Below, one piece after another: positions 1 to 64,000 of a stretch of 64,000 bases of DNA. The stretch comes from Lewinellaceae bacterium (lineage in GTDB: Bacteria > Bacteroidota > Bacteroidia > Chitinophagales > Saprospiraceae): NCBI GenBank assembly GCA_024644235.1, contig JAHELJ010000001.1, positions 113,556-177,555 of the forward strand. Direction: 5' to 3'. Positions within the stretch are counted from its first letter, which is position 1, and each line of letters starts with the position of its first letter. The translations under genes were made by a program, and so were the position numbers. The notes under the pieces were generated by a model. That model saw nothing but the letters and a program-made list of their open reading frames with translations. It had not been told where the DNA came from and made no database searches.

Positions 1-951
1 AAAGGAGTTACTTCATTTCAAGATGCTGGTAGCAGTCTGGAATGGATTGACCGGTATCGAGGACTGGCAGAAGAAAGGAAACTGGGGTTACGATTATGGG
101 TCATGATCAGACACGGTTCGGAATACTTGAAAGATAAATTAGACCCGTTCCCATGGGTTGACATCGGAGATGGATTTTTGACCGTAAGGGCTATCAAGTC
201 CGAAGTCGATGGTGCGTTGGGTTCATTCGGAGCTTGGCTGCTGGAGCCATATGCGGACAAACCTGATTTCATGGGACAGAACACAACGCAAATCGAAGAA
301 GTAGCAGCTATTGCGAATCTGGCAAATCAACACGGACTGCAGCTCTGTGTTCATGCCATTGGTGATAGAGCGAATAAGGTAGTTTTGGATCTTTTCGAAG
401 AAGAGTACAACAGGAATCCTAGTTCCGATCTGAGGTGGCGAATTGAACATGCGCAGCATTTGGATACAGCAGATATTTCGAGATTTGGAGCGCTAGGGGT
501 GATTGCGTCTATGCAAGGCATTCATTGCACTTCAGATGCTCCTTATGTGGAGAAGCGTCTGGGACCGCAGAGAGCTAAGTATGGATCTTATCCCTGGCGG
601 TCACTGTTAAATTCGGGCGCTGTGATTTGCAATGGAACGGATGCTCCGGTAGAAGATGTGGATCCTATCGAATCTTTTTACGCCACAGTAACTCGTAAGC
701 GTTCTGACAACGGTTTTGAATTTTATCCTGAACAGGTGATGACGCGGATGGAGGCCTTGCATAGCTACACCACTGCCGGAGCATATGCTGCTTTTGAGGA
801 AGAGACAAAAGGTTCCCTGGAGGTTGGAAAGGTGGCTGATATTGTCGTACTGACAAACAACCTGCTTACCTGCAGTGATAGTGAGATTTTAGATACAAAG
901 GTGCTAGTCACGATCGTGAATGGTGAAATTAAATATCAAAAAGAAGATTGA
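1..951 (+). CDS. YtcJ-like metal-dependent amidohydrolase, 5' end cut by window
   Basis: The reading frame is open from base 1, so the N-terminal part of this gene lies outside the window; 316 codons are visible. The visible part is the C-terminal portion of an amidohydrolase TIM barrel of the YtcJ/amidohydrolase-3 type. It shows HAIGDRA near base 352, IEHAQ near 442, the GTDAP metal-site motif near 633, and the closing GSLEVGKVADIVVL strand that forms the small beta-sandwich domain. Such enzymes hydrolyse C-N bonds in amides or formamides; the substrate cannot be told. Its stop is followed directly by the ATG of a sugar-isomerase-like gene, so the two are probably co-transcribed. An ATG at 103 is internal and not the true start. 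Confidence 0.88.
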   Translation, partial: KGVTSFQDAGSSLEWIDRYRGLAEERKLGLRLWVMIRHGSEYLKDKLDPFPWVDIGDGFLTVRAIKSEVDGALGSFGAWLLEPYADKPDFMGQNTTQIEEVAAIANLANQHGLQLCVHAIGDRANKVVLDLFEEEYNRNPSSDLRWRIEHAQHLDTADISRFGALGVIASMQGIHCTSDAPYVEKRLGPQRAKYGSYPWRSLLNSGAVICNGTDAPVEDVDPIESFYATVTRKRSDNGFEFYPEQVMTRMEALHSYTTAGAYAAFEEETKGSLEVGKVADIVVLTNNLLTCSDSEILDTKVLVTIVNGEIKYQKED

Positions 952-1869
952 ATGATGAAGCTTGGTTTTGTCAGCGCTATAGTGCCAGAGCTTAGTTTGG
1001 AAGAGGTCCTGACTTTGGCGGCTGAGATAGGGTATGATTGCGTCGAAGCCATGTGCTGGCCGACAGGAAAGGCAACTAGGAGATATGCCGGAGTCACCCA
1101 CATTGATGTGGCTAATCTCACGTCTTCACGCTCAAAGGAAATTATTAACCTTCAGCAACAGACTGGTGTCACCATCAGCGGGCTGGGGTATTATCCCAAT
1201 CCGCTATCACCAGTGGAGGCCGAGGCTAAAACTGCTGTCGATCATATTCGCAAGGTAATTAGGGCAGCCACTCAACTGGGTCTTAGTAATGTGAACAGCT
1301 TTGTTGGACGTGATTGGACCAAATCAGTAGATGCTAACTGGAAGCCATTTCTAAAAACCTGGAAACCACTGGTGAAACTAGCCGAGAAGCACAAAGTACA
1401 GATCGGCATCGAGAATTGTCCTATGCTTTTCACCAAGGACGAATGGCCGGGAGGTAAAAACTTGGCAACCACGCCCGAGATTTGGCATCGCATGTTCTCG
1501 GATCTAGACAGCAATTACTTTGGACTTAACTTCGATCCAAGCCATTTTATCTGGCAACACATGGATTATCTCAAGGCAATTCGGGAATTCGGTCACAAAT
1601 TCTACCATGTGCACGCCAAAGATGTAAGGATCGACCATGAAAAATTGGCCAAGAAGGGCATTATGGCATATCCGAATGAGTATCATACTCCAAAACTGCC
1701 GGGAATAGGAGATGTCGATTGGGGTCAGTTCTTTTCCTACCTGACCGATTCGGGCTATGAAGGAGCGGTATGTGTGGAGGTGGAAGATCGGGCTTTTGAG
1801 AATAGCCTTAGCGCCAGGAAGTCATCATTGAGACAATCATACAATTACTTGCGTCAGTATATTGCTTGA
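952..1869 (+). CDS. Sugar phosphate isomerase/epimerase (AP endonuclease family 2 TIM barrel)
   Basis: This 305-residue protein is a xylose-isomerase-like TIM barrel. The metal-site pattern of the family is visible: IGIENCP in the middle, NFDPSH, then HVHAKDVRI and a C-terminal VCVEVED strand supplying Glu, Asp, His and Glu. Members isomerise or epimerise sugars or inositol derivatives; the substrate is not evident. The start is ATGATG directly after the upstream TGA, so either Met is possible, and translation is likely coupled to the amidohydrolase. There is no signal peptide, so it acts in the cytoplasm. The length is normal for the family. Confidence 0.88.
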
Positions 1870-1888
1870 CGTAACTAAAGAACGACCA

Positions 1889-2452
1889 ATGAAGATCATG
1901 TTGATTCCTCTGCTGCTTATTATCGGCACCGTTGGGGCATTCGGACAGGTTGAATATGGGGCATCCGAAGTACATCCTTTCGGATTGCCTAATCCGGAAG
2001 TTCCGAATGTAACTGACTTCGCTCCAATGATCGGTGTCTGTCCTTGCAAGAGTGTTCAGCGAAATCCAGATGGCACCTGGCAGGACACTGTTGTAATGAA
2101 TTGGAAGTTTAAATACATTCTGAACGGAACAGCGATCCAAGATGAAACATGGAGAATGGATGGCAGCAGTTATGCCACCAGCATTCGTCAATATCATGCG
2201 GATAGTGCTCAGTGGATTGTATCCTACAATAGTTATCCTGGCGTGTCCTTTTCACCCGGGGTATGGAAAGGAAAGAAGCAAGGTGAAGAAATCGTCTTGA
2301 CACAACCACAAAAGGCTCCGAACGGCATGGAAGGCTTCTCCAGGCTCACTTTTTACGACATTTCAGAAAATGGGTGGAATTGGAAAGGTGAATGGATAAA
2401 GGATGATCAAAGTATCATCTGGCCTTTTTGGACTATTGAGTGTGAAAGATAG
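1889..2452 (+). CDS. Secreted protein of unknown function (DUF1579-like)
   Basis: The chosen ATG begins a clear signal peptide (MKIMLIPLLLIIGTVGAFG, then Q) and a mature part of about 168 residues; an in-frame TTG at 1862 would add nine residues before it and is unlikely. The mature part has alternating beta-strand character, a CPC motif near the N-terminus (IGVCPCKS) and tryptophan-rich repeats. It resembles the family of secreted proteins that measure a DUF1579-type barrel, but the match is only by general pattern. It lies 19 bases after the isomerase and only 11 bases from the convergent VTC gene, with no obvious terminator between. Confidence 0.7.
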   Translation: MKIMLIPLLLIIGTVGAFGQVEYGASEVHPFGLPNPEVPNVTDFAPMIGVCPCKSVQRNPDGTWQDTVVMNWKFKYILNGTAIQDETWRMDGSSYATSIRQYHADSAQWIVSYNSYPGVSFSPGVWKGKKQGEEIVLTQPQKAPNGMEGFSRLTFYDISENGWNWKGEWIKDDQSIIWPFWTIECER

Positions 2453-2463
2453 ATCTGATAGTC

Positions 2464-3099
2464 TCATGGTGCCAGCAGAGTGATCACTCCATGAACATAC
2501 TTCGAAAATCTTTGCCGTCGAAAAGGAAGATATTGCTGAACGAAATCTGCCTCCGTTCTCAAGATGTGATCATATTTCAGTTCACAAATCAATTCATCTG
2601 AGTCATAGGTAGGAAGTACCAGACCCATCCGCGGCGAACTGAATGATAAAGATCGGTCCAACGTAATTCGAAATCGGTTATCCATCGACTTCCAATAGCT
2701 TCGCAGATACCGATTACAGAGGGTGGCTTGCAGATTTGGCAAATGACCTAGATGCATGATCCGGTCCAGGCTTTCATGAATCATTTCCCACTTAAAGTTC
2801 GGTGCATCAAAGGACTGCTTACCTCCCAATTGATTTTCTTTGTATTTAATCTCCATCACAGGGTTCTTTAAACTTAGCCAGTCTTCACCATACCAACGGA
2901 TTCTATATTTTCTACGCACTGACACCCCACTCATATTGTCATAGTATGCCGATAGGCCGGGTGTGTCAAAGTAGATATTATTGACCCATCGGTCAGGAAA
3001 AGCTCTCACAAAACTGACCGGATGTTGCCTGATTATCTGGAGACATTGGGTATAGGACAACCCCACGGGAGTATATTTCAATTCGATTCGGGCACTCAC
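2464..3099 (-). CDS. VTC-domain polyphosphate polymerase-like protein
   Basis: At 211 residues this is a stand-alone VTC catalytic tunnel domain of the triphosphate-tunnel (TTM) fold. The N-terminal ELKY strand, NNIYFDT, the basic VRRKYRIRWYG strand, MEIKYKE, RITLDR, ELKYD and the final FSKY match the strands that line the tunnel and bind triphosphate and metal. VTC enzymes make polyphosphate from nucleoside triphosphate in eukaryotes; in bacteria the product is inferred. Its start overlaps the stop of the CotH gene by four bases (ATGA), so it is the last gene of a DUF4956-CotH-VTC operon, a grouping also seen in other bacteria. Confidence 0.85.
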   Translation of the reverse strand: MSARIELKYTPVGLSYTQCLQIIRQHPVSFVRAFPDRWVNNIYFDTPGLSAYYDNMSGVSVRRKYRIRWYGEDWLSLKNPVMEIKYKENQLGGKQSFDAPNFKWEMIHESLDRIMHLGHLPNLQATLCNRYLRSYWKSMDNRFRITLDRSLSFSSPRMGLVLPTYDSDELICELKYDHILRTEADFVQQYLPFRRQRFSKYVHGVITLLAP

Positions 3100-5984
3100 T
3101 GGATCAAGATTGGCTTTCCATGTAGTAATAATGTTGAACCCGATTCGATGATGTGGAGATGCTTCACATTTTCAGTCTGGTAGTCGGTAACTTCTATGCT
3201 GGCGGGTCCATAAGTTGGTTTTTTTTGAAATGCCGTGAAACCCACAGTGGTGTTATGAATTTCGATATAGTCAATAGTAAGAGTCGATTGATCTTTCGAG
3301 GCTACGCCAGTTGCTGCTGAGATAATCTTTGCCTCATGGACATGTACGTAAGACCGTTCTCCTACTGAAATACCTTTATCACCAATTGCCTCCATTTGCA
3401 CATTCTTCACGGTGACGGTGCTCCCTGAGAAGTCCATCGCGTCATTACCGGTATTTCGAAACCAGGAAGATTCAACGTTTCCCTTGCAGAAATCTGCATC
3501 AAAGGCGTCGAATGCCGTGTTTTGAAACAAACAGTTGCGAATGGAAAAGTCACTGCGGATAATATTCAGTGCGTCCTCTTCCTGACTGTTGGAAAAATGA
3601 CAATGACTCCAATCTGAGGATGACTCATACAGATTGACTCCACCGGTAAGGATGTAGGCCTCATGATCTAGGGTTCCAAGATTATCGAAATGGGTGTGGG
3701 AAAAGTAAGATGGTTCCTTCGCTTGCATCACTATCAGTGATCCGGAGCCGTCTGAAGAATGAATCACGATGTGATCTTCATCATCTCCTCTAGAATGAAT
3801 GGCCGAGCGTGAGTAGATGAATGCTCCACTGACAATGTCAATCTTTGTGCCTGACGGGATCACCACCGTGAAGCCATCAGGTATCACGAGGGGAGTATCA
3901 AGTGTCCCACTTCCTAAAATAATTTCCTTTTCAAGTACATCACAGAGGGGATGAGTAGTGTAGTTGCTTGTCAGACCGGATGAGGGCATTTTAACAGCTT
4001 CCCAAGGTTCAATTCTCAGTGTGTAGGAGCTGTCGAGTCCTGGAATGCTATAGTAGATTCTACTGGGAGCGAATGGTAAATCGAGGGTGTAGCCCCGTAC
4101 TGATTGAGCTTTGGGTTGAACCCAAACGGGGTCTATTTGGGTGTATGATCTGGCATCTGAATAGATACCGGTGATTTCTATTGGGACCCGGTGATTGTTC
4201 AGAATTTCGACTGATTGGTGTCGGTCGGGGAGGAGCGAAGCACGTACCGAGGTCTGTTCATATGGAAGAATATTAGCTCTGACAACTTGGGCCCTCTGCA
4301 GAATTTCATGGATGTCGAAATAGTATTCCGGATATTCATTGTTCAATTCTTCCTGGTAATGTCTGGTCTCCCCCTCTATTTCATTTATGAGGCTTCTCAC
4401 GTAGTCCTCATGAGTAAAGGCAAACAGTGCAGCTAAATAGTGTGTCATAATTTCGGGATCCTGAAAGAACCTGTTGAACGGTTCGAAGCTTGGTGTTTTG
4501 TTTTGATAGGATGCATCTGCGATCAGTTCGGCTCCTGCAAATAATATCGGCTCTTCTGTTGTGAAGCCATCAAAACCGATTGGCTCCAACCGGTCAGTCA
4601 CGGGATTGTAGTACCATCGTTGATTGTGCCATGACAGGCTGTGATAGGCTTTAGTGAGGTCGACAATAGCCAGATATCTACCGAGCAGTCTGGAGTCGAT
4701 GAATTGGTGTAAAGGTTGAGTCCCGTACTTATATGCCAACATAAGTTGTGAAGCTCTTTTAAAATGACTGGACAACAGGGGTGATTCCAGCGTCTGGTTC
4801 TCATTAAAGGATTCGATTGCAGCGCTTTGAAAGGATTGTTCGTGTTCAAGTTCATCTGAAAAGATGAAATTGTTCTTGCCCCCAGATGCAAATTGTCTTC
4901 GCACTCCCTGCCAAAATCGCTCCTCACTGAATTTGACAATTACGCCTTCTCTCCGATCTTGTTTTTCAACCAGCTCCTTCTCAAAATGCTCCTCAACGGC
5001 GTATAATCCCAGAAATTTACCATTTAGATGGACAGATGAAAATCGGTACTTCGGACTTAGAATGTCCTCCCGAAGAAGCCATTGGTGGTAGATCCATTCA
5101 CGTAGAAATCCTCGTGTTTCCGGAGTCTGAACACTGAACTCCCTCATACCCCAGAGCCCATCGTCCATTTTGATACGAAATGACCATTTATCTCGCCTCA
5201 GATGATCCAGCCAGTCTCCTTTCAATCGAATCTTAGCCGAGTGAGTTTTCTCACCCTCAGTAATTTCTGCGGCTACCCAGGAATCGTTAGTGGTGATCAA
5301 TAGCCCCTCTGACCAAGCTCTGTCCCTTTTCGTCTGCAATGTCTTCAAATCATTCTCCGACACCCGGATATGAATTGCGGGAGTTTCATTAGAGAAGTCC
5401 TTGGCTGAAAGTATGGACCTCTCCAAAGTCAAATCGTCAAAATATACGTCATCAATTACGTCAGTGACGTGACAGTAAACCTTGATGGTATCTACAATTC
5501 GGGGCACCTGTAGCATGATCTCCAGCTTTTTCCAACCCTTGACATCGGTGTGGTTAGACACATCAGTAGCCTGATAATAGATTTTTGAATCTTCGCCCGT
5601 CGCTACTAAAAATGCTGGTGTGCCAGCAGGATTGTACGTCCAAACCGACAGTTTCAATTCTTCTCGATGATCAACCGGCATCAGAAATTCAAGCCCGAAG
5701 CGTTGGTTAGCGTTCAGGACCATCGAATGGGTACCACTTCTGGCATATTGATTACTCCTATTGAAAGCCCCTTTGAGTCGCAGGTCTTTACAAAAGAAAA
5801 AATCATTCTCCCATGTCTCCAAATCACAACGAAAGAGAATTCGAGACTCACGCTCTGCGCTACCTATGTCTCTGCTTTCATTGATCGAGAGCATCACTAG
5901 GATGAGTCCAGCAAAAGGCGTCAGCCAAAGCAGATTTTTCAAAACGAATTTGATGCCGCCAGGCGAAGCTCCTTTCAGGATCAT
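3096..5984 (-). CDS. CotH kinase family protein with C-terminal beta-helix
   Basis: The 962-residue protein has a membrane anchor at about residues 13-33, a jelly-roll carbohydrate-binding-like region at about 45-195, a CotH domain at about 200-560, and a C-terminal right-handed parallel beta-helix at about 700-950 (repeated short strands such as NCLFQNTAFDAFDADF and SSWFRNTGNDAMDF). CotH proteins are atypical protein kinases in spore formers; here GLYAVEEHFEKEL and HNQRWYY are recognisable, while the usual WDLD-type motif reads FDGF, so catalysis is uncertain. Most of the protein should be outside the cytoplasm. It overlaps both neighbours (DUF4956 upstream, VTC downstream) by four bases. 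Confidence 0.85.
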   Translation of the reverse strand: MILKGASPGGIKFVLKNLLWLTPFAGLILVMLSINESRDIGSAERESRILFRCDLETWENDFFFCKDLRLKGAFNRSNQYARSGTHSMVLNANQRFGLEFLMPVDHREELKLSVWTYNPAGTPAFLVATGEDSKIYYQATDVSNHTDVKGWKKLEIMLQVPRIVDTIKVYCHVTDVIDDVYFDDLTLERSILSAKDFSNETPAIHIRVSENDLKTLQTKRDRAWSEGLLITTNDSWVAAEITEGEKTHSAKIRLKGDWLDHLRRDKWSFRIKMDDGLWGMREFSVQTPETRGFLREWIYHQWLLREDILSPKYRFSSVHLNGKFLGLYAVEEHFEKELVEKQDRREGVIVKFSEERFWQGVRRQFASGGKNNFIFSDELEHEQSFQSAAIESFNENQTLESPLLSSHFKRASQLMLAYKYGTQPLHQFIDSRLLGRYLAIVDLTKAYHSLSWHNQRWYYNPVTDRLEPIGFDGFTTEEPILFAGAELIADASYQNKTPSFEPFNRFFQDPEIMTHYLAALFAFTHEDYVRSLINEIEGETRHYQEELNNEYPEYYFDIHEILQRAQVVRANILPYEQTSVRASLLPDRHQSVEILNNHRVPIEITGIYSDARSYTQIDPVWVQPKAQSVRGYTLDLPFAPSRIYYSIPGLDSSYTLRIEPWEAVKMPSSGLTSNYTTHPLCDVLEKEIILGSGTLDTPLVIPDGFTVVIPSGTKIDIVSGAFIYSRSAIHSRGDDEDHIVIHSSDGSGSLIVMQAKEPSYFSHTHFDNLGTLDHEAYILTGGVNLYESSSDWSHCHFSNSQEEDALNIIRSDFSIRNCLFQNTAFDAFDADFCKGNVESSWFRNTGNDAMDFSGSTVTVKNVQMEAIGDKGISVGERSYVHVHEAKIISAATGVASKDQSTLTIDYIEIHNTTVGFTAFQKKPTYGPASIEVTDYQTENVKHLHIIESGSTLLLHGKPILIQ

Positions 5985-6655
5985 ATTAAGAGATCGGGTT
6001 TATCAACGAAAGAAATGGTGGTCCGGTCAGATAAGTTGGCTATGCCAAGACGTACCTGATCCAATTTCTCTAAAGATTCAACATTACAGACGTAGGAAAG
6101 ATCCAGAAGCTGCCCTCCTTGATCCATCCGTTTGAGCTCAACAAAATCAAAATGATCCGTGAGGATCTGACTGATTTGTTCGAGATTAAGGATATCAGTC
6201 TGGATATTGACAAACATCCGGTCTTCCTGTTTGAACTCAGACCGGCTAATCCGTTTGTTGAGATAGACCAACGGTAGGATACATGCGGTGGCCAGTATTG
6301 CCAATACCGGTTTGTTGGCTCCGGTTACTAATCCAATACCTATGGTGAGAAAGAGGTATGTAAGTTCTTCGGGGTCTTTAATTGCTGCCCGGAATCGTAC
6401 TATAGAAAGTGCTCCCACCAAGCCCAATGAAAGAGCCAGAGAAGATTTAATCACACTGATAATTAGGAATGTGGTAAGTGCAAGTGGTATGAAGTTTATA
6501 GCAAATTTCTGGCGGTTTGAAATGCTGCTTCCAAACCGGGTGTAAAACCATCTGATCACCAATGCCAGGACCGCAGTAACGATCAGGTTGACAATGAATT
6601 CCTGCAGATTAATGGTTGCACTGAATTCTTGCAAGTATTGCTCGAAACGAAACAT
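5981..6655 (-). CDS. DUF4956 membrane protein
   Basis: This 224-residue protein begins with a short amphipathic stretch and has about four hydrophobic segments in its first 130 residues, including the diagnostic cytoplasmic-side loop SIVRFRAAIKDPEELTYLF. The C-terminal 90 residues form a soluble ferredoxin-like part. DUF4956 proteins occur next to VTC polyphosphate polymerase and CotH genes; the family has no assigned activity. It is the first gene of this leftward operon, and its stop overlaps the CotH start by four bases. Confidence 0.88.
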   Translation of the reverse strand: MFRFEQYLQEFSATINLQEFIVNLIVTAVLALVIRWFYTRFGSSISNRQKFAINFIPLALTTFLIISVIKSSLALSLGLVGALSIVRFRAAIKDPEELTYLFLTIGIGLVTGANKPVLAILATACILPLVYLNKRISRSEFKQEDRMFVNIQTDILNLEQISQILTDHFDFVELKRMDQGGQLLDLSYVCNVESLEKLDQVRLGIANLSDRTTISFVDKPDLLI

Positions 6656-6740
6656 ATTGAACAGTTAGCCCTCAAAGATCAAAAAAAGCAACTAATATGG
6701 TTTGAAAGAACTTCAACCCTCGGACTTTGTCAGAGTGAAC

Positions 6741-6769
6741 AAAAAAGGAGAAAGTCAGCGACTTTCCCC
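6741..6769 (-). terminator. Intrinsic terminator after the prohibitin gene
   Basis: On the minus strand a GGGGAAAGTC arm, a three-base loop and a GACTTTCTCC arm are followed by TTTTTT. The stem has one G-T pair. It lies 24 bases beyond the stop of the prohibitin gene and ends that leftward transcript before the DUF4956 promoter region. Confidence 0.85.
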
Positions 6770-6792
6770 TCTAAAACTTTTTAGATCATCTG

Positions 6793-7611
6793 CTAGTTAT
6801 TCCCTAAAATCAAAGGCAGGCCGCTATCTCCACTGCCCACCACAACTACTTTCGCATTGGCTGAGTTGGCAAGAGTCAGGGTAGCGTTGATTCCCTTATC
6901 CTTCAGGATGCGATCAGTCAAGCTGGAGTTCAAGATCCGGTTCGCTTCGGCATCAGCCCTAGCAGCAATAATCTTCCTTTCCGCCTCCTGATGCTCTCTG
7001 TCTAAGCGGAACTCATACTCAAGAGACATTTGTTCTTCCTTTAGTTTTCTTTCTATCGCTTCCTGTAAGGTTAATGGTAGCTCTACCTCCCGAATCAAAA
7101 TGGCATCAAGGAATATATGCTTGTCGCCCACTGATTCTGCCGTCTGCTGGAAGATCTCGTCCTGAATCGCTTCACGTTGAGTGGAATACAGTTCTTCGGG
7201 AAGATATTTCCCGATTACTTCACGAGTCGCCGAGCGTACTTCCGGAATCAAAATTCGATTGAGATAATCTGTACCAACTTGATCATGTAGGTAGCCGATC
7301 TTATCATGTATCGGATTATACAGATACGAAAGCTCCACCGCGATGTTTAGTCCATTCTTTGATAGAACTTCCATTTTTTCAACACCTTCCTTAATCCGGA
7401 CGTCATAGATATACATTTTGTTCCATGGGGCTACTATATGGAAGCCCTGGTTGTACAGTTGCTCTTTATCGAGTCCACCACTAAACCGCTTAAAAAGCAC
7501 ACCTTTTTGACCTGGATCTATCGTTAGAAAGGTTGTGTTGGTGAGCACCAGAAAACCCATCAGGATAATAAATCCAAAGATGGCCATCTTCATCATTTTT
7601 GTTTGATTCAT
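6793..7611 (-). CDS. Prohibitin/SPFH family membrane protein
   Basis: With the start at 7611 the protein has 272 residues: a short basic N-terminus (MNQTKMMKMAIF), one membrane segment, then the SPFH band-7 domain (TIDPGQKGVLFKRFSGG, YDVRIKEGVEKMEVLSKNG, EVIGKYLPEELYSTQR) and a C-terminal helical coiled coil rich in Glu and Arg. Prohibitin-like proteins form membrane rings that scaffold proteases and lipids. The longer frame opening at 7698 would place 29 extra polar residues before the membrane segment, which is unlike the family. A terminator follows the gene. The nearest upstream gene is a glycosyltransferase about 100 bases away in the same direction. Confidence 0.88.
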   Translation of the reverse strand: MNQTKMMKMAIFGFIILMGFLVLTNTTFLTIDPGQKGVLFKRFSGGLDKEQLYNQGFHIVAPWNKMYIYDVRIKEGVEKMEVLSKNGLNIAVELSYLYNPIHDKIGYLHDQVGTDYLNRILIPEVRSATREVIGKYLPEELYSTQREAIQDEIFQQTAESVGDKHIFLDAILIREVELPLTLQEAIERKLKEEQMSLEYEFRLDREHQEAERKIIAARADAEANRILNSSLTDRILKDKGINATLTLANSANAKVVVVGSGDSGLPLILGNN

Positions 7612-7711
7612 TGCTTTTTCACATTTAGGTTTATCTACTATAGTAATGCAGGGCAGGCCGAGAAGGTTTCGACTAAACCGCGTTGCAAGATAAAACAATC
7701 AAGTTAGCTGA

Positions 7712-8695
7712 TCAATTCGTCTGAATCTTCGACAATTCTGCCATCTTTTGCCTTATCATGGGAATATTCTGGTCCTGCATACAACGAAAGTGTCCCTTTG
7801 GACAGGTCGAGTAGCCAATCTTTGAACAAGGCCGGCATCGAAGATCCTCTACTTCAACGATGTAACTGGCAATTTCGCTGGAATCCGGATAGTAGGGATA
7901 CATCCCAAAACCGGGAATTGTATTTCCCCAAATGGAAATTATTGGTTTTTGCAGAGCTGCGGCAATGTGCATCATTCCAGTGTCGTGCGATACAACCAGG
8001 CTGGCATACTTTATTATGGCGGCACTTTGATGAAAATCGAGTTTACCGCAGAGATTCCTTACGGAATGGGAATCGGAGGCAATGCGATTTCCGGTCTCCT
8101 CATCCTCTTTGCCGCCTATGAGAACGATTGGCATTGAAAACTTACACAATTCTCGAAGCTTGTTATACGGAAGCTTCTTCGTATTGTGTGCCCCTCCGAT
8201 AGCGATACATACATACGGCTCATCCCCGGCTAGAAATGGTACTTTATCACTGTGCTTCGGTGGTAGAAAGTAGTCGAGTCCTTTACCATCATTGATAATA
8301 CCCAGGGGCTTTACGGCTTGAAAATAGCGGTCCACGATATGGAGCTTGGGGAGGATGTTGATTTTCAAGTTTACTGCTAGCCATTTTTGAAAATTGACCT
8401 TATCGAATGTGAATGATTTCACAGTCAGAGCAAGTCTTACTCTGGCACTTCGAAGATTCTTGTGTAGATCAATAATGTGATCGAATTTTTCATCAAGCAG
8501 AGTGGGCATGATTTCTCGCAAGCGATCTTTCAGGCAATGGATTTTTTTCAAGTAAGGATTGGCTTCAAGCAACTGCCGGTAAACTGATTTGGTGAGATAA
8601 TGGACTTCGATTCCCTGCTTAGCCATGCAACGAATTATAGGAGTTGTGAGCACGATGTCTCCTATAGAGCTAAACCTTACAATCAGCACCTTCAT
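7712..8695 (-). CDS. Glycosyltransferase family 9 (ADP-heptose:LPS heptosyltransferase-like)
   Basis: The 327-residue protein has the GT9 layout: an N-terminal Rossmann half starting VLIVRFSSIGDIVLTTPIIR, and a C-terminal half with IAIGGAHNTKKLPY, VLIGGKED, and the donor-site run VVSHDTGMMHIAAALQKP. Enzymes of this family add heptose or related sugars to the lipopolysaccharide core on the inner face of the cytoplasmic membrane. The C-terminus has a CxxC...C group (RCRPCSKIGYSTCP), common in heptosyltransferases. It is transcribed leftward, about 36 bases downstream of the M4 protease gene. Confidence 0.9.
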   Translation of the reverse strand: MKVLIVRFSSIGDIVLTTPIIRCMAKQGIEVHYLTKSVYRQLLEANPYLKKIHCLKDRLREIMPTLLDEKFDHIIDLHKNLRSARVRLALTVKSFTFDKVNFQKWLAVNLKINILPKLHIVDRYFQAVKPLGIINDGKGLDYFLPPKHSDKVPFLAGDEPYVCIAIGGAHNTKKLPYNKLRELCKFSMPIVLIGGKEDEETGNRIASDSHSVRNLCGKLDFHQSAAIIKYASLVVSHDTGMMHIAAALQKPIISIWGNTIPGFGMYPYYPDSSEIASYIVEVEDLRCRPCSKIGYSTCPKGHFRCMQDQNIPMIRQKMAELSKIQTN

Positions 8696-8731
8696 AACCC
8701 TAAAGTATGTTATCTCGACCTGATGGCATCT

Positions 8732-11700
8732 TTAGTTCTTGTAAATCTTGGTCACCTGAACCCGATTTCCTGCAATCAATCGTAGGAAGTAGGTGCCAGA
8801 TGAAAGTTGGCTCACATCAATAGTGCTACCACTTCCTGACAATGGTTTTTCGCCTCGCCTGACGGTAAGACCATCTACTGTAATGAGATCATATAATACG
8901 GGCTCCCTGATATTGCCATGAACGGTAATAGTATGGGTTGCTGGATTAGGAAAGATGTCAAGAAATTGTTCGTGCCTCTGGTCACGGATAGGAGTGGTGA
9001 GTCTGCGTTCGCCGTTACTGAACCAGATTCCCCATCGTGACTGATCCCTTAGTATCGTTGCTTCGCCGCTGCTATTGATCTTGTCGGAAAGGACGTCGAT
9101 TTGGGCTACCACCTTGGTAGTGACAATGAAGCCATTGTCTGTCTCAAAAATGAGCTTGTCATCTAGGCGGGAAAAATTTGGATACCCAAGGGTATTGTTT
9201 TCGTACAAAACACCCAGATCTCCCGTCTCTATGTTGACCCCAAGTATGCTGTAGCCGGTAGTAGCCTCCCGCTCATCAAGGAGATCGAAAGCAATGATGT
9301 GCGGAGAATTTTTGCTAAATGTCGGATTGCCAATACTGAGATCCTCCGGAAGACCTGAAAAGAGCTTGGTGATAAAGCCATCTCCATAGTCATTGCTTTG
9401 TTCGTCCCAAACTCTTATGAATCCGATATCCCAGTAACTTATGCTCTGAGAGCTGCCAGCTTTCTGAATGACATTGAAGGCATCATACAGAAGAAATTCT
9501 CCGGTGTGATCCCATTCCATAGCATCTGCGAAAAGTACATCTCCGGTGCTGATCGACTGGCCTTCAGCGGTGGTAGGATTTGACAACTCATAGATCACAA
9601 AGTTGCTTTGCTCCAGGGAAAAAATGTAAATCGAGTCGGTGATGGCATCGGTAATAGCAGCTATTTTCAGACCGTCTTTGGAAACAGCAGCATTGCGCCA
9701 GATTGGATTATCCTCCAGGATACCTCGCGAAAAATTATTCTGACTCCAATCAAACAGAATGAATTGTATGGTTTTATCCTCGGCGACGAATACGGTCAGC
9801 TCACCATTGTCTGTGACAGATGGCCTGCTAAGTGGACCAATCGTGGAAATCGGTTCGTTTGTCAGTTCCTGACCATTCTCATCAATTAGCCTGATCACTG
9901 AGAAATCCTCGTCGGTGACGAAAATGAAATCTTCTCCGGGGTTCTGCTCCACGTCCTCTGTATAGTTACCGCCTGTCTCACCTAGAATGCCGACTTCGTC
10001 AAAGGCAGCTCTGGCGGCATTGTGTACGGCACTGTTTTCTCCAAAGCGTAACATTGACTCGGTCACAACTGCGACACGAAGATCAACGAACTGGCTGGAT
10101 TTGGTAAGGTATTGGTCCAACACCGTGAAGTAAATCTGCTCGGCAACTTCGTTGCCCACCATTCGAGCAAATAGATAGAAAGCATGGTTTGGAATGCCAC
10201 TGTTGATATGAACGCCACCATTATCTTGGCGACCCGTAAATCTTTCACTATATGTGCGTGGTTGATAGCCAGGATCTCCTATTTTCGATCCGCCATTGTG
10301 AGGGTTTGATAAATCCCTGAGCGCACCTGTACGAAAGACTGCCGGATTGACTACATCTTCTCCAATCTGCCAGTTACCACGATCTATCATGCTCGCGAAC
10401 ACATCAGCAAATGACTCATTAAGAGCTCCCGATTCACCCTGGTAGGTGAGATTAGCGGTTGTCTGGATCACTCCATGTGCCAGTTCATGGGCAGCGACAT
10501 CCAGCGAGCGGGAAAGAGGAGAGCTGAAAGCCTGATTACCTCTGCCATAAAAGATGGCAACTCCATTCCAGAATGCGTTGTCCATATCCTTACCGTTTTC
10601 ATCAACCACATCAATCAGTGAGAAGATATTTCCACCCTGTCCGTTGATAGAGATCCTTCCGAAAGTATTTTGGAAATAGTTAAAGGCAACCTCGGCATTG
10701 GTATGGGCAGACACTGCTGTTGGACGATTCCAGGTGGTGGAATTGGAAACCAGATCTCGAAAGGTGAAATCATCAGCTCCTGGAAATGTATTGACTGCAT
10801 CGAGAGTAAGGATGACCCCGACAGGGTCTTCAGGCATACTGGACAGGTCAGGTCTAAACATGCTCTTCGAAGCATCCATCAGAATATGGAGATCTCCAAC
10901 TTGCCAGGTCTGCACAGTTCTTGTCGAACCATTGAGGTCCAAGCCGTTCCCTTCACTCATTCCATCAAGAACAGGTGGATGATGTAACTTGCAAAGGCTT
11001 GAATATTTTTCTACAATGGCCCCATTGAGTGCATTTACGAAATACTCTATACGTTCTACCGGACTAGGATGAGTGGTCACATGCCAGGTCAGCTGTAGTG
11101 ATTCTCCATCAGGAATAAGTACCAATTCAGTTTTATCTTGCGGCCATATAAAGTGCATATCCTTTCGTGCGGTGCGATCCAGCATTTTTACATTGTCGAT
11201 CCTCAAATCATTTTCGATAATCAGATTCACCTCAGTGGGAGTCAATCTTGGATGCAATTCACTGGGGGGATCAAGATTTCTCCAGGTAGCGGTCATAACC
11301 AATAGTTTGTTCTGAATATGGACGATGAGCTCATTGCCCCAAACCGGAATACCCTGGTAGACCTGCCGGTATCTTCGTCTCATGACATCATCCCTGTGAT
11401 TTTCTCTGACCATTTGTAAGTGATCTTCTCGACTCTCCATCCCGCTTATCCTGCGAGCCTCATCCAAAAAGATCTCAACCTGCTGATCCAATGAGAGTGA
11501 CCTTCGGTGACTTTCCGACTTCCATTCTCCTGTCACCCAAATCGATCCACTGTTTGTCAGTTTCTTGGCCTTCACTAATATGTGGGGGTTGGCAAGCAGT
11601 AGTTCTCCATCCAAGCTGGAAGGTGCTTGAATATAGGGTGGTGAAATCGCAAGCTTTTTCGGTTTGTAGCCAGGTATTAGCATTGGCTTGACTTGGTACT

Positions 11701-11812
11701 GCGATAGGTCGGTATCACCACGTGGAAACTTTCGTTCTACCTGGCTGGTCACATCGCTATTCGAGAATACGAAGAGAGCAAATAATAGAATTAGTGTCCA
11801 GTTGATATTCAT
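8732..11812 (-). CDS. Secreted M4 (thermolysin-family) metalloprotease with T9SS sorting domain
   Basis: This 1026-residue protein has a signal peptide (first ~23 residues), an FTP/PepSY-type propeptide to about residue 260, and a thermolysin-like catalytic domain. Zinc ligands are in HELAH (His442, His446) and ALNESFAD (Glu466), the same 20-residue spacing as thermolysin, and GGVHINSGIPNHAFYLF carries the catalytic His. A beta-propeller-like region (about 640-930) follows, then an 80-residue C-terminal domain (DIFPNPATHTITVHG ... GTYFLRLIAGNRVQVTKIY) of the T9SS type A kind, so it should be exported by the system whose porU/porV lie at the other end of the window. Its start overlaps the stop of a small lipoprotein gene by four bases. 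Confidence 0.93.
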   Translation of the reverse strand: MNINWTLILLFALFVFSNSDVTSQVERKFPRGDTDLSQYQVKPMLIPGYKPKKLAISPPYIQAPSSLDGELLLANPHILVKAKKLTNSGSIWVTGEWKSESHRRSLSLDQQVEIFLDEARRISGMESREDHLQMVRENHRDDVMRRRYRQVYQGIPVWGNELIVHIQNKLLVMTATWRNLDPPSELHPRLTPTEVNLIIENDLRIDNVKMLDRTARKDMHFIWPQDKTELVLIPDGESLQLTWHVTTHPSPVERIEYFVNALNGAIVEKYSSLCKLHHPPVLDGMSEGNGLDLNGSTRTVQTWQVGDLHILMDASKSMFRPDLSSMPEDPVGVILTLDAVNTFPGADDFTFRDLVSNSTTWNRPTAVSAHTNAEVAFNYFQNTFGRISINGQGGNIFSLIDVVDENGKDMDNAFWNGVAIFYGRGNQAFSSPLSRSLDVAAHELAHGVIQTTANLTYQGESGALNESFADVFASMIDRGNWQIGEDVVNPAVFRTGALRDLSNPHNGGSKIGDPGYQPRTYSERFTGRQDNGGVHINSGIPNHAFYLFARMVGNEVAEQIYFTVLDQYLTKSSQFVDLRVAVVTESMLRFGENSAVHNAARAAFDEVGILGETGGNYTEDVEQNPGEDFIFVTDEDFSVIRLIDENGQELTNEPISTIGPLSRPSVTDNGELTVFVAEDKTIQFILFDWSQNNFSRGILEDNPIWRNAAVSKDGLKIAAITDAITDSIYIFSLEQSNFVIYELSNPTTAEGQSISTGDVLFADAMEWDHTGEFLLYDAFNVIQKAGSSQSISYWDIGFIRVWDEQSNDYGDGFITKLFSGLPEDLSIGNPTFSKNSPHIIAFDLLDEREATTGYSILGVNIETGDLGVLYENNTLGYPNFSRLDDKLIFETDNGFIVTTKVVAQIDVLSDKINSSGEATILRDQSRWGIWFSNGERRLTTPIRDQRHEQFLDIFPNPATHTITVHGNIREPVLYDLITVDGLTVRRGEKPLSGSGSTIDVSQLSSGTYFLRLIAGNRVQVTKIYKN

Positions 11813-12231
11813 TTTCCTGAAATTAGTTGATTAAGCAAAGCATCTACATCCTTACATTCCTTTAGGACAGTTTGGTCTCCCTCAGCCCACACTATCCGGT
11901 TTCTCTGGTTTCCCAGATGAATATCGAGGAATCGATATGCATTGCCAGGGTGCTCAAATTGGTAGGATACCAACCCGAAACTGCGAATACTGTTGAATAT
12001 TTGGGTGGTCGTATTGCTTTTGAGCTTCGAAAGCTTCTCTAAATCCCCATTTACTCCCACTTGCTTGAAGAGTTGTCCCGATGTTAGAAGATAATACGTG
12101 GTTTCTATGCCTGTAAACCCACCGCCGGTTCCAAAGGCGATAAATTCATGTGATGTGTCATCGGGTTGAAATTGGGTGCTGCAGCCGAACCAAAAAGCAG
12201 AAAGCAGGCACATCCAGGGGGTAATTTTCAT
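11809..12231 (-). CDS. Small putative lipoprotein coupled to the M4 protease
   Basis: The 140-residue product begins MKITPWMCLLSAFWFGCSTQ, a lipoprotein signal with the lipobox ending at Cys17. The mature part is small and mixed alpha/beta, with FIAFGTGGGFTGIETTYYLLTSGQLFK near its start; this Gly-rich strand pair followed by a hydrophobic helix recurs in secreted small proteins of Bacteroidetes, but I do not recognise a named domain. Its stop overlaps the protease start (ATGA), so the two are translated together. A role as inhibitor, chaperone or partner of the protease is a guess from position only. Confidence 0.75.
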   Translation of the reverse strand: MKITPWMCLLSAFWFGCSTQFQPDDTSHEFIAFGTGGGFTGIETTYYLLTSGQLFKQVGVNGDLEKLSKLKSNTTTQIFNSIRSFGLVSYQFEHPGNAYRFLDIHLGNQRNRIVWAEGDQTVLKECKDVDALLNQLISGK

Positions 12232-12379
12232 ATGTAAAAATGACTAATCTAAGACGATAGTCAAGTTCTAAAGCCACAAAAACTCCAAACTTTCCTAACG
12301 ATGGGATCGGGAGTCAGGCAAGGTTCTTGTTTATGTAAAGCAGAAGTGTTAAACTTATAGGTAGATTAAATCACTGACT

Positions 12380-12796
12380 ATGAAACAGGTATCCATCATT
12401 ATCTCATTTTTCTTCTTCGCGGCTTCGACTGGATTACAAGCCCAAAACTGTAGCTCCTACAAGAAAATGCATTGCGATAGTTATGCGAAGAAAAATTGCC
12501 TAAAGTCTACAGCGGCAATTGCAGCATCTCTAGATGAAAGCATTCTTAAGGTTTTTGACGAAGCATCGTCTGAAACCAAGTACATTAGAAAGACAGAATG
12601 CAGCATCACAGGGAGCACCTCTTATGAGGATGTGAAGTTTGATAAGAGTGGAGGAAAGTTTGTCACTGCGAAGAAATGCGATCCCTCACAGTGGTATCGC
12701 TGCTCAAGCAAGAAAGTTGCGAACTGCATGGTTCAGTGCTTGCAATCGCTGGCTACCAGTGAAGTAGCTGTATCAGAAAAAAAGCAAAGAACATAA
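12380..12796 (+). CDS. Secreted cysteine-rich protein of unknown function
   Basis: The 138-residue product has a signal peptide (first ~22 residues, ending LQAQ) and eight cysteines in the mature part, at residues 24, 32, 40, 74, 100, 108, 116 and 120. The first three and the sequence 100-108-116 each follow a C-x7-C-x7-C spacing. The protein is Lys/Ser rich and probably helical. It could be disulfide-bonded or metal binding; no family is recognised with certainty. It is a single-gene unit: a divergent lipoprotein/protease operon lies upstream and a strong terminator follows 24 bases after the stop. Confidence 0.75.
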   Translation: MKQVSIIISFFFFAASTGLQAQNCSSYKKMHCDSYAKKNCLKSTAAIAASLDESILKVFDEASSETKYIRKTECSITGSTSYEDVKFDKSGGKFVTAKKCDPSQWYRCSSKKVANCMVQCLQSLATSEVAVSEKKQRT

Positions 12797-12820
12797 AGGA
12801 ACAACCAACACTTAATAAGA

Positions 12821-12856
12821 GCCCCGGTGGTATAGCTCCGCCGGGTTTTTATTTTT
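12821..12856 (+). terminator. Intrinsic terminator after the Cys-rich gene
   Basis: CCCGGTGG, a seven-base loop and CCGCCGGG form an eight-pair stem with one G-T pair, followed by TTTTTATTTTT. It lies just after the Cys-rich gene and its T-run overlaps the last codons of the convergent gene on the other strand. Confidence 0.88.
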
Positions 12857-13112
12857 CCAGCCATTCCAGTTCGAGATCTTCACTAAACATCTTGATAACT
12901 ACGGCCACTTTGTTGTCTGATTTGAAAGCAGAGGCTAACTCAGTCTTAAGCACGTTCATAACGGTATCAAATGGTCCTGTCATTTGAGTACTCATGGAGT
13001 TTGTCTTGATCTTCAACTCCTTGTGTGACCTAAGATTTTGAATGAAATCCAGAATAATAGGCCCGAAGTGTGAATTCAACGGATAAAGACTGATTTCAAC
13101 AGTGACTTGCAT
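12849..13112 (-). CDS. YkoF/MTH1187-like thiamine-binding domain protein
   Basis: At 87 residues this is a single ferredoxin-like domain of the thiamine-binding (YkoF, DUF77, MTH1187) family: it begins MQVTVEISLYPL, then FIQNLRSHKELKIKTNSMSTQ and the conserved TGPFDTVMNVLKTE stretch, ending with the strand KVAVVIKMF. Relatives bind thiamine or its pyrimidine part or act in unknown metabolite sensing. It is a cytoplasmic protein, alone in its unit. Its stop codon sits inside the terminator T-run of the opposite gene. Confidence 0.82.
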   Translation of the reverse strand: MQVTVEISLYPLNSHFGPIILDFIQNLRSHKELKIKTNSMSTQMTGPFDTVMNVLKTELASAFKSDNKVAVVIKMFSEDLELEWLEK

Positions 13113-13174
13113 ACCTGTGGATAAATTTATGGCCTGTAGAAGTCCGTTTTCTAGGATTCCTCCATTTTTGGCAA

Positions 13175-13182
13175 TATATTTG
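13175..13182 (+). promoter_or_regulatory. Candidate -7 box (TATATTTG) for a small RNA
   Basis: TATATTTG fits the Bacteroidota TAnnTTTG box. No good TTTG is found at the ideal upstream distance, only a T-run at about 13147-13150. Transcription would start near 13188 and run rightward to the terminator at 13339-13377. Confidence 0.35.
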
Positions 13183-13187
13183 TAAAA

Positions 13188-13377
13188 AGATTAATTAGTT
13201 AATATTAAATATAATATTGACTGCGTTATTGAACCAACCCATTAGTTAAATGGTTTAACTTTAAACGATTGAATTAGTTACTCTTAGGAGTGTTTACTAT
13301 AAAGATGTAGTTTTCTTATTTTGAGACCTTAGTCGAATAGCCCGAATTTGAAACGTCAAAGTCGGGCTTCTTTTTTT
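13188..13377 (+). ncRNA. Candidate unannotated small RNA (~190 nt)
   Basis: This stretch between two leftward genes has no reasonable reading frame on the plus strand, yet it ends in a strong plus-strand terminator that no plus-strand gene needs: the nearest upstream plus gene, at 12380-12796, has its own terminator. A TAnnTTTG box lies just before it. The body is AT-rich with a possible local hairpin around CCATTAGTTAAATGG. It does not look like tmRNA, 6S or SRP RNA. It could also be the 3' end of a longer antisense transcript. The 5' end is inferred from the box and is approximate. Confidence 0.4.
13339..13377 (+). terminator. Orphan rightward intrinsic terminator
   Basis: AGCCCGA and TTTGA arms pair with TCAAA and TCGGGCT around an AACG loop, giving a 12-pair stem with a single mismatch, followed by TCTTTTTTT. 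On the opposite strand there is no T-run after the stem, so it works rightward only. It lies 19 bases beyond the stop of the leftward MlaF-like gene. Confidence 0.88.
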
Positions 13378-13396
13378 CTGAAAATCAGGGTAACGA

Positions 13397-14158
13397 CTAT
13401 GCCTGCAGAGCGGAATCTCTGAGGCGTTGCAAGAAGGGTGAAGCGAAAATAAACTCCTGCAGAATCTGATTGTCACTAGTGAGGACTTCATCCTTATTTC
13501 CTTTCCAGGCAAGCTCTCCCATAAAAAGCAAATTGATGCTGTCCCCCACCTCCATCACGGAATTCATATCATGAGTGTTGATGACGGTTGTTATATTGTT
13601 TTCAACCGTGATGCTTCGGATAAGATTGTCGATAAGGATCGAGGTCTTAGGATCAAGTCCTGAATTTGGTTCATCACAAAACAGATACTTTGGATTCAAC
13701 ACGATAGATCGTGCGATGCCTACCCGTTTTTGCATCCCTCCACTCAGTTCGGATGGGTATTTCTCGTTGTTTCCGGCGAGATTTACTCTTTCAAGACAGT
13801 TGTTTACACGGTTTAATTTCTCCTTTTTGGTCAAGTTGGTAAACATATCGAGGGGAAAGCGAACGTTTTCCTCAACTGTCATGAAGTCAAAAAGTGCCGA
13901 ACCTTGAAACAACATACCAACATCCATCCTGACTTCACGGATTTGTCTCTTTGTCAGTTCCAGGAAGTTTACATTGTCATACCAGACTTCTCCCTTTGTG
14001 GGATCCAGAAGTCCTGCTATGATTTTTAAGAGTACAGTTTTACCTGCTCCACTGCGACCTATTATCAGATTGGTCTTGCCCGCTTCAAAATCGATACTGA
14101 TGTCTTTTAGAACCTCTGTGTCACCAAAGGATTTGTAGATATTTTTTGCTCGGATCAT
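13397..14158 (-). CDS. ABC transporter ATPase, MlaF-like (lipid transport)
   Basis: The 253-residue protein is a complete ABC ATPase: Walker A GRSGAGKT at residues 34-41, Q-loop at LFQG, signature LSGGM at 138-142, Walker B with CDEP near 161-164, and the H-loop His at 196. It resembles MlaF/Ttg2A, which powers phospholipid movement between the two membranes together with an MlaE permease and an MCE (MlaD) protein. The permease gene is directly upstream with a four-base overlap. No MCE gene is next to it in this window. Confidence 0.9.
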   Translation of the reverse strand: MIRAKNIYKSFGDTEVLKDISIDFEAGKTNLIIGRSGAGKTVLLKIIAGLLDPTKGEVWYDNVNFLELTKRQIREVRMDVGMLFQGSALFDFMTVEENVRFPLDMFTNLTKKEKLNRVNNCLERVNLAGNNEKYPSELSGGMQKRVGIARSIVLNPKYLFCDEPNSGLDPKTSILIDNLIRSITVENNITTVINTHDMNSVMEVGDSINLLFMGELAWKGNKDEVLTSDNQILQEFIFASPFLQRLRDSALQA

Positions 14159-14901
14159 CCTGTGAGTAAAATAGCGATGAGATAATCAGCCAACAGAATT
14201 AGTATATCACTTATGACTACTGCATTTGTGCTGGCTTTGCCCAATTCGATTGCTCCACCTTTTACGTAGTAGCCCTGATAGCAAGACACAGTCGTCAGGA
14301 TGTATGCAAAGGTAAATGCCTTGACAAACATCATGAAGACATTGTAGGGCACAAAAAATGACCTCAATCCCTGAATATATTCTGCGGAGGTAATCCATCC
14401 AGCAGGTACACTGGCCACATACCCGCCCATGATGCTTAGAAATGCAGCGATTGCAACAAGCATCGGAATCACTACCAGTGCAGCTATGACCTTAGGTAAG
14501 ATCAGATAGGCAGCAGTATTGACACCCATCACTTCCATAGCATCAATATGTTCTTTCTGCCTCATGCCCCCTATCTCCGCAGCCATGTTTGACCCGACTT
14601 TACCTGCTAGCACCAGACAAGTAATGGTAGGAGCCAGCTCAATAATCGTCATGTCTCGCACCACATAACCGATGTAATAGGTGGGAACAAGTGTGCCGTC
14701 AAGCTGATATGCAAATTGAACAGCCGCAACAGCCCCAATGAATACGGAGATCAGGATCACAATGATTAGTGAACCTACTCCGATATCATGCATTTGGCGG
14801 ACAGTTTCCTTCCAATACATGGAAAATTTCTCCGGACGATTGAAAGATGTCCGCATCATGATCATGTATCTTCCAAAATGATATAGCAAACCCGTTATCA
14901 C
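14155..14901 (-). CDS. MlaE-family ABC permease (lipid transport)
   Basis: This 248-residue inner-membrane protein has about five to six membrane segments and the MlaE signature stretches: GAVAAVQFAYQL, TIIELAPTITCLVLAGKVGS, and AAEIGGMRQKEHIDAMEVMG. MlaE permeases carry lipid between the MCE protein in the periplasm and the inner membrane. It is the first gene of the pair, with its stop overlapping the start of the ATPase. The intergenic region upstream holds a near-perfect palindrome and separates it from a divergent SDR gene. Confidence 0.92.
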   Translation of the reverse strand: MITGLLYHFGRYMIMMRTSFNRPEKFSMYWKETVRQMHDIGVGSLIIVILISVFIGAVAAVQFAYQLDGTLVPTYYIGYVVRDMTIIELAPTITCLVLAGKVGSNMAAEIGGMRQKEHIDAMEVMGVNTAAYLILPKVIAALVVIPMLVAIAAFLSIMGGYVASVPAGWITSAEYIQGLRSFFVPYNVFMMFVKAFTFAYILTTVSCYQGYYVKGGAIELGKASTNAVVISDILILLADYLIAILLTG

Positions 14902-14925
14902 AACTATCTTGTAGAAATTTGTAAT

Positions 14926-14948
14926 GCTAAAATAACCTTATTTTTAGC
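14926..14948. repeat. Imperfect palindrome in the mlaE/SDR divergent region
   Basis: GCTAAAATAA and TTATTTTTAGC face each other across a CC centre, with one extra T in the second arm. It lies about 25 bases upstream of the MlaE-like start, between divergent genes, where an operator could sit. It is AT-rich, so chance is possible. Confidence 0.35.
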
Positions 14949-15012
14949 CGAAACACTCCACGTATTGTTTTGCTAAAAGTCATCCATTTTTCTGACCACC
15001 AAACCACTCATT

Positions 15013-15711
15013 ATGACCAATGCCGTAATCACCGGCGGCACTAAAGGAATCGGTCGATCCTTATGTCAGTTATTCGTAGCAGCAGGGTACAACGTGGCCA
15101 CATGCTCGCGTAATCAGGATGATCTTCACCTTTTGAAACAAGAACTGAGCCATGACAATGCTGAGATCTTGGTACAGAAGGCAGATCTAAGTAAGAAAAA
15201 CGAAATCGCAGCATTTGCCTCATTTATCCACGAGAGCTGGTCACACGTCGACATTCTTGTCAACAATGCAGGTATTTTCATCCCGGGTTCCATATTGGAT
15301 GAGGCCGATGGAAATCTTGAAAAAATGATGGCAATTAATCTGTATAGCGTCTATTACCTTAGCCGGCATCTGGTGCCCATGATGGCTGAGAGAGGTAGTG
15401 GTCATATCTTCAATATCTGTTCGGTAGCTAGTGTTGAAGCCTACCCAAATGGGGGGTCTTACAGCATTTCCAAACATGCGCTACTGGGTTTCTCCAAATG
15501 CCTAAGAGAGGAGCTTAAAGGAAAGGGGGTGAAGGTGACTTCGGTGATTCCCGGAGCCACCTGGACCCACTCATGGGAAGGTGCTGATTTTCCTGAAGAC
15601 CGACTTATGCAAGCTGAAGACGTCTCAAAGACTATTATTGGTGCTTATCAACTGGGGCCATCTGCGGTGGTCGAAGAGATACTTATCCGGCCGCAATTGG
15701 GAGATCTGTAA
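15013..15711 (+). CDS. Short-chain dehydrogenase/reductase (SDR)
   Basis: The 232-residue protein is a classical SDR: TGGTKGIG dinucleotide-binding motif at the N-terminus, NNAG in strand 4, and the catalytic Ser-Tyr-Lys set in CSVASVEAYPNGGSYSISK. It is NAD(P)-dependent and cytoplasmic. The nearest functional label would be a 3-oxoacyl-ACP reductase-like protein, but a separate and better fabG lies nearby at 17601-18347, so its substrate is open. A nitroreductase gene starts nine bases after its stop and is likely in the same transcript. Confidence 0.88.
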   Translation: MTNAVITGGTKGIGRSLCQLFVAAGYNVATCSRNQDDLHLLKQELSHDNAEILVQKADLSKKNEIAAFASFIHESWSHVDILVNNAGIFIPGSILDEADGNLEKMMAINLYSVYYLSRHLVPMMAERGSGHIFNICSVASVEAYPNGGSYSISKHALLGFSKCLREELKGKGVKVTSVIPGATWTHSWEGADFPEDRLMQAEDVSKTIIGAYQLGPSAVVEEILIRPQLGDL

Positions 15712-15720
15712 ACTCTAATC

Positions 15721-16386
15721 ATGGAGGGGGAAGCGATGATACCATATGAGGGCAAAGAGTTTTCTGCAGAAGAAATGAAGCAGCGAAGCCAGACATTTCT
15801 GGCCTTTATGCAGCAGCGCCGTTCTTTGCGTGAGTTTTCAGATCGTCCGGTTTCGAAAGATGTAATTCGCGACATAATCATGGCGGCTTCGACCGCCCCA
15901 TCCGGAGCTCATAAGCAGCCGTGGACTTTTTGTGCAATTTCAAATGTTGAGCTCAAAGGGGAAATCAGGGAAGCAGCAGAAAAGGAGGAGTACCTCAATT
16001 ACCACGGGAGGATGTCTGACACCTGGCTTGAAGATCTTAAACCAATGGGTACCGACTGGAACAAGGCCTTCTTGGAAATTGCACCTTGGTTGATAGCTGT
16101 TTTCAAACGCCCATTTGAGATGGTGGATGGCACAAAGCGCAAGAACTACTATGTCAATGAATCGGTAGGACTGGCTTGCGGCATCTTATTAACTGCAATT
16201 CACAATGCTGGCCTGGTTGCCCTGACTCACACTCCCAGCCCCATGAATTTCCTGGAAAAAATCCTTCAGCGCCCCTCTAACGAACGTGCTTTCTTGCTGA
16301 TACCAGTGGGTTATCCGGCGGAACATGCCCAAGTGCCTAATCTACAGAGAAAAGCGGAAGGCGAGGTGCTGGTGTTTCATACCTAG
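15721..16386 (+). CDS. Nitroreductase-fold flavoprotein, iodotyrosine-deiodinase-like
   Basis: The 221-residue protein has the FMN-binding nitroreductase fold (QQRRSLREFSDRPV, ASTAPSGAHKQPW, GLACGILLTAIHNAGL). The lid region matches iodotyrosine deiodinase closely: EEYLNYHGRM, then TWLEDL, TDWNKAFLEIAP. Glu90, Tyr94 and Lys115 sit at the spacing of mammalian Glu157, Tyr161 and Lys182, which bind the zwitterion of halotyrosine. I infer reductive dehalogenation of halotyrosines, or a close relative; this needs testing. The start could be 15721 or the ATG at 15736, which is preceded by a G-rich stretch. It follows the SDR gene by nine bases and converges with the next gene, six bases away. Confidence 0.85.
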   Translation: MEGEAMIPYEGKEFSAEEMKQRSQTFLAFMQQRRSLREFSDRPVSKDVIRDIIMAASTAPSGAHKQPWTFCAISNVELKGEIREAAEKEEYLNYHGRMSDTWLEDLKPMGTDWNKAFLEIAPWLIAVFKRPFEMVDGTKRKNYYVNESVGLACGILLTAIHNAGLVALTHTPSPMNFLEKILQRPSNERAFLLIPVGYPAEHAQVPNLQRKAEGEVLVFHT

Positions 16387-16392
16387 TCTCGA

Positions 16393-17622
16393 TCACCACT
16401 CAGTTTCGGAAATGAGATTGTTTCCTATCAAAGTGAGTCGGCCTTTTGATTTCCCTCTTGAACTCAGATAAATACCATCCCATTGTAATCCACAAGCGTT
16501 GTGAAGAGTCGCTTCTTCTAGTATGAGATGACCATCAGGTTCGACAACAATGCTACTGCCTGCCGGCATGGAAACACGACATCTGATCCGAAGAGTTGCA
16601 CCACTGCTGACAACAAGGCTGCTGTTGAGGTCGAATGATCCATTCCAAACCGTGGAGTCTCTAATCTCAAGCGTTTTTTCGCCTTCCAGTTTACACCACG
16701 TCGGCACCAACAGTCTCCGGGCCAGAGAGTTTTCATTTGACATGTTTTGATGAATTCGACCGATCTGACATGGTGTCCAGGCATGCTGGTTTGCATTGTA
16801 ATCCATCAGGTTGTTTGAAGCCATGGAATCACATGGGGGATCTGATGTCCGATTCCAACAATTTGGGTGAGTTGGAGTATCATCACAACCATCATTGCCG
16901 GACCAGGTATGCCGCAATCCCAACACATGACCGATTTCATGATTAAGCAAGCCCCGGAATTCGGAGGGTTTTTTCCCGCTCTCGTAGACCCCAGACAGCT
17001 TAATTGCAGAACCAAGGGCAATTCCTGCCGATGTTAAATCGTAAGATGGAGAAGCGATGCTATCAGGATGATGAGGCATCACAAATACATTCAGAATTGA
17101 ATCAAGGCCAATACCATATTTCCTGATTACCGAGCGATCGTAGTTGTTTTTGTTGCGACCTCTGCTCACAAAAAAGTAGCGCTCATCGTCATGATGACAA
17201 TAAATACCTCGCTCCGATTCATATCCAGCTGAGCTGGTAATTACATAACGATATCCTATCGGCAAAACCGGAGTATCGTTGCCGGGGGGTAGCCACATTT
17301 TTTGATTAGACTCTATTGCTGCGTTGGCTGCCTTCAGCAACTCATGGGCAAAAACGGTTGCTTTTTCCGATGTGTAATTCATCGCACCGGACTGTGAGTT
17401 CATAAAATGAAAATTAAGACGGATTACCCTGGGAGCAAGATCACTCTCACCATGTTGAATATAGGATTGGAAATCACCACATGAACTGTTTGACGTCAAT
17501 TGACCCACTTGAACGATTTCCGATGATGTGGCCAGCATCCGGGAAAACTTCGGTCGGCAAGACACTAACTGGAGGCCTGCCAGCAGAAAGTAAATTAGAA
17601 TTACATGTTGATTCCACCACAT
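16393..17622 (-). CDS. Metzincin zinc protease lipoprotein (M43-like), short C-terminus
   Basis: The 409-residue product begins with a lipoprotein signal ending LVSC (Cys22). The catalytic motif HEIGHVLGLRH (HExxHxxGxxH) is followed by NLMDYNANQHAWTPCQIGRIH, the Met-turn of pappalysin-like M43 proteases, with disulfide-type cysteines (GCDDTPTHPNCW). After the catalytic domain a region of beta character resembles the coil repeats of larger Bacteroidetes M43 proteins (LILEEATLHNACGLQWDGI), but it stops after only about 25 residues more, so the protein looks C-terminally short. Its start lies inside the 3' end of fabG (22-base overlap); no other Met would keep the signal. Confidence 0.82.
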   Translation of the reverse strand: MWWNQHVILIYFLLAGLQLVSCRPKFSRMLATSSEIVQVGQLTSNSSCGDFQSYIQHGESDLAPRVIRLNFHFMNSQSGAMNYTSEKATVFAHELLKAANAAIESNQKMWLPPGNDTPVLPIGYRYVITSSAGYESERGIYCHHDDERYFFVSRGRNKNNYDRSVIRKYGIGLDSILNVFVMPHHPDSIASPSYDLTSAGIALGSAIKLSGVYESGKKPSEFRGLLNHEIGHVLGLRHTWSGNDGCDDTPTHPNCWNRTSDPPCDSMASNNLMDYNANQHAWTPCQIGRIHQNMSNENSLARRLLVPTWCKLEGEKTLEIRDSTVWNGSFDLNSSLVVSSGATLRIRCRVSMPAGSSIVVEPDGHLILEEATLHNACGLQWDGIYLSSRGKSKGRLTLIGNNLISETEW

Positions 17623-18347
17623 ACACTGAGAACCTGTCCGGTCACGTAGGATGCATTATCAGAGGCAAGAAATGCAGCCATCTGAGCAACTTCATCCGAA
17701 CTGCCCATTCTCTTCAACGGAATATTCTGCAAAAAAGACTCTTTCACAGCCTCATCCAGACTTTCAGTCATTTCAGTCTCAATATAGCCCGGCACAATAG
17801 CGTTGCAACGAATGCTCCTGCTTCCTACTTCTTTGGCAATACTCTTCGTGAAGCCGAGTATTCCAGCTTTTGAAGCTGCATAATTAGCTTGTCCTGCATT
17901 ACCAAAAACACCTACTACCGAACTAATATTGATTATCGATCCACTTCGGTTCTTCAGCATAGGACGGAGGCTATGTTTTGTCAAATTAAATACAGACTTT
18001 AAATTGGCATGAATGACCCGGTCCCACTGCTCTTCCGACATTCGCAAAATTAGCGTATCATCGGTGATGCCAGCATTATTGACTAGTACATCGAGTCGAC
18101 CTGCCTCTTCAACGACCTTGGTCACAGCATCCTCGGCTTCTCTAAAATCAGACGCGTCGGAGGCAAATGAGGTCACCTTACCGGGTAAAGCCGCCAGAGA
18201 CTCCATCAATTCATTTGCCTTGGTAGCTGAGCTACGGTACGTAAAATAAACGGTTGCTCCCTCTTCGACGAAGCATTTCACGATGCCAGCCCCGATTCCC
18301 CTTGACCCGCCGGTCACCAAACATACTTTCTCCTGTAATTTGCCCAT
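17601..18347 (-). CDS. fabG: 3-oxoacyl-ACP reductase FabG
   Basis: This 248-residue SDR has the length and motifs of FabG: TGGSRGIGAG near the N-terminus, NNAGITDDTLILRMSEEQW (the FabG-type strand 4 and helix), the Ser-Tyr-Lys set in NISSVVGVFGNAGQANYAASK, and the closing SYVTGQVLSVCGGINM. It reduces 3-oxoacyl-ACP with NADPH in the fatty acid elongation cycle. It heads a leftward unit with the metzincin gene downstream. The other fab genes are not in this window. Confidence 0.93.
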   Translation of the reverse strand: MGKLQEKVCLVTGGSRGIGAGIVKCFVEEGATVYFTYRSSATKANELMESLAALPGKVTSFASDASDFREAEDAVTKVVEEAGRLDVLVNNAGITDDTLILRMSEEQWDRVIHANLKSVFNLTKHSLRPMLKNRSGSIINISSVVGVFGNAGQANYAASKAGILGFTKSIAKEVGSRSIRCNAIVPGYIETEMTESLDEAVKESFLQNIPLKRMGSSDEVAQMAAFLASDNASYVTGQVLSVCGGINM

Positions 18348-18462
18348 ATTCTTGAAAATCCTAAATGGTGAGGCGCTAAAATAGAGGGAAATAGTGGTTT
18401 AATAAAAATCGTGTTAACGTTCGTTGGCATTGATTTTGTGCTGTTTACATTTGCAGTGAATG

Positions 18463-18470
18463 TACATTTG
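18463..18470 (+). promoter_or_regulatory. Candidate -7 box (TACATTTG) upstream of acyl-CoA dehydrogenase
   Basis: TACATTTG matches TAnnTTTG. The -33 element is weak (a TTTG at 18435-18438 is a little far). Transcription would start near 18476 and meet a terminator hairpin 40 bases later, before the gene at 18602. Confidence 0.45.
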
Positions 18471-18516
18471 TATATTCTAATCCCAAAAACGGTATTTGGA
18501 TACCTAGAATTCAAGG

Positions 18517-18546
18517 CCGGGTGCTTCGGTTGGCATCCGGTTTTTT
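18517..18546 (+). terminator. Leader terminator hairpin before acyl-CoA dehydrogenase
   Basis: CCGGGTGC and GCATCCGG pair with one G-T pair around an eight-base loop and are followed by TTTTTT. It lies between the probable promoter and the gene's ATG, so it is either an attenuator or the end of a ~70-nt RNA. The nine-base GTGCTTCGG occurs in the hairpin (18521) and again just after it (18550). Confidence 0.8.
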
Positions 18547-18601
18547 ATTGTGCTTCGGATTAAATGATCTATATTTTACCATCCAATCCTTATCATCGAA
18601 A

Positions 18602-20902
18602 ATGCAGCCGAATACAATTGACTACTCTCCTGGCATCAGGAGCTTTATCCCTCTATTATATGTTGCCTGGGCTGATGGCCTTCTCAGTCCGAGTGAGGTG
18701 AAATTGATCGATCAGCAGATCAACAGTTTAGATGAGCTGAGTCAAAGCGAGAAGGAAATCCTACGTGGGTGGATCGATCCAGCAGACTGGCCTGATTCTC
18801 AAGTCTTCAAGATCTGGGTTCAACTGATGCGAGAATCGGCAAGAGAATCTGAAACAGAGATCCTGAAGTCGATTGCGGCTTTGGGTAAGGTGATGGCTGA
18901 GCGGGCTGCCATAGAAGGGCGCTCGGCATGGCAAGGCGGGAAGACCTACCAAGCACTCAAATTTCTTGAGGAAGAACTGGGAGTGCCAGGGGTTCTTAAA
19001 TTTCGAGCGATTCAACCAAAGCCTTCAGACGGAACCGGAAAATCAGCAGCCAATGCCAGAGCAATTCAAGACTGGCTTGATGGTCCGGCCGGAGATGTCA
19101 AGGGAAGAGTCAAGAAGGTGCTAAGTGATCCTGTTTTCAGCTATGAAGAGCATTTAAGTAAGGAAGCATATCGTGATCGTGCACTATTATGGCTAAAGCT
19201 TTTGGGTGAGCAGGGATATGGATCTTTAGGTTTTCCTCAGGAATACGGAGGGAAGGATGATATCATGGAATATGCTGCTGTCTTTGAAGTCTTGAGCTAC
19301 CATGATCTCAGCCTGGCTGTGAAATTTGGAGTGCAGTTTGGATTATTCGGTGGAAGTATTTTTAATCTGGGCACAAAAATTCATCATGAAAAATACTTGC
19401 AAAAAATTGGGACAGTAGAACTCCCTGGATGTTTTGCCATGACGGAAACAGGACATGGATCTAATGTTCGGGATCTGGAGACAACCGGTCTATACGATCC
19501 CGATAAAGGCGAAATTGAAGTGCACTCTCCAACTTATTCCGCAGGGAAGGAATACATCGGTAATGCATTACACGGCAAGATGGCAACGGTATTCCTCCAA
19601 CTGATCGTCCAGGGGGAAAATCACGGTGTCCACGCAGTGTTAGTACCAATACGTAATGATAGCGGTGACCTATTGCCGGGTATTCGGGTGGAGGATAATG
19701 GAAGGAAACTGGGACTGAATGGAGTGGATAATGGTCGTATTTGGTTCGAGCACGTGCGGGTTCCACGTGAGAATCTTCTGAATAGGTTTGGCCAGATCAC
19801 TCTGTTGGGTAGATATGAAAGTGAGATTCCGAATCCATCAAAGAGATTTTTCACCATGTTAGGTACTCTAGTTGCCGGTCGACTATGTGTAGCGATGGGA
19901 GCCCTAAGCGCTGCCAAGTCAGCGATTACAATCGCAGTCAGATACGCCTTGGCCAGAAGACAATTCAAACCGGATAACAAATCGGTGGAGACACTGATCA
20001 TGGATTATCCCTCGCATCAAAGAAGACTAATGCCAAAGCTGGTGGAAGCTATCGCTTTACATCTCGCACTTTCAGATTTGATCCAGGTCTACTCTCAAAA
20101 GGGCAGGCAAAATAATCGTGATATTGAAGCTATGGCCGCTGGACTGAAGGCGCGATCTACCTGGTTTGCCACTGATGCTATCCAAGAGTGTAGGGAGGCT
20201 TGCGGTGGGAAGGGTTACCTATGGGAAAACCGGTTTGCTGACCTCAAAGCTGACTCTGACATATTCACAACATTTGAAGGAGATAATACTGTCTTACTTC
20301 AGCTTGTCGCGAAGTCATTGCTATCAAATTTCAAGGAAGATTTTAATGACGCGGGCATCTTTGGCATCATTCGGTACCTGGGAACCAGGGTAAGTGATCG
20401 CATTCTGCAATTGAATCCGGTCTATAAAAGAAAGACAGATGCAGATCATCTTCGGGATCCAAGATTTCATCTGCATGCCGCTTCCTACCGGGAGCGAAAA
20501 CTACTCCACACTCTGGGATCGCGAATCCGGCAAATGTTTCGCAAAAGGATTACACCTTATGATGTATTCCTCCGAACACAAAATCACATGATCATATTGG
20601 CGCAGGCTTATGTGGACAGGTTGATTCTGGAAAAATTTCAGTCCAAACTTGATTCCCTTGAAGATCCTGTCAGCAGGAAAGTGATGGAGAAGGTATATCA
20701 GTTGTTTGCTTTACATCAGATTTCTAATCATCATGACTGGTACCTCGAGCAAGATTATTTCGAGGGAGTAAAGACTAAAGCGATCAGGAGACATGTTGAA
20801 AGACTATGTGCCGATGTTCGTGAGGATGCCTCAATTCTAGTAAGTAGCTTCGGGATCCCGGATGGGCTATTGAGCGCCCCAATAGCATTTGGTAGAATGT
20901 GA
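18602..20902 (+). CDS. Acyl-CoA oxidase/dehydrogenase with N-terminal TerB-like domain
   Basis: The 766-residue protein has an N-terminal helical region (about 8-100; IPLLYVAWADGLLSPSEVK) resembling TerB domains, then an acyl-CoA dehydrogenase/oxidase part: FAMTETGHGSNV, GLNGVDNGRIWF, the FAD-contact run ALARRQFKP, and EACGGKGYLWENRFADL followed by TFEGDN. Glu559 in TFEGDN is the expected catalytic base of acyl-CoA oxidases. It forms trans-2-enoyl-CoA from acyl-CoA in fatty acid breakdown; whether oxygen or an electron-transfer protein is the acceptor is not shown. ATG 18602 is chosen; an upstream GTG at 18521 lies inside the terminator hairpin. It converges with manA, six bases away. Confidence 0.88.
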   Translation: MQPNTIDYSPGIRSFIPLLYVAWADGLLSPSEVKLIDQQINSLDELSQSEKEILRGWIDPADWPDSQVFKIWVQLMRESARESETEILKSIAALGKVMAERAAIEGRSAWQGGKTYQALKFLEEELGVPGVLKFRAIQPKPSDGTGKSAANARAIQDWLDGPAGDVKGRVKKVLSDPVFSYEEHLSKEAYRDRALLWLKLLGEQGYGSLGFPQEYGGKDDIMEYAAVFEVLSYHDLSLAVKFGVQFGLFGGSIFNLGTKIHHEKYLQKIGTVELPGCFAMTETGHGSNVRDLETTGLYDPDKGEIEVHSPTYSAGKEYIGNALHGKMATVFLQLIVQGENHGVHAVLVPIRNDSGDLLPGIRVEDNGRKLGLNGVDNGRIWFEHVRVPRENLLNRFGQITLLGRYESEIPNPSKRFFTMLGTLVAGRLCVAMGALSAAKSAITIAVRYALARRQFKPDNKSVETLIMDYPSHQRRLMPKLVEAIALHLALSDLIQVYSQKGRQNNRDIEAMAAGLKARSTWFATDAIQECREACGGKGYLWENRFADLKADSDIFTTFEGDNTVLLQLVAKSLLSNFKEDFNDAGIFGIIRYLGTRVSDRILQLNPVYKRKTDADHLRDPRFHLHAASYRERKLLHTLGSRIRQMFRKRITPYDVFLRTQNHMIILAQAYVDRLILEKFQSKLDSLEDPVSRKVMEKVYQLFALHQISNHHDWYLEQDYFEGVKTKAIRRHVERLCADVREDASILVSSFGIPDGLLSAPIAFGRM

Positions 20903-20908
20903 TGAGAA

Positions 20909-22054
20909 TCAGATTGCTACCGCTCTAAATATGCTGGCCTCCTCCTCACTTGTCAACTCATAGGCTTCTCCCGGCGAGGTCAGAAAAGCGTCACCCTTGG
21001 CAAAGGCGTCGTTATTTAGATGTCCATTGCCCCTTAATACCATCAAAATGGAATAAGCTTCCTCCTTGATTTTGATTGACTGCCTGCTGGTGTCTATTCG
21101 ATATAGGGAGAAGACATCGGAAGGACAGGGATACGACCACATGCCAGGTGTATCTGTGCGCACCGGTTTAATGATCTCCGACTCTACATACGTAAATTCG
21201 ACGCATTCCATGAAAGCCGCTATATCGCAATACTTTTGAGTTAGTCCTGCCCTCACTACATTGTCCGATGTAGTCATGCACTCGATGTTTTGACCTTCCA
21301 GATAGGAATGAAGTAGTCCGGGACGCTGGTAAGTGGCTTCTCCCTTCACTAAATGCACAAGATTCATGAGGTACAGAAAAATAATACCTCTGTCACAGAA
21401 GCCTTTTCGGTTGAAGGTGATGAAAGCCCGGGCACTCCAGAAGTCGATTTGAGAGCGGTCAAGGCTTCCCGATTCATAAATTGGTTTCAGTCTCTTCCCC
21501 AAAGGCCTGAGAATCGCATTGATTTCCTGCTGATCAGCGTGCAAAATATAGTGGCACAATTCCTTCAGACCTTTCTTGCCGTAGATGGATGCCAGTTTGA
21601 CAAATTCTGGGTAGTCACTGAGCGTGTTGCTTATCGATTCCTCTGGCTGAAAGCCTTGCATCAACCAGAAATCACTCAGGGCAACCATTATTTCTGGTTT
21701 GTGATTTGAATCCTTAAATGTACGTTTGGGAGAATTAAGGGGGATTCCCAGTTCATTTTCCTTCTCAAATCCGTTTTCGGCAAGCTGCTTATTGGGATGT
21801 GCCTGGATCGAGAGCATGTCTTTCACGTCGAGCACTTTGAAAAGAAAAGGAAGGCCATCTTGTCCCTTGCCCTTTAAGAAGTCAGTTAATGTTTGGGAGG
21901 AGTCTATCAAATTGCTCGGTGCAAGGTTATGAGTTCCTAGCCAGTATTCAGCAAACGGGATATCATCGGGATTTGGGTGATTGAGAATGCCAGGTAGAAA
22001 TTTGTTTCCTCCCCAACTATAGTGTTGAACACTTCCTTTGATTTTTTGCATCAT
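20909..22054 (-). CDS. manA: Mannose-6-phosphate isomerase, class I
   Basis: The 381-residue protein is a class I phosphomannose isomerase of cupin fold, opening with GSVQHYSWGGNKFLPGIL and YWLGTHNLAPS, and carrying the zinc-site motif SIQAHPNK and the helical insert typical of the class. It interconverts mannose-6-phosphate and fructose-6-phosphate, linking pgi to mannose and GDP-mannose supply. It is translated after pgi with a four-base ATGA overlap, so pgi-manA is an operon around fructose-6-phosphate. Confidence 0.92.
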   Translation of the reverse strand: MMQKIKGSVQHYSWGGNKFLPGILNHPNPDDIPFAEYWLGTHNLAPSNLIDSSQTLTDFLKGKGQDGLPFLFKVLDVKDMLSIQAHPNKQLAENGFEKENELGIPLNSPKRTFKDSNHKPEIMVALSDFWLMQGFQPEESISNTLSDYPEFVKLASIYGKKGLKELCHYILHADQQEINAILRPLGKRLKPIYESGSLDRSQIDFWSARAFITFNRKGFCDRGIIFLYLMNLVHLVKGEATYQRPGLLHSYLEGQNIECMTTSDNVVRAGLTQKYCDIAAFMECVEFTYVESEIIKPVRTDTPGMWSYPCPSDVFSLYRIDTSRQSIKIKEEAYSILMVLRGNGHLNNDAFAKGDAFLTSPGEAYELTSEEEASIFRAVAI

Positions 22055-23709
22055 TCCTTTTCTTGCCAGACTTTGTATTGTTCGATCAATGCTAAAGTTG
22101 AATTATCATGTGATCCTACCTCTGAAATATTGGCCAACTCCTCCTCTATACTTTTTGCCAAGACCTTTCCTAATTCTACACCAAACTGATCAAAAGAATA
22201 GACATTCCAGATCAGGCCTTGGACGAATATTTTGTGCTCGTACAATGCGATCAAAGAGCCCAATGCGCGTGGTGTCAGTTTTCGAATCATAATGGAATTT
22301 GAAGGACGGTTACCCGCGAATATCCGAAACGGAGTCAGACGATCAATGGTAGCAGGGGTATGACCTTTCTTCTCCAATTCTGATCTCACTTGTTGTTCGG
22401 TCTTACCAATCATTAGAGCTTCCGTCTGTGCGATTGCATTGGCCACTAAAATGCGATGGTGCCCTTCTAACTCGTGATCGGGATTGGCTACGATAATGAA
22501 GTCGCAGGGGATAAGTTGGGTTCCCTGATGAAGTAGCTGGAAGAAAGAATGCTGACTATTGGTACCCTGGCCACCCCATAGTATTGCACCAGTCTGATAA
22601 TCGACCAGCTCTCCATCTCGACCCATTGATTTACCATTGCTCTCCATCGAGGCCTGCTGAAGATAGGCTGGTAAATACTCGAGATTTTGTGCGTAGGGCA
22701 AAACAGCTTCAGTTTCGGCTCCCCAGAAATTTCCGTACCAAATACCTAATAGCGCAAGTATCACTGGCATATTAGTAGCTATCGGTGTAGCTGCAAAATG
22801 GCTGTCGATGAGATGCATGCCCTCCAAGAGTTCGAGGAATCGGTCATAACCAACAGCAAGGATTACTGATAAGCCGACTGCGGATGACAATGAATAGCGC
22901 CCTCCGACCCAATCCCAAAACCCAAACATGTTGACTTCGTCTATACCAAACTGAGTCACTAGCTGCTGGTTTGTGGAAACAGCAACAAAGTGCTTTCTGA
23001 TGTCATTTTCTGAGCCGCCATTACTAAGGAACCAACGACGAGCGCTGTGCGCATTACTCATCGTTTCGAGGGTCGTGAATGATTTAGAGGCAATAATGAA
23101 AAGGGTGGTTTCCGGATTTAAGCCTTCCAAAGTTTGCTTGATATGAGCACCATCAACATTTGATACAAAATGTACTGTACGATCCTTGATGTGGTAAGGA
23201 GTTAGTGCCTTGGTGACCATCAAGACTCCAAGGTCAGATCCACCGATCCCAATGTTTACTACATCCCTTATCTTTTTTCCGGTATATCCCTTCCAATTTC
23301 CGCTTTCGATTTTATTAGCGAAAGATTGCATACGATCAAGGACGGCCTGAACCTCCTTGGCGACGTCAACGCCATCGACCAAGCGATGACTTTGGGAGCG
23401 GTCGCGCAGTGCTACATGGAGCACAGCTCTTCCTTCCGTTTCATTGATTTTTTCCCCGGAGAACATACCTTTGATTCCTTCAGAAACCCCCATCTCTTCT
23501 GCCAGATCGACTAATAGACCGATGGTCTTATTCGTAATCAGATTTTTGGAATAGTCCAGAAACAACTCGTTTGTTTCAAGTGTGAATCTTTCTACGCGAT
23601 GTGGATCATCTTGAAACATTTCTCGTAGATGTGACCCTTCCAGTTCTTTTTTGTGTTCGGCCAATTGCTTCCAGGCCTTTGTATCTTTAGGACTTTGTTT
23701 ATTGAGCAT
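22051..23709 (-). CDS. pgi: Glucose-6-phosphate isomerase
   Basis: At 552 residues this is a full-length phosphoglucose isomerase of the E. coli type. It shows VNIGIGGSDLGVLMVTKAL, FIIASKSFTTLETMSNA, GGRYSLSSAVGLS, the catalytic-Glu region MESNGKSM, and the C-terminal lysine region FDQFGVELGKVLAK. It interconverts glucose-6-phosphate and fructose-6-phosphate in glycolysis. It is the first gene of pgi-manA, with a TAATTTTG promoter box 40 bases upstream on the minus strand. Confidence 0.96.
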   Translation of the reverse strand: MLNKQSPKDTKAWKQLAEHKKELEGSHLREMFQDDPHRVERFTLETNELFLDYSKNLITNKTIGLLVDLAEEMGVSEGIKGMFSGEKINETEGRAVLHVALRDRSQSHRLVDGVDVAKEVQAVLDRMQSFANKIESGNWKGYTGKKIRDVVNIGIGGSDLGVLMVTKALTPYHIKDRTVHFVSNVDGAHIKQTLEGLNPETTLFIIASKSFTTLETMSNAHSARRWFLSNGGSENDIRKHFVAVSTNQQLVTQFGIDEVNMFGFWDWVGGRYSLSSAVGLSVILAVGYDRFLELLEGMHLIDSHFAATPIATNMPVILALLGIWYGNFWGAETEAVLPYAQNLEYLPAYLQQASMESNGKSMGRDGELVDYQTGAILWGGQGTNSQHSFFQLLHQGTQLIPCDFIIVANPDHELEGHHRILVANAIAQTEALMIGKTEQQVRSELEKKGHTPATIDRLTPFRIFAGNRPSNSIMIRKLTPRALGSLIALYEHKIFVQGLIWNVYSFDQFGVELGKVLAKSIEEELANISEVGSHDNSTLALIEQYKVWQEKE

Positions 23710-23748
23710 GGTTACCTCGCATTAAGTATCTCTACATATGAGTGTAGC

Positions 23749-23756
23749 CAAAATTA
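23749..23756 (-). promoter_or_regulatory. Candidate -7 box for pgi-manA
   Basis: On the minus strand this reads TAATTTTG, matching TAnnTTTG, about 40 bases before the pgi ATG. A TTTG about ten bases upstream is too close to be the -33 element, so the match rests on one box. Confidence 0.4.
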
Positions 23757-23801
23757 AAGAACAAACCTAACTTCATGTTCCTGGGGCAGCTGTTGGCTAC
23801 T

Positions 23802-24176
23802 ATGACTAAACAACAGAAAGTAGGATCACAAGGTGAAGATTTAGCTGCACGATATCTGTTAGAGAAGGGATATCGAATCATTGAACGAAATTGGAGATTT
23901 AGCCGTGCCGAGATCGATATCATTGCTTTCCATGGTGATCTGCTGGTATTTGTGGAAGTAAAAACGAGAAGTTATGACTACTATGGACCTCCTGAAGCCT
24001 TTGTTGATGAGAAGAAGGAAGCTCTGATGGCGGACGCAGCCTATCGCTTCATAGATCATATCGATCATCAGGGTGAAGTGCGATTTGATATCGTCTCTAT
24101 TTTGCTCAATGATTCAATAAGGCCCGTCATAGAGCACTTTGTTGATGCCTTTTTTCCCGGACTTGAGTCGGACTAA
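23802..24176 (+). CDS. YraN family protein (UPF0102, predicted endonuclease-like)
   Basis: The 124-residue protein has the restriction-endonuclease-like core of the UPF0102/YraN family: GSQGEDLAARYLLEKGYRI, then EIDIIAFHGDLLVFVEVKTR with the D and ExK of the fold. The role is unknown; RNase HII or DNA-uptake links have been proposed for relatives. ATG 23802 is preferred because the family begins close to MTKQQKVGSQGE; an upstream ATG at 23775 would add nine residues. Confidence 0.9.
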   Translation: MTKQQKVGSQGEDLAARYLLEKGYRIIERNWRFSRAEIDIIAFHGDLLVFVEVKTRSYDYYGPPEAFVDEKKEALMADAAYRFIDHIDHQGEVRFDIVSILLNDSIRPVIEHFVDAFFPGLESD

Positions 24177-24281
24177 AATCCAACTTGGGGAATTGGAAGG
24201 AAATAGAAGATTCTTATGACAGCATTGGACGCTATGATGTCTAAAATGTTTGGAAAACTTTACAAAATCATGGGAATGTGA

Positions 24282-24289
24282 TACTTTTG
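24282..24289 (+). promoter_or_regulatory. Candidate -7 box for the L31 gene
   Basis: TACTTTTG fits TAnnTTTG and lies 26 bases before the L31 start. The nearest TTTG upstream (24249-24252) is about ten bases too far, so confidence is moderate. Confidence 0.4.
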
Positions 24290-24315
24290 CGATCCACTTG
24301 ATATAACATAGTAAC

Positions 24316-24588
24316 ATGAAGAAAGATATTCATCCAGGTAATTATCGATTTGTGGTCTTCAAGGACTTTTCATGCAACCATGCTTTTCTTACCAGAAGTT
24401 GTGCTCCTACAAAGGACACAATCGTTTGGGAGGATGGCAAGGAATATCCGCTGGTAAAATTGGAGATATCAAGTAAGTCTCATCCATTCTTCACAGGGAA
24501 GATGAAGTTTGTTGACACTGCTGGTAGGATTGATAAATTCAACAAGAAATTTGCCAAATCGAAATTTGCCAAATCAGAGGAGGACTAG
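24316..24588 (+). CDS. rpmE2: 50S ribosomal protein L31 type B
   Basis: The 90-residue protein is the type B, zinc-free form of L31: [17 protein letters not shown], then [10 protein letters not shown] and [11 protein letters not shown], without the CxxC pairs of type A. It sits at the subunit bridge of the ribosome. In many bacteria type B replaces zinc-binding L31 when zinc is scarce. The C-terminus carries an exact 15-base tandem repeat giving [11 protein letters not shown] terminator follows. Confidence 0.95.
24546..24575 (+). repeat. Tandem 15-base repeat inside the L31 gene
   Basis: Two identical copies of GAAATTTGCCAAATC lie head to tail. In frame they encode the repeated KFAKS at the C-terminus of L31. 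The identity at every base suggests a recent duplication. Confidence 0.9.
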
Positions 24589-24619
24589 GACTCATATATA
24601 ATATAATTGCTATATATTG

Positions 24620-24648
24620 AAAGCCTCATTGTTTTGATGGGGCTTTTT
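24620..24648 (+). terminator. Intrinsic terminator between L31 and GlmU-like genes
   Basis: AAAGCCTCAT and ATGGGGCTTT form a ten-pair stem with one G-T pair and a seven-base loop, ending in TTTTT. The T-run ends only seven bases before the ATG of the GlmU-like gene, so no separate promoter fits between the two. Confidence 0.88.
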
Positions 24649-24655
24649 GATTTCT

Positions 24656-25861
24656 ATGAACATCATATTATTTGATACTGATCATCGCGACCAGCTTCTA
24701 CCGCTGACATTCACCCGGCCTGTCTCTGAACTCAGAATCGGCGTATTCACTATTCGGGAAAAGTGGGAACGGATCTTTACCAATGCTAGGTTTTCACATA
24801 TCACTTCCGAATTCCTGGAGAGTCTTTATCCTCTTCATTTGGAGGATGAGAATATACTTATTCATGGTGGCCTGTTGCCCAATCACAATATTGTTGCCCT
24901 TATCAAGAACCTGATGCTGAATGAAGCCCTCATGTACAAGGGAGAATTATTGTCGGCAAGACTTTCGAGAGTTCAGTTTGAACGTCTCCTATCAGAAGAT
25001 GAACTTGAAGACATTCAGGGGTTTGAATTAGGACAGCATCAACACCATTTTGTTGATAAACTCACTGATTTACTGGTCTGGAACCGGGAAGAAATTGAGA
25101 ATGACATAAGGCTTTTGAAAGACAATGAATATCACCATCGCGCTGAAAACGACAAGAAGGAGTTTTGCGAATTGGTAATGCCTGATGCCAAATTAGATCG
25201 CTGTCTGCTCAATATTGATGAAGGTTCTATCTATATTGGACATGGAGCTCAAATCATGGATGGAGCCACCATCAGGGGCCCCGTCGCAATAGGAGATTTT
25301 TCCAAAGTCAAAATGAATTCTACTCTTTATCCTGGCACTTCGACCGGCACCTTTTGTGAAGTAGCAGGCGAGATCAAAAACAGCATAATCCTCGATCATA
25401 GCAATAAATCGCATTCGGGATATTTGGGAGATTCAGTAATTGGGTCTTATTGCAATCTCGGTGCATTGACTACGACCTCCAATCTGAAAAACACCTTTGG
25501 TACCGTTAAGATCTGGAATTATCGATCAGGCACCGAAGAGGACACCGGTCTTATTAAATGTGGCCTCTTCATGGGTGATTACTCTCGAACAGGGATTCTG
25601 ACTAGATTCAATTCTGGGACGGTTGTGGGTGTTTCTTCTCATGTTTTTGGCTCGGGATATGCCCGGAAGTATGTCCCTTCATTTACCTGGGGAGGCATTG
25701 AACAAAAAATGCTGTATGACTTTGACCAAGCTTTGATCGCTATTGAGAGACTACACGAGCTTAAGGGCGACGATCTCACTATTGAAATCAAACAGCTTTT
25801 GAAGTCTGTCTATGTGAAAACCGAGCATCATCGTGATGGCTACGAGCGTTTAAATTCATGA
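24656..25861 (+). CDS. Alternative GlmU-family nucleotidyltransferase/acyltransferase
   Basis: The 401-residue protein opens MNIILFDTDHRDQLLPLTFTR rather than with the LAAGxGTRM loop of classic GlmU, and ends in a left-handed beta-helix of hexapeptide repeats (HGAQIMDGATIRGPVAIGDF, then GYLGDSVIGSYCNLGALTTTSN). This is the layout of the Bacteroidetes alternative GlmU family, thought to make UDP-GlcNAc for the cell wall. The ATG at 24656 is chosen over a TTG at 24647. It directly follows a terminator hairpin, and its stop overlaps the next gene by four bases. Confidence 0.87.
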   Translation: MNIILFDTDHRDQLLPLTFTRPVSELRIGVFTIREKWERIFTNARFSHITSEFLESLYPLHLEDENILIHGGLLPNHNIVALIKNLMLNEALMYKGELLSARLSRVQFERLLSEDELEDIQGFELGQHQHHFVDKLTDLLVWNREEIENDIRLLKDNEYHHRAENDKKEFCELVMPDAKLDRCLLNIDEGSIYIGHGAQIMDGATIRGPVAIGDFSKVKMNSTLYPGTSTGTFCEVAGEIKNSIILDHSNKSHSGYLGDSVIGSYCNLGALTTTSNLKNTFGTVKIWNYRSGTEEDTGLIKCGLFMGDYSRTGILTRFNSGTVVGVSSHVFGSGYARKYVPSFTWGGIEQKMLYDFDQALIAIERLHELKGDDLTIEIKQLLKSVYVKTEHHRDGYERLNS

Positions 25862-26523
25862 ATCGCCCTTCTTGGTGGCAGTGGGTTGCCAGTTATTTCA
25901 TCGAGGTTCCGGTGGAGGAATTGTCAAGTCCAACCAATCCCGTTTTGCAGGTCAGTCTTAGCAGAGGCAGGTACCAACTGACTACCGAAAAGTCAATCTA
26001 TTCTTTCGAGGATCTATACATCAATTATCGACAAGCCTTTCAGCGAATTGAACTTCCCCACGATGGAGCGAATGTTCTGATTTTAGGGTTAGGATTGGCA
26101 AGTGTGCCTTTCATGTTGGAAAAGATATTTGCTAAGACCTACAATTATGTGGCTGTGGAGATCGATGAATCAGTGATCTATCTGGCCTCCAAGTACATGC
26201 TTGGAAGAATTCGTTCGCCCATTGAGACGATATGTGCGGATGCTGTTCACTTTGTACAGCAGAATGAACGTCTTTTTGATCTTATCATCGTCGATCTATT
26301 TCTAGATGATGTGATTCCAAAGGGTTTTGAGCAAACACCGATAAACAAAATGTTGCGTGATAGCCTTGAGAAAGATGGTCTAGTACTGTACAATCGATTG
26401 TACCGCACATCGACAGACAAACAAAGAACAGAGTTGTTCTATCAAGAAGTCTTCAAACCTGTCTTCAGAGAGAGTTCATTTCTTAATGTGGTGGGAAACT
26501 GGATCCTGGTAGGAGGCAGGTAG
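25858..26523 (+). CDS. Spermidine-synthase-like SAM-dependent methyltransferase
   Basis: The 221-residue protein has the Rossmann core of the spermidine synthase/methyltransferase class: VLILGLGLASVPFML (glycine-rich loop), YVAVEIDESVIYLA with the acidic ribose contact, CADAVHFV, and LIIVDLF. It lacks the N-terminal beta domain of true spermidine synthases and has no obvious aminopropyl motif, so its substrate is open. It is translationally coupled to the GlmU-like gene (ATGA overlap). A terminator follows. Confidence 0.75.
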   Translation: MNRPSWWQWVASYFIEVPVEELSSPTNPVLQVSLSRGRYQLTTEKSIYSFEDLYINYRQAFQRIELPHDGANVLILGLGLASVPFMLEKIFAKTYNYVAVEIDESVIYLASKYMLGRIRSPIETICADAVHFVQQNERLFDLIIVDLFLDDVIPKGFEQTPINKMLRDSLEKDGLVLYNRLYRTSTDKQRTELFYQEVFKPVFRESSFLNVVGNWILVGGR

Positions 26524-26527
26524 AAAT

Positions 26528-26565
26528 GAAAAACCACAGCATCCCTTTTGATACTGTGGCTTTTA
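26528..26565. terminator. Terminator shared by convergent genes
   Basis: CCACAG and CTGTGG arms, extended by further partial pairing, enclose a 14-base interior. On the minus strand the stem is followed by TTTTT; on the plus strand by TTTT. It sits between the convergent methyltransferase and NagB-like genes. The rest of the gap to 26679 shows nothing else. Confidence 0.75.
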
Positions 26566-26679
26566 CGAACACACTCAAAACTATTTTTCAAAAGTAAATA
26601 TAAGGCAATTGCTATAGTAATGTAAAATATAAGCCACCTTTTTTTCAAATTTTAACAGTTAGAAGTGCCTTTCATTGCT

Positions 26680-28608
26680 TCAAATGCTTCTTCGGTCAAA
26701 CTTCCATCGTACAAACGCTTCAATCGCTTCGTAATTAGCAAGCCCCACATTGTGGTATTGTTGTGCTGTTTCTCGATTTCGATCTTCAGCACGCTGCCAA
26801 AATTCGCGTTCATCACTTCCGGGAAATGGCGGTCGATCTTTTTGCGACTGGTGCATGAATATTGCCTTACGCTTCCGCATCAATTCTGCTGGACTCAATG
26901 GCACTGCCATTTCAATTTGGTCCATTCGCCATTCATGCCAGGCGCCGCGATACAGCCAGAGCCAACAGTCCTTTACCCAATCTTCACCTTTCAAACGCTC
27001 AATAGCCTGAAGCGTGGCATTTAGGCAAATTTCGTGTGTGCCATGGGGGTCTGCAAGATCTCCGGCGGCATAGATTTGATGTGGCTTAATTTGATTGAGC
27101 AGTTCTTCAATGATATTGATGTCGGCATCATTGACCTGACTCTTTTTAGTGAGCCCGGTTTCATAAAAAGGTAAATCGAGGAAATGAATATTTTCGTCAT
27201 CCAATCCACATACTCTGGCACCAGCACGCGCTTCGCCCCTTCTAACTAATCCCTTAATAATTCTGATTTCTGGAATATCGGGCTCGCCCGGAGGTTTATT
27301 TAGCAAATGCTTGCGCAGTTTAGTGTACAGCTTTCCGATCTTCTTTAGCTCTGCATTGAGGTGGGGACCAAATTCCCTGATGAACTCAACAAATCGAAGA
27401 GCATCATGATCGTGCACGGCAATATTGCCGGAGGTTTGGTAGACTACGTGCACCTCATGTCCTTGTTCGACCAGTCTTATGAAAGTACCACCCATTGATA
27501 TTACATCATCATCGGGATGAGGGCTGAATATGATCACTCGCTTTTTCGCAGGTAGAGCCCGTTCCGGACGCTGAGAATCATCGGAATCGGGTTTGCCACC
27601 TGGCCATCCGGTGATCGTGTGTTGCATCCGGTTGAATATCTTAATGTTGATATTATAGGCGGAATCATGCTCTACGATCAGATCGCTCAGACCGTGTTCA
27701 TTGTAATCTTCATCCAATAATTTGAGTATCGGTTTTCCAGTTTTGAGGCTCAACCACAATACAGCCTTGCAGATCAGGTCATCAGTCCAATTGCACAATC
27801 CTACTTGCCAAGGCGTACTGATCTTGGTAAGCGCCTCGGCGGCTTGTTGATCCAGAATGCATTTTACATTTGGATGGTTTTGGAGGTATGAGGCCGGACA
27901 AGATGTAGAGATCTCATTTTCCACGGCCTTTTTCACCACCTCTGCTTTATGCATTCCAAAGGCCATCAAATAGATCATTTTGGCCTTGAAGATGCTAGCG
28001 ATACCCATCGTCACCGCCCGATAGGGTACTTTATCCAATTCCACAAAATCTTTGATTGCATCTCGTCTGGTGACATTATCCAGTTTTACAAGTCTGGTGA
28101 GGCTACCTTCCCATGAGCCTGGCTCATTGAAACCTATATGACCGGTTCGACCTATTCCCAAAACCTGAATGTCAATACCGCCGACTGCATCGATCTTTTC
28201 TTCGTACTCGATACAATAGAGTCCTACTTTGTCCATACTCACCGTACCACTAGGAATGTGTACATTTTTGGGATCTATGTCGATGTGATCAAAAAGGTGT
28301 TGATGCATAAATCGCACATAACTCCTTGAATCACTCGGCTGCATAGGATAATATTCGTCCAGATTGAATGTGATGACATTGGCAAAGCTGAGATTCTCTT
28401 CGCGATGTAACCTTACTAGTTCATGGTATAATATTATAGGGGTGGAGCCGGTGGCAAGGCCCAGGACGATGGATTCATTTTCCTGTTGTTTCTGCCTGAT
28501 CGCCAGTGCAATAGATCTTGCCACATGTTTGGATGCTTCGAAGGAATTTTCGTAGATCCGAACCGGTACTTTCTCAAAGGAGCGTAACTGATATTTCAAA
28601 AGGTCCAT
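26680..28608 (-). CDS. NagB-like glucosamine-6-phosphate deaminase fused to PIG-L deacetylase
   Basis: The 642-residue protein has two enzymes in one chain. Residues 1-~280 are NagB-like (LGLATGSTP, TFNLDEYYPM with Asp84, GIGRTGHIGFNEPGS with His157 and Glu162). At the position of E. coli Asp141, part of the ring-opening group, it has Thr155. Residues ~350-642 are a LmbE/PIG-L zinc deacetylase (FSPHPDDDVISMGG, later DPHGTHE). NagB turns GlcN6P into fructose-6-phosphate and ammonia; a fused deacetylase would suit GlcNAc-derived substrates, which is an inference. It is cytoplasmic, with a GlmU-like gene next door. Confidence 0.88.
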   Translation of the reverse strand: MDLLKYQLRSFEKVPVRIYENSFEASKHVARSIALAIRQKQQENESIVLGLATGSTPIILYHELVRLHREENLSFANVITFNLDEYYPMQPSDSRSYVRFMHQHLFDHIDIDPKNVHIPSGTVSMDKVGLYCIEYEEKIDAVGGIDIQVLGIGRTGHIGFNEPGSWEGSLTRLVKLDNVTRRDAIKDFVELDKVPYRAVTMGIASIFKAKMIYLMAFGMHKAEVVKKAVENEISTSCPASYLQNHPNVKCILDQQAAEALTKISTPWQVGLCNWTDDLICKAVLWLSLKTGKPILKLLDEDYNEHGLSDLIVEHDSAYNINIKIFNRMQHTITGWPGGKPDSDDSQRPERALPAKKRVIIFSPHPDDDVISMGGTFIRLVEQGHEVHVVYQTSGNIAVHDHDALRFVEFIREFGPHLNAELKKIGKLYTKLRKHLLNKPPGEPDIPEIRIIKGLVRRGEARAGARVCGLDDENIHFLDLPFYETGLTKKSQVNDADINIIEELLNQIKPHQIYAAGDLADPHGTHEICLNATLQAIERLKGEDWVKDCWLWLYRGAWHEWRMDQIEMAVPLSPAELMRKRKAIFMHQSQKDRPPFPGSDEREFWQRAEDRNRETAQQYHNVGLANYEAIEAFVRWKFDRRSI

Positions 28609-28720
28609 AGGAGTCAGAAAATATACTGAGTTGGTAAAAATAGAAGATAATTTTTGTTGGCTCGATCAAATAATCGGGGTCTGAAATAAGATTTTGGTTT
28701 AAGTCATATCATCCTTTGGT

Positions 28721-28728
28721 TACCTTTG
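28721..28728 (+). promoter_or_regulatory. Candidate -7 box for the TPR membrane protein
   Basis: TACCTTTG matches TAnnTTTG and lies 22 bases before the ATG at 28751. A TTTG at 28693-28696 is 24 bases upstream, slightly beyond the usual 19-21. Confidence 0.5.
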
Positions 28729-28750
28729 TCAGGTGGTAAATAGTTAGATA

Positions 28751-29356
28751 ATGTTTACAATCAATATATATCTGCGATTCGCCCTGATTGCTGTTTGCCT
28801 AATCGGCGGTACAATTCTGGCATTCTTATTTGGATTTTGGTATTCCTTCCCATTTCTATTGTTGGGTTTGCTTCTGTTGATTGGCTACATCCTATTGGGT
28901 ACAGTTCAATCCGCTGCTCAATTGATGGAAAAATCTGATTTCACGGGGGCAGAAAAAAGGCTAAACTTGGTCATAAATCCTCGTTGGTTGTATAGTGCTA
29001 ATCGGGCGTATTTCTATATGATCAAGGGAGGCTTAGCCATGCAATTTAAGAGGAATGACGAAGCCGAAGAGCTTCTGATGAAGGCAAGAGACACAGGGTT
29101 GCCTTCAGAAAATGAAAAAGCAATGGTCTTCTTACAGCTGTCCAATCTGGCGGTCCTGAAAAATAATATGCAGGCGGCCAAACTCTATTTAAGAGAAGCG
29201 AAACAACAAAAAGCATCCGAACCGCAAATAAAAGAACAGATTGTTCAATTTGAGAAAGCATTGAAGAACCAAGGAGCAATGACAAAGGTTCGCCAGAGAC
29301 ACCGTGGTGCGGTGATGCAGCCAGGTGGTAAAAGAAGGCGACCAAGGTCTCGATGA
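28751..29356 (+). CDS. Membrane protein with TPR-like repeats, unknown function
   Basis: This 201-residue protein has two membrane segments at about residues 8-28 and 31-50, a soluble helical part of about 100 residues with TPR-like A/A spacing (EKSDFTGAEKRLNLVINP, MAMQFKRNDEAEELLMKAR-type helices, LSNLAVLKNNMQAAKLYL), and a very basic tail ending GGKRRRPRSR. I do not recognise a named family. An MFS gene follows 70 bases downstream. Confidence 0.72.
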   Translation: MFTINIYLRFALIAVCLIGGTILAFLFGFWYSFPFLLLGLLLLIGYILLGTVQSAAQLMEKSDFTGAEKRLNLVINPRWLYSANRAYFYMIKGGLAMQFKRNDEAEELLMKARDTGLPSENEKAMVFLQLSNLAVLKNNMQAAKLYLREAKQQKASEPQIKEQIVQFEKALKNQGAMTKVRQRHRGAVMQPGGKRRRPRSR

Positions 29357-29426
29357 AAATTCAATCTCGCTCGCCTGGGAATAATGTCTCCGATCTCGAA
29401 AATCGAAACTAATTACATCAGTGGCA

Positions 29427-30620
29427 ATGTCTTCCCAGGAACGGTTTGTCGTCATTGTACTAGCTTCAATCAATTTCACCCACATTATGGATGCCATGAT
29501 CATGATGCCTCTAGGCGATATTTTCATGGATCTATACGGAATTAACCCCTCCCAGTTTAGTTATCTGGTTTCGATTTATGCATTAGCAGCCTTTTTCTCA
29601 AGTCTGGTTGCAACATTCCTCTTGGATCGCTTTGATCGGCGAAATGCATTGATCTTTGTCTACACGGGTTTCAGTATCGGTACCCTTCTATGTGGAATAG
29701 CCAATAGCTATATATTCCTACTGTCAGTACGATTGATTACCGGTCTTTTTGGAGGAGTGATCGGGGCCCTTGCGTTGTCCATTGTCAGCGATCTATTTAC
29801 CTACGAACGCAGAGGAGCTGCGATCGGAGTTCTCACGGCTGGATTCTCAGCAGCAGCTGCCTTGGGTGTGCCCGTCGGTTTGTTCCTTGCAGATCAATTC
29901 AGTTGGAATGCTCCATTCTTGTTCATCGGCAGTTTGGGTTTGCTCATAACCATCGTGATAGTGACGCGGTTTCCCAGAATAAAAGGGCATCTTGATGGAG
30001 ACGTCGTAACCCAGCCACTCAAAATCTTGCGAGCTATCTTCACTGACTCAAACCAGGTTAGTGCTCTCTTTTTGGGGATGGTTTTAGTACTGGGACACTT
30101 CCTGATCATTCCCTTTATTGCCCCTTACATGACGAGGAATGTTGGTTTTGACCAAAGCGAGATCACCCTCATCTACTTTTTGGGTGGTTTGCTCACGGTC
30201 TTTACAGCTCCTCTAATAGGTAGAATCACTGATCGTTTTACGCCATATCCTACATTTTTGGTGCTCATGCTAATATCTTTCATACCTGTGGTATGGATCA
30301 CAAATATGAATTTGACTCCCATTCCTGTAGCTCTCATTGCAACTAGTCTCTTTTTCATTTTTGGTAGTGGTCGGATGATCGCTCCTCAGACAATGATTAC
30401 CGCTGCGGTTGGTCCGACTAGTAGGGGCAGCTTCATGAGTGTTAAATCTGCACTGCAACAGCTATCGGTCGCATTAGCATCACTGATCAGTGGCAGTATG
30501 ATCGTATTTGGTTCTTCCAATGAACTATTGCACTATGAAGATGTAGGCTATCTCTCGATTGGTATATGCGTGATCGCTATTTTCATCGGTAAGAGGCTCA
30601 CAGTTGCCAAGGGCAATTGA
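29427..30620 (+). CDS. MFS transporter
   Basis: The roughly 397-residue protein has the twelve-segment major facilitator layout: the DRFDRRNAL loop between segments 2 and 3, GALALSIVSDLFTYERRGAA, GVPVGLFLADQFSW, and a matching second half (GRITDRFT). It resembles AraJ/sugar-efflux or drug-efflux MFS proteins; the cargo cannot be told. The ATG at 29427 is preferred over a GTG two codons upstream. Confidence 0.87.
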   Translation: MSSQERFVVIVLASINFTHIMDAMIMMPLGDIFMDLYGINPSQFSYLVSIYALAAFFSSLVATFLLDRFDRRNALIFVYTGFSIGTLLCGIANSYIFLLSVRLITGLFGGVIGALALSIVSDLFTYERRGAAIGVLTAGFSAAAALGVPVGLFLADQFSWNAPFLFIGSLGLLITIVIVTRFPRIKGHLDGDVVTQPLKILRAIFTDSNQVSALFLGMVLVLGHFLIIPFIAPYMTRNVGFDQSEITLIYFLGGLLTVFTAPLIGRITDRFTPYPTFLVLMLISFIPVVWITNMNLTPIPVALIATSLFFIFGSGRMIAPQTMITAAVGPTSRGSFMSVKSALQQLSVALASLISGSMIVFGSSNELLHYEDVGYLSIGICVIAIFIGKRLTVAKGN

Positions 30621-30666
30621 AGGAAGTTCAAATGCCGAACTACCGAGGTTTGAATCGGTATAAAAA

Positions 30667-31119
30667 ATGACTAATTTGGTTAAAACCATTAGAATGGCGG
30701 AAAAAGAAAGAAGATATACGAAAGACGACTTGACAGTGATCTGGACCAACTCACTTTGTGTTCACTCGGGTAAATGCATCAGAGGACTTGGTCAGGTATT
30801 CAATTTGCAAAATCGGCCCTGGATAGATCTTTCCAAAGCAGACAAGGAAGCGATTATCAAACAGGTTGACCAGTGCCCTTCAGGTGCTTTATCATATGAG
30901 CTGGAAGTAATGGAAAATCAGATGGAAAGCACAGGTAGCGAAGTTGAAGTTGAGGTAATTGAAAATGGTCCCTTGGCATTGAAATCTGCTTGCGTAATTA
31001 CCATGCCTGATGGAACTGAAATGACCAAAGCGGATACTGCTTATCTGTGCAGATGTGGTGCTTCGGCTAAGAAGCCATTTTGTGATGGGTCGCACAAGAA
31101 AATCGGCTTCAAAGGGTGA
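30667..31119 (+). CDS. Fe-S protein: divergent 4Fe-4S domain fused to CDGSH domain
   Basis: The 150-residue protein joins two cluster domains. Residues about 15-80 are a Fer4_19-type domain (SLCVHSGKCIRGLGQVF, then DQCPSGAL; Cys31, Cys37, Cys70). Residues about 105-148 are a CDGSH domain with Cys128, Cys130, Cys139 and His143 (LCRCGASAKKPFCDGSHK), which binds a [2Fe-2S] cluster. Such proteins are electron carriers or cluster donors; the partner is unknown. ATG 30667 is taken; an internal Met at 30694 is possible. It overlaps the next gene's GTG by four bases. Confidence 0.85.
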   Translation: MTNLVKTIRMAEKERRYTKDDLTVIWTNSLCVHSGKCIRGLGQVFNLQNRPWIDLSKADKEAIIKQVDQCPSGALSYELEVMENQMESTGSEVEVEVIENGPLALKSACVITMPDGTEMTKADTAYLCRCGASAKKPFCDGSHKKIGFKG

Positions 31120-31337
31120 GTGATAATGTTCAATGGGTCAAAGTATTTGCTACCGCAGACCCAATTGAAGCTGGCATTGTAAAATCGATGCTCAACGAGC
31201 ATGGTATCCCGACGATTGAAATGAACAAACAAGATTCAGTCTATGTTGTGATTGGCGAATTGGAGCTTCTGGTGCCTAAAGGGCATGCTGATGAAGCCCA
31301 TCTACTGATACTCAGTCTAAAGTTTGGTGGTGACTAG
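31116..31337 (+). CDS. DUF2007 small protein
   Basis: The 73-residue protein has the DUF2007 pattern: VKVFATADPIEAGIVKSMLN, then GIPTIEMNKQDSVYVVIGELELLVPKGHADEAHLLI. The family is annotated as putative signal-transducing protein without proof. It starts with GTG overlapping the stop of the Fe-S gene, so it is translated with it. A downstream ATG would cut off the conserved first half. Confidence 0.8.
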   Translation: MSDNVQWVKVFATADPIEAGIVKSMLNEHGIPTIEMNKQDSVYVVIGELELLVPKGHADEAHLLILSLKFGGD

Positions 31338-31364
31338 TTTGAATCGTGTAAATAAATAAATGAC

Positions 31365-31919
31365 ATGTCAGAAATAGCAACTTTCGGTGCAGGATGCTTT
31401 TGGTGTGTGGAGGCAGTTTTCCAACAATTAAAGGGAGTAAAGTCTGTAGAGAGCGGCTATATGGGAGGCAAGACTGCTGATCCCAAATATCGAGAGGTTT
31501 GTTCAGGCACCACCGGTCATGCGGAAGTAATTCGAATACACTTTAATCCAGATGAAATATCGTACGATGATTTGCTCAATGTTTTGTGGGCCTCTCACGA
31601 CCCGACCACATTGAATAGGCAAGGTCATGACCGGGGTACTCAGTATCGATCCGTTGTCTTTTACCATTCGGAAGAGCAGAGAAAAGTAGCCGAGGAGTCC
31701 AAAGAATTAGTAGCTACTCAGCTCTATGATGATCCTGTGGTAACTGAAATAACGGAGGCGAGTACTTTTTATCCAGCTGAGGCTTATCATCAGAACTTTT
31801 ATCAAGACAATCCCAGTCATGGTTATTGCAGAGCAGTCATTGATCCGAAAATGATGAAGTTTAGAAATAAATTTGCACATCTTCTGAAGAAAGAAAGTCT
31901 TGAAAAAAAATCCACTTAG
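31365..31919 (+). CDS. msrA: Peptide methionine sulfoxide reductase A
   Basis: At 184 residues it is a complete MsrA. The GCFWC active-site motif holds the catalytic Cys11, and the family runs [43 protein letters not shown] and EAYHQNFY are present. It reduces the S-epimer of methionine sulfoxide in proteins or free methionine, using thioredoxin. Its 3' end overlaps msrB by 20 bases, so both are made together. Confidence 0.96.
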
Positions 31920-32304
31920 CGAGCAAGAAACCTATGTGATCGAACACAAAGGCACAGAACGACCTTTCACCGGCAAATTATATCGCCATGAAGCGGAAGG
32001 TGTCTATTTGTGCAAACGCTGTGATGCTGAACTTTACTTGTCGCAACACAAGTTTCCCTCCCATTGCGGCTGGCCCAGTTTCGACGATGAAGTCGAAGGT
32101 GCCGTGACAAGAGTGCCGGATGCAGATGGTCGCCGCACTGAGATTGTATGCAGTAACTGCCAAGCGCATCTTGGTCACGTCTTCAAAGGCGAGTACATCA
32201 CTCCCAAGAACCTCCGACATTGTGTGAATAGTCTCTCATTGAAATTTATTGCTAAAGAAGAATTGGAAAAACCCATGGAGGAACGTGTCGAGATCAGGGG
32301 ATGA
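31900..32304 (+). CDS. msrB: Peptide methionine sulfoxide reductase B
   Basis: The 134-residue MsrB has two CxxC zinc pairs (Cys38/Cys41 and Cys84/Cys87), HCGWPSF with the resolving Cys56, and the catalytic Cys108 in [10 protein letters not shown]. It reduces the R-epimer of methionine sulfoxide, complementing MsrA. It starts at a TTG inside the end of msrA; no ATG is available upstream of the conserved part. The overlap makes translational coupling likely. Confidence 0.94.
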
Positions 32305-32321
32305 TCTAGTATCTTGCGTTG

Positions 32322-33323
32322 ATGCCGAAAGAAGAGCAACCGCTGATGTCCCGGTTCGATCTATATCTAAATACATTTAATGCATACAGATTAGAGGAGG
32401 TCAAGAAAAAGAACCCCTCGGGACTTTACGATCCGATCAATTATCTCCTCGATCAGCCAAGCAAACAGATCCGACCCCTTCTTTGTTTGTTATCTTATCA
32501 TTTGTATGAGGAACAGTGGAATCGCGCCTTGCCACAAGCTTTGGCCGTCGAGCTATTTCACAATTTCACCCTCATGCATGATGACATCATGGACGAGGCT
32601 CCTATGCGTCGAGGATCGGCAGCCGTTCATATTAGATATGGCTTGAATGCCGGTATTCTTTCTGGAGATGCATTGCTTATCCTCACATATCATTATTTAC
32701 CTCGAGATCTTGAACCTACCGCTGCGCTTGAGGCACTCCAACTATTTAATAGGATAGCTATCCAAATCTGTGAAGGGCAGCAATACGATATGGATTTCGA
32801 GAATGAGGCTGAGGTAGATGAATCTATGTATATGCGAATGATCCGATACAAAACCGCCGTATTATTGGGAGCATCGATGGCGCTGGGAGCTTTGGCAGCG
32901 GGGGCTTCCGCTTTGGATATGGATCTAATATTCCAATGTGGTGAAAATATGGGCATGGCCTTCCAGATTCAAGACGATTACCTTGATGTATTCGGTCAAA
33001 TGGATTCAGTTGGGAAACGGAGTGGAGGAGATATACTCCAAAGAAAAAAGACCCTTCTATATATCAAGGCCCTCGAGTTAGCCAGTGATTCCGACAGAAA
33101 GATTCTTGGTGAAATTTACCACAGACCCACCACACTAGTCGACTCTGATGTGAATCGGGTGAAGGGTATTTTCAGGTCTTTGCGGCTAAACGAACTATGT
33201 GCCGAAATGAAGCAATCATATTTCACCAGGGGCATGGACCAATTGAATCAAGTGTCAACCAATACGACTGTAAAGGCATTGATTGGCGAATTATTTACTC
33301 AACTATTAGATAGGTCGAGCTAA
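32322..33323 (+). CDS. Polyprenyl (geranylgeranyl/farnesyl) diphosphate synthase
   Basis: The 333-residue protein has both aspartate-rich motifs of trans-prenyl synthases: the first in MHDDIMDEAPMRRG (Asp87, Asp88, Asp91) and the second in FQIQDDYLDVFG, plus KQIRPLLCLLSYHLYEE near the N-terminus. It lengthens isoprenoid diphosphates; product length cannot be read safely. It overlaps the convergent GNAT gene by four bases at the 3' end. ATG 32322 is used; a TTG lies just before it. Confidence 0.93.
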   Translation: MPKEEQPLMSRFDLYLNTFNAYRLEEVKKKNPSGLYDPINYLLDQPSKQIRPLLCLLSYHLYEEQWNRALPQALAVELFHNFTLMHDDIMDEAPMRRGSAAVHIRYGLNAGILSGDALLILTYHYLPRDLEPTAALEALQLFNRIAIQICEGQQYDMDFENEAEVDESMYMRMIRYKTAVLLGASMALGALAAGASALDMDLIFQCGENMGMAFQIQDDYLDVFGQMDSVGKRSGGDILQRKKTLLYIKALELASDSDRKILGEIYHRPTTLVDSDVNRVKGIFRSLRLNELCAEMKQSYFTRGMDQLNQVSTNTTVKALIGELFTQLLDRSS

Positions 33324-33772
33324 TCCTGGTCGAAGAGAATTTTGCCATTCCACCATTCCTTCTCGATGATGGCTTTGTGTTTTTCATAGAATCTTAGTGC
33401 CGGTTCGTTCCAATCTAGTACCTGCCATTTTACGATTCGACATTCCTGGGCCTTTGCCTCTTCTAAAAATGCTTTAAAGAGTTGACCTCCTATGCCCTTA
33501 CCCCGAAATGATTCAGCCACAATGAAATCTTCCAAGTAATACATTTTGCCGCGCCAGGTAGACCATGTCAAGTAATAGAGTGCGCAGCCAATTACCTGAT
33601 CACCTGCATGTGCTACCAAGGCATCAAATGTTCCGTTACTGAAAGCATTCACATAATCATCCAAGGTGGCTATGACCTGGTCTTCGGACCGCTCATAGCG
33701 AGCGAGCTCCTTGACCAGGTTGAATATATCGGCTATGTCCTTGTCGATGGCTTTTCTGATCGAGACCTGCAT
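33320..33772 (-). CDS. GNAT N-acetyltransferase
   Basis: This 150-residue protein has the GNAT core: IRKAIDKDIADIFNLVKELARYE, a CoA-binding loop in VAESFRGKGIGGQLFKAFLEEA, and a C-terminal WQVLDWNEPALRFYEKHKA helix-strand. The order resembles diamine/spermidine acetyltransferases, but the substrate is not proved. It is transcribed leftward, facing the ribosomal promoter at 33866, and its last bases overlap the prenyl synthase. Confidence 0.88.
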   Translation of the reverse strand: MQVSIRKAIDKDIADIFNLVKELARYERSEDQVIATLDDYVNAFSNGTFDALVAHAGDQVIGCALYYLTWSTWRGKMYYLEDFIVAESFRGKGIGGQLFKAFLEEAKAQECRIVKWQVLDWNEPALRFYEKHKAIIEKEWWNGKILFDQD

Positions 33773-33865
33773 ATGTTAGATTCTTCGATTTCTGAGTCAT
33801 TGGGAATGTACCGAAAACCGCAGTATTGGGCCACATATCATTGAGGAATTTAATAGAATTCGATG

Positions 33866-33896
33866 TTTGAAATACAGGAAATTAAGCCTATCTTTG
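33866..33896 (+). promoter_or_regulatory. Strong promoter for the rpsL ribosomal block
   Basis: TTTG at 33866-33869 and TATCTTTG at 33889-33896 are separated by 19 bases, exactly the Bacteroidota sigma-A form TTTG-N19-TAnnTTTG. Transcription should start near 33903, leaving a leader of about 75 bases before rpsL. Confidence 0.85.
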
Positions 33897-33956
33897 CCCA
33901 CGCTTTTGACAAATGGTCGTCCTCTCTGGTTGATAATCAGTGTCGGAGACCTTGAT

Positions 33957-33972
33957 TTTATTTGCAAATAAA
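33957..33972. repeat. 16-base perfect palindrome before rpsL
   Basis: TTTATTTGCAAATAAA reads the same on both strands and ends five bases before the rpsL ATG, inside the leader. It could bind a dimeric regulator or affect translation start, or be chance in AT-rich DNA. Confidence 0.5.
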
Positions 33973-33977
33973 GGATT

Positions 33978-34349
33978 ATGCCTACTATAAATCAGCTGGT
34001 AAGAAAAGGCAGGAAGAAAGTAATAACCAAGAGTAAAACTAGGGCACTTGAAGGTAGTCCTCAGAAAAGAGGGGTATGTACCAGAGTATATACTACCACA
34101 CCCAAGAAGCCAAATTCTGCTTTGCGTAAAGTGGCGAAGGTTAGGTTGACCAACGGAATAGAGGTGATTGCCTATATACCTGGCGAAGGTCATAATCTTC
34201 AAGAGCACTCCATTGTCTTATTGAGAGGTGGACGGGTGAAGGATCTACCAGGTGTTCGATACACGATCGTGAGGGGTGCTTTAGACACCGCTGGTGTGAA
34301 CGACAGAAAACAAAGTAGATCAAAATACGGGACAAAGCGCCCGAAGTAA
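33978..34349 (+). CDS. rpsL: 30S ribosomal protein S12
   Basis: At 123 residues it is a standard S12, with [12 protein letters not shown] and [12 protein letters not shown]; both lysines tied to streptomycin sensitivity are the ordinary ones. S12 sits at the decoding centre. It is the first gene of the block, led by the promoter at 33866 and followed 17 bases later by rpsG. Confidence 0.98.
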
Positions 34350-34366
34350 TTTATTAACGGAATCGT

Positions 34367-34837
34367 ATGAGGAAGCGTAAGCCAAAGTTGAGAATTCTTG
34401 CACCGGATCCCCGTTATGGGGACACGATGGTGACGCGATTTGTCAACAATCTGATGCAAAGGGGTAAAAAGGGCCTTGCCTACAAGATCTTTTATGATGC
34501 TATGGATCTTATAAAGGAGCGGACTGGAGAAGAGCCACTCGAAGTGTGGAAGTCTGCCTTGACTAATGCTACTCCACAGGTGGAAGTAAGGAGCCGCAGA
34601 ATTGGAGGTGCTACCTTTCAAATTCCTGCCGAGATCCCAGCACAACGAAAACTGTCCATTGGCATGAAGTGGATAATTCGTTTTGCCAAAGAGCGAAATG
34701 GGAAAGGGATGGCCGAGAAATTATCGGCAGAATTAATTGCTGCCAGTAAGGGTGAGGGTGCGGCAGTTAAGCGAAAAGAAGATACACACAGGATGGCGGA
34801 AGCGAACCGTGCGTTTGCTCATTTTAGATTCAGATAA
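34367..34837 (+). CDS. rpsG: 30S ribosomal protein S7
   Basis: The 156-residue S7 ([19 protein letters not shown], later [18 protein letters not shown] and NRAFAHFRF) has the normal length. S7 nucleates the 3' domain of the small subunit and in E. coli represses the str operon. It lies 19 bases before fusA. Confidence 0.98.
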
Positions 34838-34856
34838 TTTAAAGCTCAGATTCTAC

Positions 34857-36986
34857 ATGATAGACTTAAAGTATACAAGGAACATCGGGATTGCCGCTCA
34901 CATTGATGCCGGTAAGACGACTACTACTGAGCGAATCTTGTATTACACGGGGATCAGTCATAAGATTGGGGAAGTACATGATGGTGCTGCCACAATGGAT
35001 TGGATGGAGCAAGAGCAGGAAAGGGGAATCACGATTACCTCGGCAGCTACCAAGACTTCCTGGAGGTGGAAAGATGAAGGCTATACCATTAATATAATCG
35101 ATACACCAGGCCACGTTGACTTTACTGTGGAGGTGGAACGCTCACTGAGGGTTCTGGATGGTGTAGTGGCTTTGTTCTGTGCAGTAAGTGGGGTTGAGCC
35201 TCAGTCTGAAACCGTGTGGAGACAAGCCGACCGGTACCGTGTGCCAAGGATCGGTTTTGTAAATAAGATGGATAGGCAAGGAGCTGACTTCTTTGAGGTT
35301 GTAAGGCAGGTGAAAGAAATGTTAGGTGCCAATCCGGTGCCATTACAAGTCCCGATTGGGGCTGAAGAGAATTTTAAAGGTGTTGTTGATCTCATTACCA
35401 ATGAGGCGATCATCTGGAATATGCAGGATTTGGGAATGACTTATGAAGTGATTCCGATACCAGATGATTTAAAAGATGTGGTGTCGGAGTACCGGGAGAA
35501 ATTGCTGGAGTCAGTTGCTGAGTACGATGAGGGCATCTTGGAGAAGTATTTCGAAGATCCGAACTCAATAACACCGGATGAGATACGAGCCGCTATACGA
35601 GCCGCTGTGATTGATATGAGCATTATTCCAATGATGTGTGGATCTGCCTTCAAGAATAAGGGTGTTCAGGCAGTGCTCGATGCAGTATGTTCTTATATGC
35701 CATCTCCTCTTGATGTAGATGCAGTGGAGGGGACTCATCCAGGTACCGGCGAAGCCATAAAGCGGAAGCCGGATCCGGATGCACCCTTTGCAGCACTGGC
35801 TTTTAAGATTGCAACCGATCCATATGTGGGGCGGCTAGCATTCTTTCGAGTTTACTCTGGTTCGCTAGACGCAGGTTCTTATGTATTGAATACTAGATCT
35901 GACAAAAAAGAGCGAATCTCTCGGCTTTATCAGATGCATTCTAATAAGCAGAACCCAGTGGATAGAGTTCAGGCTGGTGATATTGCTGCAGCAGTTGGAT
36001 TTAAGGATATAAAGACAGGAGACACTCTTTGTGAGGTGAACAAGCCCATCGTTTTGGAAAGTATGACGTTTCCAGAACCTGTGATTGGTTTGGCGGTTGA
36101 ACCGAAGACTCAAAAAGATCTGGAAAAGCTGGGGATGGCCCTGGCGAAATTAGCTGAAGAAGATCCTACTTTCCGAGTACGATACGATGATGAAACGAAT
36201 CAGACCGTGATCAGTGGCATGGGAGAACTTCACTTGGAGATCATCATTGATCGATTGAGGAGGGAGTTCAAGGTGGAATGTAATCAGGGAGCTCCCCAAG
36301 TTAATTATAAAGAGGCTCTACAGGAGACGGTTACTCACCGTGAGAGGCTGAAGAAACAAACTGGTGGGTCCGGGTTGTTTGCTGAAATTGAGTTTGATCT
36401 TGGGCCAGCTGATGAGGATTTCTTGCAGAGCGATGACTTCAAGAGCGGCAAGACGAAGATGCAGTTTCAGAATGATGTGGTTGGTGGTAGCGTGCCGAGA
36501 GAATTTATCCCATCGGTAGTCAAAGGCTTCACTTCAATGATGGAGAGCGGTGTGCTGGCAGGATACAGTATCGATAGTATGAAGGTGAGATTGTTCGATG
36601 GATCAACTCATGCGGTGGATTCTAAGCCGATTGCATTCGAACTAGCATCAAAAGAAGGATTCAGGTTTGCTGCACCAAAGGCAAAACCAGTACTACTTGA
36701 GCCCATTATGAAACTTGAGGTGACCTCCCCAGACGAATACACTGGAGCCGTAATTGGGGACTTGAATAGAAGAAGGGGAATCGTCAAGGGTCAGGATATG
36801 AAGAATAATGCTGTGGTGATAAAAGCAGATGTTCCTCTTGCAGAAATGTTTGGATATGTCACTCAGCTTCGAACGATCACGTCAGGACGAGCTGCATCGT
36901 CAATGGAGTTTTCGCACTATGCTAAAACACCAGACGGAATAGCCAGCGAGATCATTGAACGGGCTCGAGGTGAGGTCAGCGTTTAA
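34857..36986 (+). CDS. fusA: Elongation factor G
   Basis: The 709-residue EF-G starts [20 protein letters not shown] with the P-loop AHIDAGKT, then DTPGHVDF and [10 protein letters not shown] of the G domain, and ends with domains III to V ([27 protein letters not shown]). It moves tRNA and mRNA through the ribosome. The open frame extends upstream into rpsG to 34737, but that part is not homologous. tufA, which often follows in other bacteria, is absent; rpsJ comes next. Confidence 0.98.
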
Positions 36987-37018
36987 GGTAGATTTAGAAT
37001 TTGAATTAATAAATAGGT

Positions 37019-37327
37019 ATGAATCAAAAAATCAGAATCAAACTTCGTTCGTACGACCATAATCTGGTTGACAAGTCGACGGAGAAGATTGTGAAAACTG
37101 TTCGCAGCAGTGGTGCTGTTGTGACAGGACCGATTCCGCTGCCAACTGAAAAGAAGGTTTTTACTGTCCTGCGATCTCCGCATGTCAACAAAAAATCTCG
37201 GGAGCAATTTCAGTTGCGTACGCACAAACGGTTGATTGAGATTTATACACCAACTCAGAAGACTGTAGACGCACTGTCACGCCTTGAACTTCCGAGTGGT
37301 GTAGACATCCAAGTAAAGTTGACATAA
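37019..37327 (+). CDS. rpsJ: 30S ribosomal protein S10
   Basis: The 102-residue S10 ([38 protein letters not shown]) has the usual length. It opens the S10 cluster and also acts in antitermination. It starts 32 bases after fusA, so the str and S10 groups may be read as one transcript. Confidence 0.98.
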
Positions 37328-37397
37328 GATTCCCTCTGTCGGAAATGCTCTGACTTCAAGAGAGGTGAATTATTGATCAAAAATAAATTTTTGAACG

Positions 37398-38018
37398 GTG
37401 AACGGAATTATCGGTAGAAAAATTGGTATGACCAGTGTTTTCGACGAGCTTGGTCGAAATGTGGCCTGTACCGTGGTGGAAGCTGGACCCTGCGTAGTGA
37501 CACAGATAAAGAGTGAAGATGCCGACGGTTACAACGCATTGCAGCTGAGCTATGGCGAAGCCAAAGCCAAGAACACCAGCAAACCTATGTTGGGTCATTT
37601 CGACAAAGCTAACACTACCCCTAAAAGGAAGCTTGTGGAATTTCGCGATTGCGATCTGGAAAAAAACTTGGGAGATACGATTACCCTGGATGAAGTACTT
37701 CAGGAAGGTGACATAGTCAGTGTAGTAGGTACCAGCAAAGGAAAGGGATTTCAGGGAGTAGTAAAACGACATAATTTTCGAGGTGTGAATGATGCTACGC
37801 ACGGTCAGCACAATCGTCAACGCGCCCCTGGATCGATCGGAGCATCTTCGTATCCATCCAGAGTATTTAAGGGCATGCGTATGGCAGGACAAACTGGTAA
37901 CAGCCGTGTAAAGATGAGAAATCTAAGTGTCCTCAAGTTATTTCCGGAACAGAACCTGGTATTGATCAAGGGTGCAATTCCGGGCCATAAGGGAACATTT
38001 GTTGTCATTGAAAAATAA
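37398..38018 (+). CDS. rplC: 50S ribosomal protein L3
   Basis: The 206-residue L3 begins with GTG ([19 protein letters not shown]) and carries the typical loop [21 protein letters not shown]. It is an early assembly protein near the peptidyl-transferase centre. The 70-base gap before it contains a weak CCTCT/AGAGG hairpin. GTG as a start is rare in this block. Confidence 0.97.
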
Positions 38019-38023
38019 GTGCA

Positions 38024-38644
38024 ATGAAAGTAGATGTGCTAAATATCGAGGGTAAAAAGACGGGACGTTCGGTGGAGCTTCCAGAGCAGGTTTTCGGGGT
38101 AGAACCCAATGAACACGCTGTCTATCTTGCGGTGAAGCAATTTCGTGCTCATCAAAGACAGGGTACTCACAAAACAAAAGAGCGAAACGAAGTCAAAGGT
38201 TCAACAAGGAAGATAAAGCGTCAGAAGGGAACGGGAACGGCACGAGCAGGAGATATCAAGAATCCCTTATTTCGAGGGGGAGGCAAGATCTTTGGACCGC
38301 GACCAAAAACCTATTCTGTTCGCCTGAACAAAAAGGTCAAAGCATTGGCGCGCAATAGTGCGCTCTCTGAAAAGGCAGCAGATGGAAATATCCTGATCCT
38401 CGAAGACTTTACCTTTGATGCTCCTAAAACGAGTGAATTCAAAGGGGTACTTGACAACCTGCAGGTTAGTGAGGAGAAGGTCCTTTTCATCACTGGCGAC
38501 CATGATCAGGTATTGCATCTGTCTAGTCGCAACTACAAGAAAGCCAAGGTAGTAGAAGCAAGAAATATGAACACCTATGATATTTTGAATGCCTCGAAAT
38601 TGGTCCTGGCAGAGAGTGCAGTGAGTAATCTAGGCAATCAGTAA
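38024..38644 (+). CDS. rplD: 50S ribosomal protein L4
   Basis: The 206-residue L4 shows the exit-tunnel loop region KGSTRKIKRQKGTGTARAG and FGPRPKTYSVRLNKKVKALA. L4 lines the tunnel and in E. coli represses the S10 operon. It starts five bases after rplC. Confidence 0.97.
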   Translation: MKVDVLNIEGKKTGRSVELPEQVFGVEPNEHAVYLAVKQFRAHQRQGTHKTKERNEVKGSTRKIKRQKGTGTARAGDIKNPLFRGGGKIFGPRPKTYSVRLNKKVKALARNSALSEKAADGNILILEDFTFDAPKTSEFKGVLDNLQVSEEKVLFITGDHDQVLHLSSRNYKKAKVVEARNMNTYDILNASKLVLAESAVSNLGNQ

Positions 38645-38661
38645 ATAAGAAGACCAAAAAA

Positions 38662-38958
38662 ATGGCAAGGAACATACTTATTAAGCCGATCATCTCTGAG
38701 AAAGCAGAAGGTCTGTCCGACAAACAGGGACAGTACACATTTGTGGTAGATAGAAAGGCAAATAAAATCGAGATCCGAAAAGCAGTAGAGAAGATGTATA
38801 GCGTCAATGTCGAGTCGGTAAACACTTTGACGATGCCCGGCAAATCGAAGAAACGCTTTACAAGAGCTGGTGTACAATCAGGACGGGTAAGTCCTATTAA
38901 AAAGGCGATTGTCAAGCTAGCTGCTGGTGAGGAGATTGACTTTTTCGGTGATATCTGA
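38662..38958 (+). CDS. rplW: 50S ribosomal protein L23
   Basis: The 98-residue L23 ([40 protein letters not shown]) is at the exit of the tunnel, where SRP and trigger factor dock. Length and spacing are standard. Confidence 0.97.
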
Positions 38959-38975
38959 TCTTTAAAGTTGTAACA

Positions 38976-39803
38976 ATGGCAGTAAAGAAATTCAAACCAG
39001 TAACTCCAGGTACTCGTTATCGAATCGGGAATACATTCCAGGAGGTGACGACTGATAGCCCTGAAAAGAGCCTTCTGGCTCCTATGAAGAAGAGTGGCGG
39101 TCGAAATAAGTCAGGTAAGATGACCGTACGTAATAGGGGAGGGGGCCACAAACGAAGGTACCGAGTGATTGACTTTAAGCGAGATAAGGAGGGAGTGCCA
39201 GGCAAGGTCAAACAGATTGAATATGATCCCAACAGAAGTGCGTTCATCGCATTAATCTATTATGCTGATGGTGAGAAGCGATACATCATCGCTCCAAACA
39301 AGTTGCAAGTTGGAGATACTGTAAATGCAGGTCAGGGAGTGTCACCCGATGTTGGTAACGCTCTGTACCTCAGCGATATACCATTGGGAGCCGACATTCA
39401 TGCGATCGAGTTGAGTCCTGGCAGAGGTGCTGCTTTAGCGCGTAGTGCAGGTACCAGCGCCACTTTGATTGGAAAGGAAGGTCGCTTTGTAGTTGTCAAA
39501 CTTCCTTCGGGAGAAGTTCGCAGGATCTTAGCTGCATGTAAGGCTACCATCGGATCTACTTCTAATCCAGACCATGGTCTTCAAATCTATGGAAAAGCAG
39601 GTCGAAGACGTTGGGTAGGTAGAAGGCCGAGAGTACGAGGTGTGGCCATGAATCCGGTAGATCACCCGATGGGAGGAGGTGAAGGAAAAGCTTCTGGGGG
39701 ACATCCTCGTTCCAGAACTGGCGTGATGGCGAAGGGCCAGAAAACAAGAAATAAGAAGAAAACCTCAAGTAAACTTATCATTTCAAAAAGAAAATCTAAA
39801 TAA
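38976..39803 (+). CDS. rplB: 50S ribosomal protein L2
   Basis: The 275-residue L2 carries the peptidyl-transferase-region motif [19 protein letters not shown] with its conserved histidine. It is needed for subunit joining and peptide-bond formation. Normal length and context. Confidence 0.98.
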
Positions 39804-39811
39804 TCGTATCC

Positions 39812-40078
39812 ATGGCCAGATCTATAAAAAAGGGTCCATACGTATATCATAAGTTGCTGACCAAGGTGGCAAAGGCTAAAGAGGGTAAGAAAAAGACCGT
39901 AATCAAAACCTGGTCCAGGGCTTCAATGATCATACCTGATATGGTAGGAGAGACTATTGCTGTCCATAATGGGAAAACATTTGTTCCCGTGTTCGTTACG
40001 GAAAATATGGTCGGTCATAAGCTTGGTGAATTTGCACCAACCAGAGTATTCAGAGGTCACGCCGGAAACCGTAGATAA
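39812..40078 (+). CDS. rpsS: 30S ribosomal protein S19
   Basis: The 88-residue S19 ([32 protein letters not shown]) sits in the head of the small subunit and contacts the A-site tRNA with S13. It follows rplB by eight bases. Confidence 0.98.
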
Positions 40079-40110
40079 TAAAACTGTTGTAAAAGTTTAG
40101 GTAGAAGAAA

Positions 40111-40494
40111 ATGGAAGCTTTAGCAAAATTGAGAAACTGTCCCATGTCTGCGAGAAAGATGAGGCTTGTTGCAGATGTTATTAGAGGGAAAGATGTGGAA
40201 GACGCGCTGAACATTCTCAGATATACCAAGAAAGAGGCAGCTAGCTGGCTAGAAAAACTGTTGCTGTCTGCCATTGCCAACTGGGAGCAGAAGAATAACA
40301 TGGCGGTGAATGCTGATGATCATGACCTGTTTATTAAATCATTATTGGTAGATGAAGCAGGAATGCTAAAGAGATTTCGGCCGGCACCGCATGGTCGAGC
40401 ACTTCGGATTCGTAAAAGATCCAACCATGTGACTATGGTTGTTGAGAACCGGGTGCCCCTTGAGTTGGATTTTGCAGGAGACGAGGAAGAATAG
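40111..40494 (+). CDS. rplV: 50S ribosomal protein L22
   Basis: The 127-residue L22 shows CPMSARKMRLVADVIRGKDV and the tunnel hairpin region FRPAPHGRALRIRKRSNHVT. L22 forms part of the exit tunnel. Its acidic tail AGDEEE is a small extension. Confidence 0.97.
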   Translation: MEALAKLRNCPMSARKMRLVADVIRGKDVEDALNILRYTKKEAASWLEKLLLSAIANWEQKNNMAVNADDHDLFIKSLLVDEAGMLKRFRPAPHGRALRIRKRSNHVTMVVENRVPLELDFAGDEEE

Positions 40495-40513
40495 ACTATA
40501 AAAATCAAATAAT

Positions 40514-41224
40514 ATGGGTCAGAAGACAAACCCGATAGGTAATCGATTAGGAATCATTCGTGGATGGGATTCAAACTGGTTTGGTGGAAAAGACTATGCT
40601 TCTAAAGTAGTCGAGGACGAGCGGATCAGAGAATACCTCAGTGCCCGGGTACAGAAAGGAGGAATAGCACGAGTGATCATTGAGCGTACGCTGAAACGCA
40701 TTACGGTGACAGTACATACCAGCCGACCAGGGATTATCATTGGTAAGGGTGGTGCGGAGGTTGATCGGATCAAGGAGGAGTTGAAGAAACTAACTGGTAC
40801 AGATGTCCAAATCAATATCGTTGAGATCCGCAAGCCCGAACTGGATGCGGCCATTGTGGGGGAGTCTGTGGCCAAACAGCTTGAGGCAAGAATTAATTAT
40901 CGTCGGGCGATTAAAATGGCAATTCAATCTACAATGCGGGCAGGAGCGCAAGGAATTAAGGTGCGCATTAGCGGAAGGTTGAACGGTGCGGATATGGCCC
41001 GAAGTGAAGAATATAAAGATGGTCGTATCCCATTGCATACATTTCGTGCAGATATTGACTACTCATTGATTGAGGCCCAAACGGTGTACGGCAAAATTGG
41101 AGTGAAGGTGTGGATATGTCGTGGCGAGGTGCTTGGCAAGCGAGATCTTTCTCCAAATGTAGGAGTCGACAAACGAGGTGGTAAAGGGCGTAAGCGCGGT
41201 GGTAGAATTTCAAAGAACAGTTAG
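40514..41224 (+). CDS. rpsC: 30S ribosomal protein S3
   Basis: The 236-residue S3 has the KH motif [20 protein letters not shown] and the mRNA-entry region [20 protein letters not shown]. It is part of the mRNA entry helicase. It is followed by the longest gap inside the S10 cluster, which holds a promoter-like box before rplP. Confidence 0.98.
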
Positions 41225-41244
41225 AAAAATAATTTGAAAGATCG

Positions 41245-41252
41245 TACCTTTG
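41245..41252 (+). promoter_or_regulatory. Possible internal promoter before rplP
   Basis: TACCTTTG, followed by CC, is a good Bacteroidota -7 box in the 84-base gap between rpsC and rplP. The -33 element is poor. Transcription would start near 41259 and leave a leader of about 50 bases. Confidence 0.5.
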
Positions 41253-41308
41253 CCAAACTTTTTCGGGAGGGTCTTTCCGTAAATACATTCTAGCAAAAAG
41301 AGGGGAAA

Positions 41309-41725
41309 ATGTTACAACCAAAACGAACAAAATATCGTAAGCAACAGAAGGGCCGTAACCGAGGTTTGGCTCATCGGGGAAGCACGATTTCCTTTGGTTC
41401 ATTCGGTTTGAAAGCCACGACTCATGGAAGGATAACCAACCGGCAAATTGAAGCTGCCAGGATTGCAATGACTCGTTACATGAAGAGGGAAGGAAAAGTT
41501 TGGATCAGAATATTTCCGGATAAACCAATTACCTCAAAGCCCCAGGAAGTGAGAATGGGTAAGGGCAAGGGTGCATTAGATCATTACGTGGCAGTGGTGA
41601 AACCTGGATGCATCATGTTTGAAGCCGATGGAGTTTCTGCAGAAACTGCTAAAGAAGCTCTGCGACTGGCAGCTCAGAAACTACCAGTGATGACGAAATT
41701 TGTAACCAGGGTTGATTACGCATAA
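41309..41725 (+). CDS. rplP: 50S ribosomal protein L16
   Basis: The 138-residue L16 ([39 protein letters not shown]) lies near the peptidyl-transferase centre and A-site. Its upstream gap is unusually long and its start is preceded by GAGGGG, one of few purine-rich sites in this block. Confidence 0.97.
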
Positions 41726-41751
41726 ACTATTGATTTAAAAAGTAGGTTGGC

Positions 41752-42015
41752 ATGCCAAGTAAAAAGACGATAGAATTGCAGGATTTCTCGAAAGATGATC
41801 TTCTCAATGAACTGGCAGAAACAGAGACACAATACCAGAAGATGAAGTTTGATCATGCAACTAAAGGATTAGAGAATCCATTGGTGCTTCGTGAGGTAAG
41901 GAGAGATATCGCCCGTTTAAAGACTGAAGTACGTCGAAGGGAGGTCATCGAAATGAGTGAGGACCAACTCGCTAAGCGATCAAGAATTAGAGCTCGTAGA
42001 CGGATAAAAAGCTAA
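41752..42015 (+). CDS. rpmC: 50S ribosomal protein L29
   Basis: The 87-residue L29 is longer than the roughly 63 residues of E. coli. The core is DDLLNELAETETQYQKMKFD with NPLVLREVRRDIARLKTEV; the extra C-terminal residues are basic (KRSRIRARRRIKS). L29 sits by the tunnel exit next to L23. Confidence 0.95.
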   Translation: MPSKKTIELQDFSKDDLLNELAETETQYQKMKFDHATKGLENPLVLREVRRDIARLKTEVRRREVIEMSEDQLAKRSRIRARRRIKS

Positions 42016-42021
42016 TTGACA

Positions 42022-42279
42022 ATGGCTGAAAGAAAAGTAAGAAAAACCAGAATTGGTGTAGTAGCCAGCAACAAAATGGACAAATCCATCACTGTGCTGG
42101 TAGAGAGAAAGTTGAAGCATCCGATCTACGGAAAGTTTGTGAAAAGACGTAAGAAATTCATGGTTCATGACGATAAGAATGCTTGCTCGGTGGGAGACTT
42201 GGTAAAGATCATGGAGATCCGACCATTAAGCAGGAGAAAGCGATGGCGTCTAGTTGAGATTTTAGAGAAAGCTAAATAG
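42022..42279 (+). CDS. rpsQ: 30S ribosomal protein S17
   Basis: The 85-residue S17 has [20 protein letters not shown] and [20 protein letters not shown]. The ATG at 42022 (MAERKVRK) is chosen over a TTG two codons earlier. It begins six bases after rpmC. Confidence 0.97.
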
Positions 42280-42301
42280 GAATTTTTAAAAAGGCATAAA
42301 G

Positions 42302-42667
42302 ATGATACAGCAGGAGAGCAGATTGAAGGTTGCGGATAACAGTGGTGCCAAGGAGGTGTTGTGCATTCGAGTTTTGGGAGGTTCAAAGCGTAGGTATGCA
42401 TCCATAGGGGATCAGATTGTTGTATCGGTCAAGGAAGCATCACCAGGTGGATTAAAGAAAGGTACGGTTTCTAAGGCAGTGATAGTGCGTACGAAGAAAG
42501 AAATACGCCGAAGAGATGGTTCATACATAAGATTTGATGACAATGCCGTGGTGCTATTGAATGCGACTGATGAACCAAGAGGTACGAGGATTTTTGGTCC
42601 GGTGGCGAGGGAATTGAGAGAAAGAGATTATATGCGAATTATTTCATTAGCCCCTGAAGTACTTTAA
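42302..42667 (+). CDS. rplN: 50S ribosomal protein L14
   Basis: The 121-residue L14 starts [20 protein letters not shown] and ends with the conserved [20 protein letters not shown]. It contacts the small subunit in a bridge and binds the silencing factor RsfS. Normal length. Confidence 0.98.
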
Positions 42668-42679
42668 AAGTCGATCAAA

Positions 42680-43015
42680 ATGGGTAAGAAAGTAGTATAC
42701 GAAGGAAAGCTACATCTGAAAAAGGGTGATAGGGTGAGAGTGATTGCCGGCGCCTATAAAGGTGTAGAAGGTGAGATTCTGCAGATTCTTCCCAGGAAGT
42801 ATCGTGCTATTGTCGAAGATGTAAATCTGGCAAAAAAACATGCCAAACCAACTAATGAGCGTGCCGGTGGGATTAGGGAGATTAATAATCCGATACACCT
42901 TTCCAATCTAATGTTATTGGACCCCAAAACCGGTGAGACCACTCGGATCGGAAGAAGGATGGAAGATGGCAAGCTTGTTCGATATTCAAAGAAATCAGGA
43001 GAAACAATAAGGTAA
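42680..43015 (+). CDS. rplX: 50S ribosomal protein L24
   Basis: The 111-residue L24 has the KOW motif [20 protein letters not shown] and is an assembly initiator near the tunnel exit. Its stop overlaps the rplE start by one base (TAATG), a sign of coupling. Confidence 0.97.
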
Positions 43016-43572
43016 TGGCGTACGAACCAGCTTTTAGAAAACTTTATAGGGAGACTGTGGTACCCAAGTTACTGGAAACTTTCCAGTATGATTCAATCAT
43101 GGAGGTTCCCCGAATTGAGAAGATTTGTCTGAATCAGGGAGTTGGACAAGCAACTCAGGACAAGAAGTTGGTAGACAATGCGGTCGAGGAAATGTCGCTT
43201 ATAGCCGGTCAGATGGCAGTAGCTACCGTCGCCAAGAAATCAGTGTCAAATTTCAAACTTCGTGAAGGCATGTTGATTGGAGCGAGAGTCACACTGAGGA
43301 AGGATCGAATGTATGAATTCTTAGAGCGACTCGTCACTGTTGCACTCCCTCGGGTTCGCGACTTTCGCGGCATTAATGACAAAAGCTTCGATGGTAGGGG
43401 AAATTATTCTCTTGGAATCTCCGAGCAGATCATTTTTCCGGAAATAGATTTGGATAAAGTAAACAGAATTAGTGGTTTAGATATAACTATTGTTACTTCT
43501 GCGAAAACAGATGAAGAGGCTTTAGTATTGTTACGTGAGATGGGTATGCCTTTTAAAAATCAGAATAATTAG
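43015..43572 (+). CDS. rplE: 50S ribosomal protein L5
   Basis: The 185-residue L5 has [20 protein letters not shown] and [20 protein letters not shown]. It binds 5S rRNA and contacts the P-site tRNA. Its start is within the rplX stop. Confidence 0.98.
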
Positions 43573-43578
43573 ACTCAA

Positions 43579-43848
43579 ATGGCGAAGAAATCAATAATTG
43601 CCAGAGAAAGAAAGAGAGCCAGAATGGTGGCTAAATATGCTGAACTGCGGAAAAAGTTGAAGGAAGAAGGTCGATGGGATGAATTGGATAAGCTTCCTCG
43701 CAATTCTTCCAGGGTGCGTCTCCACAATCGCTGCAAGTTGACCGGGCGACCAAAGGGGTACATGCGTCAATTTGGACTGTGCAGAGTAGCTTTTCGAAAA
43801 ATGGCCCTTGACGGCAAGATTCCAGGGGTAACTAAGGCGAGTTGGTAA
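43579..43848 (+). CDS. rpsN: 30S ribosomal protein S14 (zinc-free form)
   Basis: The 89-residue S14 ([40 protein letters not shown]) is the long form without the two CxxC zinc pairs of the short form. It is in the head of the small subunit. The lack of zinc sites matches L31, L36 and S4 here. Confidence 0.97.
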
Positions 43849-43867
43849 ATTAAATCGGAAGAAATCA

Positions 43868-44263
43868 ATGGCTGTAACAGATCCAATAGCAGATTACCTG
43901 ACAAGAATACGAAATGCTCAAATGGCAGGTCATGCCATCGTGGAAATACCCTCTTCAAAGTTGAAGAAGCGAGTGACTGAGATCCTCTATGATCAGGGTT
44001 TTATTCATAAGTACACATTTCAAGAGCAGAAGCCTCAGGATGTGATCAAGATCGCATTGAAGTACAATGGCAAAGTCCCAGTGATCAGAAAGATGGGAAG
44101 AATCAGTCGACCTGGTCTGCGCAAATTTGCTGGTGCAGGTGACTTGCCTCGCATTATTAATGGGTTAGGAATTGCAATCATCTCAACTTCCAAAGGGGTG
44201 ATGACCGGTAAAGAAGCGAGGAAGCAAAACATTGGCGGTGAAGTACTCTGCTACGTTTATTAA
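43868..44263 (+). CDS. rpsH: 30S ribosomal protein S8
   Basis: The 131-residue S8 has [18 protein letters not shown] and the C-terminal [20 protein letters not shown]. In E. coli it represses the spc operon by binding the rplE leader. Normal length. Confidence 0.98.
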
Positions 44264-44287
44264 TTAAGGAAAAACTAATAGATCACC

Positions 44288-44842
44288 ATGTCGAGAATAG
44301 GCAAGTCTGAAATATCGATCCCAAATGGCGTGGAAGTGAAAATCAGTGATCGTAATACAGTGACTGTAAAAGGTCCAAAAGGGGAATTATCACAACAGAT
44401 TGATCCCGATATTAAAATAGTGTTGGAAGATGGTACCATCACTTTACAGCGGCCTACCGAACAGAAGCGTCACAAGTCGCTCCATGGTTTGTACAACGCC
44501 CTGCTAAGGAACATGGTGGTTGGTGTATCGGAAGGGTATGTCAAAGAACTAGAACTGGTTGGTGTCGGATACAGGGCGAATAACACTGGCAATTTACTTG
44601 AACTTTCAATTGGTTATTCTCACCCGGTGATGTTCTATATTCCTGATGAATTGCAGCTGGAAACGGCAATGGAGAAAGGTAAGAATCCGATGGTACGCCT
44701 CTCCGGAATCGATAAGCAGCTGATTGGACAAGTTGCCTCAAAAATTCGATCCTTTAGAAAGCCCGAACCTTATAAAGGGAAAGGGATTAAATATGTTGAC
44801 GAAGTGATCAGGAGGAAAGCAGGAAAAGCTGCAGCTAAGTAA
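44288..44842 (+). CDS. rplF: 50S ribosomal protein L6
   Basis: The 184-residue L6 has two similar halves, with VKGPKGELSQQI in the first and RKPEPYKGKGIKYVDEVIRR in the second. It lies near the factor-binding site. Normal length. Confidence 0.98.
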   Translation: MSRIGKSEISIPNGVEVKISDRNTVTVKGPKGELSQQIDPDIKIVLEDGTITLQRPTEQKRHKSLHGLYNALLRNMVVGVSEGYVKELELVGVGYRANNTGNLLELSIGYSHPVMFYIPDELQLETAMEKGKNPMVRLSGIDKQLIGQVASKIRSFRKPEPYKGKGIKYVDEVIRRKAGKAAAK

Positions 44843-44862
44843 ATTGATTTAAATCAGGGATT

Positions 44863-45216
44863 ATGAGTAAGGTCAAGGTAGAAAGAAGAAGGAGGATCCG
44901 GCACCGGATAAGAAAAAAAATAGTCGGGACTAATGCCCGACCAAGGTTGTCTGTCTTTAGATCCAATAAGGGAATCTATTGTCAGTTGATCGATGACTCC
45001 ACCGGAAAAACACTGGCTCAGGCCAACTGGAAAGAAAAAGGACCTTCTTCGATTACTAATAAGATTGATCAGGCAAAAGAAATTGGAAAGTTGATCGCCG
45101 ACCGTGCAAAGAGCATGGAGATAGATCGAGTGGTTTTTGATCGAGGAGGCTATTTGTATCATGGCCGTGTGAAAGCGGTTGCGGATGGTGCCCGTGAGGC
45201 GGGATTGACCTTGTAA
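44863..45216 (+). CDS. rplR: 50S ribosomal protein L18
   Basis: The 117-residue L18 ([57 protein letters not shown]) binds 5S rRNA. Standard length and place. Confidence 0.98.
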
Positions 45217-45225
45217 ATTAATATT

Positions 45226-45741
45226 ATGGCTAACAATCAAAAAAGAGTAAAACCGACTGACACCGAGCTAAAGGAAAAACTGGTGAATCTAAACCGGGTT
45301 GCTAAAGTGACTAAAGGTGGACGTACATTTAGTTTTGCAGCAATAGTAGTTGTCGGCGATGGAGAGGGTACAGTGGGACATGGACTTGGGAAAGCTCGTG
45401 ATGTCTCGGAATGCATAGCTAAAGCGGTAGATGATGCAAAGAAAAATCTGATCAAAGTGCCGATCTACAAGGGTACAATTCCTCACGAACAAAAAGGAAA
45501 ATTTGGTGCAGGTAAAGTACTGATCAAGCCAGCTTCAGATGGTACTGGTGTGATTGCGGGAGGTGCAATGAGAGCTGTGTTAGAGATCGCCGGTGTGCAC
45601 AACGTTTTGGCAAAAGCACAGGGGTCCTCCAATCCGCATAATGTGGTGAAAGCTACGATCGACGCCCTTTCAAAGCTGAGGGATCCCAGAGATGTGGCAA
45701 GACAGAGAGGAATATCAGTTGAGAAAGTTTTCGAAGGATAG
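45226..45741 (+). CDS. rpsE: 30S ribosomal protein S5
   Basis: The 171-residue S5 has [20 protein letters not shown] and [20 protein letters not shown]. It is part of the mRNA entry site and accuracy centre. Starts nine bases after rplR. Confidence 0.98.
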
Positions 45742-45757
45742 TCGCAAATACTGAACA

Positions 45758-45940
45758 ATGGGCAAAGTGAAAATAAAGCAGGTGCGAAGTGTGATTGATC
45801 AGACGAAGCGTCAGAAGGCTACAATGCGTGCCCTCGGCTTGCGAAAGATGAATCAGATTGTAGAACATGATTTGACACCTCAGGTCCAAGGGATGATTCG
45901 AAAAGTTGAACACCTGGTGACAGTAGAGGAAGTTTCCTAA
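45758..45940 (+). CDS. rpmD: 50S ribosomal protein L30
   Basis: The 60-residue L30 (KVKIKQVRSVIDQTKRQKAT, ALGLRKMNQIVEHDLTP) is a short normal form. It lies between rpsE and rplO. Confidence 0.97.
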   Translation: MGKVKIKQVRSVIDQTKRQKATMRALGLRKMNQIVEHDLTPQVQGMIRKVEHLVTVEEVS

Positions 45941-45962
45941 GTAAATCATAGAAGAATAAGAA

Positions 45963-46409
45963 ATGGAATTACATAATCTGACACCAGCTAAGGGAGCTAC
46001 CAAAAAGAGAAAGCGAATTGCTCGTGGACAGGGTAGTGGCAGGGGAGGAACCTCTACACGAGGTCACAAAGGGGCTAAGTCAAGATCTGGGTACAAGCGA
46101 AAACGTAATTTCGAAGGAGGTCAGATGCCACTTCAGATGCGCTTGCCCAAGGTAGGCTTCAATAGTCCTAATCGGAAAGAATACGTAACCATAAACCTGG
46201 ATCAGTTGACGACCTTTGCAGAAAAATACGGGGTGAGCTCGATCGACAAAGCCGTGTTACGTGAAAAACAGTATATTAAGAAAAATGATAAAGTGAAGAT
46301 CCTTGGTCGGGGTGAGCTCAGTAAGAAACTGGATGTGACAGTGCACGCATGCAGTGCCTCTGCAAAGGCAGCTATTGAAGAGAAAGGAGGAACCGTCAAT
46401 ATCATCTAA
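45963..46409 (+). CDS. rplO: 50S ribosomal protein L15
   Basis: The 148-residue L15 has the glycine-rich N-terminal arm RIARGQGSGRGGTSTRGHKG and the core GGQMPLQMRLPKVGF. Its arm threads into the large subunit. It is followed by secY after nine bases. Confidence 0.98.
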   Translation: MELHNLTPAKGATKKRKRIARGQGSGRGGTSTRGHKGAKSRSGYKRKRNFEGGQMPLQMRLPKVGFNSPNRKEYVTINLDQLTTFAEKYGVSSIDKAVLREKQYIKKNDKVKILGRGELSKKLDVTVHACSASAKAAIEEKGGTVNII

Positions 46410-46418
46410 CATCAGCGA

Positions 46419-47792
46419 ATGAAAAGCTTCATCCAAACGATACGTAACATTTGGAAGATCAAAGAGTTGAGGACTCGAATTCTCTTTGCAATTGGGATGA
46501 TCGCGGTGTATCGCTTTGGTTCTTTCGTGGTGTTGCCCGGAGTAGATCCAAGTGTCCTTGAGACAGCCACTCAAAATCAAGGAGCAACTGATCTTCTCGG
46601 GTTGATCAATATGTTTGCCGGAGGAGCATTCAACAGAGCTGCGGTATTTGCTCTAGGAATTATGCCCTATATCACGGCTTCGATCATTATTCAGCTCATG
46701 GGTTTTGCAGTGCCTTACTTCCAAAGGTTGCAGCAGAAGGAAGGTGAGTCTGGTAGAAAGAAGTTGACCCAGATCACCCGTTTACTGACATTGGCAATAA
46801 CACTAGTTCAGGGTGGGGCTTACCTTACCTATATTAGCTCGCAGGGAGCTGTTGATCCGACTCTAGCCCCTGGAATCTTTTGGTTTAGTAACATAATTAT
46901 CCTTTCTACGGGTACGATCTTTGCCATGTGGCTTGGTGAAAAAATTACAGATAGAGGTATTGGAAATGGTATTTCAATTCTGATTATGATTGGAATCATT
47001 GCAACCTTACCATCATCAATTGTTTTTGAATTTCAATCTCAAATTGAAAGTGGTGGGCTGATCATCTTTGTTCTTGAATTAGCAGCCTTGTTTTTTGTCA
47101 CCATGGTAACGGTTCTAGTAATTCAGGGGATTCGAAAAATTCCACTTCAGTTTGCGAAGAGGATGATAGGCCGAGGTATCAACATGCCAGTGTCAGGTGT
47201 GAGAGATTATATTCCAGTCAAGGTAGCAGCAGCAGGCGTAATGCCGATCATCTTTGCCCAAGCGATCATGTTCCTTCCCGGCACAGTAGCTCAGTTTGTG
47301 GGAGGACAGAGCGGTAATGCTTTTGCTGCCAATGAACTGGTAAGATCGCTTTCTGATCCTTTTGCCGTGCCGTACAACATCATATATTTTGTTCTCGTAG
47401 TAGCATTCACATTTGTGTACACCGCCTTGCTAGTCAACCCGCAACAATATTCGGAATATCTCAAGAGGCAAAATGCTTTTATTCCTGGTGTTAAACCTGG
47501 TAAACCCACAGCTGACTTTATTGATTCGGTCACGACAAGAGTAACTTTACCCGGGTCCATATTCCTGGGTCTCATTGCCATCTTGCCTGCGATCGTATTC
47601 TTACTGTTTGGTGTCAATCAAAGTTTTGCATTCTTCTTTGGAGGGACATCGCTTTTGATCCTGGTGGGGGTTGTACTTGATACACTCCAGCAGATAGAGT
47701 CGCATCTTCTTATGCGGAAATATGATGGGTTGGTGAAGTCAGGAAAGCTGAAAGGCCGTAGCTCAATGCAGACGATCGGTTCGGATCTGTAA
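46419..47792 (+). CDS. secY: Protein translocase subunit SecY
   Basis: The 457-residue protein has ten membrane segments of the SecYEG channel. It shows the plug-side DLLGLINMFAGGAFNRAAVF, the cytoplasmic loop region YFQRLQQKEGESGRKK and GNGISILIMIGI, plus the GVKPGKPTADFID loop. It exports proteins with Sec signals, including T9SS cargo across the inner membrane. adk does not follow; a hairpin terminator and map do. Confidence 0.97.
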   Translation: MKSFIQTIRNIWKIKELRTRILFAIGMIAVYRFGSFVVLPGVDPSVLETATQNQGATDLLGLINMFAGGAFNRAAVFALGIMPYITASIIIQLMGFAVPYFQRLQQKEGESGRKKLTQITRLLTLAITLVQGGAYLTYISSQGAVDPTLAPGIFWFSNIIILSTGTIFAMWLGEKITDRGIGNGISILIMIGIIATLPSSIVFEFQSQIESGGLIIFVLELAALFFVTMVTVLVIQGIRKIPLQFAKRMIGRGINMPVSGVRDYIPVKVAAAGVMPIIFAQAIMFLPGTVAQFVGGQSGNAFAANELVRSLSDPFAVPYNIIYFVLVVAFTFVYTALLVNPQQYSEYLKRQNAFIPGVKPGKPTADFIDSVTTRVTLPGSIFLGLIAILPAIVFLLFGVNQSFAFFFGGTSLLILVGVVLDTLQQIESHLLMRKYDGLVKSGKLKGRSSMQTIGSDL

Positions 47793-47809
47793 AAAAACGA
47801 AGATCTTTT

Positions 47810-47827
47810 GAACTATATATATAGTTC
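47810..47827. repeat. 18-base perfect palindrome after secY
   Basis: GAACTATATATATAGTTC reads identically on both strands. It lies between secY and the terminator before map. It may form a hairpin or cruciform or serve as a binding site; function unknown. Confidence 0.6.
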
Positions 47828-47841
47828 GATACTTATAGAAG

Positions 47842-47871
47842 TGGTCCTAGTCTATACTGGACCATTTTTTT
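47842..47871 (+). terminator. Terminator between secY and map
   Basis: TGGTCC and AGT pair with ACT and GGACCA around a CTAT loop with a single bulged T, followed by TTTTTTT. It would end or attenuate the spc transcript 18 bases before map. Confidence 0.85.
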
Positions 47872-47889
47872 GTAACAGGGTAGTGACAA

Positions 47890-48699
47890 ATGATCTATTA
47901 TAAGAATCAAGTCGAGATAGAAAAGATACGTCGCAGTTGTCTTATCGTCTGTGAGGCCTTGGCGAAGGTGGCTGAAATGCTTGCTCCCGGTGTGACGGGA
48001 CTCGACATTGATCAGGCTGCCGAAGACTTAATACGTTCGTCTGGTGCTAAACCAGGTTTCAAGGGCTATCGAGGTTTCCCAGCAACGCTTTGCATTTCTC
48101 GCAACGAATGTGTGGTACATGGTATACCCAACAATGAGCCATTTGTTGAGGGAGATATTGTTTCAGTAGACTGCGGAGCACTACTGGATGGATATTACGG
48201 AGATGCCGCCTATACTTTTGCAATCGGTGATGTGGCTGAAGAAACCTTGGAATTGTTGAGGGTTACGAAGACATCCTTGTACAAGGCAATTGATCAAGCT
48301 GTCGAGGGAAAGAGACTGGGTGATATTGGAAGTGCCGTACAAGATCTTTGCGAGAAGAAATACTCCTACAGTGTAGTCAGGGAGCTGGTTGGCCACGGCA
48401 TTGGACAAAATCTGCATGAAGGTCCGGAAGTACCCAATTACGGCAAACGAGGCCGGGGCACCAAGTTGACTTTCGGCTTGGTACTGGCAATCGAACCAAT
48501 GGTAAACTTGGGAAGAAAAGAGGTGGTGCAAGGACAAGATGGCTGGACGATCAGAACAAAGGATTTCAAGCCTTCAGCTCATTATGAACATACCGTTGCA
48601 ATAGGCCTTGAAAAAGCGGACATTCTGTCAGATCATTCGATGTTGGAGGAGTGTATCAAAAATAATCCACATGTACAGGAAATCTCGATAAAAAATTAG
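47890..48699 (+). CDS. map: Methionine aminopeptidase, type I
   Basis: The 269-residue protein is a type I enzyme: the metal-ligand set runs through VSVDCGALLDGYYGDAAYTF (two Asp), VGHGIGQNLHEGPEVPNYG (His), LAIEPMV (Glu) and SAHYEHTVAI (Glu region). It removes the starting Met from new proteins in the cytoplasm. It follows the secY terminator, so read-through or a separate promoter drives it. Confidence 0.97.
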   Translation: MIYYKNQVEIEKIRRSCLIVCEALAKVAEMLAPGVTGLDIDQAAEDLIRSSGAKPGFKGYRGFPATLCISRNECVVHGIPNNEPFVEGDIVSVDCGALLDGYYGDAAYTFAIGDVAEETLELLRVTKTSLYKAIDQAVEGKRLGDIGSAVQDLCEKKYSYSVVRELVGHGIGQNLHEGPEVPNYGKRGRGTKLTFGLVLAIEPMVNLGRKEVVQGQDGWTIRTKDFKPSAHYEHTVAIGLEKADILSDHSMLEECIKNNPHVQEISIKN

Positions 48700-48723
48700 A
48701 TATTTGCACTCCGAATTTTGGGT

Positions 48724-48942
48724 ATGGCTAAGCAGGATTTGATCAAACAAGACGGTATTATTGAGGAAGCGCTTTCAAACGCAATGTTTCGGGTACGTCT
48801 GGAAAACGATCATCAGATTGTAGCTACCATTTCTGGCAAGATGCGCATGAACTATATCCGAATCTTGCCGGGAGACAAGGTTTCTGTCGAAATGTCGCCT
48901 TATGATCTGAGTCGTGGGCGAATAATTTATCGATATAAATAG
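48724..48942 (+). CDS. infA: Translation initiation factor IF-1
   Basis: The 72-residue protein is a single S1/OB domain with [37 protein letters not shown] and [15 protein letters not shown]. It blocks the A-site during initiation. ATG 48724 is chosen over an upstream TTG at 48718. Confidence 0.97.
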
Positions 48943-48950
48943 CAACGAAA

Positions 48951-49067
48951 ATGAAGGTAAAGGCATCCATAAAAAAGCGATCAGCAGATTGTAAGATCGT
49001 ACGAAGAAATGGTAAGGTGTATATCATCAACAAGAAGAATCCCAAGTTTAAACAACGTCAAGGTTAA
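48951..49067 (+). CDS. rpmJ: 50S ribosomal protein L36 (zinc-free form)
   Basis: This 38-residue gene is too short for ordinary ORF calling. The product starts [20 protein letters not shown] and ends [12 protein letters not shown]. It has only one cysteine, at residue 14, so the CxxC...C...H zinc site of classic L36 is absent. It lies between infA and rpsM, the usual place. Confidence 0.96.
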
Positions 49068-49073
49068 TTCGAT

Positions 49074-49451
49074 ATGGCTCGTATTGCAGGAGTGGATCTA
49101 CCCAGAACGAAAAGAGGAGTTGTCGGACTCACATACATTTATGGATTAGGCAAGTCCAAGGCTCGAGATATTCTTTCGAAAGCTGGAATCGAAGAGAATG
49201 TAAAGGTGGAGAATTGGACCGATGCAAATATCCGTTCGATTTCCCAGATCATTCAAGATGAGTACAAGGTAGAAGGTGAACTACGTAGTGAAGTTCAACT
49301 GAATATAAAGCGGTTGATGGATATTGCTTCTTACAGGGGGTTGCGCCACCGAAAGGGATTGCCAGTTAGGGGTCAGCGAACTCGTACAAATGCCCGAACC
49401 CGGAAAGGAAGAAAAAAGACGGTTGCCAACAAGAAGAAGGCAACGAAATAA
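49074..49451 (+). CDS. rpsM: 30S ribosomal protein S13
   Basis: The 125-residue S13 ([40 protein letters not shown]) sits at the top of the small subunit and contacts the P-site tRNA. It starts seven bases after rpmJ. Confidence 0.98.
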
Positions 49452-49478
49452 TCACATTAATAAATTATTACTTGTTGA

Positions 49479-49859
49479 ATGGCTAAGACAAAGAAAAAAA
49501 GGAAGGTTAGTGTTGATCCTGAAGGTGTGGCCTATATCCAGGCTAGTTTCAACAATATAATCGTTTCAATATGCAATAAACAAGGCCAGGTGATTTCATG
49601 GGCTTCGGCTGGAAAAGCAGGTTTCAGGGGTTCTAAGAAGAATACTCCTTATGCTGCTCAGGTTGCTGCCTCCGATGCTGCTCAGGTTGCATTTGACGCT
49701 GGAATGCGTGTGGCAGAAATCTTTGTAAAGGGTCCTGGCTCAGGCCGTGAAGCTGCTATTAGAGCGATTGATAATTCAGGTATAAAAGTAAAGCGAATTC
49801 AGGACGTTACTCCTATTCCTCACAATGGATGCCGACCTCCCAAGAAGCGACGCGTTTAG
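49479..49859 (+). CDS. rpsK: 30S ribosomal protein S11
   Basis: The 126-residue S11 has [20 protein letters not shown] and [14 protein letters not shown], then the conserved [16 protein letters not shown]. It forms the platform near the exit of mRNA. Normal length. Confidence 0.98.
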
Positions 49860-49893
49860 ATCATTTGAGAACATCCTAAAGAAAAGGATTTAG

Positions 49894-50505
49894 ATGGCAC
49901 GATATACTGGTCCAAAAACAAAGAAATCAAGAGCCTTTGGTCAACTCATTTATGGGTTTGACAAGAACTTTGAGAAGAAGAAGTATCCCCCTGGAGAACA
50001 TGGAAACAAGAGAAGGCGTAAGCAGAAATCTGACTATGCCATTCAATTGATGGAAAAGCAGAAAGCCAAATATACCTATGGTATCTTGGAGCGACAATTT
50101 CGATTTCTCTTCGAAAAAGCTAGTAGAAAAAAGGGGGTGACCGGAGAGGTATTGCTACAATATCTTGAAGCCCGACTTGATAATACGGTATTCCGATTGG
50201 GTCTGGCTCCTACCCGGAGGGCAGCTCGCCAGTTGGTATCTCACAAACACATTATGTTGAATGGAGTGGTTACAAACATTCCATCTTGCATCCTTCGGCC
50301 TGGCGACATTATATCGGTAAGAAACCGATCAAGAAGACTAGACACAATCGTTGATTCAGTTGAGACAAAATCAGATGTGAGAAAATTTCCTTGGTTGGAA
50401 TTTAACACAGATACTTTTCAAGGAAAATTTTTGGAATATCCCGAGAGAGGGCAAATTCCAGAACCGATCAACGAGCAATTAATTGTTGAATTGTATTCGA
50501 AGTAA
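49894..50505 (+). CDS. rpsD: 30S ribosomal protein S4 (zinc-free form)
   Basis: The 203-residue S4 has an N-terminal part without the CxxC zinc pairs of some S4 proteins, and the S4 RNA-binding domain [20 protein letters not shown]. It is a primary assembly protein; in E. coli it represses this operon. A small TGGCTA/TAGCCA hairpin follows. Confidence 0.98.
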
Positions 50506-50567
50506 TTTCTCTTGGCTACCTGACATAGCCAGCATTTTGACTATCTCCTATCTAATAGAGCATAACT

Positions 50568-51566
50568 ATGAGTATACTAAATTTTCAGAAGCCTAATAAA
50601 ATACTACTTCAAAAAGCAGATGAGTTTGAAGGAACTTTTGAATTTAAACCTCTTGAGCCGGGCTTTGGCCAAACCATTGGCAATTCCCTCCGGCGGATTT
50701 TACTTTCATCCCTTGAAGGATATGCAGTATCGGCAGTAAGGATTGCTGGGATTGACCACGAATTTGCCACTATCAACGGAGTTCTAGAGGATGTAATTGA
50801 TATCATACTTAACATCAAACAGATCCGTCTGAAGCCTGCGATTCTTGATGCTGAACTTAATGAGGAGAAGATATACATCACTTTGCGAGGCAAAGAACAA
50901 TTCAAAGCGGGAGATATTGAAGAACATACGAATATCTTCAAAGTAATGAATCCCGATCTTCATATCTGTCATATGGATACATCTGTGAATCTGGAAATGG
51001 AGTTCACGGTTTCAAAAGGACGTGGTTACCTGGCTGCCGACGAAAATTTGCCGAAAGATGCTCCAATTGGAGTGATTCCAGTAGATGCGATATACACCCC
51101 AATCAAGAACGTCGCATACCATGTTGAGAATACACGGGTTGGTCAAAAGACTGACTATGAGAAATTAACCATTAGTCTAAAGACAGATGGCACTATTCAT
51201 CCGGAAGAAGCGATCAAAGAAGCATCACGGATCTTGATTCAGCATTTGGTATTGATCACCGATGAAAATATCACTTTTGACGATGCAGGTAGAAGTGAAG
51301 ACACTGTAGTTGACGAGCATATCCTTCATATGCGTAAGCTGCTAAAAACGTCATTGGAAGATCTCGATCTGTCTGTGCGGGCTTACAACTGTCTAAAGGC
51401 GGCTAAAATAAATACTCTCGGTGAGTTGGTGCAGTACGAGATGCACGAACTGCTCAAATTCAGAAATTTCGGTAAGAAGTCACTTGTGGAAATTGAAGAA
51501 CTACTTACCAATAAGGGATTGACATTTGGTATGGACCTGGCGCCGTACAAATTGGACGAGGACTAG
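50568..51566 (+). CDS. rpoA: RNA polymerase subunit alpha
   Basis: The 332-residue alpha subunit has the N-terminal assembly domain (EPGFGQTIGNSLRRILLSSL) and the C-terminal DNA-binding domain (LDLSVRAYNCLKAAKINTLG, FRNFGKKSLVEIEELL). Normal length. A 62-base gap before it holds a small hairpin, but no clear promoter. Confidence 0.98.
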   Translation: MSILNFQKPNKILLQKADEFEGTFEFKPLEPGFGQTIGNSLRRILLSSLEGYAVSAVRIAGIDHEFATINGVLEDVIDIILNIKQIRLKPAILDAELNEEKIYITLRGKEQFKAGDIEEHTNIFKVMNPDLHICHMDTSVNLEMEFTVSKGRGYLAADENLPKDAPIGVIPVDAIYTPIKNVAYHVENTRVGQKTDYEKLTISLKTDGTIHPEEAIKEASRILIQHLVLITDENITFDDAGRSEDTVVDEHILHMRKLLKTSLEDLDLSVRAYNCLKAAKINTLGELVQYEMHELLKFRNFGKKSLVEIEELLTNKGLTFGMDLAPYKLDED

Positions 51567-51636
51567 AAATAACTCAGTGCTGCAAATTACCGGTCGAGTT
51601 TTGCTCCTGGTGTTGCGATGATCAAAATCATTTAAT

Positions 51637-52134
51637 ATGAGACACGGAAAGAAATTCAATCATCTCAGTAGAAAGAAGGGACATCGCCGTGCTTTGCTGG
51701 CAAATATGGCGTGTTCACTTATTGAGCATAAGCGTATTCGCACCACCTTGGCCAAAGCGAAGGCCTTGAAGAAATACGTCGAACCTCTGGTCACGAAATC
51801 CAGGGCAAATACTACACATTCCCGGAGGGTGGTTTTCAGCTACTTGCAAAACAAAGATGCAGTGAAAGAGCTATTTGGTCCTGTTTCAGCTACCGTAGGT
51901 GACCGGCCGGGTGGATACACCCGAGTGATCCGAACCGGTTTTCGGCCATCAGATAGTGCCGAGATGGCCTTGATCGAGTTTGTAGATTTCAATTCAATTT
52001 ATTCCAACGAAAAGGAAGGCAAGGAACAACGCAGAAGGACTCGTCGGGGAAGAAGACGTCGGGGTGCCGGCGAAGATGCAACTGGTGCATCGGCAGCAAC
52101 TGCTACCACGCTAGCGAGCGCAGAAGAAGAATGA
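51637..52134 (+). CDS. rplQ: 50S ribosomal protein L17 with long basic/Ala-rich tail
   Basis: The core ([40 protein letters not shown]) is standard, but the protein has 165 residues against about 127 in E. coli. The extra tail is [19 protein letters not shown] and then Ala/Thr/Glu rich. L17 sits near the exit tunnel. It ends the block before the terminator. Confidence 0.97.
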
Positions 52135-52160
52135 AGATGACTGCAGAAAGAAAATATGAA

Positions 52161-52189
52161 GGGATCGTCTTTGGACGATCCCTTTTTTA
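52161..52189 (+). terminator. Strong terminator ending the ribosomal block
   Basis: GGGATCGTC, a four-base loop and GACGATCCC form a perfect nine-pair stem followed by TTTTTT. It lies 27 bases after rplQ and separates it from carA. Confidence 0.93.
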
Positions 52190-52243
52190 TTGTCAAATCT
52201 GGGTTCTTCTCATACGATTCTTTTCTAATCTGACCTCAGTATC

Positions 52244-52251
52244 TATATTTG
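52244..52251 (+). promoter_or_regulatory. Promoter -7 box before carA
   Basis: TATATTTG, followed by CAC, is a good TAnnTTTG match directly after the ribosomal terminator. Transcription would start near 52257, 20 bases before the carA ATG. No clear -33 TTTG is present. Confidence 0.6.
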
Positions 52252-52278
52252 CACGAAGTTTTTGACAAGCAGTTTAGG

Positions 52279-54688
<2,410 letters not shown>

Positions 54689-54731
54689 TAGAGATAATTA
54701 CTATATTTAAAGTGTTATACACGCTTGAAAT

Positions 54732-55040
54732 ATGAAAACTACATGGTTGACTTACGGGATTCCCGTAGTCAAAAGAATTACCGTCCTTCTTCTTAATAAA
54801 TACATTCTTGCATTCACGATTTTCGCCATTTGGGTGGCCTTCTTTGATAAGAACGCCTTGGCTACACAATGGAACCTAAGCAAGAACATCAATAAACTGG
54901 AAGCCGAAAAAGAATTTCTTCTAGAGGAAATTGACGCAACCAGGAAGCTGAAGGAAGATATCACCCGCAACAAAGAGAAATACGCCCGCGAGAAGTATTA
55001 TATGTCGAAGCCGGATGAGCAAGTATTTATAATCGAATAG
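54732..55040 (+). CDS. Septum formation initiator, DivIC/FtsB-like
   Basis: The 102-residue protein has a short cytoplasmic start, one membrane segment ([16 protein letters not shown], residues about 25-40), then a periplasmic coiled coil ([20 protein letters not shown]) and the [20 protein letters not shown] end typical of FtsB/DivIC. It would join FtsL and FtsQ at the division site. Following eno is a common bacterial order. Confidence 0.88.
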
Positions 55041-55044
55041 ACTC

Positions 55045-55914
55045 ATGTCAGTACTGGTAAACAAGGACTCAAGGATCATCGTACAGGGATTCACAGGAAA
55101 CGAAGGCACCTTTCATGCATCTCAAATGATTGAATACGGGACCAATATCGTAGGTGGGGTGACACCTGGTAAAGGAGGTATGAAACATTTAGAGAAGCCG
55201 GTCTTTAATACAGTAGCCCGGGCGGTCGAGCAAGTAGGGGCCGACACTTCTATAATTTTTGTCCCCCCGGCTTTTGCCACCGATGCCATAATGGAGGCAG
55301 CCGATGCCGGTATTAAGGTGATCATCTGTATCACGGAGGGTATCCCAGTGCAGGATATGATCAAGACGAAAGCCTATTTGGAGGGCAGATCCAGCGTGCT
55401 AGTTGGGCCCAACTGTCCCGGTGTAATCACCCCAGAGGAGGCCAAAGTAGGTATCATGCCTGGGTTCATTCATCGGAAGGGACACATAGGAATCGTATCT
55501 CGGTCTGGCACCCTTACCTACGAGGCTGTGGATCAAGTGACCAAGGCTGGAATGGGCCAGTCGACATGTATTGGCATTGGGGGGGATCCCATAGTAGGTA
55601 CAACTACAAAGGAGGCAGTGGAAATGTTAATGCATGATGACGAAACAGCTGGTATCGTCATGATCGGTGAAATCGGAGGAGGAATGGAGGCAGAAGCATC
55701 TCGTTGGATCAAGCAGAATGGTACAAAACCTGTCGTCGGATTTATTGCGGGTCAGACGGCACCTAAAGGCCGTAAAATGGGACATGCCGGGGCAATAATC
55801 GGAGGGAAAGATGATACAGCCGCCGCTAAGATGGAAATCATGTCGGAATGTGGAATTCATGTGGTGCAATCTCCCGCTGACATTGGGTTGACAATGAAGG
55901 AAGCCCTGAATTAG
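55045..55914 (+). CDS. sucD: Succinyl-CoA ligase alpha subunit
   Basis: The 289-residue subunit has the CoA-binding region [34 protein letters not shown], the [20 protein letters not shown] run, and the phosphohistidine in [11 protein letters not shown]. It makes succinate and nucleoside triphosphate from succinyl-CoA in the TCA cycle. sucC is not adjacent. Its stop lies eight bases from the convergent histidine kinase stop. Confidence 0.97.
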
Positions 55915-55922
55915 AACAGCAG

Positions 55923-58900
55923 CTATCCCGCATACCGTAGGGCAAATTCCAGCTCTTCGCTCTTGAGTAGCGGAAGTTCGAAGAAGAACTTCGTACCTAC
56001 ATTTTCTTCTGTCTCGAAGTAGATTCTACCACCGAACGATTCGACAATGTTCTTGGAAATGGCCAGCCCCAGCCCAGTTCCTGATGTTTTGGTAGTGAAG
56101 TTTGGATAGAAAACTTTCTCCCTCATCTCCCGGCTAATTCCTTTGCCATTATCACTGACCTGAATCACTGCTTTTTCACCCCGTTTTTCCAGCTTGATAT
56201 CAATGGCTCCCCGTCGGCTTGGCGGAATAGCCTGAATAGCGTTCTTGATCAGATTGTTGAGCACCCGGAGAAGATGACTTTTATCGGCGTTGACATAGAT
56301 CTCATCAATGGGTACATATAGGTTGAAATCCATATCGTCACGCTTCTTAAACAGATCATGCACTGATGCAACCAGATCATTCAGGACTATGCTTTCATAT
56401 TGTGGTTTAGGCATCTTGGCAAACGTCGAAAATTCAGCAGCAATTTTGGATAAATTATCGATTTGCTCTATTAGGGTGATGGCAACACGTTGCACTAATT
56501 GCTTAGACTCTATGGGATCGGCATTTTGAATAGCGTGCTGTAAATGTTGAATACTCAACTTCATCGGAGTCAAGGGATTCTTTATCTCGTGTGCTACCTG
56601 CTTAGCCATTTCTCGCCAGGCTACCTCCCTTTCAGTCTGAGCCAACAGATCGGCACTTTCATCCAACTTGACAATCATTTGATTGTACTCCTGAATTAAA
56701 ATTCCAAGCTCGTCACTCGTTTTCCATTGCAGGGGTTCATTCGACCGGCCCAATTTGAAGTCTTTTAGTTTTTGTCCTAGCACAGTCATTGGTCGCGTGA
56801 TACTGTTTGCAACCGCCAAGGCAAAAGCACCAGCAATGAGCAGCAAGAACACGTACACATTAAGGAGAGTACCCATAAAGTCCTTCACCCTATCCCAAGC
56901 ATCTGCTCTCCCCGGATAAACTGGTAATCCGGCATATCCCAATAACTGACCATTCTGGTTGCGGAAGGAAAAATAGGCACTCTGCTCCTGCTCACCCTTT
57001 TGATTTGTTTCTTCATGAATAAGGATGGACTCTCCCAGTTGTCTCATGCGGATCAGTGGGTCAAAACTCATCAAATCTGCCAGATAGCCGCGCTTGAGAG
57101 CTTCCGGATCAGAAGTTTCAAGTAATTGGCCGTTAATATCAAAAATCTGAATATGTGTGCTGTATTGTAGAGCCAGATTTTGCAGATTACCAATGAGTTG
57201 GGAATCAAGGCGACTCAATGATAATCTGTTGATCTCCTCTTGAATTTCAAACTGCAGAGCTGAGGCCTTTTCTTTCAACCGGTCCTCATTGGTCTTTTCG
57301 GCATTGGATTGAAAATATACTACCGTCACAATACCAATAATGATGAATGAAAGAATGATCAAGGCCAAGACACTGACCTGGATTTTGTTACGAAGTGAAA
57401 TCTGATTAGAGAACGTAAAGTTAAATTCCTTCGGTAGGTAGGGGATGAAAGTATTGAGCAGAAGTAGAAAGAAGATGATGATAACGATCACCACAAACAA
57501 GTAAGAAAACAAAGAAACGGGCTTAATCAGACCGGTTAGTTTCCGACCTACCATAGTGAGATAGGTTCCGTTGTGATAGATCAAGTCTGACCAGCCTAGT
57601 TTATATTGCATTGTCACCGGATCTCCGCCTAGATCATCTTCGAGAATCATTTTGTAGTCAGAAGAGCTCCGTTCTATGCATTTGCCATCTTTGTAAATGG
57701 CGTACTCATAATTTTGCAAAGCCCCGATACCTTTAAAGTTAGATACCGGAAGTAGACTAGGAACGGGCGTATATGGGTTACTATTCTTTTTTTCAAATTG
57801 AAGGGCCAGTCTTTGTCCATTGCTTAAGGTCACGAATGTGAGGTATTGATCTAGCTGTTTTGGATTTTGATAGTACATCCTATCCTCAACATTGAAATCC
57901 AACTGGACAAAATCTTGGCTGGAGGTCGCTGGAAAGCTTAAGCGGTAGTAGTTGCCCAGATAGGTCGATCCCTTAATTATCGTTTCTGACAACATGGATA
58001 AGACCATTGGCGAATTTGCAAGATCATGTAAAGGTTCGTCAACAACTTGCAGCATCTGATTCATCTCACGCAAGGCAACTGTATCTACTTCTTCAGTCAA
58101 CTGTTTAGCTATCATAGTGCGCAGCGCCATGTCCTTATCCTTGTTGTACTTGAAGAGCAGAATGGAGGAAAATCCAGATAAGACCACTAACCATAAGACG
58201 ATCCAGGTGAAATTGGGTGTCTTCACTTCCAAAAAGACATCCATGAGCAAAATGAAAATACCGGCAACCAGAGCAAACTGAAAAAGAGCAATAGATGGAT
58301 TAATGTTGAAAAGAATGGGAAGTGAAGTTAGCAACGCTGCTATACCTGCTGTGATTTTGAACCGCAAGGGAACGGCAAATTGCTGGATTAGCGACACCAT
58401 CTTGGCTGACCAAATGAAGAGAGCAAAGAGAAGCAAGATAATTCCTACTAGTGCTGAAATGCTTAAAATGTCGAGGTTAAAAACACTTTCGAAGTCAAAG
58501 TTTATTGATGTCTTTTGAATGAGATCCTTGCAAAATCGTGAAAGCCAGATCAAGGAGGTGAATATGAAAAGATAACCTACAAAGCACAACATCAACTGCT
58601 TGGAGAGCTTCATCCTCACCGGTATTCGCAAGGAGATCTGGTTTATCAAAAAAATAGTGATCCACAGAAAGATCAAAATGTTTATCAACAGATCTCCCAG
58701 AGAAGGATGGAATGCAGGAGCGGTCAATGAGGGATTAAAAATGGGCAATGCATTAAAGGGCTGGGTAAAATCAAGTAAATAGGTAATGAAGCGAATGCCG
58801 GCGGCCGTGATCACAAAGAAGGCAATTCCGTACCACAACCCTACTTTCTCAATCAGGAGCTTAGATATTTGTTGAACTAGGGCAGCCAGAGCAATGGCAA

Positions 58901-59570
58901 CTAAGCCATATAGTAAAAGCAGTATACCGACTTCATTACGAGATAAAGGTTTTGTGTTGGGATTATTAATAAATAGAAACTCTTCCCCGTTGCTGGTCAT
59001 GACGGGTGTACCTGACTGATCAGATAGGGTGATCGAAGCAGGTATCGACCGGCCAATATGTTCATATGGATTGGGTTCAGAACCGAGGCGAATGGGGACT
59101 AGGCCTACTGTTTTGAAGGTCTTGTCCTGTTTGGTAAATTGACCATAAAGGGCCCTGTAGAAATTATTTCTGTCTTGGTAATACGGATTGCCAGTGCTTA
59201 ATTGATCGAGGTCGGGCATCCTGACGTGGTCATTTGACCAAAACACGAGTTCCTGGTTGTCCAGGATAAACAGAGTGAATGGTTTTCCATCAAGTTTGAC
59301 TATTGACCTTATCAGATCGATATCCGGTTGATCAGATTGGAAAATACCGGGCAGTTTATGCAGGAACTCATTATCCTTATGTAGCGTTAGAAATTCTGAC
59401 TCTGCTGATGCCAGATAAGACTCGAACTGAGACCGTGCTTTTTGCATTCCATCTTTTTGATAAAAATGGTAGTGCATGTAGCCGGCAACCAGGAGAAACA
59501 AAGTTGATAGAGCCCAAAAGAGAAGGGGAAGTTGAAATTCCTTTGACGGCCGTATATTCGTCATATACAA
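55923..59570 (-). CDS. Large NtrY-like sensor histidine kinase
   Basis: This 1215-residue kinase has a first membrane segment at about 17-35, a periplasmic region to about 210, a polytopic block of about eight segments (215-470), a second large extracytoplasmic region (480-690), more segments near 700 and 745, a third sensor region, and a final segment near 900. Then follow HAMP, the HisKA box VAHEIKNPLTPMKL with His994, and the ATPase domain (NLIKNAIQAIP, SDNGKGIS, GTGLGLAISKNI). No response regulator gene adjoins it. The sensed signal is unknown. Confidence 0.9.
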   Translation of the reverse strand: MYMTNIRPSKEFQLPLLFWALSTLFLLVAGYMHYHFYQKDGMQKARSQFESYLASAESEFLTLHKDNEFLHKLPGIFQSDQPDIDLIRSIVKLDGKPFTLFILDNQELVFWSNDHVRMPDLDQLSTGNPYYQDRNNFYRALYGQFTKQDKTFKTVGLVPIRLGSEPNPYEHIGRSIPASITLSDQSGTPVMTSNGEEFLFINNPNTKPLSRNEVGILLLLYGLVAIALAALVQQISKLLIEKVGLWYGIAFFVITAAGIRFITYLLDFTQPFNALPIFNPSLTAPAFHPSLGDLLINILIFLWITIFLINQISLRIPVRMKLSKQLMLCFVGYLFIFTSLIWLSRFCKDLIQKTSINFDFESVFNLDILSISALVGIILLLFALFIWSAKMVSLIQQFAVPLRFKITAGIAALLTSLPILFNINPSIALFQFALVAGIFILLMDVFLEVKTPNFTWIVLWLVVLSGFSSILLFKYNKDKDMALRTMIAKQLTEEVDTVALREMNQMLQVVDEPLHDLANSPMVLSMLSETIIKGSTYLGNYYRLSFPATSSQDFVQLDFNVEDRMYYQNPKQLDQYLTFVTLSNGQRLALQFEKKNSNPYTPVPSLLPVSNFKGIGALQNYEYAIYKDGKCIERSSSDYKMILEDDLGGDPVTMQYKLGWSDLIYHNGTYLTMVGRKLTGLIKPVSLFSYLFVVIVIIIFFLLLLNTFIPYLPKEFNFTFSNQISLRNKIQVSVLALIILSFIIIGIVTVVYFQSNAEKTNEDRLKEKASALQFEIQEEINRLSLSRLDSQLIGNLQNLALQYSTHIQIFDINGQLLETSDPEALKRGYLADLMSFDPLIRMRQLGESILIHEETNQKGEQEQSAYFSFRNQNGQLLGYAGLPVYPGRADAWDRVKDFMGTLLNVYVFLLLIAGAFALAVANSITRPMTVLGQKLKDFKLGRSNEPLQWKTSDELGILIQEYNQMIVKLDESADLLAQTEREVAWREMAKQVAHEIKNPLTPMKLSIQHLQHAIQNADPIESKQLVQRVAITLIEQIDNLSKIAAEFSTFAKMPKPQYESIVLNDLVASVHDLFKKRDDMDFNLYVPIDEIYVNADKSHLLRVLNNLIKNAIQAIPPSRRGAIDIKLEKRGEKAVIQVSDNGKGISREMREKVFYPNFTTKTSGTGLGLAISKNIVESFGGRIYFETEENVGTKFFFELPLLKSEELEFALRYAG

Positions 59571-59591
59571 CTAATGAGAAAAAATCATATT

Positions 59592-59619
59592 AAACAAATT
59601 TATAATTTATAATTTGTTT
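59592..59619. repeat. Palindrome between the kinase and RNase P RNA genes
   Basis: AAACAAAT and ATTTGTTT are exact inverted arms with 12 A/T bases between. It lies between divergent genes, about 32 bases before the RNase P RNA. An operator or promoter part is possible; the region is very AT-rich. Confidence 0.4.
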
Positions 59620-59649
59620 ATTTATAAAAAGAAAGATTTTTTTAAGACT

Positions 59650-60053
59650 AAGCTACAGGGAGCTCTATCGCGTTTTGGCGGAGATTTGCCGGCAGAATGA
59701 GGAAAATCCGGACAACGTAGAGCACCGCACCATCTAACGGATGGGTCCCGTCATATGACGGGAACAGAAAGTGTCGCAGAAACTATACCGCCTTGCTACG
59801 GTGAGGTAAGGGTGAAAACGTGCGGTAAGAGCGCACGTCTTGTGATGGTAACATCGCAGGAGGATAAACCTTGCGGGTTGAAATGCCACGTATATTTCGC
59901 TCTACCCTCGGGTAGGAAGGGTTGCTCGCCCAACGATCAGCAATGACAGCGGAAGGGGTAGGCAGATAGACCATCTTCGTGAGGAGATGGCTAGATAAAT
60001 GATAGAGGATCGCCTTAGGGTGATTACAGAATCCGGTTTACATCCCTGTAGCA
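59650..60053 (+). ncRNA. rnpB: RNase P RNA, bacterial type A
   Basis: This RNA is the catalytic part of RNase P, which matures tRNA 5' ends. The ends pair exactly: GCTACAGGGA at 59652 with TCCCTGTAGC ending at 60052 form helix P1. Conserved core pieces are present: GAGGAAAATCCGGAC (CR I), CAGAAACTATACCGCC, GGTAAGGGTGAAAACGTGCG with GGTAAGAGCGCAC, and the 3' element TTACAGAATCCGG. Length, about 400 bases, is normal. It lies on the plus strand between a divergent kinase and a convergent GH113-like gene whose stop begins four bases later. ORFs that cross it are not genes. Confidence 0.95.
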
Positions 60054-60056
60054 TTC

Positions 60057-61196
60057 TTATTCTGCGACGGAAAAGAATCTCTGAATCGTCTGTTCTGCCG
60101 GTTTGCCTTGAGGAGAGAAATCGATTAATACATTCCAGTCAGGATTACTTTGTTTACGCCTTTCTCTTCTTTCTTCTTTTTCTGCTATAAAATCAGGGTC
60201 GTTATAGCGATATGTTTGATGAAACCATTTCCAAATAAAAACACCGCCAAACCAGGACTCATCCCACAATGACTGGAAAAAGGCTTGGTAACATTTGTCT
60301 TGGGTAGCATCACAGACCACTCGACGGCCAGCACTCATTTGCCCCGGCCATGTCCACGGATCCACTGCCGCATCTTCGGAATTTCGATACCCAAGTTCAG
60401 TGAAGTAAATCTCCTTATTGTACTTTTTACTTAAGTTCCTCATCACACGTTTGTGATCTCTCCAACCTGACTCCAGGTCAGTTACCTCCGGCTTCATCTT
60501 GTATGTCAATGGAAAATATCCTTGTACTCCAATATAGTCTAGGTCATCCCAAAAAGTGATGTCTTCATACTCCTTGTAGAAGTTTGCAGCATAGGTAAGG
60601 TCGCCGGAATACACTTTCCTCACTTCACTGATGATCTTTTTCCAGGCATCTGGACGGATTGTCGCCGTCAAATGCAACTCGGTTCCTATGCACAGCGCGT
60701 CGATTTGTAGTTGTTCTGCTAGCTTGGCGTAGTGAAGAATAAATGCTTCATAGGACGTGAACCAACTTTGCCAATCTCCTTCGTTATCCATCACAATATC
60801 TGATCGCCATTTGCCATTGGCTTGTGTGAGCCAAATGTGTGGCTTGAGCATTGTTTTCAATCCAGCTTTCCTGGCTAGTAAGGTAGTCTCTCGAATACCA
60901 CTGTCTGTCTCACCCCACAAGACATGTTGTGTTTCAAGTCGGATCGAAGGACTATTGTGATGTTGTTGCCAGCCAAAGGGGGTCTGAGAAATCCAATTGG
61001 CCCCAATGCGATTGAGGTCTGCAAAATTGTCGATAATCACTGAATCACCTGCTACCCAGCACACTCCTTTTACTTTTTCGGCAGGTGGGATCTGGGGGGA
61101 TTCTTTACCAGACAATACAAAGCCAACCAATACCAATAGAAAACAAGCAGCAAGGAAAACCAGCAGGGAACGGTCTAGTCTTAACATCACAGACAT
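60057..61196 (-). CDS. GH113-like glycoside hydrolase (membrane anchored)
   Basis: The 379-residue protein has an N-terminal hydrophobic anchor (residues about 9-29) and a TIM-barrel with KGVCWVAGDSVIIDNFADLN, TMLKPHIWL, LCIGTELHLT with the acid/base Glu, and FTELGYRNSEDA with the nucleophile Glu, the pattern of family GH113 (beta-mannanase-like). Substrate is not certain. It is read leftward, 32 bases after porV, so probably in the same transcript. Its stop lies next to the 3' end of rnpB. Confidence 0.85.
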   Translation of the reverse strand: MSVMLRLDRSLLVFLAACFLLVLVGFVLSGKESPQIPPAEKVKGVCWVAGDSVIIDNFADLNRIGANWISQTPFGWQQHHNSPSIRLETQHVLWGETDSGIRETTLLARKAGLKTMLKPHIWLTQANGKWRSDIVMDNEGDWQSWFTSYEAFILHYAKLAEQLQIDALCIGTELHLTATIRPDAWKKIISEVRKVYSGDLTYAANFYKEYEDITFWDDLDYIGVQGYFPLTYKMKPEVTDLESGWRDHKRVMRNLSKKYNKEIYFTELGYRNSEDAAVDPWTWPGQMSAGRRVVCDATQDKCYQAFFQSLWDESWFGGVFIWKWFHQTYRYNDPDFIAEKEERRERRKQSNPDWNVLIDFSPQGKPAEQTIQRFFSVAE

Positions 61197-61228
61197 TAGA
61201 CATTAAGGGGATTTGACTTTTGCCTTGG

Positions 61229-62467
61229 TTATAAACCTGCGTCTGGAACCTCGGTTCCTGCAAGATCACCAAAGTCAAATAGCAATGAGAATCTCAGCGT
61301 CTTATCCAGTGGGTTACTTGCTTGGGCTGTCGAATTTGTACTGATCAGGTAAGACATATTGATCCCAAATACATTATACTTCAAACCAAGCCCGGTAGTG
61401 AAATAGCGTCTATTACCCTTCAGTCGGTTTTCGTGAAAATAGCCTGCCCTGATTGCAAATTGGCCATCGTACCAGTACTCAGCACCTACGGAATAGGTGA
61501 ACTCTTTTAGCTCTTCACTCGCACCTCCGGGAGCATCTCCAAAAGAACCCAATACACCTCTGAAGAAAGATCTCTCCCGATAGTCGGGAATATTCGGATC
61601 ACCTTCATCATTGTATCCGGGATCTGACGGATGCTCTGGCGTGGGTACCATCAGTTTATTGAGATCTGCTGCAAGCGTCAATTTGTTGTATTCGTCAAAA
61701 TCTACCTCCCATGCTGCCCCCAGTCCAAAGTTAGCAGGCAAGAAGTCGTTTGTTTCCTTCGTGTAAGTAATCTTTGATCCCAGGTTGGACAGATTCAATC
61801 CAAAGGATAGCTTGCTCGCATCGAGAGGGATAGCGTAATAAAACGAAATGTCTGCCGCTCCAGCTACTCCCGGATTGATCTCGATTCCATTTACTTCTTG
61901 ACCACCAGCCAAATTGGAGTAAATAAATTTACCATTGATTCCCACAGAGAAGTTTTCACCCAATTTACGGGCAAAGCCCACCGCTACTTCAAATTCATTA
62001 GGTCGTCCAAATCCAGCTGGCTCCCCGTTCTCATTAGTGAATTGTATATCGCCAAGTGAAAAATACCTCAGACTAAAGCCAATGGATTGCAAATCATCCA
62101 ATCGACGATAACCAGCCAGATATGCCAGATACACATCCTGAAGGCCCAACGATCTCAACCAAGGAGAATAGGTTGCCGAGATTGCAAAATCGTTGTCAGC
62201 AAATGCCAACTTCGAGGTATTTACATGCATACTATTGGCATCGGCCGAAATAGCAACACCGGCATCTCCCATGGCACCGGTCCTGGCGTCCGGAGTAATG
62301 CGCAAAAACGGCACTGCCGTTGGAATTGCGTTCGGACAGTCGCTACCATCTGGTAAAACGTACTTGCCACTTCCCGGAGAGGTTTCCACGCATTGTGCTT
62401 GAACATCGAGGCCCAAAAATATCAGGATAAAGCTTATGGCAAGGGTCAAAATTGGTGTTCGTCGCAT
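61229..62467 (-). CDS. porV: T9SS outer membrane protein PorV
   Basis: The 412-residue protein has a signal peptide (ending VQAQ), then the PorV pattern of a FadL-type beta-barrel: PFLRITPDARTGAMGDAGVA, LAFADNDFAISATYSPWLR, RYFSLGDIQFTN. PorV shuttles cargo with C-terminal sorting domains from the T9SS channel to the PorU sortase on the outer membrane. It follows porU on the same strand, the order seen in many Bacteroidota, and has its own promoter box. Confidence 0.95.
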   Translation of the reverse strand: MRRTPILTLAISFILIFLGLDVQAQCVETSPGSGKYVLPDGSDCPNAIPTAVPFLRITPDARTGAMGDAGVAISADANSMHVNTSKLAFADNDFAISATYSPWLRSLGLQDVYLAYLAGYRRLDDLQSIGFSLRYFSLGDIQFTNENGEPAGFGRPNEFEVAVGFARKLGENFSVGINGKFIYSNLAGGQEVNGIEINPGVAGAADISFYYAIPLDASKLSFGLNLSNLGSKITYTKETNDFLPANFGLGAAWEVDFDEYNKLTLAADLNKLMVPTPEHPSDPGYNDEGDPNIPDYRERSFFRGVLGSFGDAPGGASEELKEFTYSVGAEYWYDGQFAIRAGYFHENRLKGNRRYFTTGLGLKYNVFGINMSYLISTNSTAQASNPLDKTLRFSLLFDFGDLAGTEVPDAGL

Positions 62468-62498
62468 CAGTAAAGCTCGTTGTTAAAAAATTGGTCGC

Positions 62499-62506
62499 AA
62501 ATATAA
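62499..62506 (-). promoter_or_regulatory. Promoter -7 box before porV
   Basis: On the minus strand this is TATATTTG followed by CG, a good TAnnTTTG match in the 74-base gap between porU and porV. The nearest TTG is 24 bases upstream. Confidence 0.55.
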
Positions 62507-62541
62507 CGAAATGCCTTCCGTTTTAGTTTGCAAGGTTTGGA

Positions 62542-64000
62542 TTAACGCAAGATCACTAGTTTCTGTAATTCGCTCTCATTATTGACTTGCCTGCCAGATC
62601 CGTCCGTAGTGCGTACTTTCAAGCGATAAATGTAAATACCATTTGCCAATGGATCTCCAAAGTGATCTCTGCCATCCCATTTGATATCTCGAGACAATCG
62701 GGACGATGACTTTACTGTCTTCTGCAAAGTATGTACCAATCTGCCGGACACGGTAAAGATGTCAACACGAATGTCTAAATCTTGGTTTGGGAATGCATGC
62801 TCAAACTGGAAGCAGGTATTGTCTGTAAATGGATTGGGATAGTTTAAAACATGCTGCAGAGCCGCTTCCGACTCATCCACAACGAGAAACTCTGTAAAGC
62901 TCGTGCTTGAATTGTTAGCAATGTCCCATGCCTTGACTTCTATCGAGTGCAAACCCAGTTCGAGGTTGTTCAATGGATAGGTAACAATCCCACTGGTATG
63001 ATCATCCTGAGCTGCTTCGTAGAAATCATTGAATATCAAAGTGTTTTGCGCATTCCTATCCAATACTCCAGTCAAATCGTGGCCAATACTATTGCCAATC
63101 ACATTGATTCCATTTTCGTCTGAAAGATGGATAAGCAAAACAGGGTTTCGATCAGTCATCCCACCATATACAAAGTTTTCATCATCCATAAATAATTGAA
63201 TATCGGGTCCTTGTGTGTCATTCAACCCGGCTTCATTTGTTCCACCCACGATGATTTCATTGTACTGCCCCTTAGCATCCAGAGGAGTTCCATTTTCCGC
63301 ATAGTAACTGATCTTGCCTTGGCCAAAGACATAATTGATGTCCTTTGGGATCACGAAGGTGAAGGAAAAACGGCCGGCGTTTACACTAGCTAAACCTTTG
63401 AAGATGACGCTCTTCTGTAGGTTGAAAGAGCGTTCGAAACTCCCTTGATCTTGAGCTAATGTCCTTAAGGTAAGAGCTTTATCATAAATAGTTGGGTAGA
63501 TCTTTCCATTAAAGGCTGAAGCAATCTGTCCTGTATGATCCACAATTTCACCTGTCACAGTTACTTTGCTTAAGGCTTTCAACGTATCGGCGGCAGCGGT
63601 CGAAAGGTCTTTCCCATTTATAGTCAAGGTGCGAACGTCGTATTGTGGAATTGCCAAATGCATAGCTGGATCACCAAGCAGTGTGAATTTTCTCGCATTC
63701 GAGCCCAATGTGTCTGCACTGTTGGAATTTTTCGAATTGATCAATATTTGACCAATCGTCGGGATGCGTCCATTCACAGGTTTAAACAGATTGTCGAAAA
63801 CAGAGGCAGTGAGCCGTTCATTTGAATTTGCATAAACTGCTCTAACGGTGGTAAATAGAGCAATTGACCCCCCTTGTGGATTGGTAAGAGAGTATTCTCC
63901 TGCACTGATCTTTCGAGGATTGTCATACCCTGCAAACGAACACGTGGCAGTGATTAGGAGAGGAAGCTTTTCGGGATTTTGCCACTTATCGATATCCTCG
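62542..64000 (-). CDS. porU: T9SS sortase PorU, 5' end cut by window
   Basis: The frame is open to the right end of the window, so the N-terminal part is missing; about 485 codons are visible. Past the annotated internal Met it continues upstream with LPLLITATCSF, holding the catalytic Cys, then GGSIALFTTVRAVYA, both standard C25 (gingipain-like) runs. The C-terminal part has Ig-like domains and ends in a FlgD-like segment (FGDPLANGIYIYRLKVR). PorU cleaves T9SS sorting domains and attaches cargo to lipopolysaccharide. ATG 63775-63777 is internal, not a start. Confidence 0.93.
   Translation of the reverse strand, partial: EDIDKWQNPEKLPLLITATCSFAGYDNPRKISAGEYSLTNPQGGSIALFTTVRAVYANSNERLTASVFDNLFKPVNGRIPTIGQILINSKNSNSADTLGSNARKFTLLGDPAMHLAIPQYDVRTLTINGKDLSTAAADTLKALSKVTVTGEIVDHTGQIASAFNGKIYPTIYDKALTLRTLAQDQGSFERSFNLQKSVIFKGLASVNAGRFSFTFVIPKDINYVFGQGKISYYAENGTPLDAKGQYNEIIVGGTNEAGLNDTQGPDIQLFMDDENFVYGGMTDRNPVLLIHLSDENGINVIGNSIGHDLTGVLDRNAQNTLIFNDFYEAAQDDHTSGIVTYPLNNLELGLHSIEVKAWDIANNSSTSFTEFLVVDESEAALQHVLNYPNPFTDNTCFQFEHAFPNQDLDIRVDIFTVSGRLVHTLQKTVKSSSRLSRDIKWDGRDHFGDPLANGIYIYRLKVRTTDGSGRQVNNESELQKLVILR

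Follow-up and report, generated by a model that had tools for sequence, protein, structure and literature searches.

The trans-acting sRNA DicF of E. coli lowers the ftsZ product by covering the ribosome site of the message. In Klebsiella pneumoniae, ftsZ is the target of DinR, which comes from the end of the dinI mRNA (PMC10907235), and in Rhodobacter sphaeroides the sRNA StsR acts on dcw leader RNA and can alter division (PMC8307010). Rfp18 of Flavobacterium psychrophilum is reported to target metalloprotease mRNAs through a third stem-loop (PMC9723704).

Here we describe a locus within a 64,000-nucleotide stretch of a 5.63-Mb draft genome (the window) that probably encodes a ~190-nt trans-acting sRNA of a new Saprospiraceae family, pairing with dcw mRNA and chiefly with ftsL and ftsW. 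We are close to certain that the predicted RNA gene is real, and we consider predicted pairing of its core with the dcw messages likely, with no data in cells; that the regulation would take the form of repression is an inference we favor more cautiously. In the absence of transcript or expression data, it is only inferred that the RNA is transcribed, that it pairs and represses in cells, and that it influences division. The features of the locus are as follows.

12849-13112, minus strand: leftward ORF with a Pfam Thiamine_BP match, one flank of the RNA locus
13152-13155, plus strand: weak -33-like element TAGG, where relatives have TT(T/G)G; placed 20-23 bases ahead of the box by an alignment of 79 boxes
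13175-13182, plus strand: -7 promoter box TATATTTG (TAnnTTTG) of Bacteroidota type, from sequence; enriched in related loci and kept in close relatives
13189-13378, plus strand: predicted small RNA of ~190 nt, both ends inferred from promoter and terminator positions and conservation
13196-13223, plus strand: predicted 5' hairpin, poorly conserved, from the fold only
13279-13292, plus strand: short variable hairpin just upstream of the core, from the fold and RNAalifold with 6 relatives
13307-13334, plus strand: conserved core GTAGTTTTCTTATTTTGAGACCTTAGTC, 28 nt, the proposed pairing region, from conservation and complementarity to the ftsL and ftsW leaders
13325-13344, plus strand: 20-nt uninterrupted complement of the ftsW leader (17 Watson-Crick and 3 G-U pairs, counted by hand)
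13339-13378, plus strand: intrinsic terminator (12-pair stem at 13339-13368 plus T-run), from the fold and covariation across 81 members
13397-14158, minus strand: MlaF-like ABC ATPase, convergent with the RNA and beside an MlaE permease, from ORF and Pfam

The first-pass annotation of this DNA had pointed to a 12-pair plus-strand terminator with a T-run, lying between two leftward genes with no plus-strand gene for it to serve, to a TAnnTTTG box about 160 bases ahead of it and to the lack of a sensible reading frame, and had proposed an independent RNA of about 190 bases unlike tmRNA, 6S or SRP RNA. This description held up: the 12 pairs lie at 13339-13368 between the ORFs at 12849-13112 and 13397-14158, no plus-strand ORF of 60 or more amino acids overlaps 13170-13380, stops interrupt all three plus frames across 13189-13379, and the TATATTTG box sits 157-164 bases before the terminator stem. 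The independent RNA is further supported by the promoter, the core, the covarying terminator and the recurrence of these, identically ordered, across many genera. The core and its targets had not been seen in that annotation. Elsewhere in the window, at 12380-12845, a plus-strand ORF of 138 aa that matches no Pfam family precedes a clear 8-pair terminator (12823-12845), and ORFs like it are found upstream of the RNA in three loci.

The terminator stem comprises 7 and 5 pairs flanking one mismatch, with the loop AACG, and is followed by T, C and then seven T (13371-13377). Its hairpin folds at -16.0 kcal/mol; 500 dinucleotide shuffles averaged -5.8 (sd 2.3), and not one was as low. A simple terminator scan of the window, which returned five sites, omitted this hairpin, we believe because the stem is interrupted. 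The first-pass annotation had suggested comparing relatives for covarying stems, and the terminator stem does covary: 11 of its 12 pairs show two-sided changes in the 81-member alignment, with 140 two-sided changed cells vs 30.8 (sd 6.5) when shuffled, and the signal was lost when the partner was slid. The alignment was fitted to the structure, which biases it towards covariation.

The promoter was assessed in 139 related loci with 400 bases of upstream sequence. TAnnTTTG occurred at -170 to -100 from the core in 45 of them, compared with 9.8 (maximum 19) in 200 mononucleotide shuffles, and alignment of 79 boxes located at -170 to -30 is the source of the TT(T/G)G element; TAGGA is retained at the -33-like position in four close relatives, and the promoter and pieces of the 5' half are likewise kept among close relatives. 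A second group of boxes lies -65 to -30 from the core in 22/139 loci, about 40 bases before it. The existence of two box positions among members suggests that the length of the RNA varies: the box position fits ~190 nt in the window's clade, some other members would be shorter, and the 5' end remains inferred. The fold of 13180-13379 was better than those of 199 of 200 shuffles, and the 33 nt upstream of the core were also more stable than their shuffles, with a mean z of -1.04 over 112 members (control stretches, -0.10 to -0.40). Judged by sequence only, then, the locus is an independent transcription unit with its own promoter and terminator.

The first-pass annotation had also stated that conservation confined to the hairpin would refute its proposal. 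When 13100-13400 was compared by BLAST with 40 genomes, including its own, nine matched, and the eight non-self matches covered a short stretch just upstream of the terminator, some reaching into it; the most conserved part falls outside the hairpin. The core GTAGTTTTCTTATTTTGAGACCTTAGTC is present in a single copy in its genome at up to 3 mismatches. A covariance model built from 9 sequences matched 126/298 family genomes at E<=0.01, and a model built from 81 sequences found core and terminator in 138/298 at E<=0.001, representing 57 of 112 genera (the weakest of the 138 may be chance matches, as the E-values are rough). The layout common to many genera runs from the promoter, through a 5' part that varies and a core that barely changes, to the covarying terminator. 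Some genomes with a consensus copy also carry a second, divergent core-plus-terminator (L117, L118 and L123).

Outside the family, a class-wide draw gave matches in 77 of 395 genomes at E<=0.01, 73 of them out of family. The six best class-level matches outside the family lack the 28-nt core and are terminators after gene ends, though L254 and L255 among them match about 14-15 bases of the first part of the core; the other 67 out-of-family matches had lower scores and were neither read nor counted. Weak matches in other families of the order were likewise left uncounted, and the core was absent from both that were fetched (L128 and L130). A scan of named genomes with the core pattern returned at least 119 stretches. 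Among the matches listed, the record titles named Saprospiraceae, Saprospirales or less exactly named Bacteroidota, including Membranihabitans, Portibacter, an Aureispira MAG and Candidatus Parvibacillus, with two exceptions, an 'uncultured bacterium' (L159) and a Candidatus Paceibacterota (L247), the latter probably a mis-binned Saprospiraceae contig. From the titles of these named records we infer that the carrier family is Saprospiraceae. A phage origin was considered and rejected, as the core pattern had no matches in viral contigs.

No Rfam family exceeded its cut-off at the RNA locus; the sole match in the window was a bacterial class A RNase P RNA at 59652-60056 (plus strand, 231.6 bits). 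Rfam scans of twelve other members returned tRNAs only, and low-threshold scans at the RNA gave chance-level matches only. Among these was suhB/mmgR (RF00519; 14.2 bits, E 2.3, cut-off 41), which is alike in plan, with a hairpin, an open stretch and a terminator, and which we regard as a chance match. A tmRNA or tRNA was excluded by the lack of any ARAGORN or Rfam match at the RNA, and 6S RNA (6S-Flavo, RF01685) by the lack of a match in the window, the best in the genome lying on another contig at 27.5 bits vs a cut-off of 85. Within the open-access collection searched, no item united the whole words 'Saprospiraceae' and 'sRNA', or 'Bacteroidota', 'sRNA' and 'ftsW', a scope that leaves out papers beyond that collection as well as older names. 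Our best reading is that the predicted RNA would constitute a new family of Saprospiraceae that is absent from Rfam.

One frame of the core forms a short run before a TGA, raising the possibility that the locus is a short gene encoding a conserved peptide. An in-frame start precedes the stop in 38 of 133 members, with a median of 9 codons, and conservation extends to every base of the core; with so few starts and such uniform conservation, we rejected the coding peptide and hold this explanation to be very improbable. In four loci (L113, L114, L115 and L124), the TAG stop codon that closes an upstream ORF (C-terminus ...KRKK or KKM) marks the start of the core, and in that lineage the RNA may, to judge from this arrangement, derive from the 3' end of the mRNA of that ORF.

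The neighbors of the RNA recur. An MlaF-like gene adjoins it in 50 of 126 loci, with 42 of those copies downstream and convergent; an MlaE gene is nearby in 40/126; and tRNA-Leu(GAG) lies within 1.5 kb upstream in 46/130, with two further loci having it downstream. These recurrent neighbors point to vertical descent of the RNA. The frequency of a downstream, convergent mlaF, together with a near-symmetric A/T-flanked stem in some members, would fit a two-way terminator serving mlaF and having no RNA function of its own. Such a terminator would leave the invariant 28 nt, the promoter enrichment and the loci without mlaF unexplained, and, read on the reverse strand, the stem in the window is not followed by a T-run, so we give this explanation very little credence. 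That the RNA ends in a terminator is also compatible with a leader or attenuator of the downstream gene. The downstream gene is convergent at 89 of 126 related loci, indicating that the RNA is not its leader, and no co-directional gene is shared; this explanation is scarcely tenable.

Genome-wide searches gave no enrichment of seed sites. A first scan for seeds found 50 vs 45 sites, and exact 11-mers against the 5' half of the core in five whole genomes gave 48 matches (five of them the gene itself) vs 72 for the reversed control. A 21-nt full-length antisense pattern allowing up to 3 mismatches matched once, at the RNA gene itself, in 13 of 14 genomes and did not match in the other; a full-length antisense target was rejected, there being no near-full ungapped site besides the RNA gene itself. 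A wobble-coded 28-nt pattern, applied to the window's own genome and seven relatives, gave 12 non-self places vs 13 for the control, and none of them resembled a shared start-region target. The dcw lead came from reading individual places: among 30 of the 48, three places belonging to three genera begin 12-20 bases ahead of an ftsW start codon, and among 30 of the 50 for the other half of the core, one starts 24 bases before an ftsL-like gene. The lead was thus found post hoc, and the larger test set described below includes the lead genomes. The dcw gene names used here are presumptive, assigned by sequence and by dcw gene order, without a family search.

Carriers and non-carriers were hand-picked from the earlier lists, and FtsW was located in 80/80 genomes. 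Two with partial FtsW matches (G154 and G103) were excluded, giving 78 dcw regions, from 47 carriers, 8 divergent-core genomes outside the 47 and 23 non-carriers. We placed ftsL in 42 of the 47 carriers; where murD lies outside the cluster (e.g., G000), the murD and murE labels fall on one ORF. On the mRNA strand of the carriers' dcw regions (47 genomes, 845 kb), exact AAGAAAACTAC occurred at 19 sites, with none on the opposite strand and none in the 23 non-carriers (419 kb) or the 8 divergent-core genomes. The reversed AAGAAAACTAC control gave two on the mRNA strand and one on the other in carriers, one in non-carriers and none in divergent-core genomes. By our arithmetic, the density of AAGAAAACTAC in carrier dcw regions is ~27 times that of five whole genomes. 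Ungapped scores of at least 36 were reached at 15 sites vs 0.8 expected (maximum 5 in 40 dinucleotide shuffles), with none in non-carriers; at a score of at least 30 the excess was smaller (60 vs 15.1, maximum 36), and one mononucleotide shuffle also gave 60. By gene, z in the start region (-60 to +35) was 5.7 for ftsL, 3.0 for ftsW and 2.1 for ftsZ, and in the narrower -60 to +3 range 3.5 for ftsW, 2.5 for murD and 2.3 for ftsL.

Duplex energies, computed for 12 genes (murC lay outside this test) with each carrier's own core and expressed as z from 15 shuffled core sets, set the same genes apart: ftsW -14.9, ftsL -12.8 and ftsZ -4.8, the remaining nine being ftsA at -2.2, murE at -1.9 and seven between -1.0 and +2.4. 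Only the core-bearing segment of the RNA is complementary to the ftsL and ftsW leaders, with values of -5.75 and -4.62 kcal/mol below shuffles; in four other segments they ranged from -0.56 to +0.15. An ftsL or ftsW duplex was found at -22, -25 and -28 kcal/mol in 31, 23 and 17 of the 47 carriers vs 6, 2 and 0 of the 23 non-carriers (Fisher 0.002, 0.001 and 0.0006), with the caveats that related genomes are not independent and that non-carriers were scored with the consensus core. The predicted RNA therefore carries, in statistical terms and for ftsL and ftsW, a conserved region complementary to mRNAs encoded elsewhere.

Among strong duplexes (-25 kcal/mol or lower), 12 of 13 for ftsL and 6 of 7 for ftsZ overlap -35 to +16, as do 5 of 16 for ftsW, the other 11 lying at -187 to -74; some of the ftsW duplexes fall within the end of murD (e.g., G171). 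The pairing sites sit in different places across genera. Across 36 strong duplexes the whole 28-nt core is used, with each base paired in 0.69-0.92 of them, and engagement of the full core would explain its invariance. High-scoring sites in murG (+549 to +557, 12 genomes), late ftsI and rsmH (+600) were set aside as possible coding coincidences because they lie in conserved codons.

An ftsL or ftsW duplex at -22 kcal/mol is absent from 16 of 47 carriers. That the core is nearly invariant even though many carriers have no strong dcw site, and that no genome-wide duplex-energy scan stands behind the dcw ranking, leave room for an sRNA that is real, acting in trans or by binding protein, but has its main targets elsewhere, its dcw pairing being minor or limited to some lineages. 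The ftsL/ftsW signal is gene- and core-specific, and the dcw sites are differently placed in different genera, both of which count against such an sRNA; we judge it unlikely, though the most serious competitor to pairing chiefly with ftsL and ftsW.

Co-change of core and sites was examined in 11 genomes with altered cores. In four (G101, G190, G182 and G075, the first two of the same genus), the altered core was clearly the best in its own dcw region, with, for example, 53.5 for the own core vs 42.5 for the consensus, and in the other seven (G093, G275, G105, G076, G120, G109 and G084) it was not. For G101/G190 and G075, the co-change sites fall within coding sequence (ftsI, murG). Of 13 consensus-core genomes in the same comparison, 5 had the consensus core in first place, alone or tied. 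This evidence for core-dcw pairing is suggestive only.

In the window's own genome, ftsW is separated from mraY by a 298-base gap and has a TATATTTG box to itself. At L336:10188-10485 and in L339, murD was not found between mraY and ftsW, and a separate leader with a promoter box precedes ftsW. In the window's genome this leader includes CGGGTTATTCGACTGAGGTT (L336:10330-10349), 137-156 bases upstream of the start codon, which is predicted to pair with 13325-13344, a segment that includes the clade's GAATAGCCCG; part of GAATAGCCCG, and the last 6 nt of the segment, also belong to the 5' arm of the terminator. This duplex has an energy of -35.4 kcal/mol (-27.4 with the consensus core), and none of 400 shuffles was as low. 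The relative G126 retains the site with changes, at -33.6 with its own core and -29.9 with the consensus. The two half-sites, one of them TAGAAAACTAC at -191, are arranged in the reverse of the order that a single continuous ftsW duplex requires, and no convincing site was found at ftsL of the own genome. A coding stretch of rsmH is nearly as strong as ftsW here (-35.1 vs -35.4) and stronger in G126 (-33.8 vs -33.6). This stretch (L336 near 4586-4618, L339 near 4665-4697) complements the 3' part of the core with a bulge and encodes what we take to be a conserved motif of RsmH; the complementarity is either a conserved-codon coincidence or a hint of the origin of the core.

What the sequences themselves show is an RNA gene, its conservation, a covarying terminator and complementarity specific to the core and to particular genes. 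In the mechanism we propose, the RNA would be transcribed from a promoter of its own and would stop at its own terminator, and the near-invariant core of ~28-36 nt, between the short hairpin and the terminator, would base-pair with dcw mRNA, chiefly at the ftsL start region and the ftsW leader and perhaps also at ftsZ. Where the core covers a start region, ribosomes would most likely be blocked and translation lowered; binding far upstream, as in the own-genome ftsW leader, may work via leader structure or decay. We offer more tentatively, as a conjecture that could fall either way, that the RNA is a dedicated Saprospiraceae division riboregulator in which one fixed core of ~30 nt acts on several dcw messages, setting the septal synthase and its partners together, with sites that shift by genus.

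Saprospiraceae are common aquatic and wastewater bacteria, and the RNA may be an unrecognized control on their cell division. The gene was first noticed only through a promoter box and an orphan terminator, and its target signal can be read in division genes that are essential. If the proposal is correct, it would provide a handle on the control of septation in Saprospiraceae and a natural experiment, with carriers and non-carriers in one family and lineages that differ in core and site.

Our data suggest that the window RNA bears some likeness to each of three described systems. With Rfp18 (PMC9723704) the likeness is one of kind: a conserved sRNA of Bacteroidota, independently encoded, strongly structured by prediction and with targets in trans. 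Like StsR (PMC8307010), it would be an sRNA that pairs with dcw cluster RNA and affects division. The StsR site is the dcw 5' UTR, and UpsM made from it, of an alphaproteobacterium, whereas the window RNA has its signal within the cluster, at ftsL and ftsW, and the two showed no homology; pairing of the StsR type at the head of the dcw cluster was not supported (mraZ start region, z -0.3). Like DinR (PMC10907235), it would act in trans and reduce a division protein by occupying a ribosome site, and the block we propose at the ftsL and ftsW starts is modeled on that of DinR at ftsZ. Unlike DinR, which acts on ftsZ and comes from the end of an mRNA, the window RNA appears to have a promoter of its own and points mainly to ftsL and ftsW.
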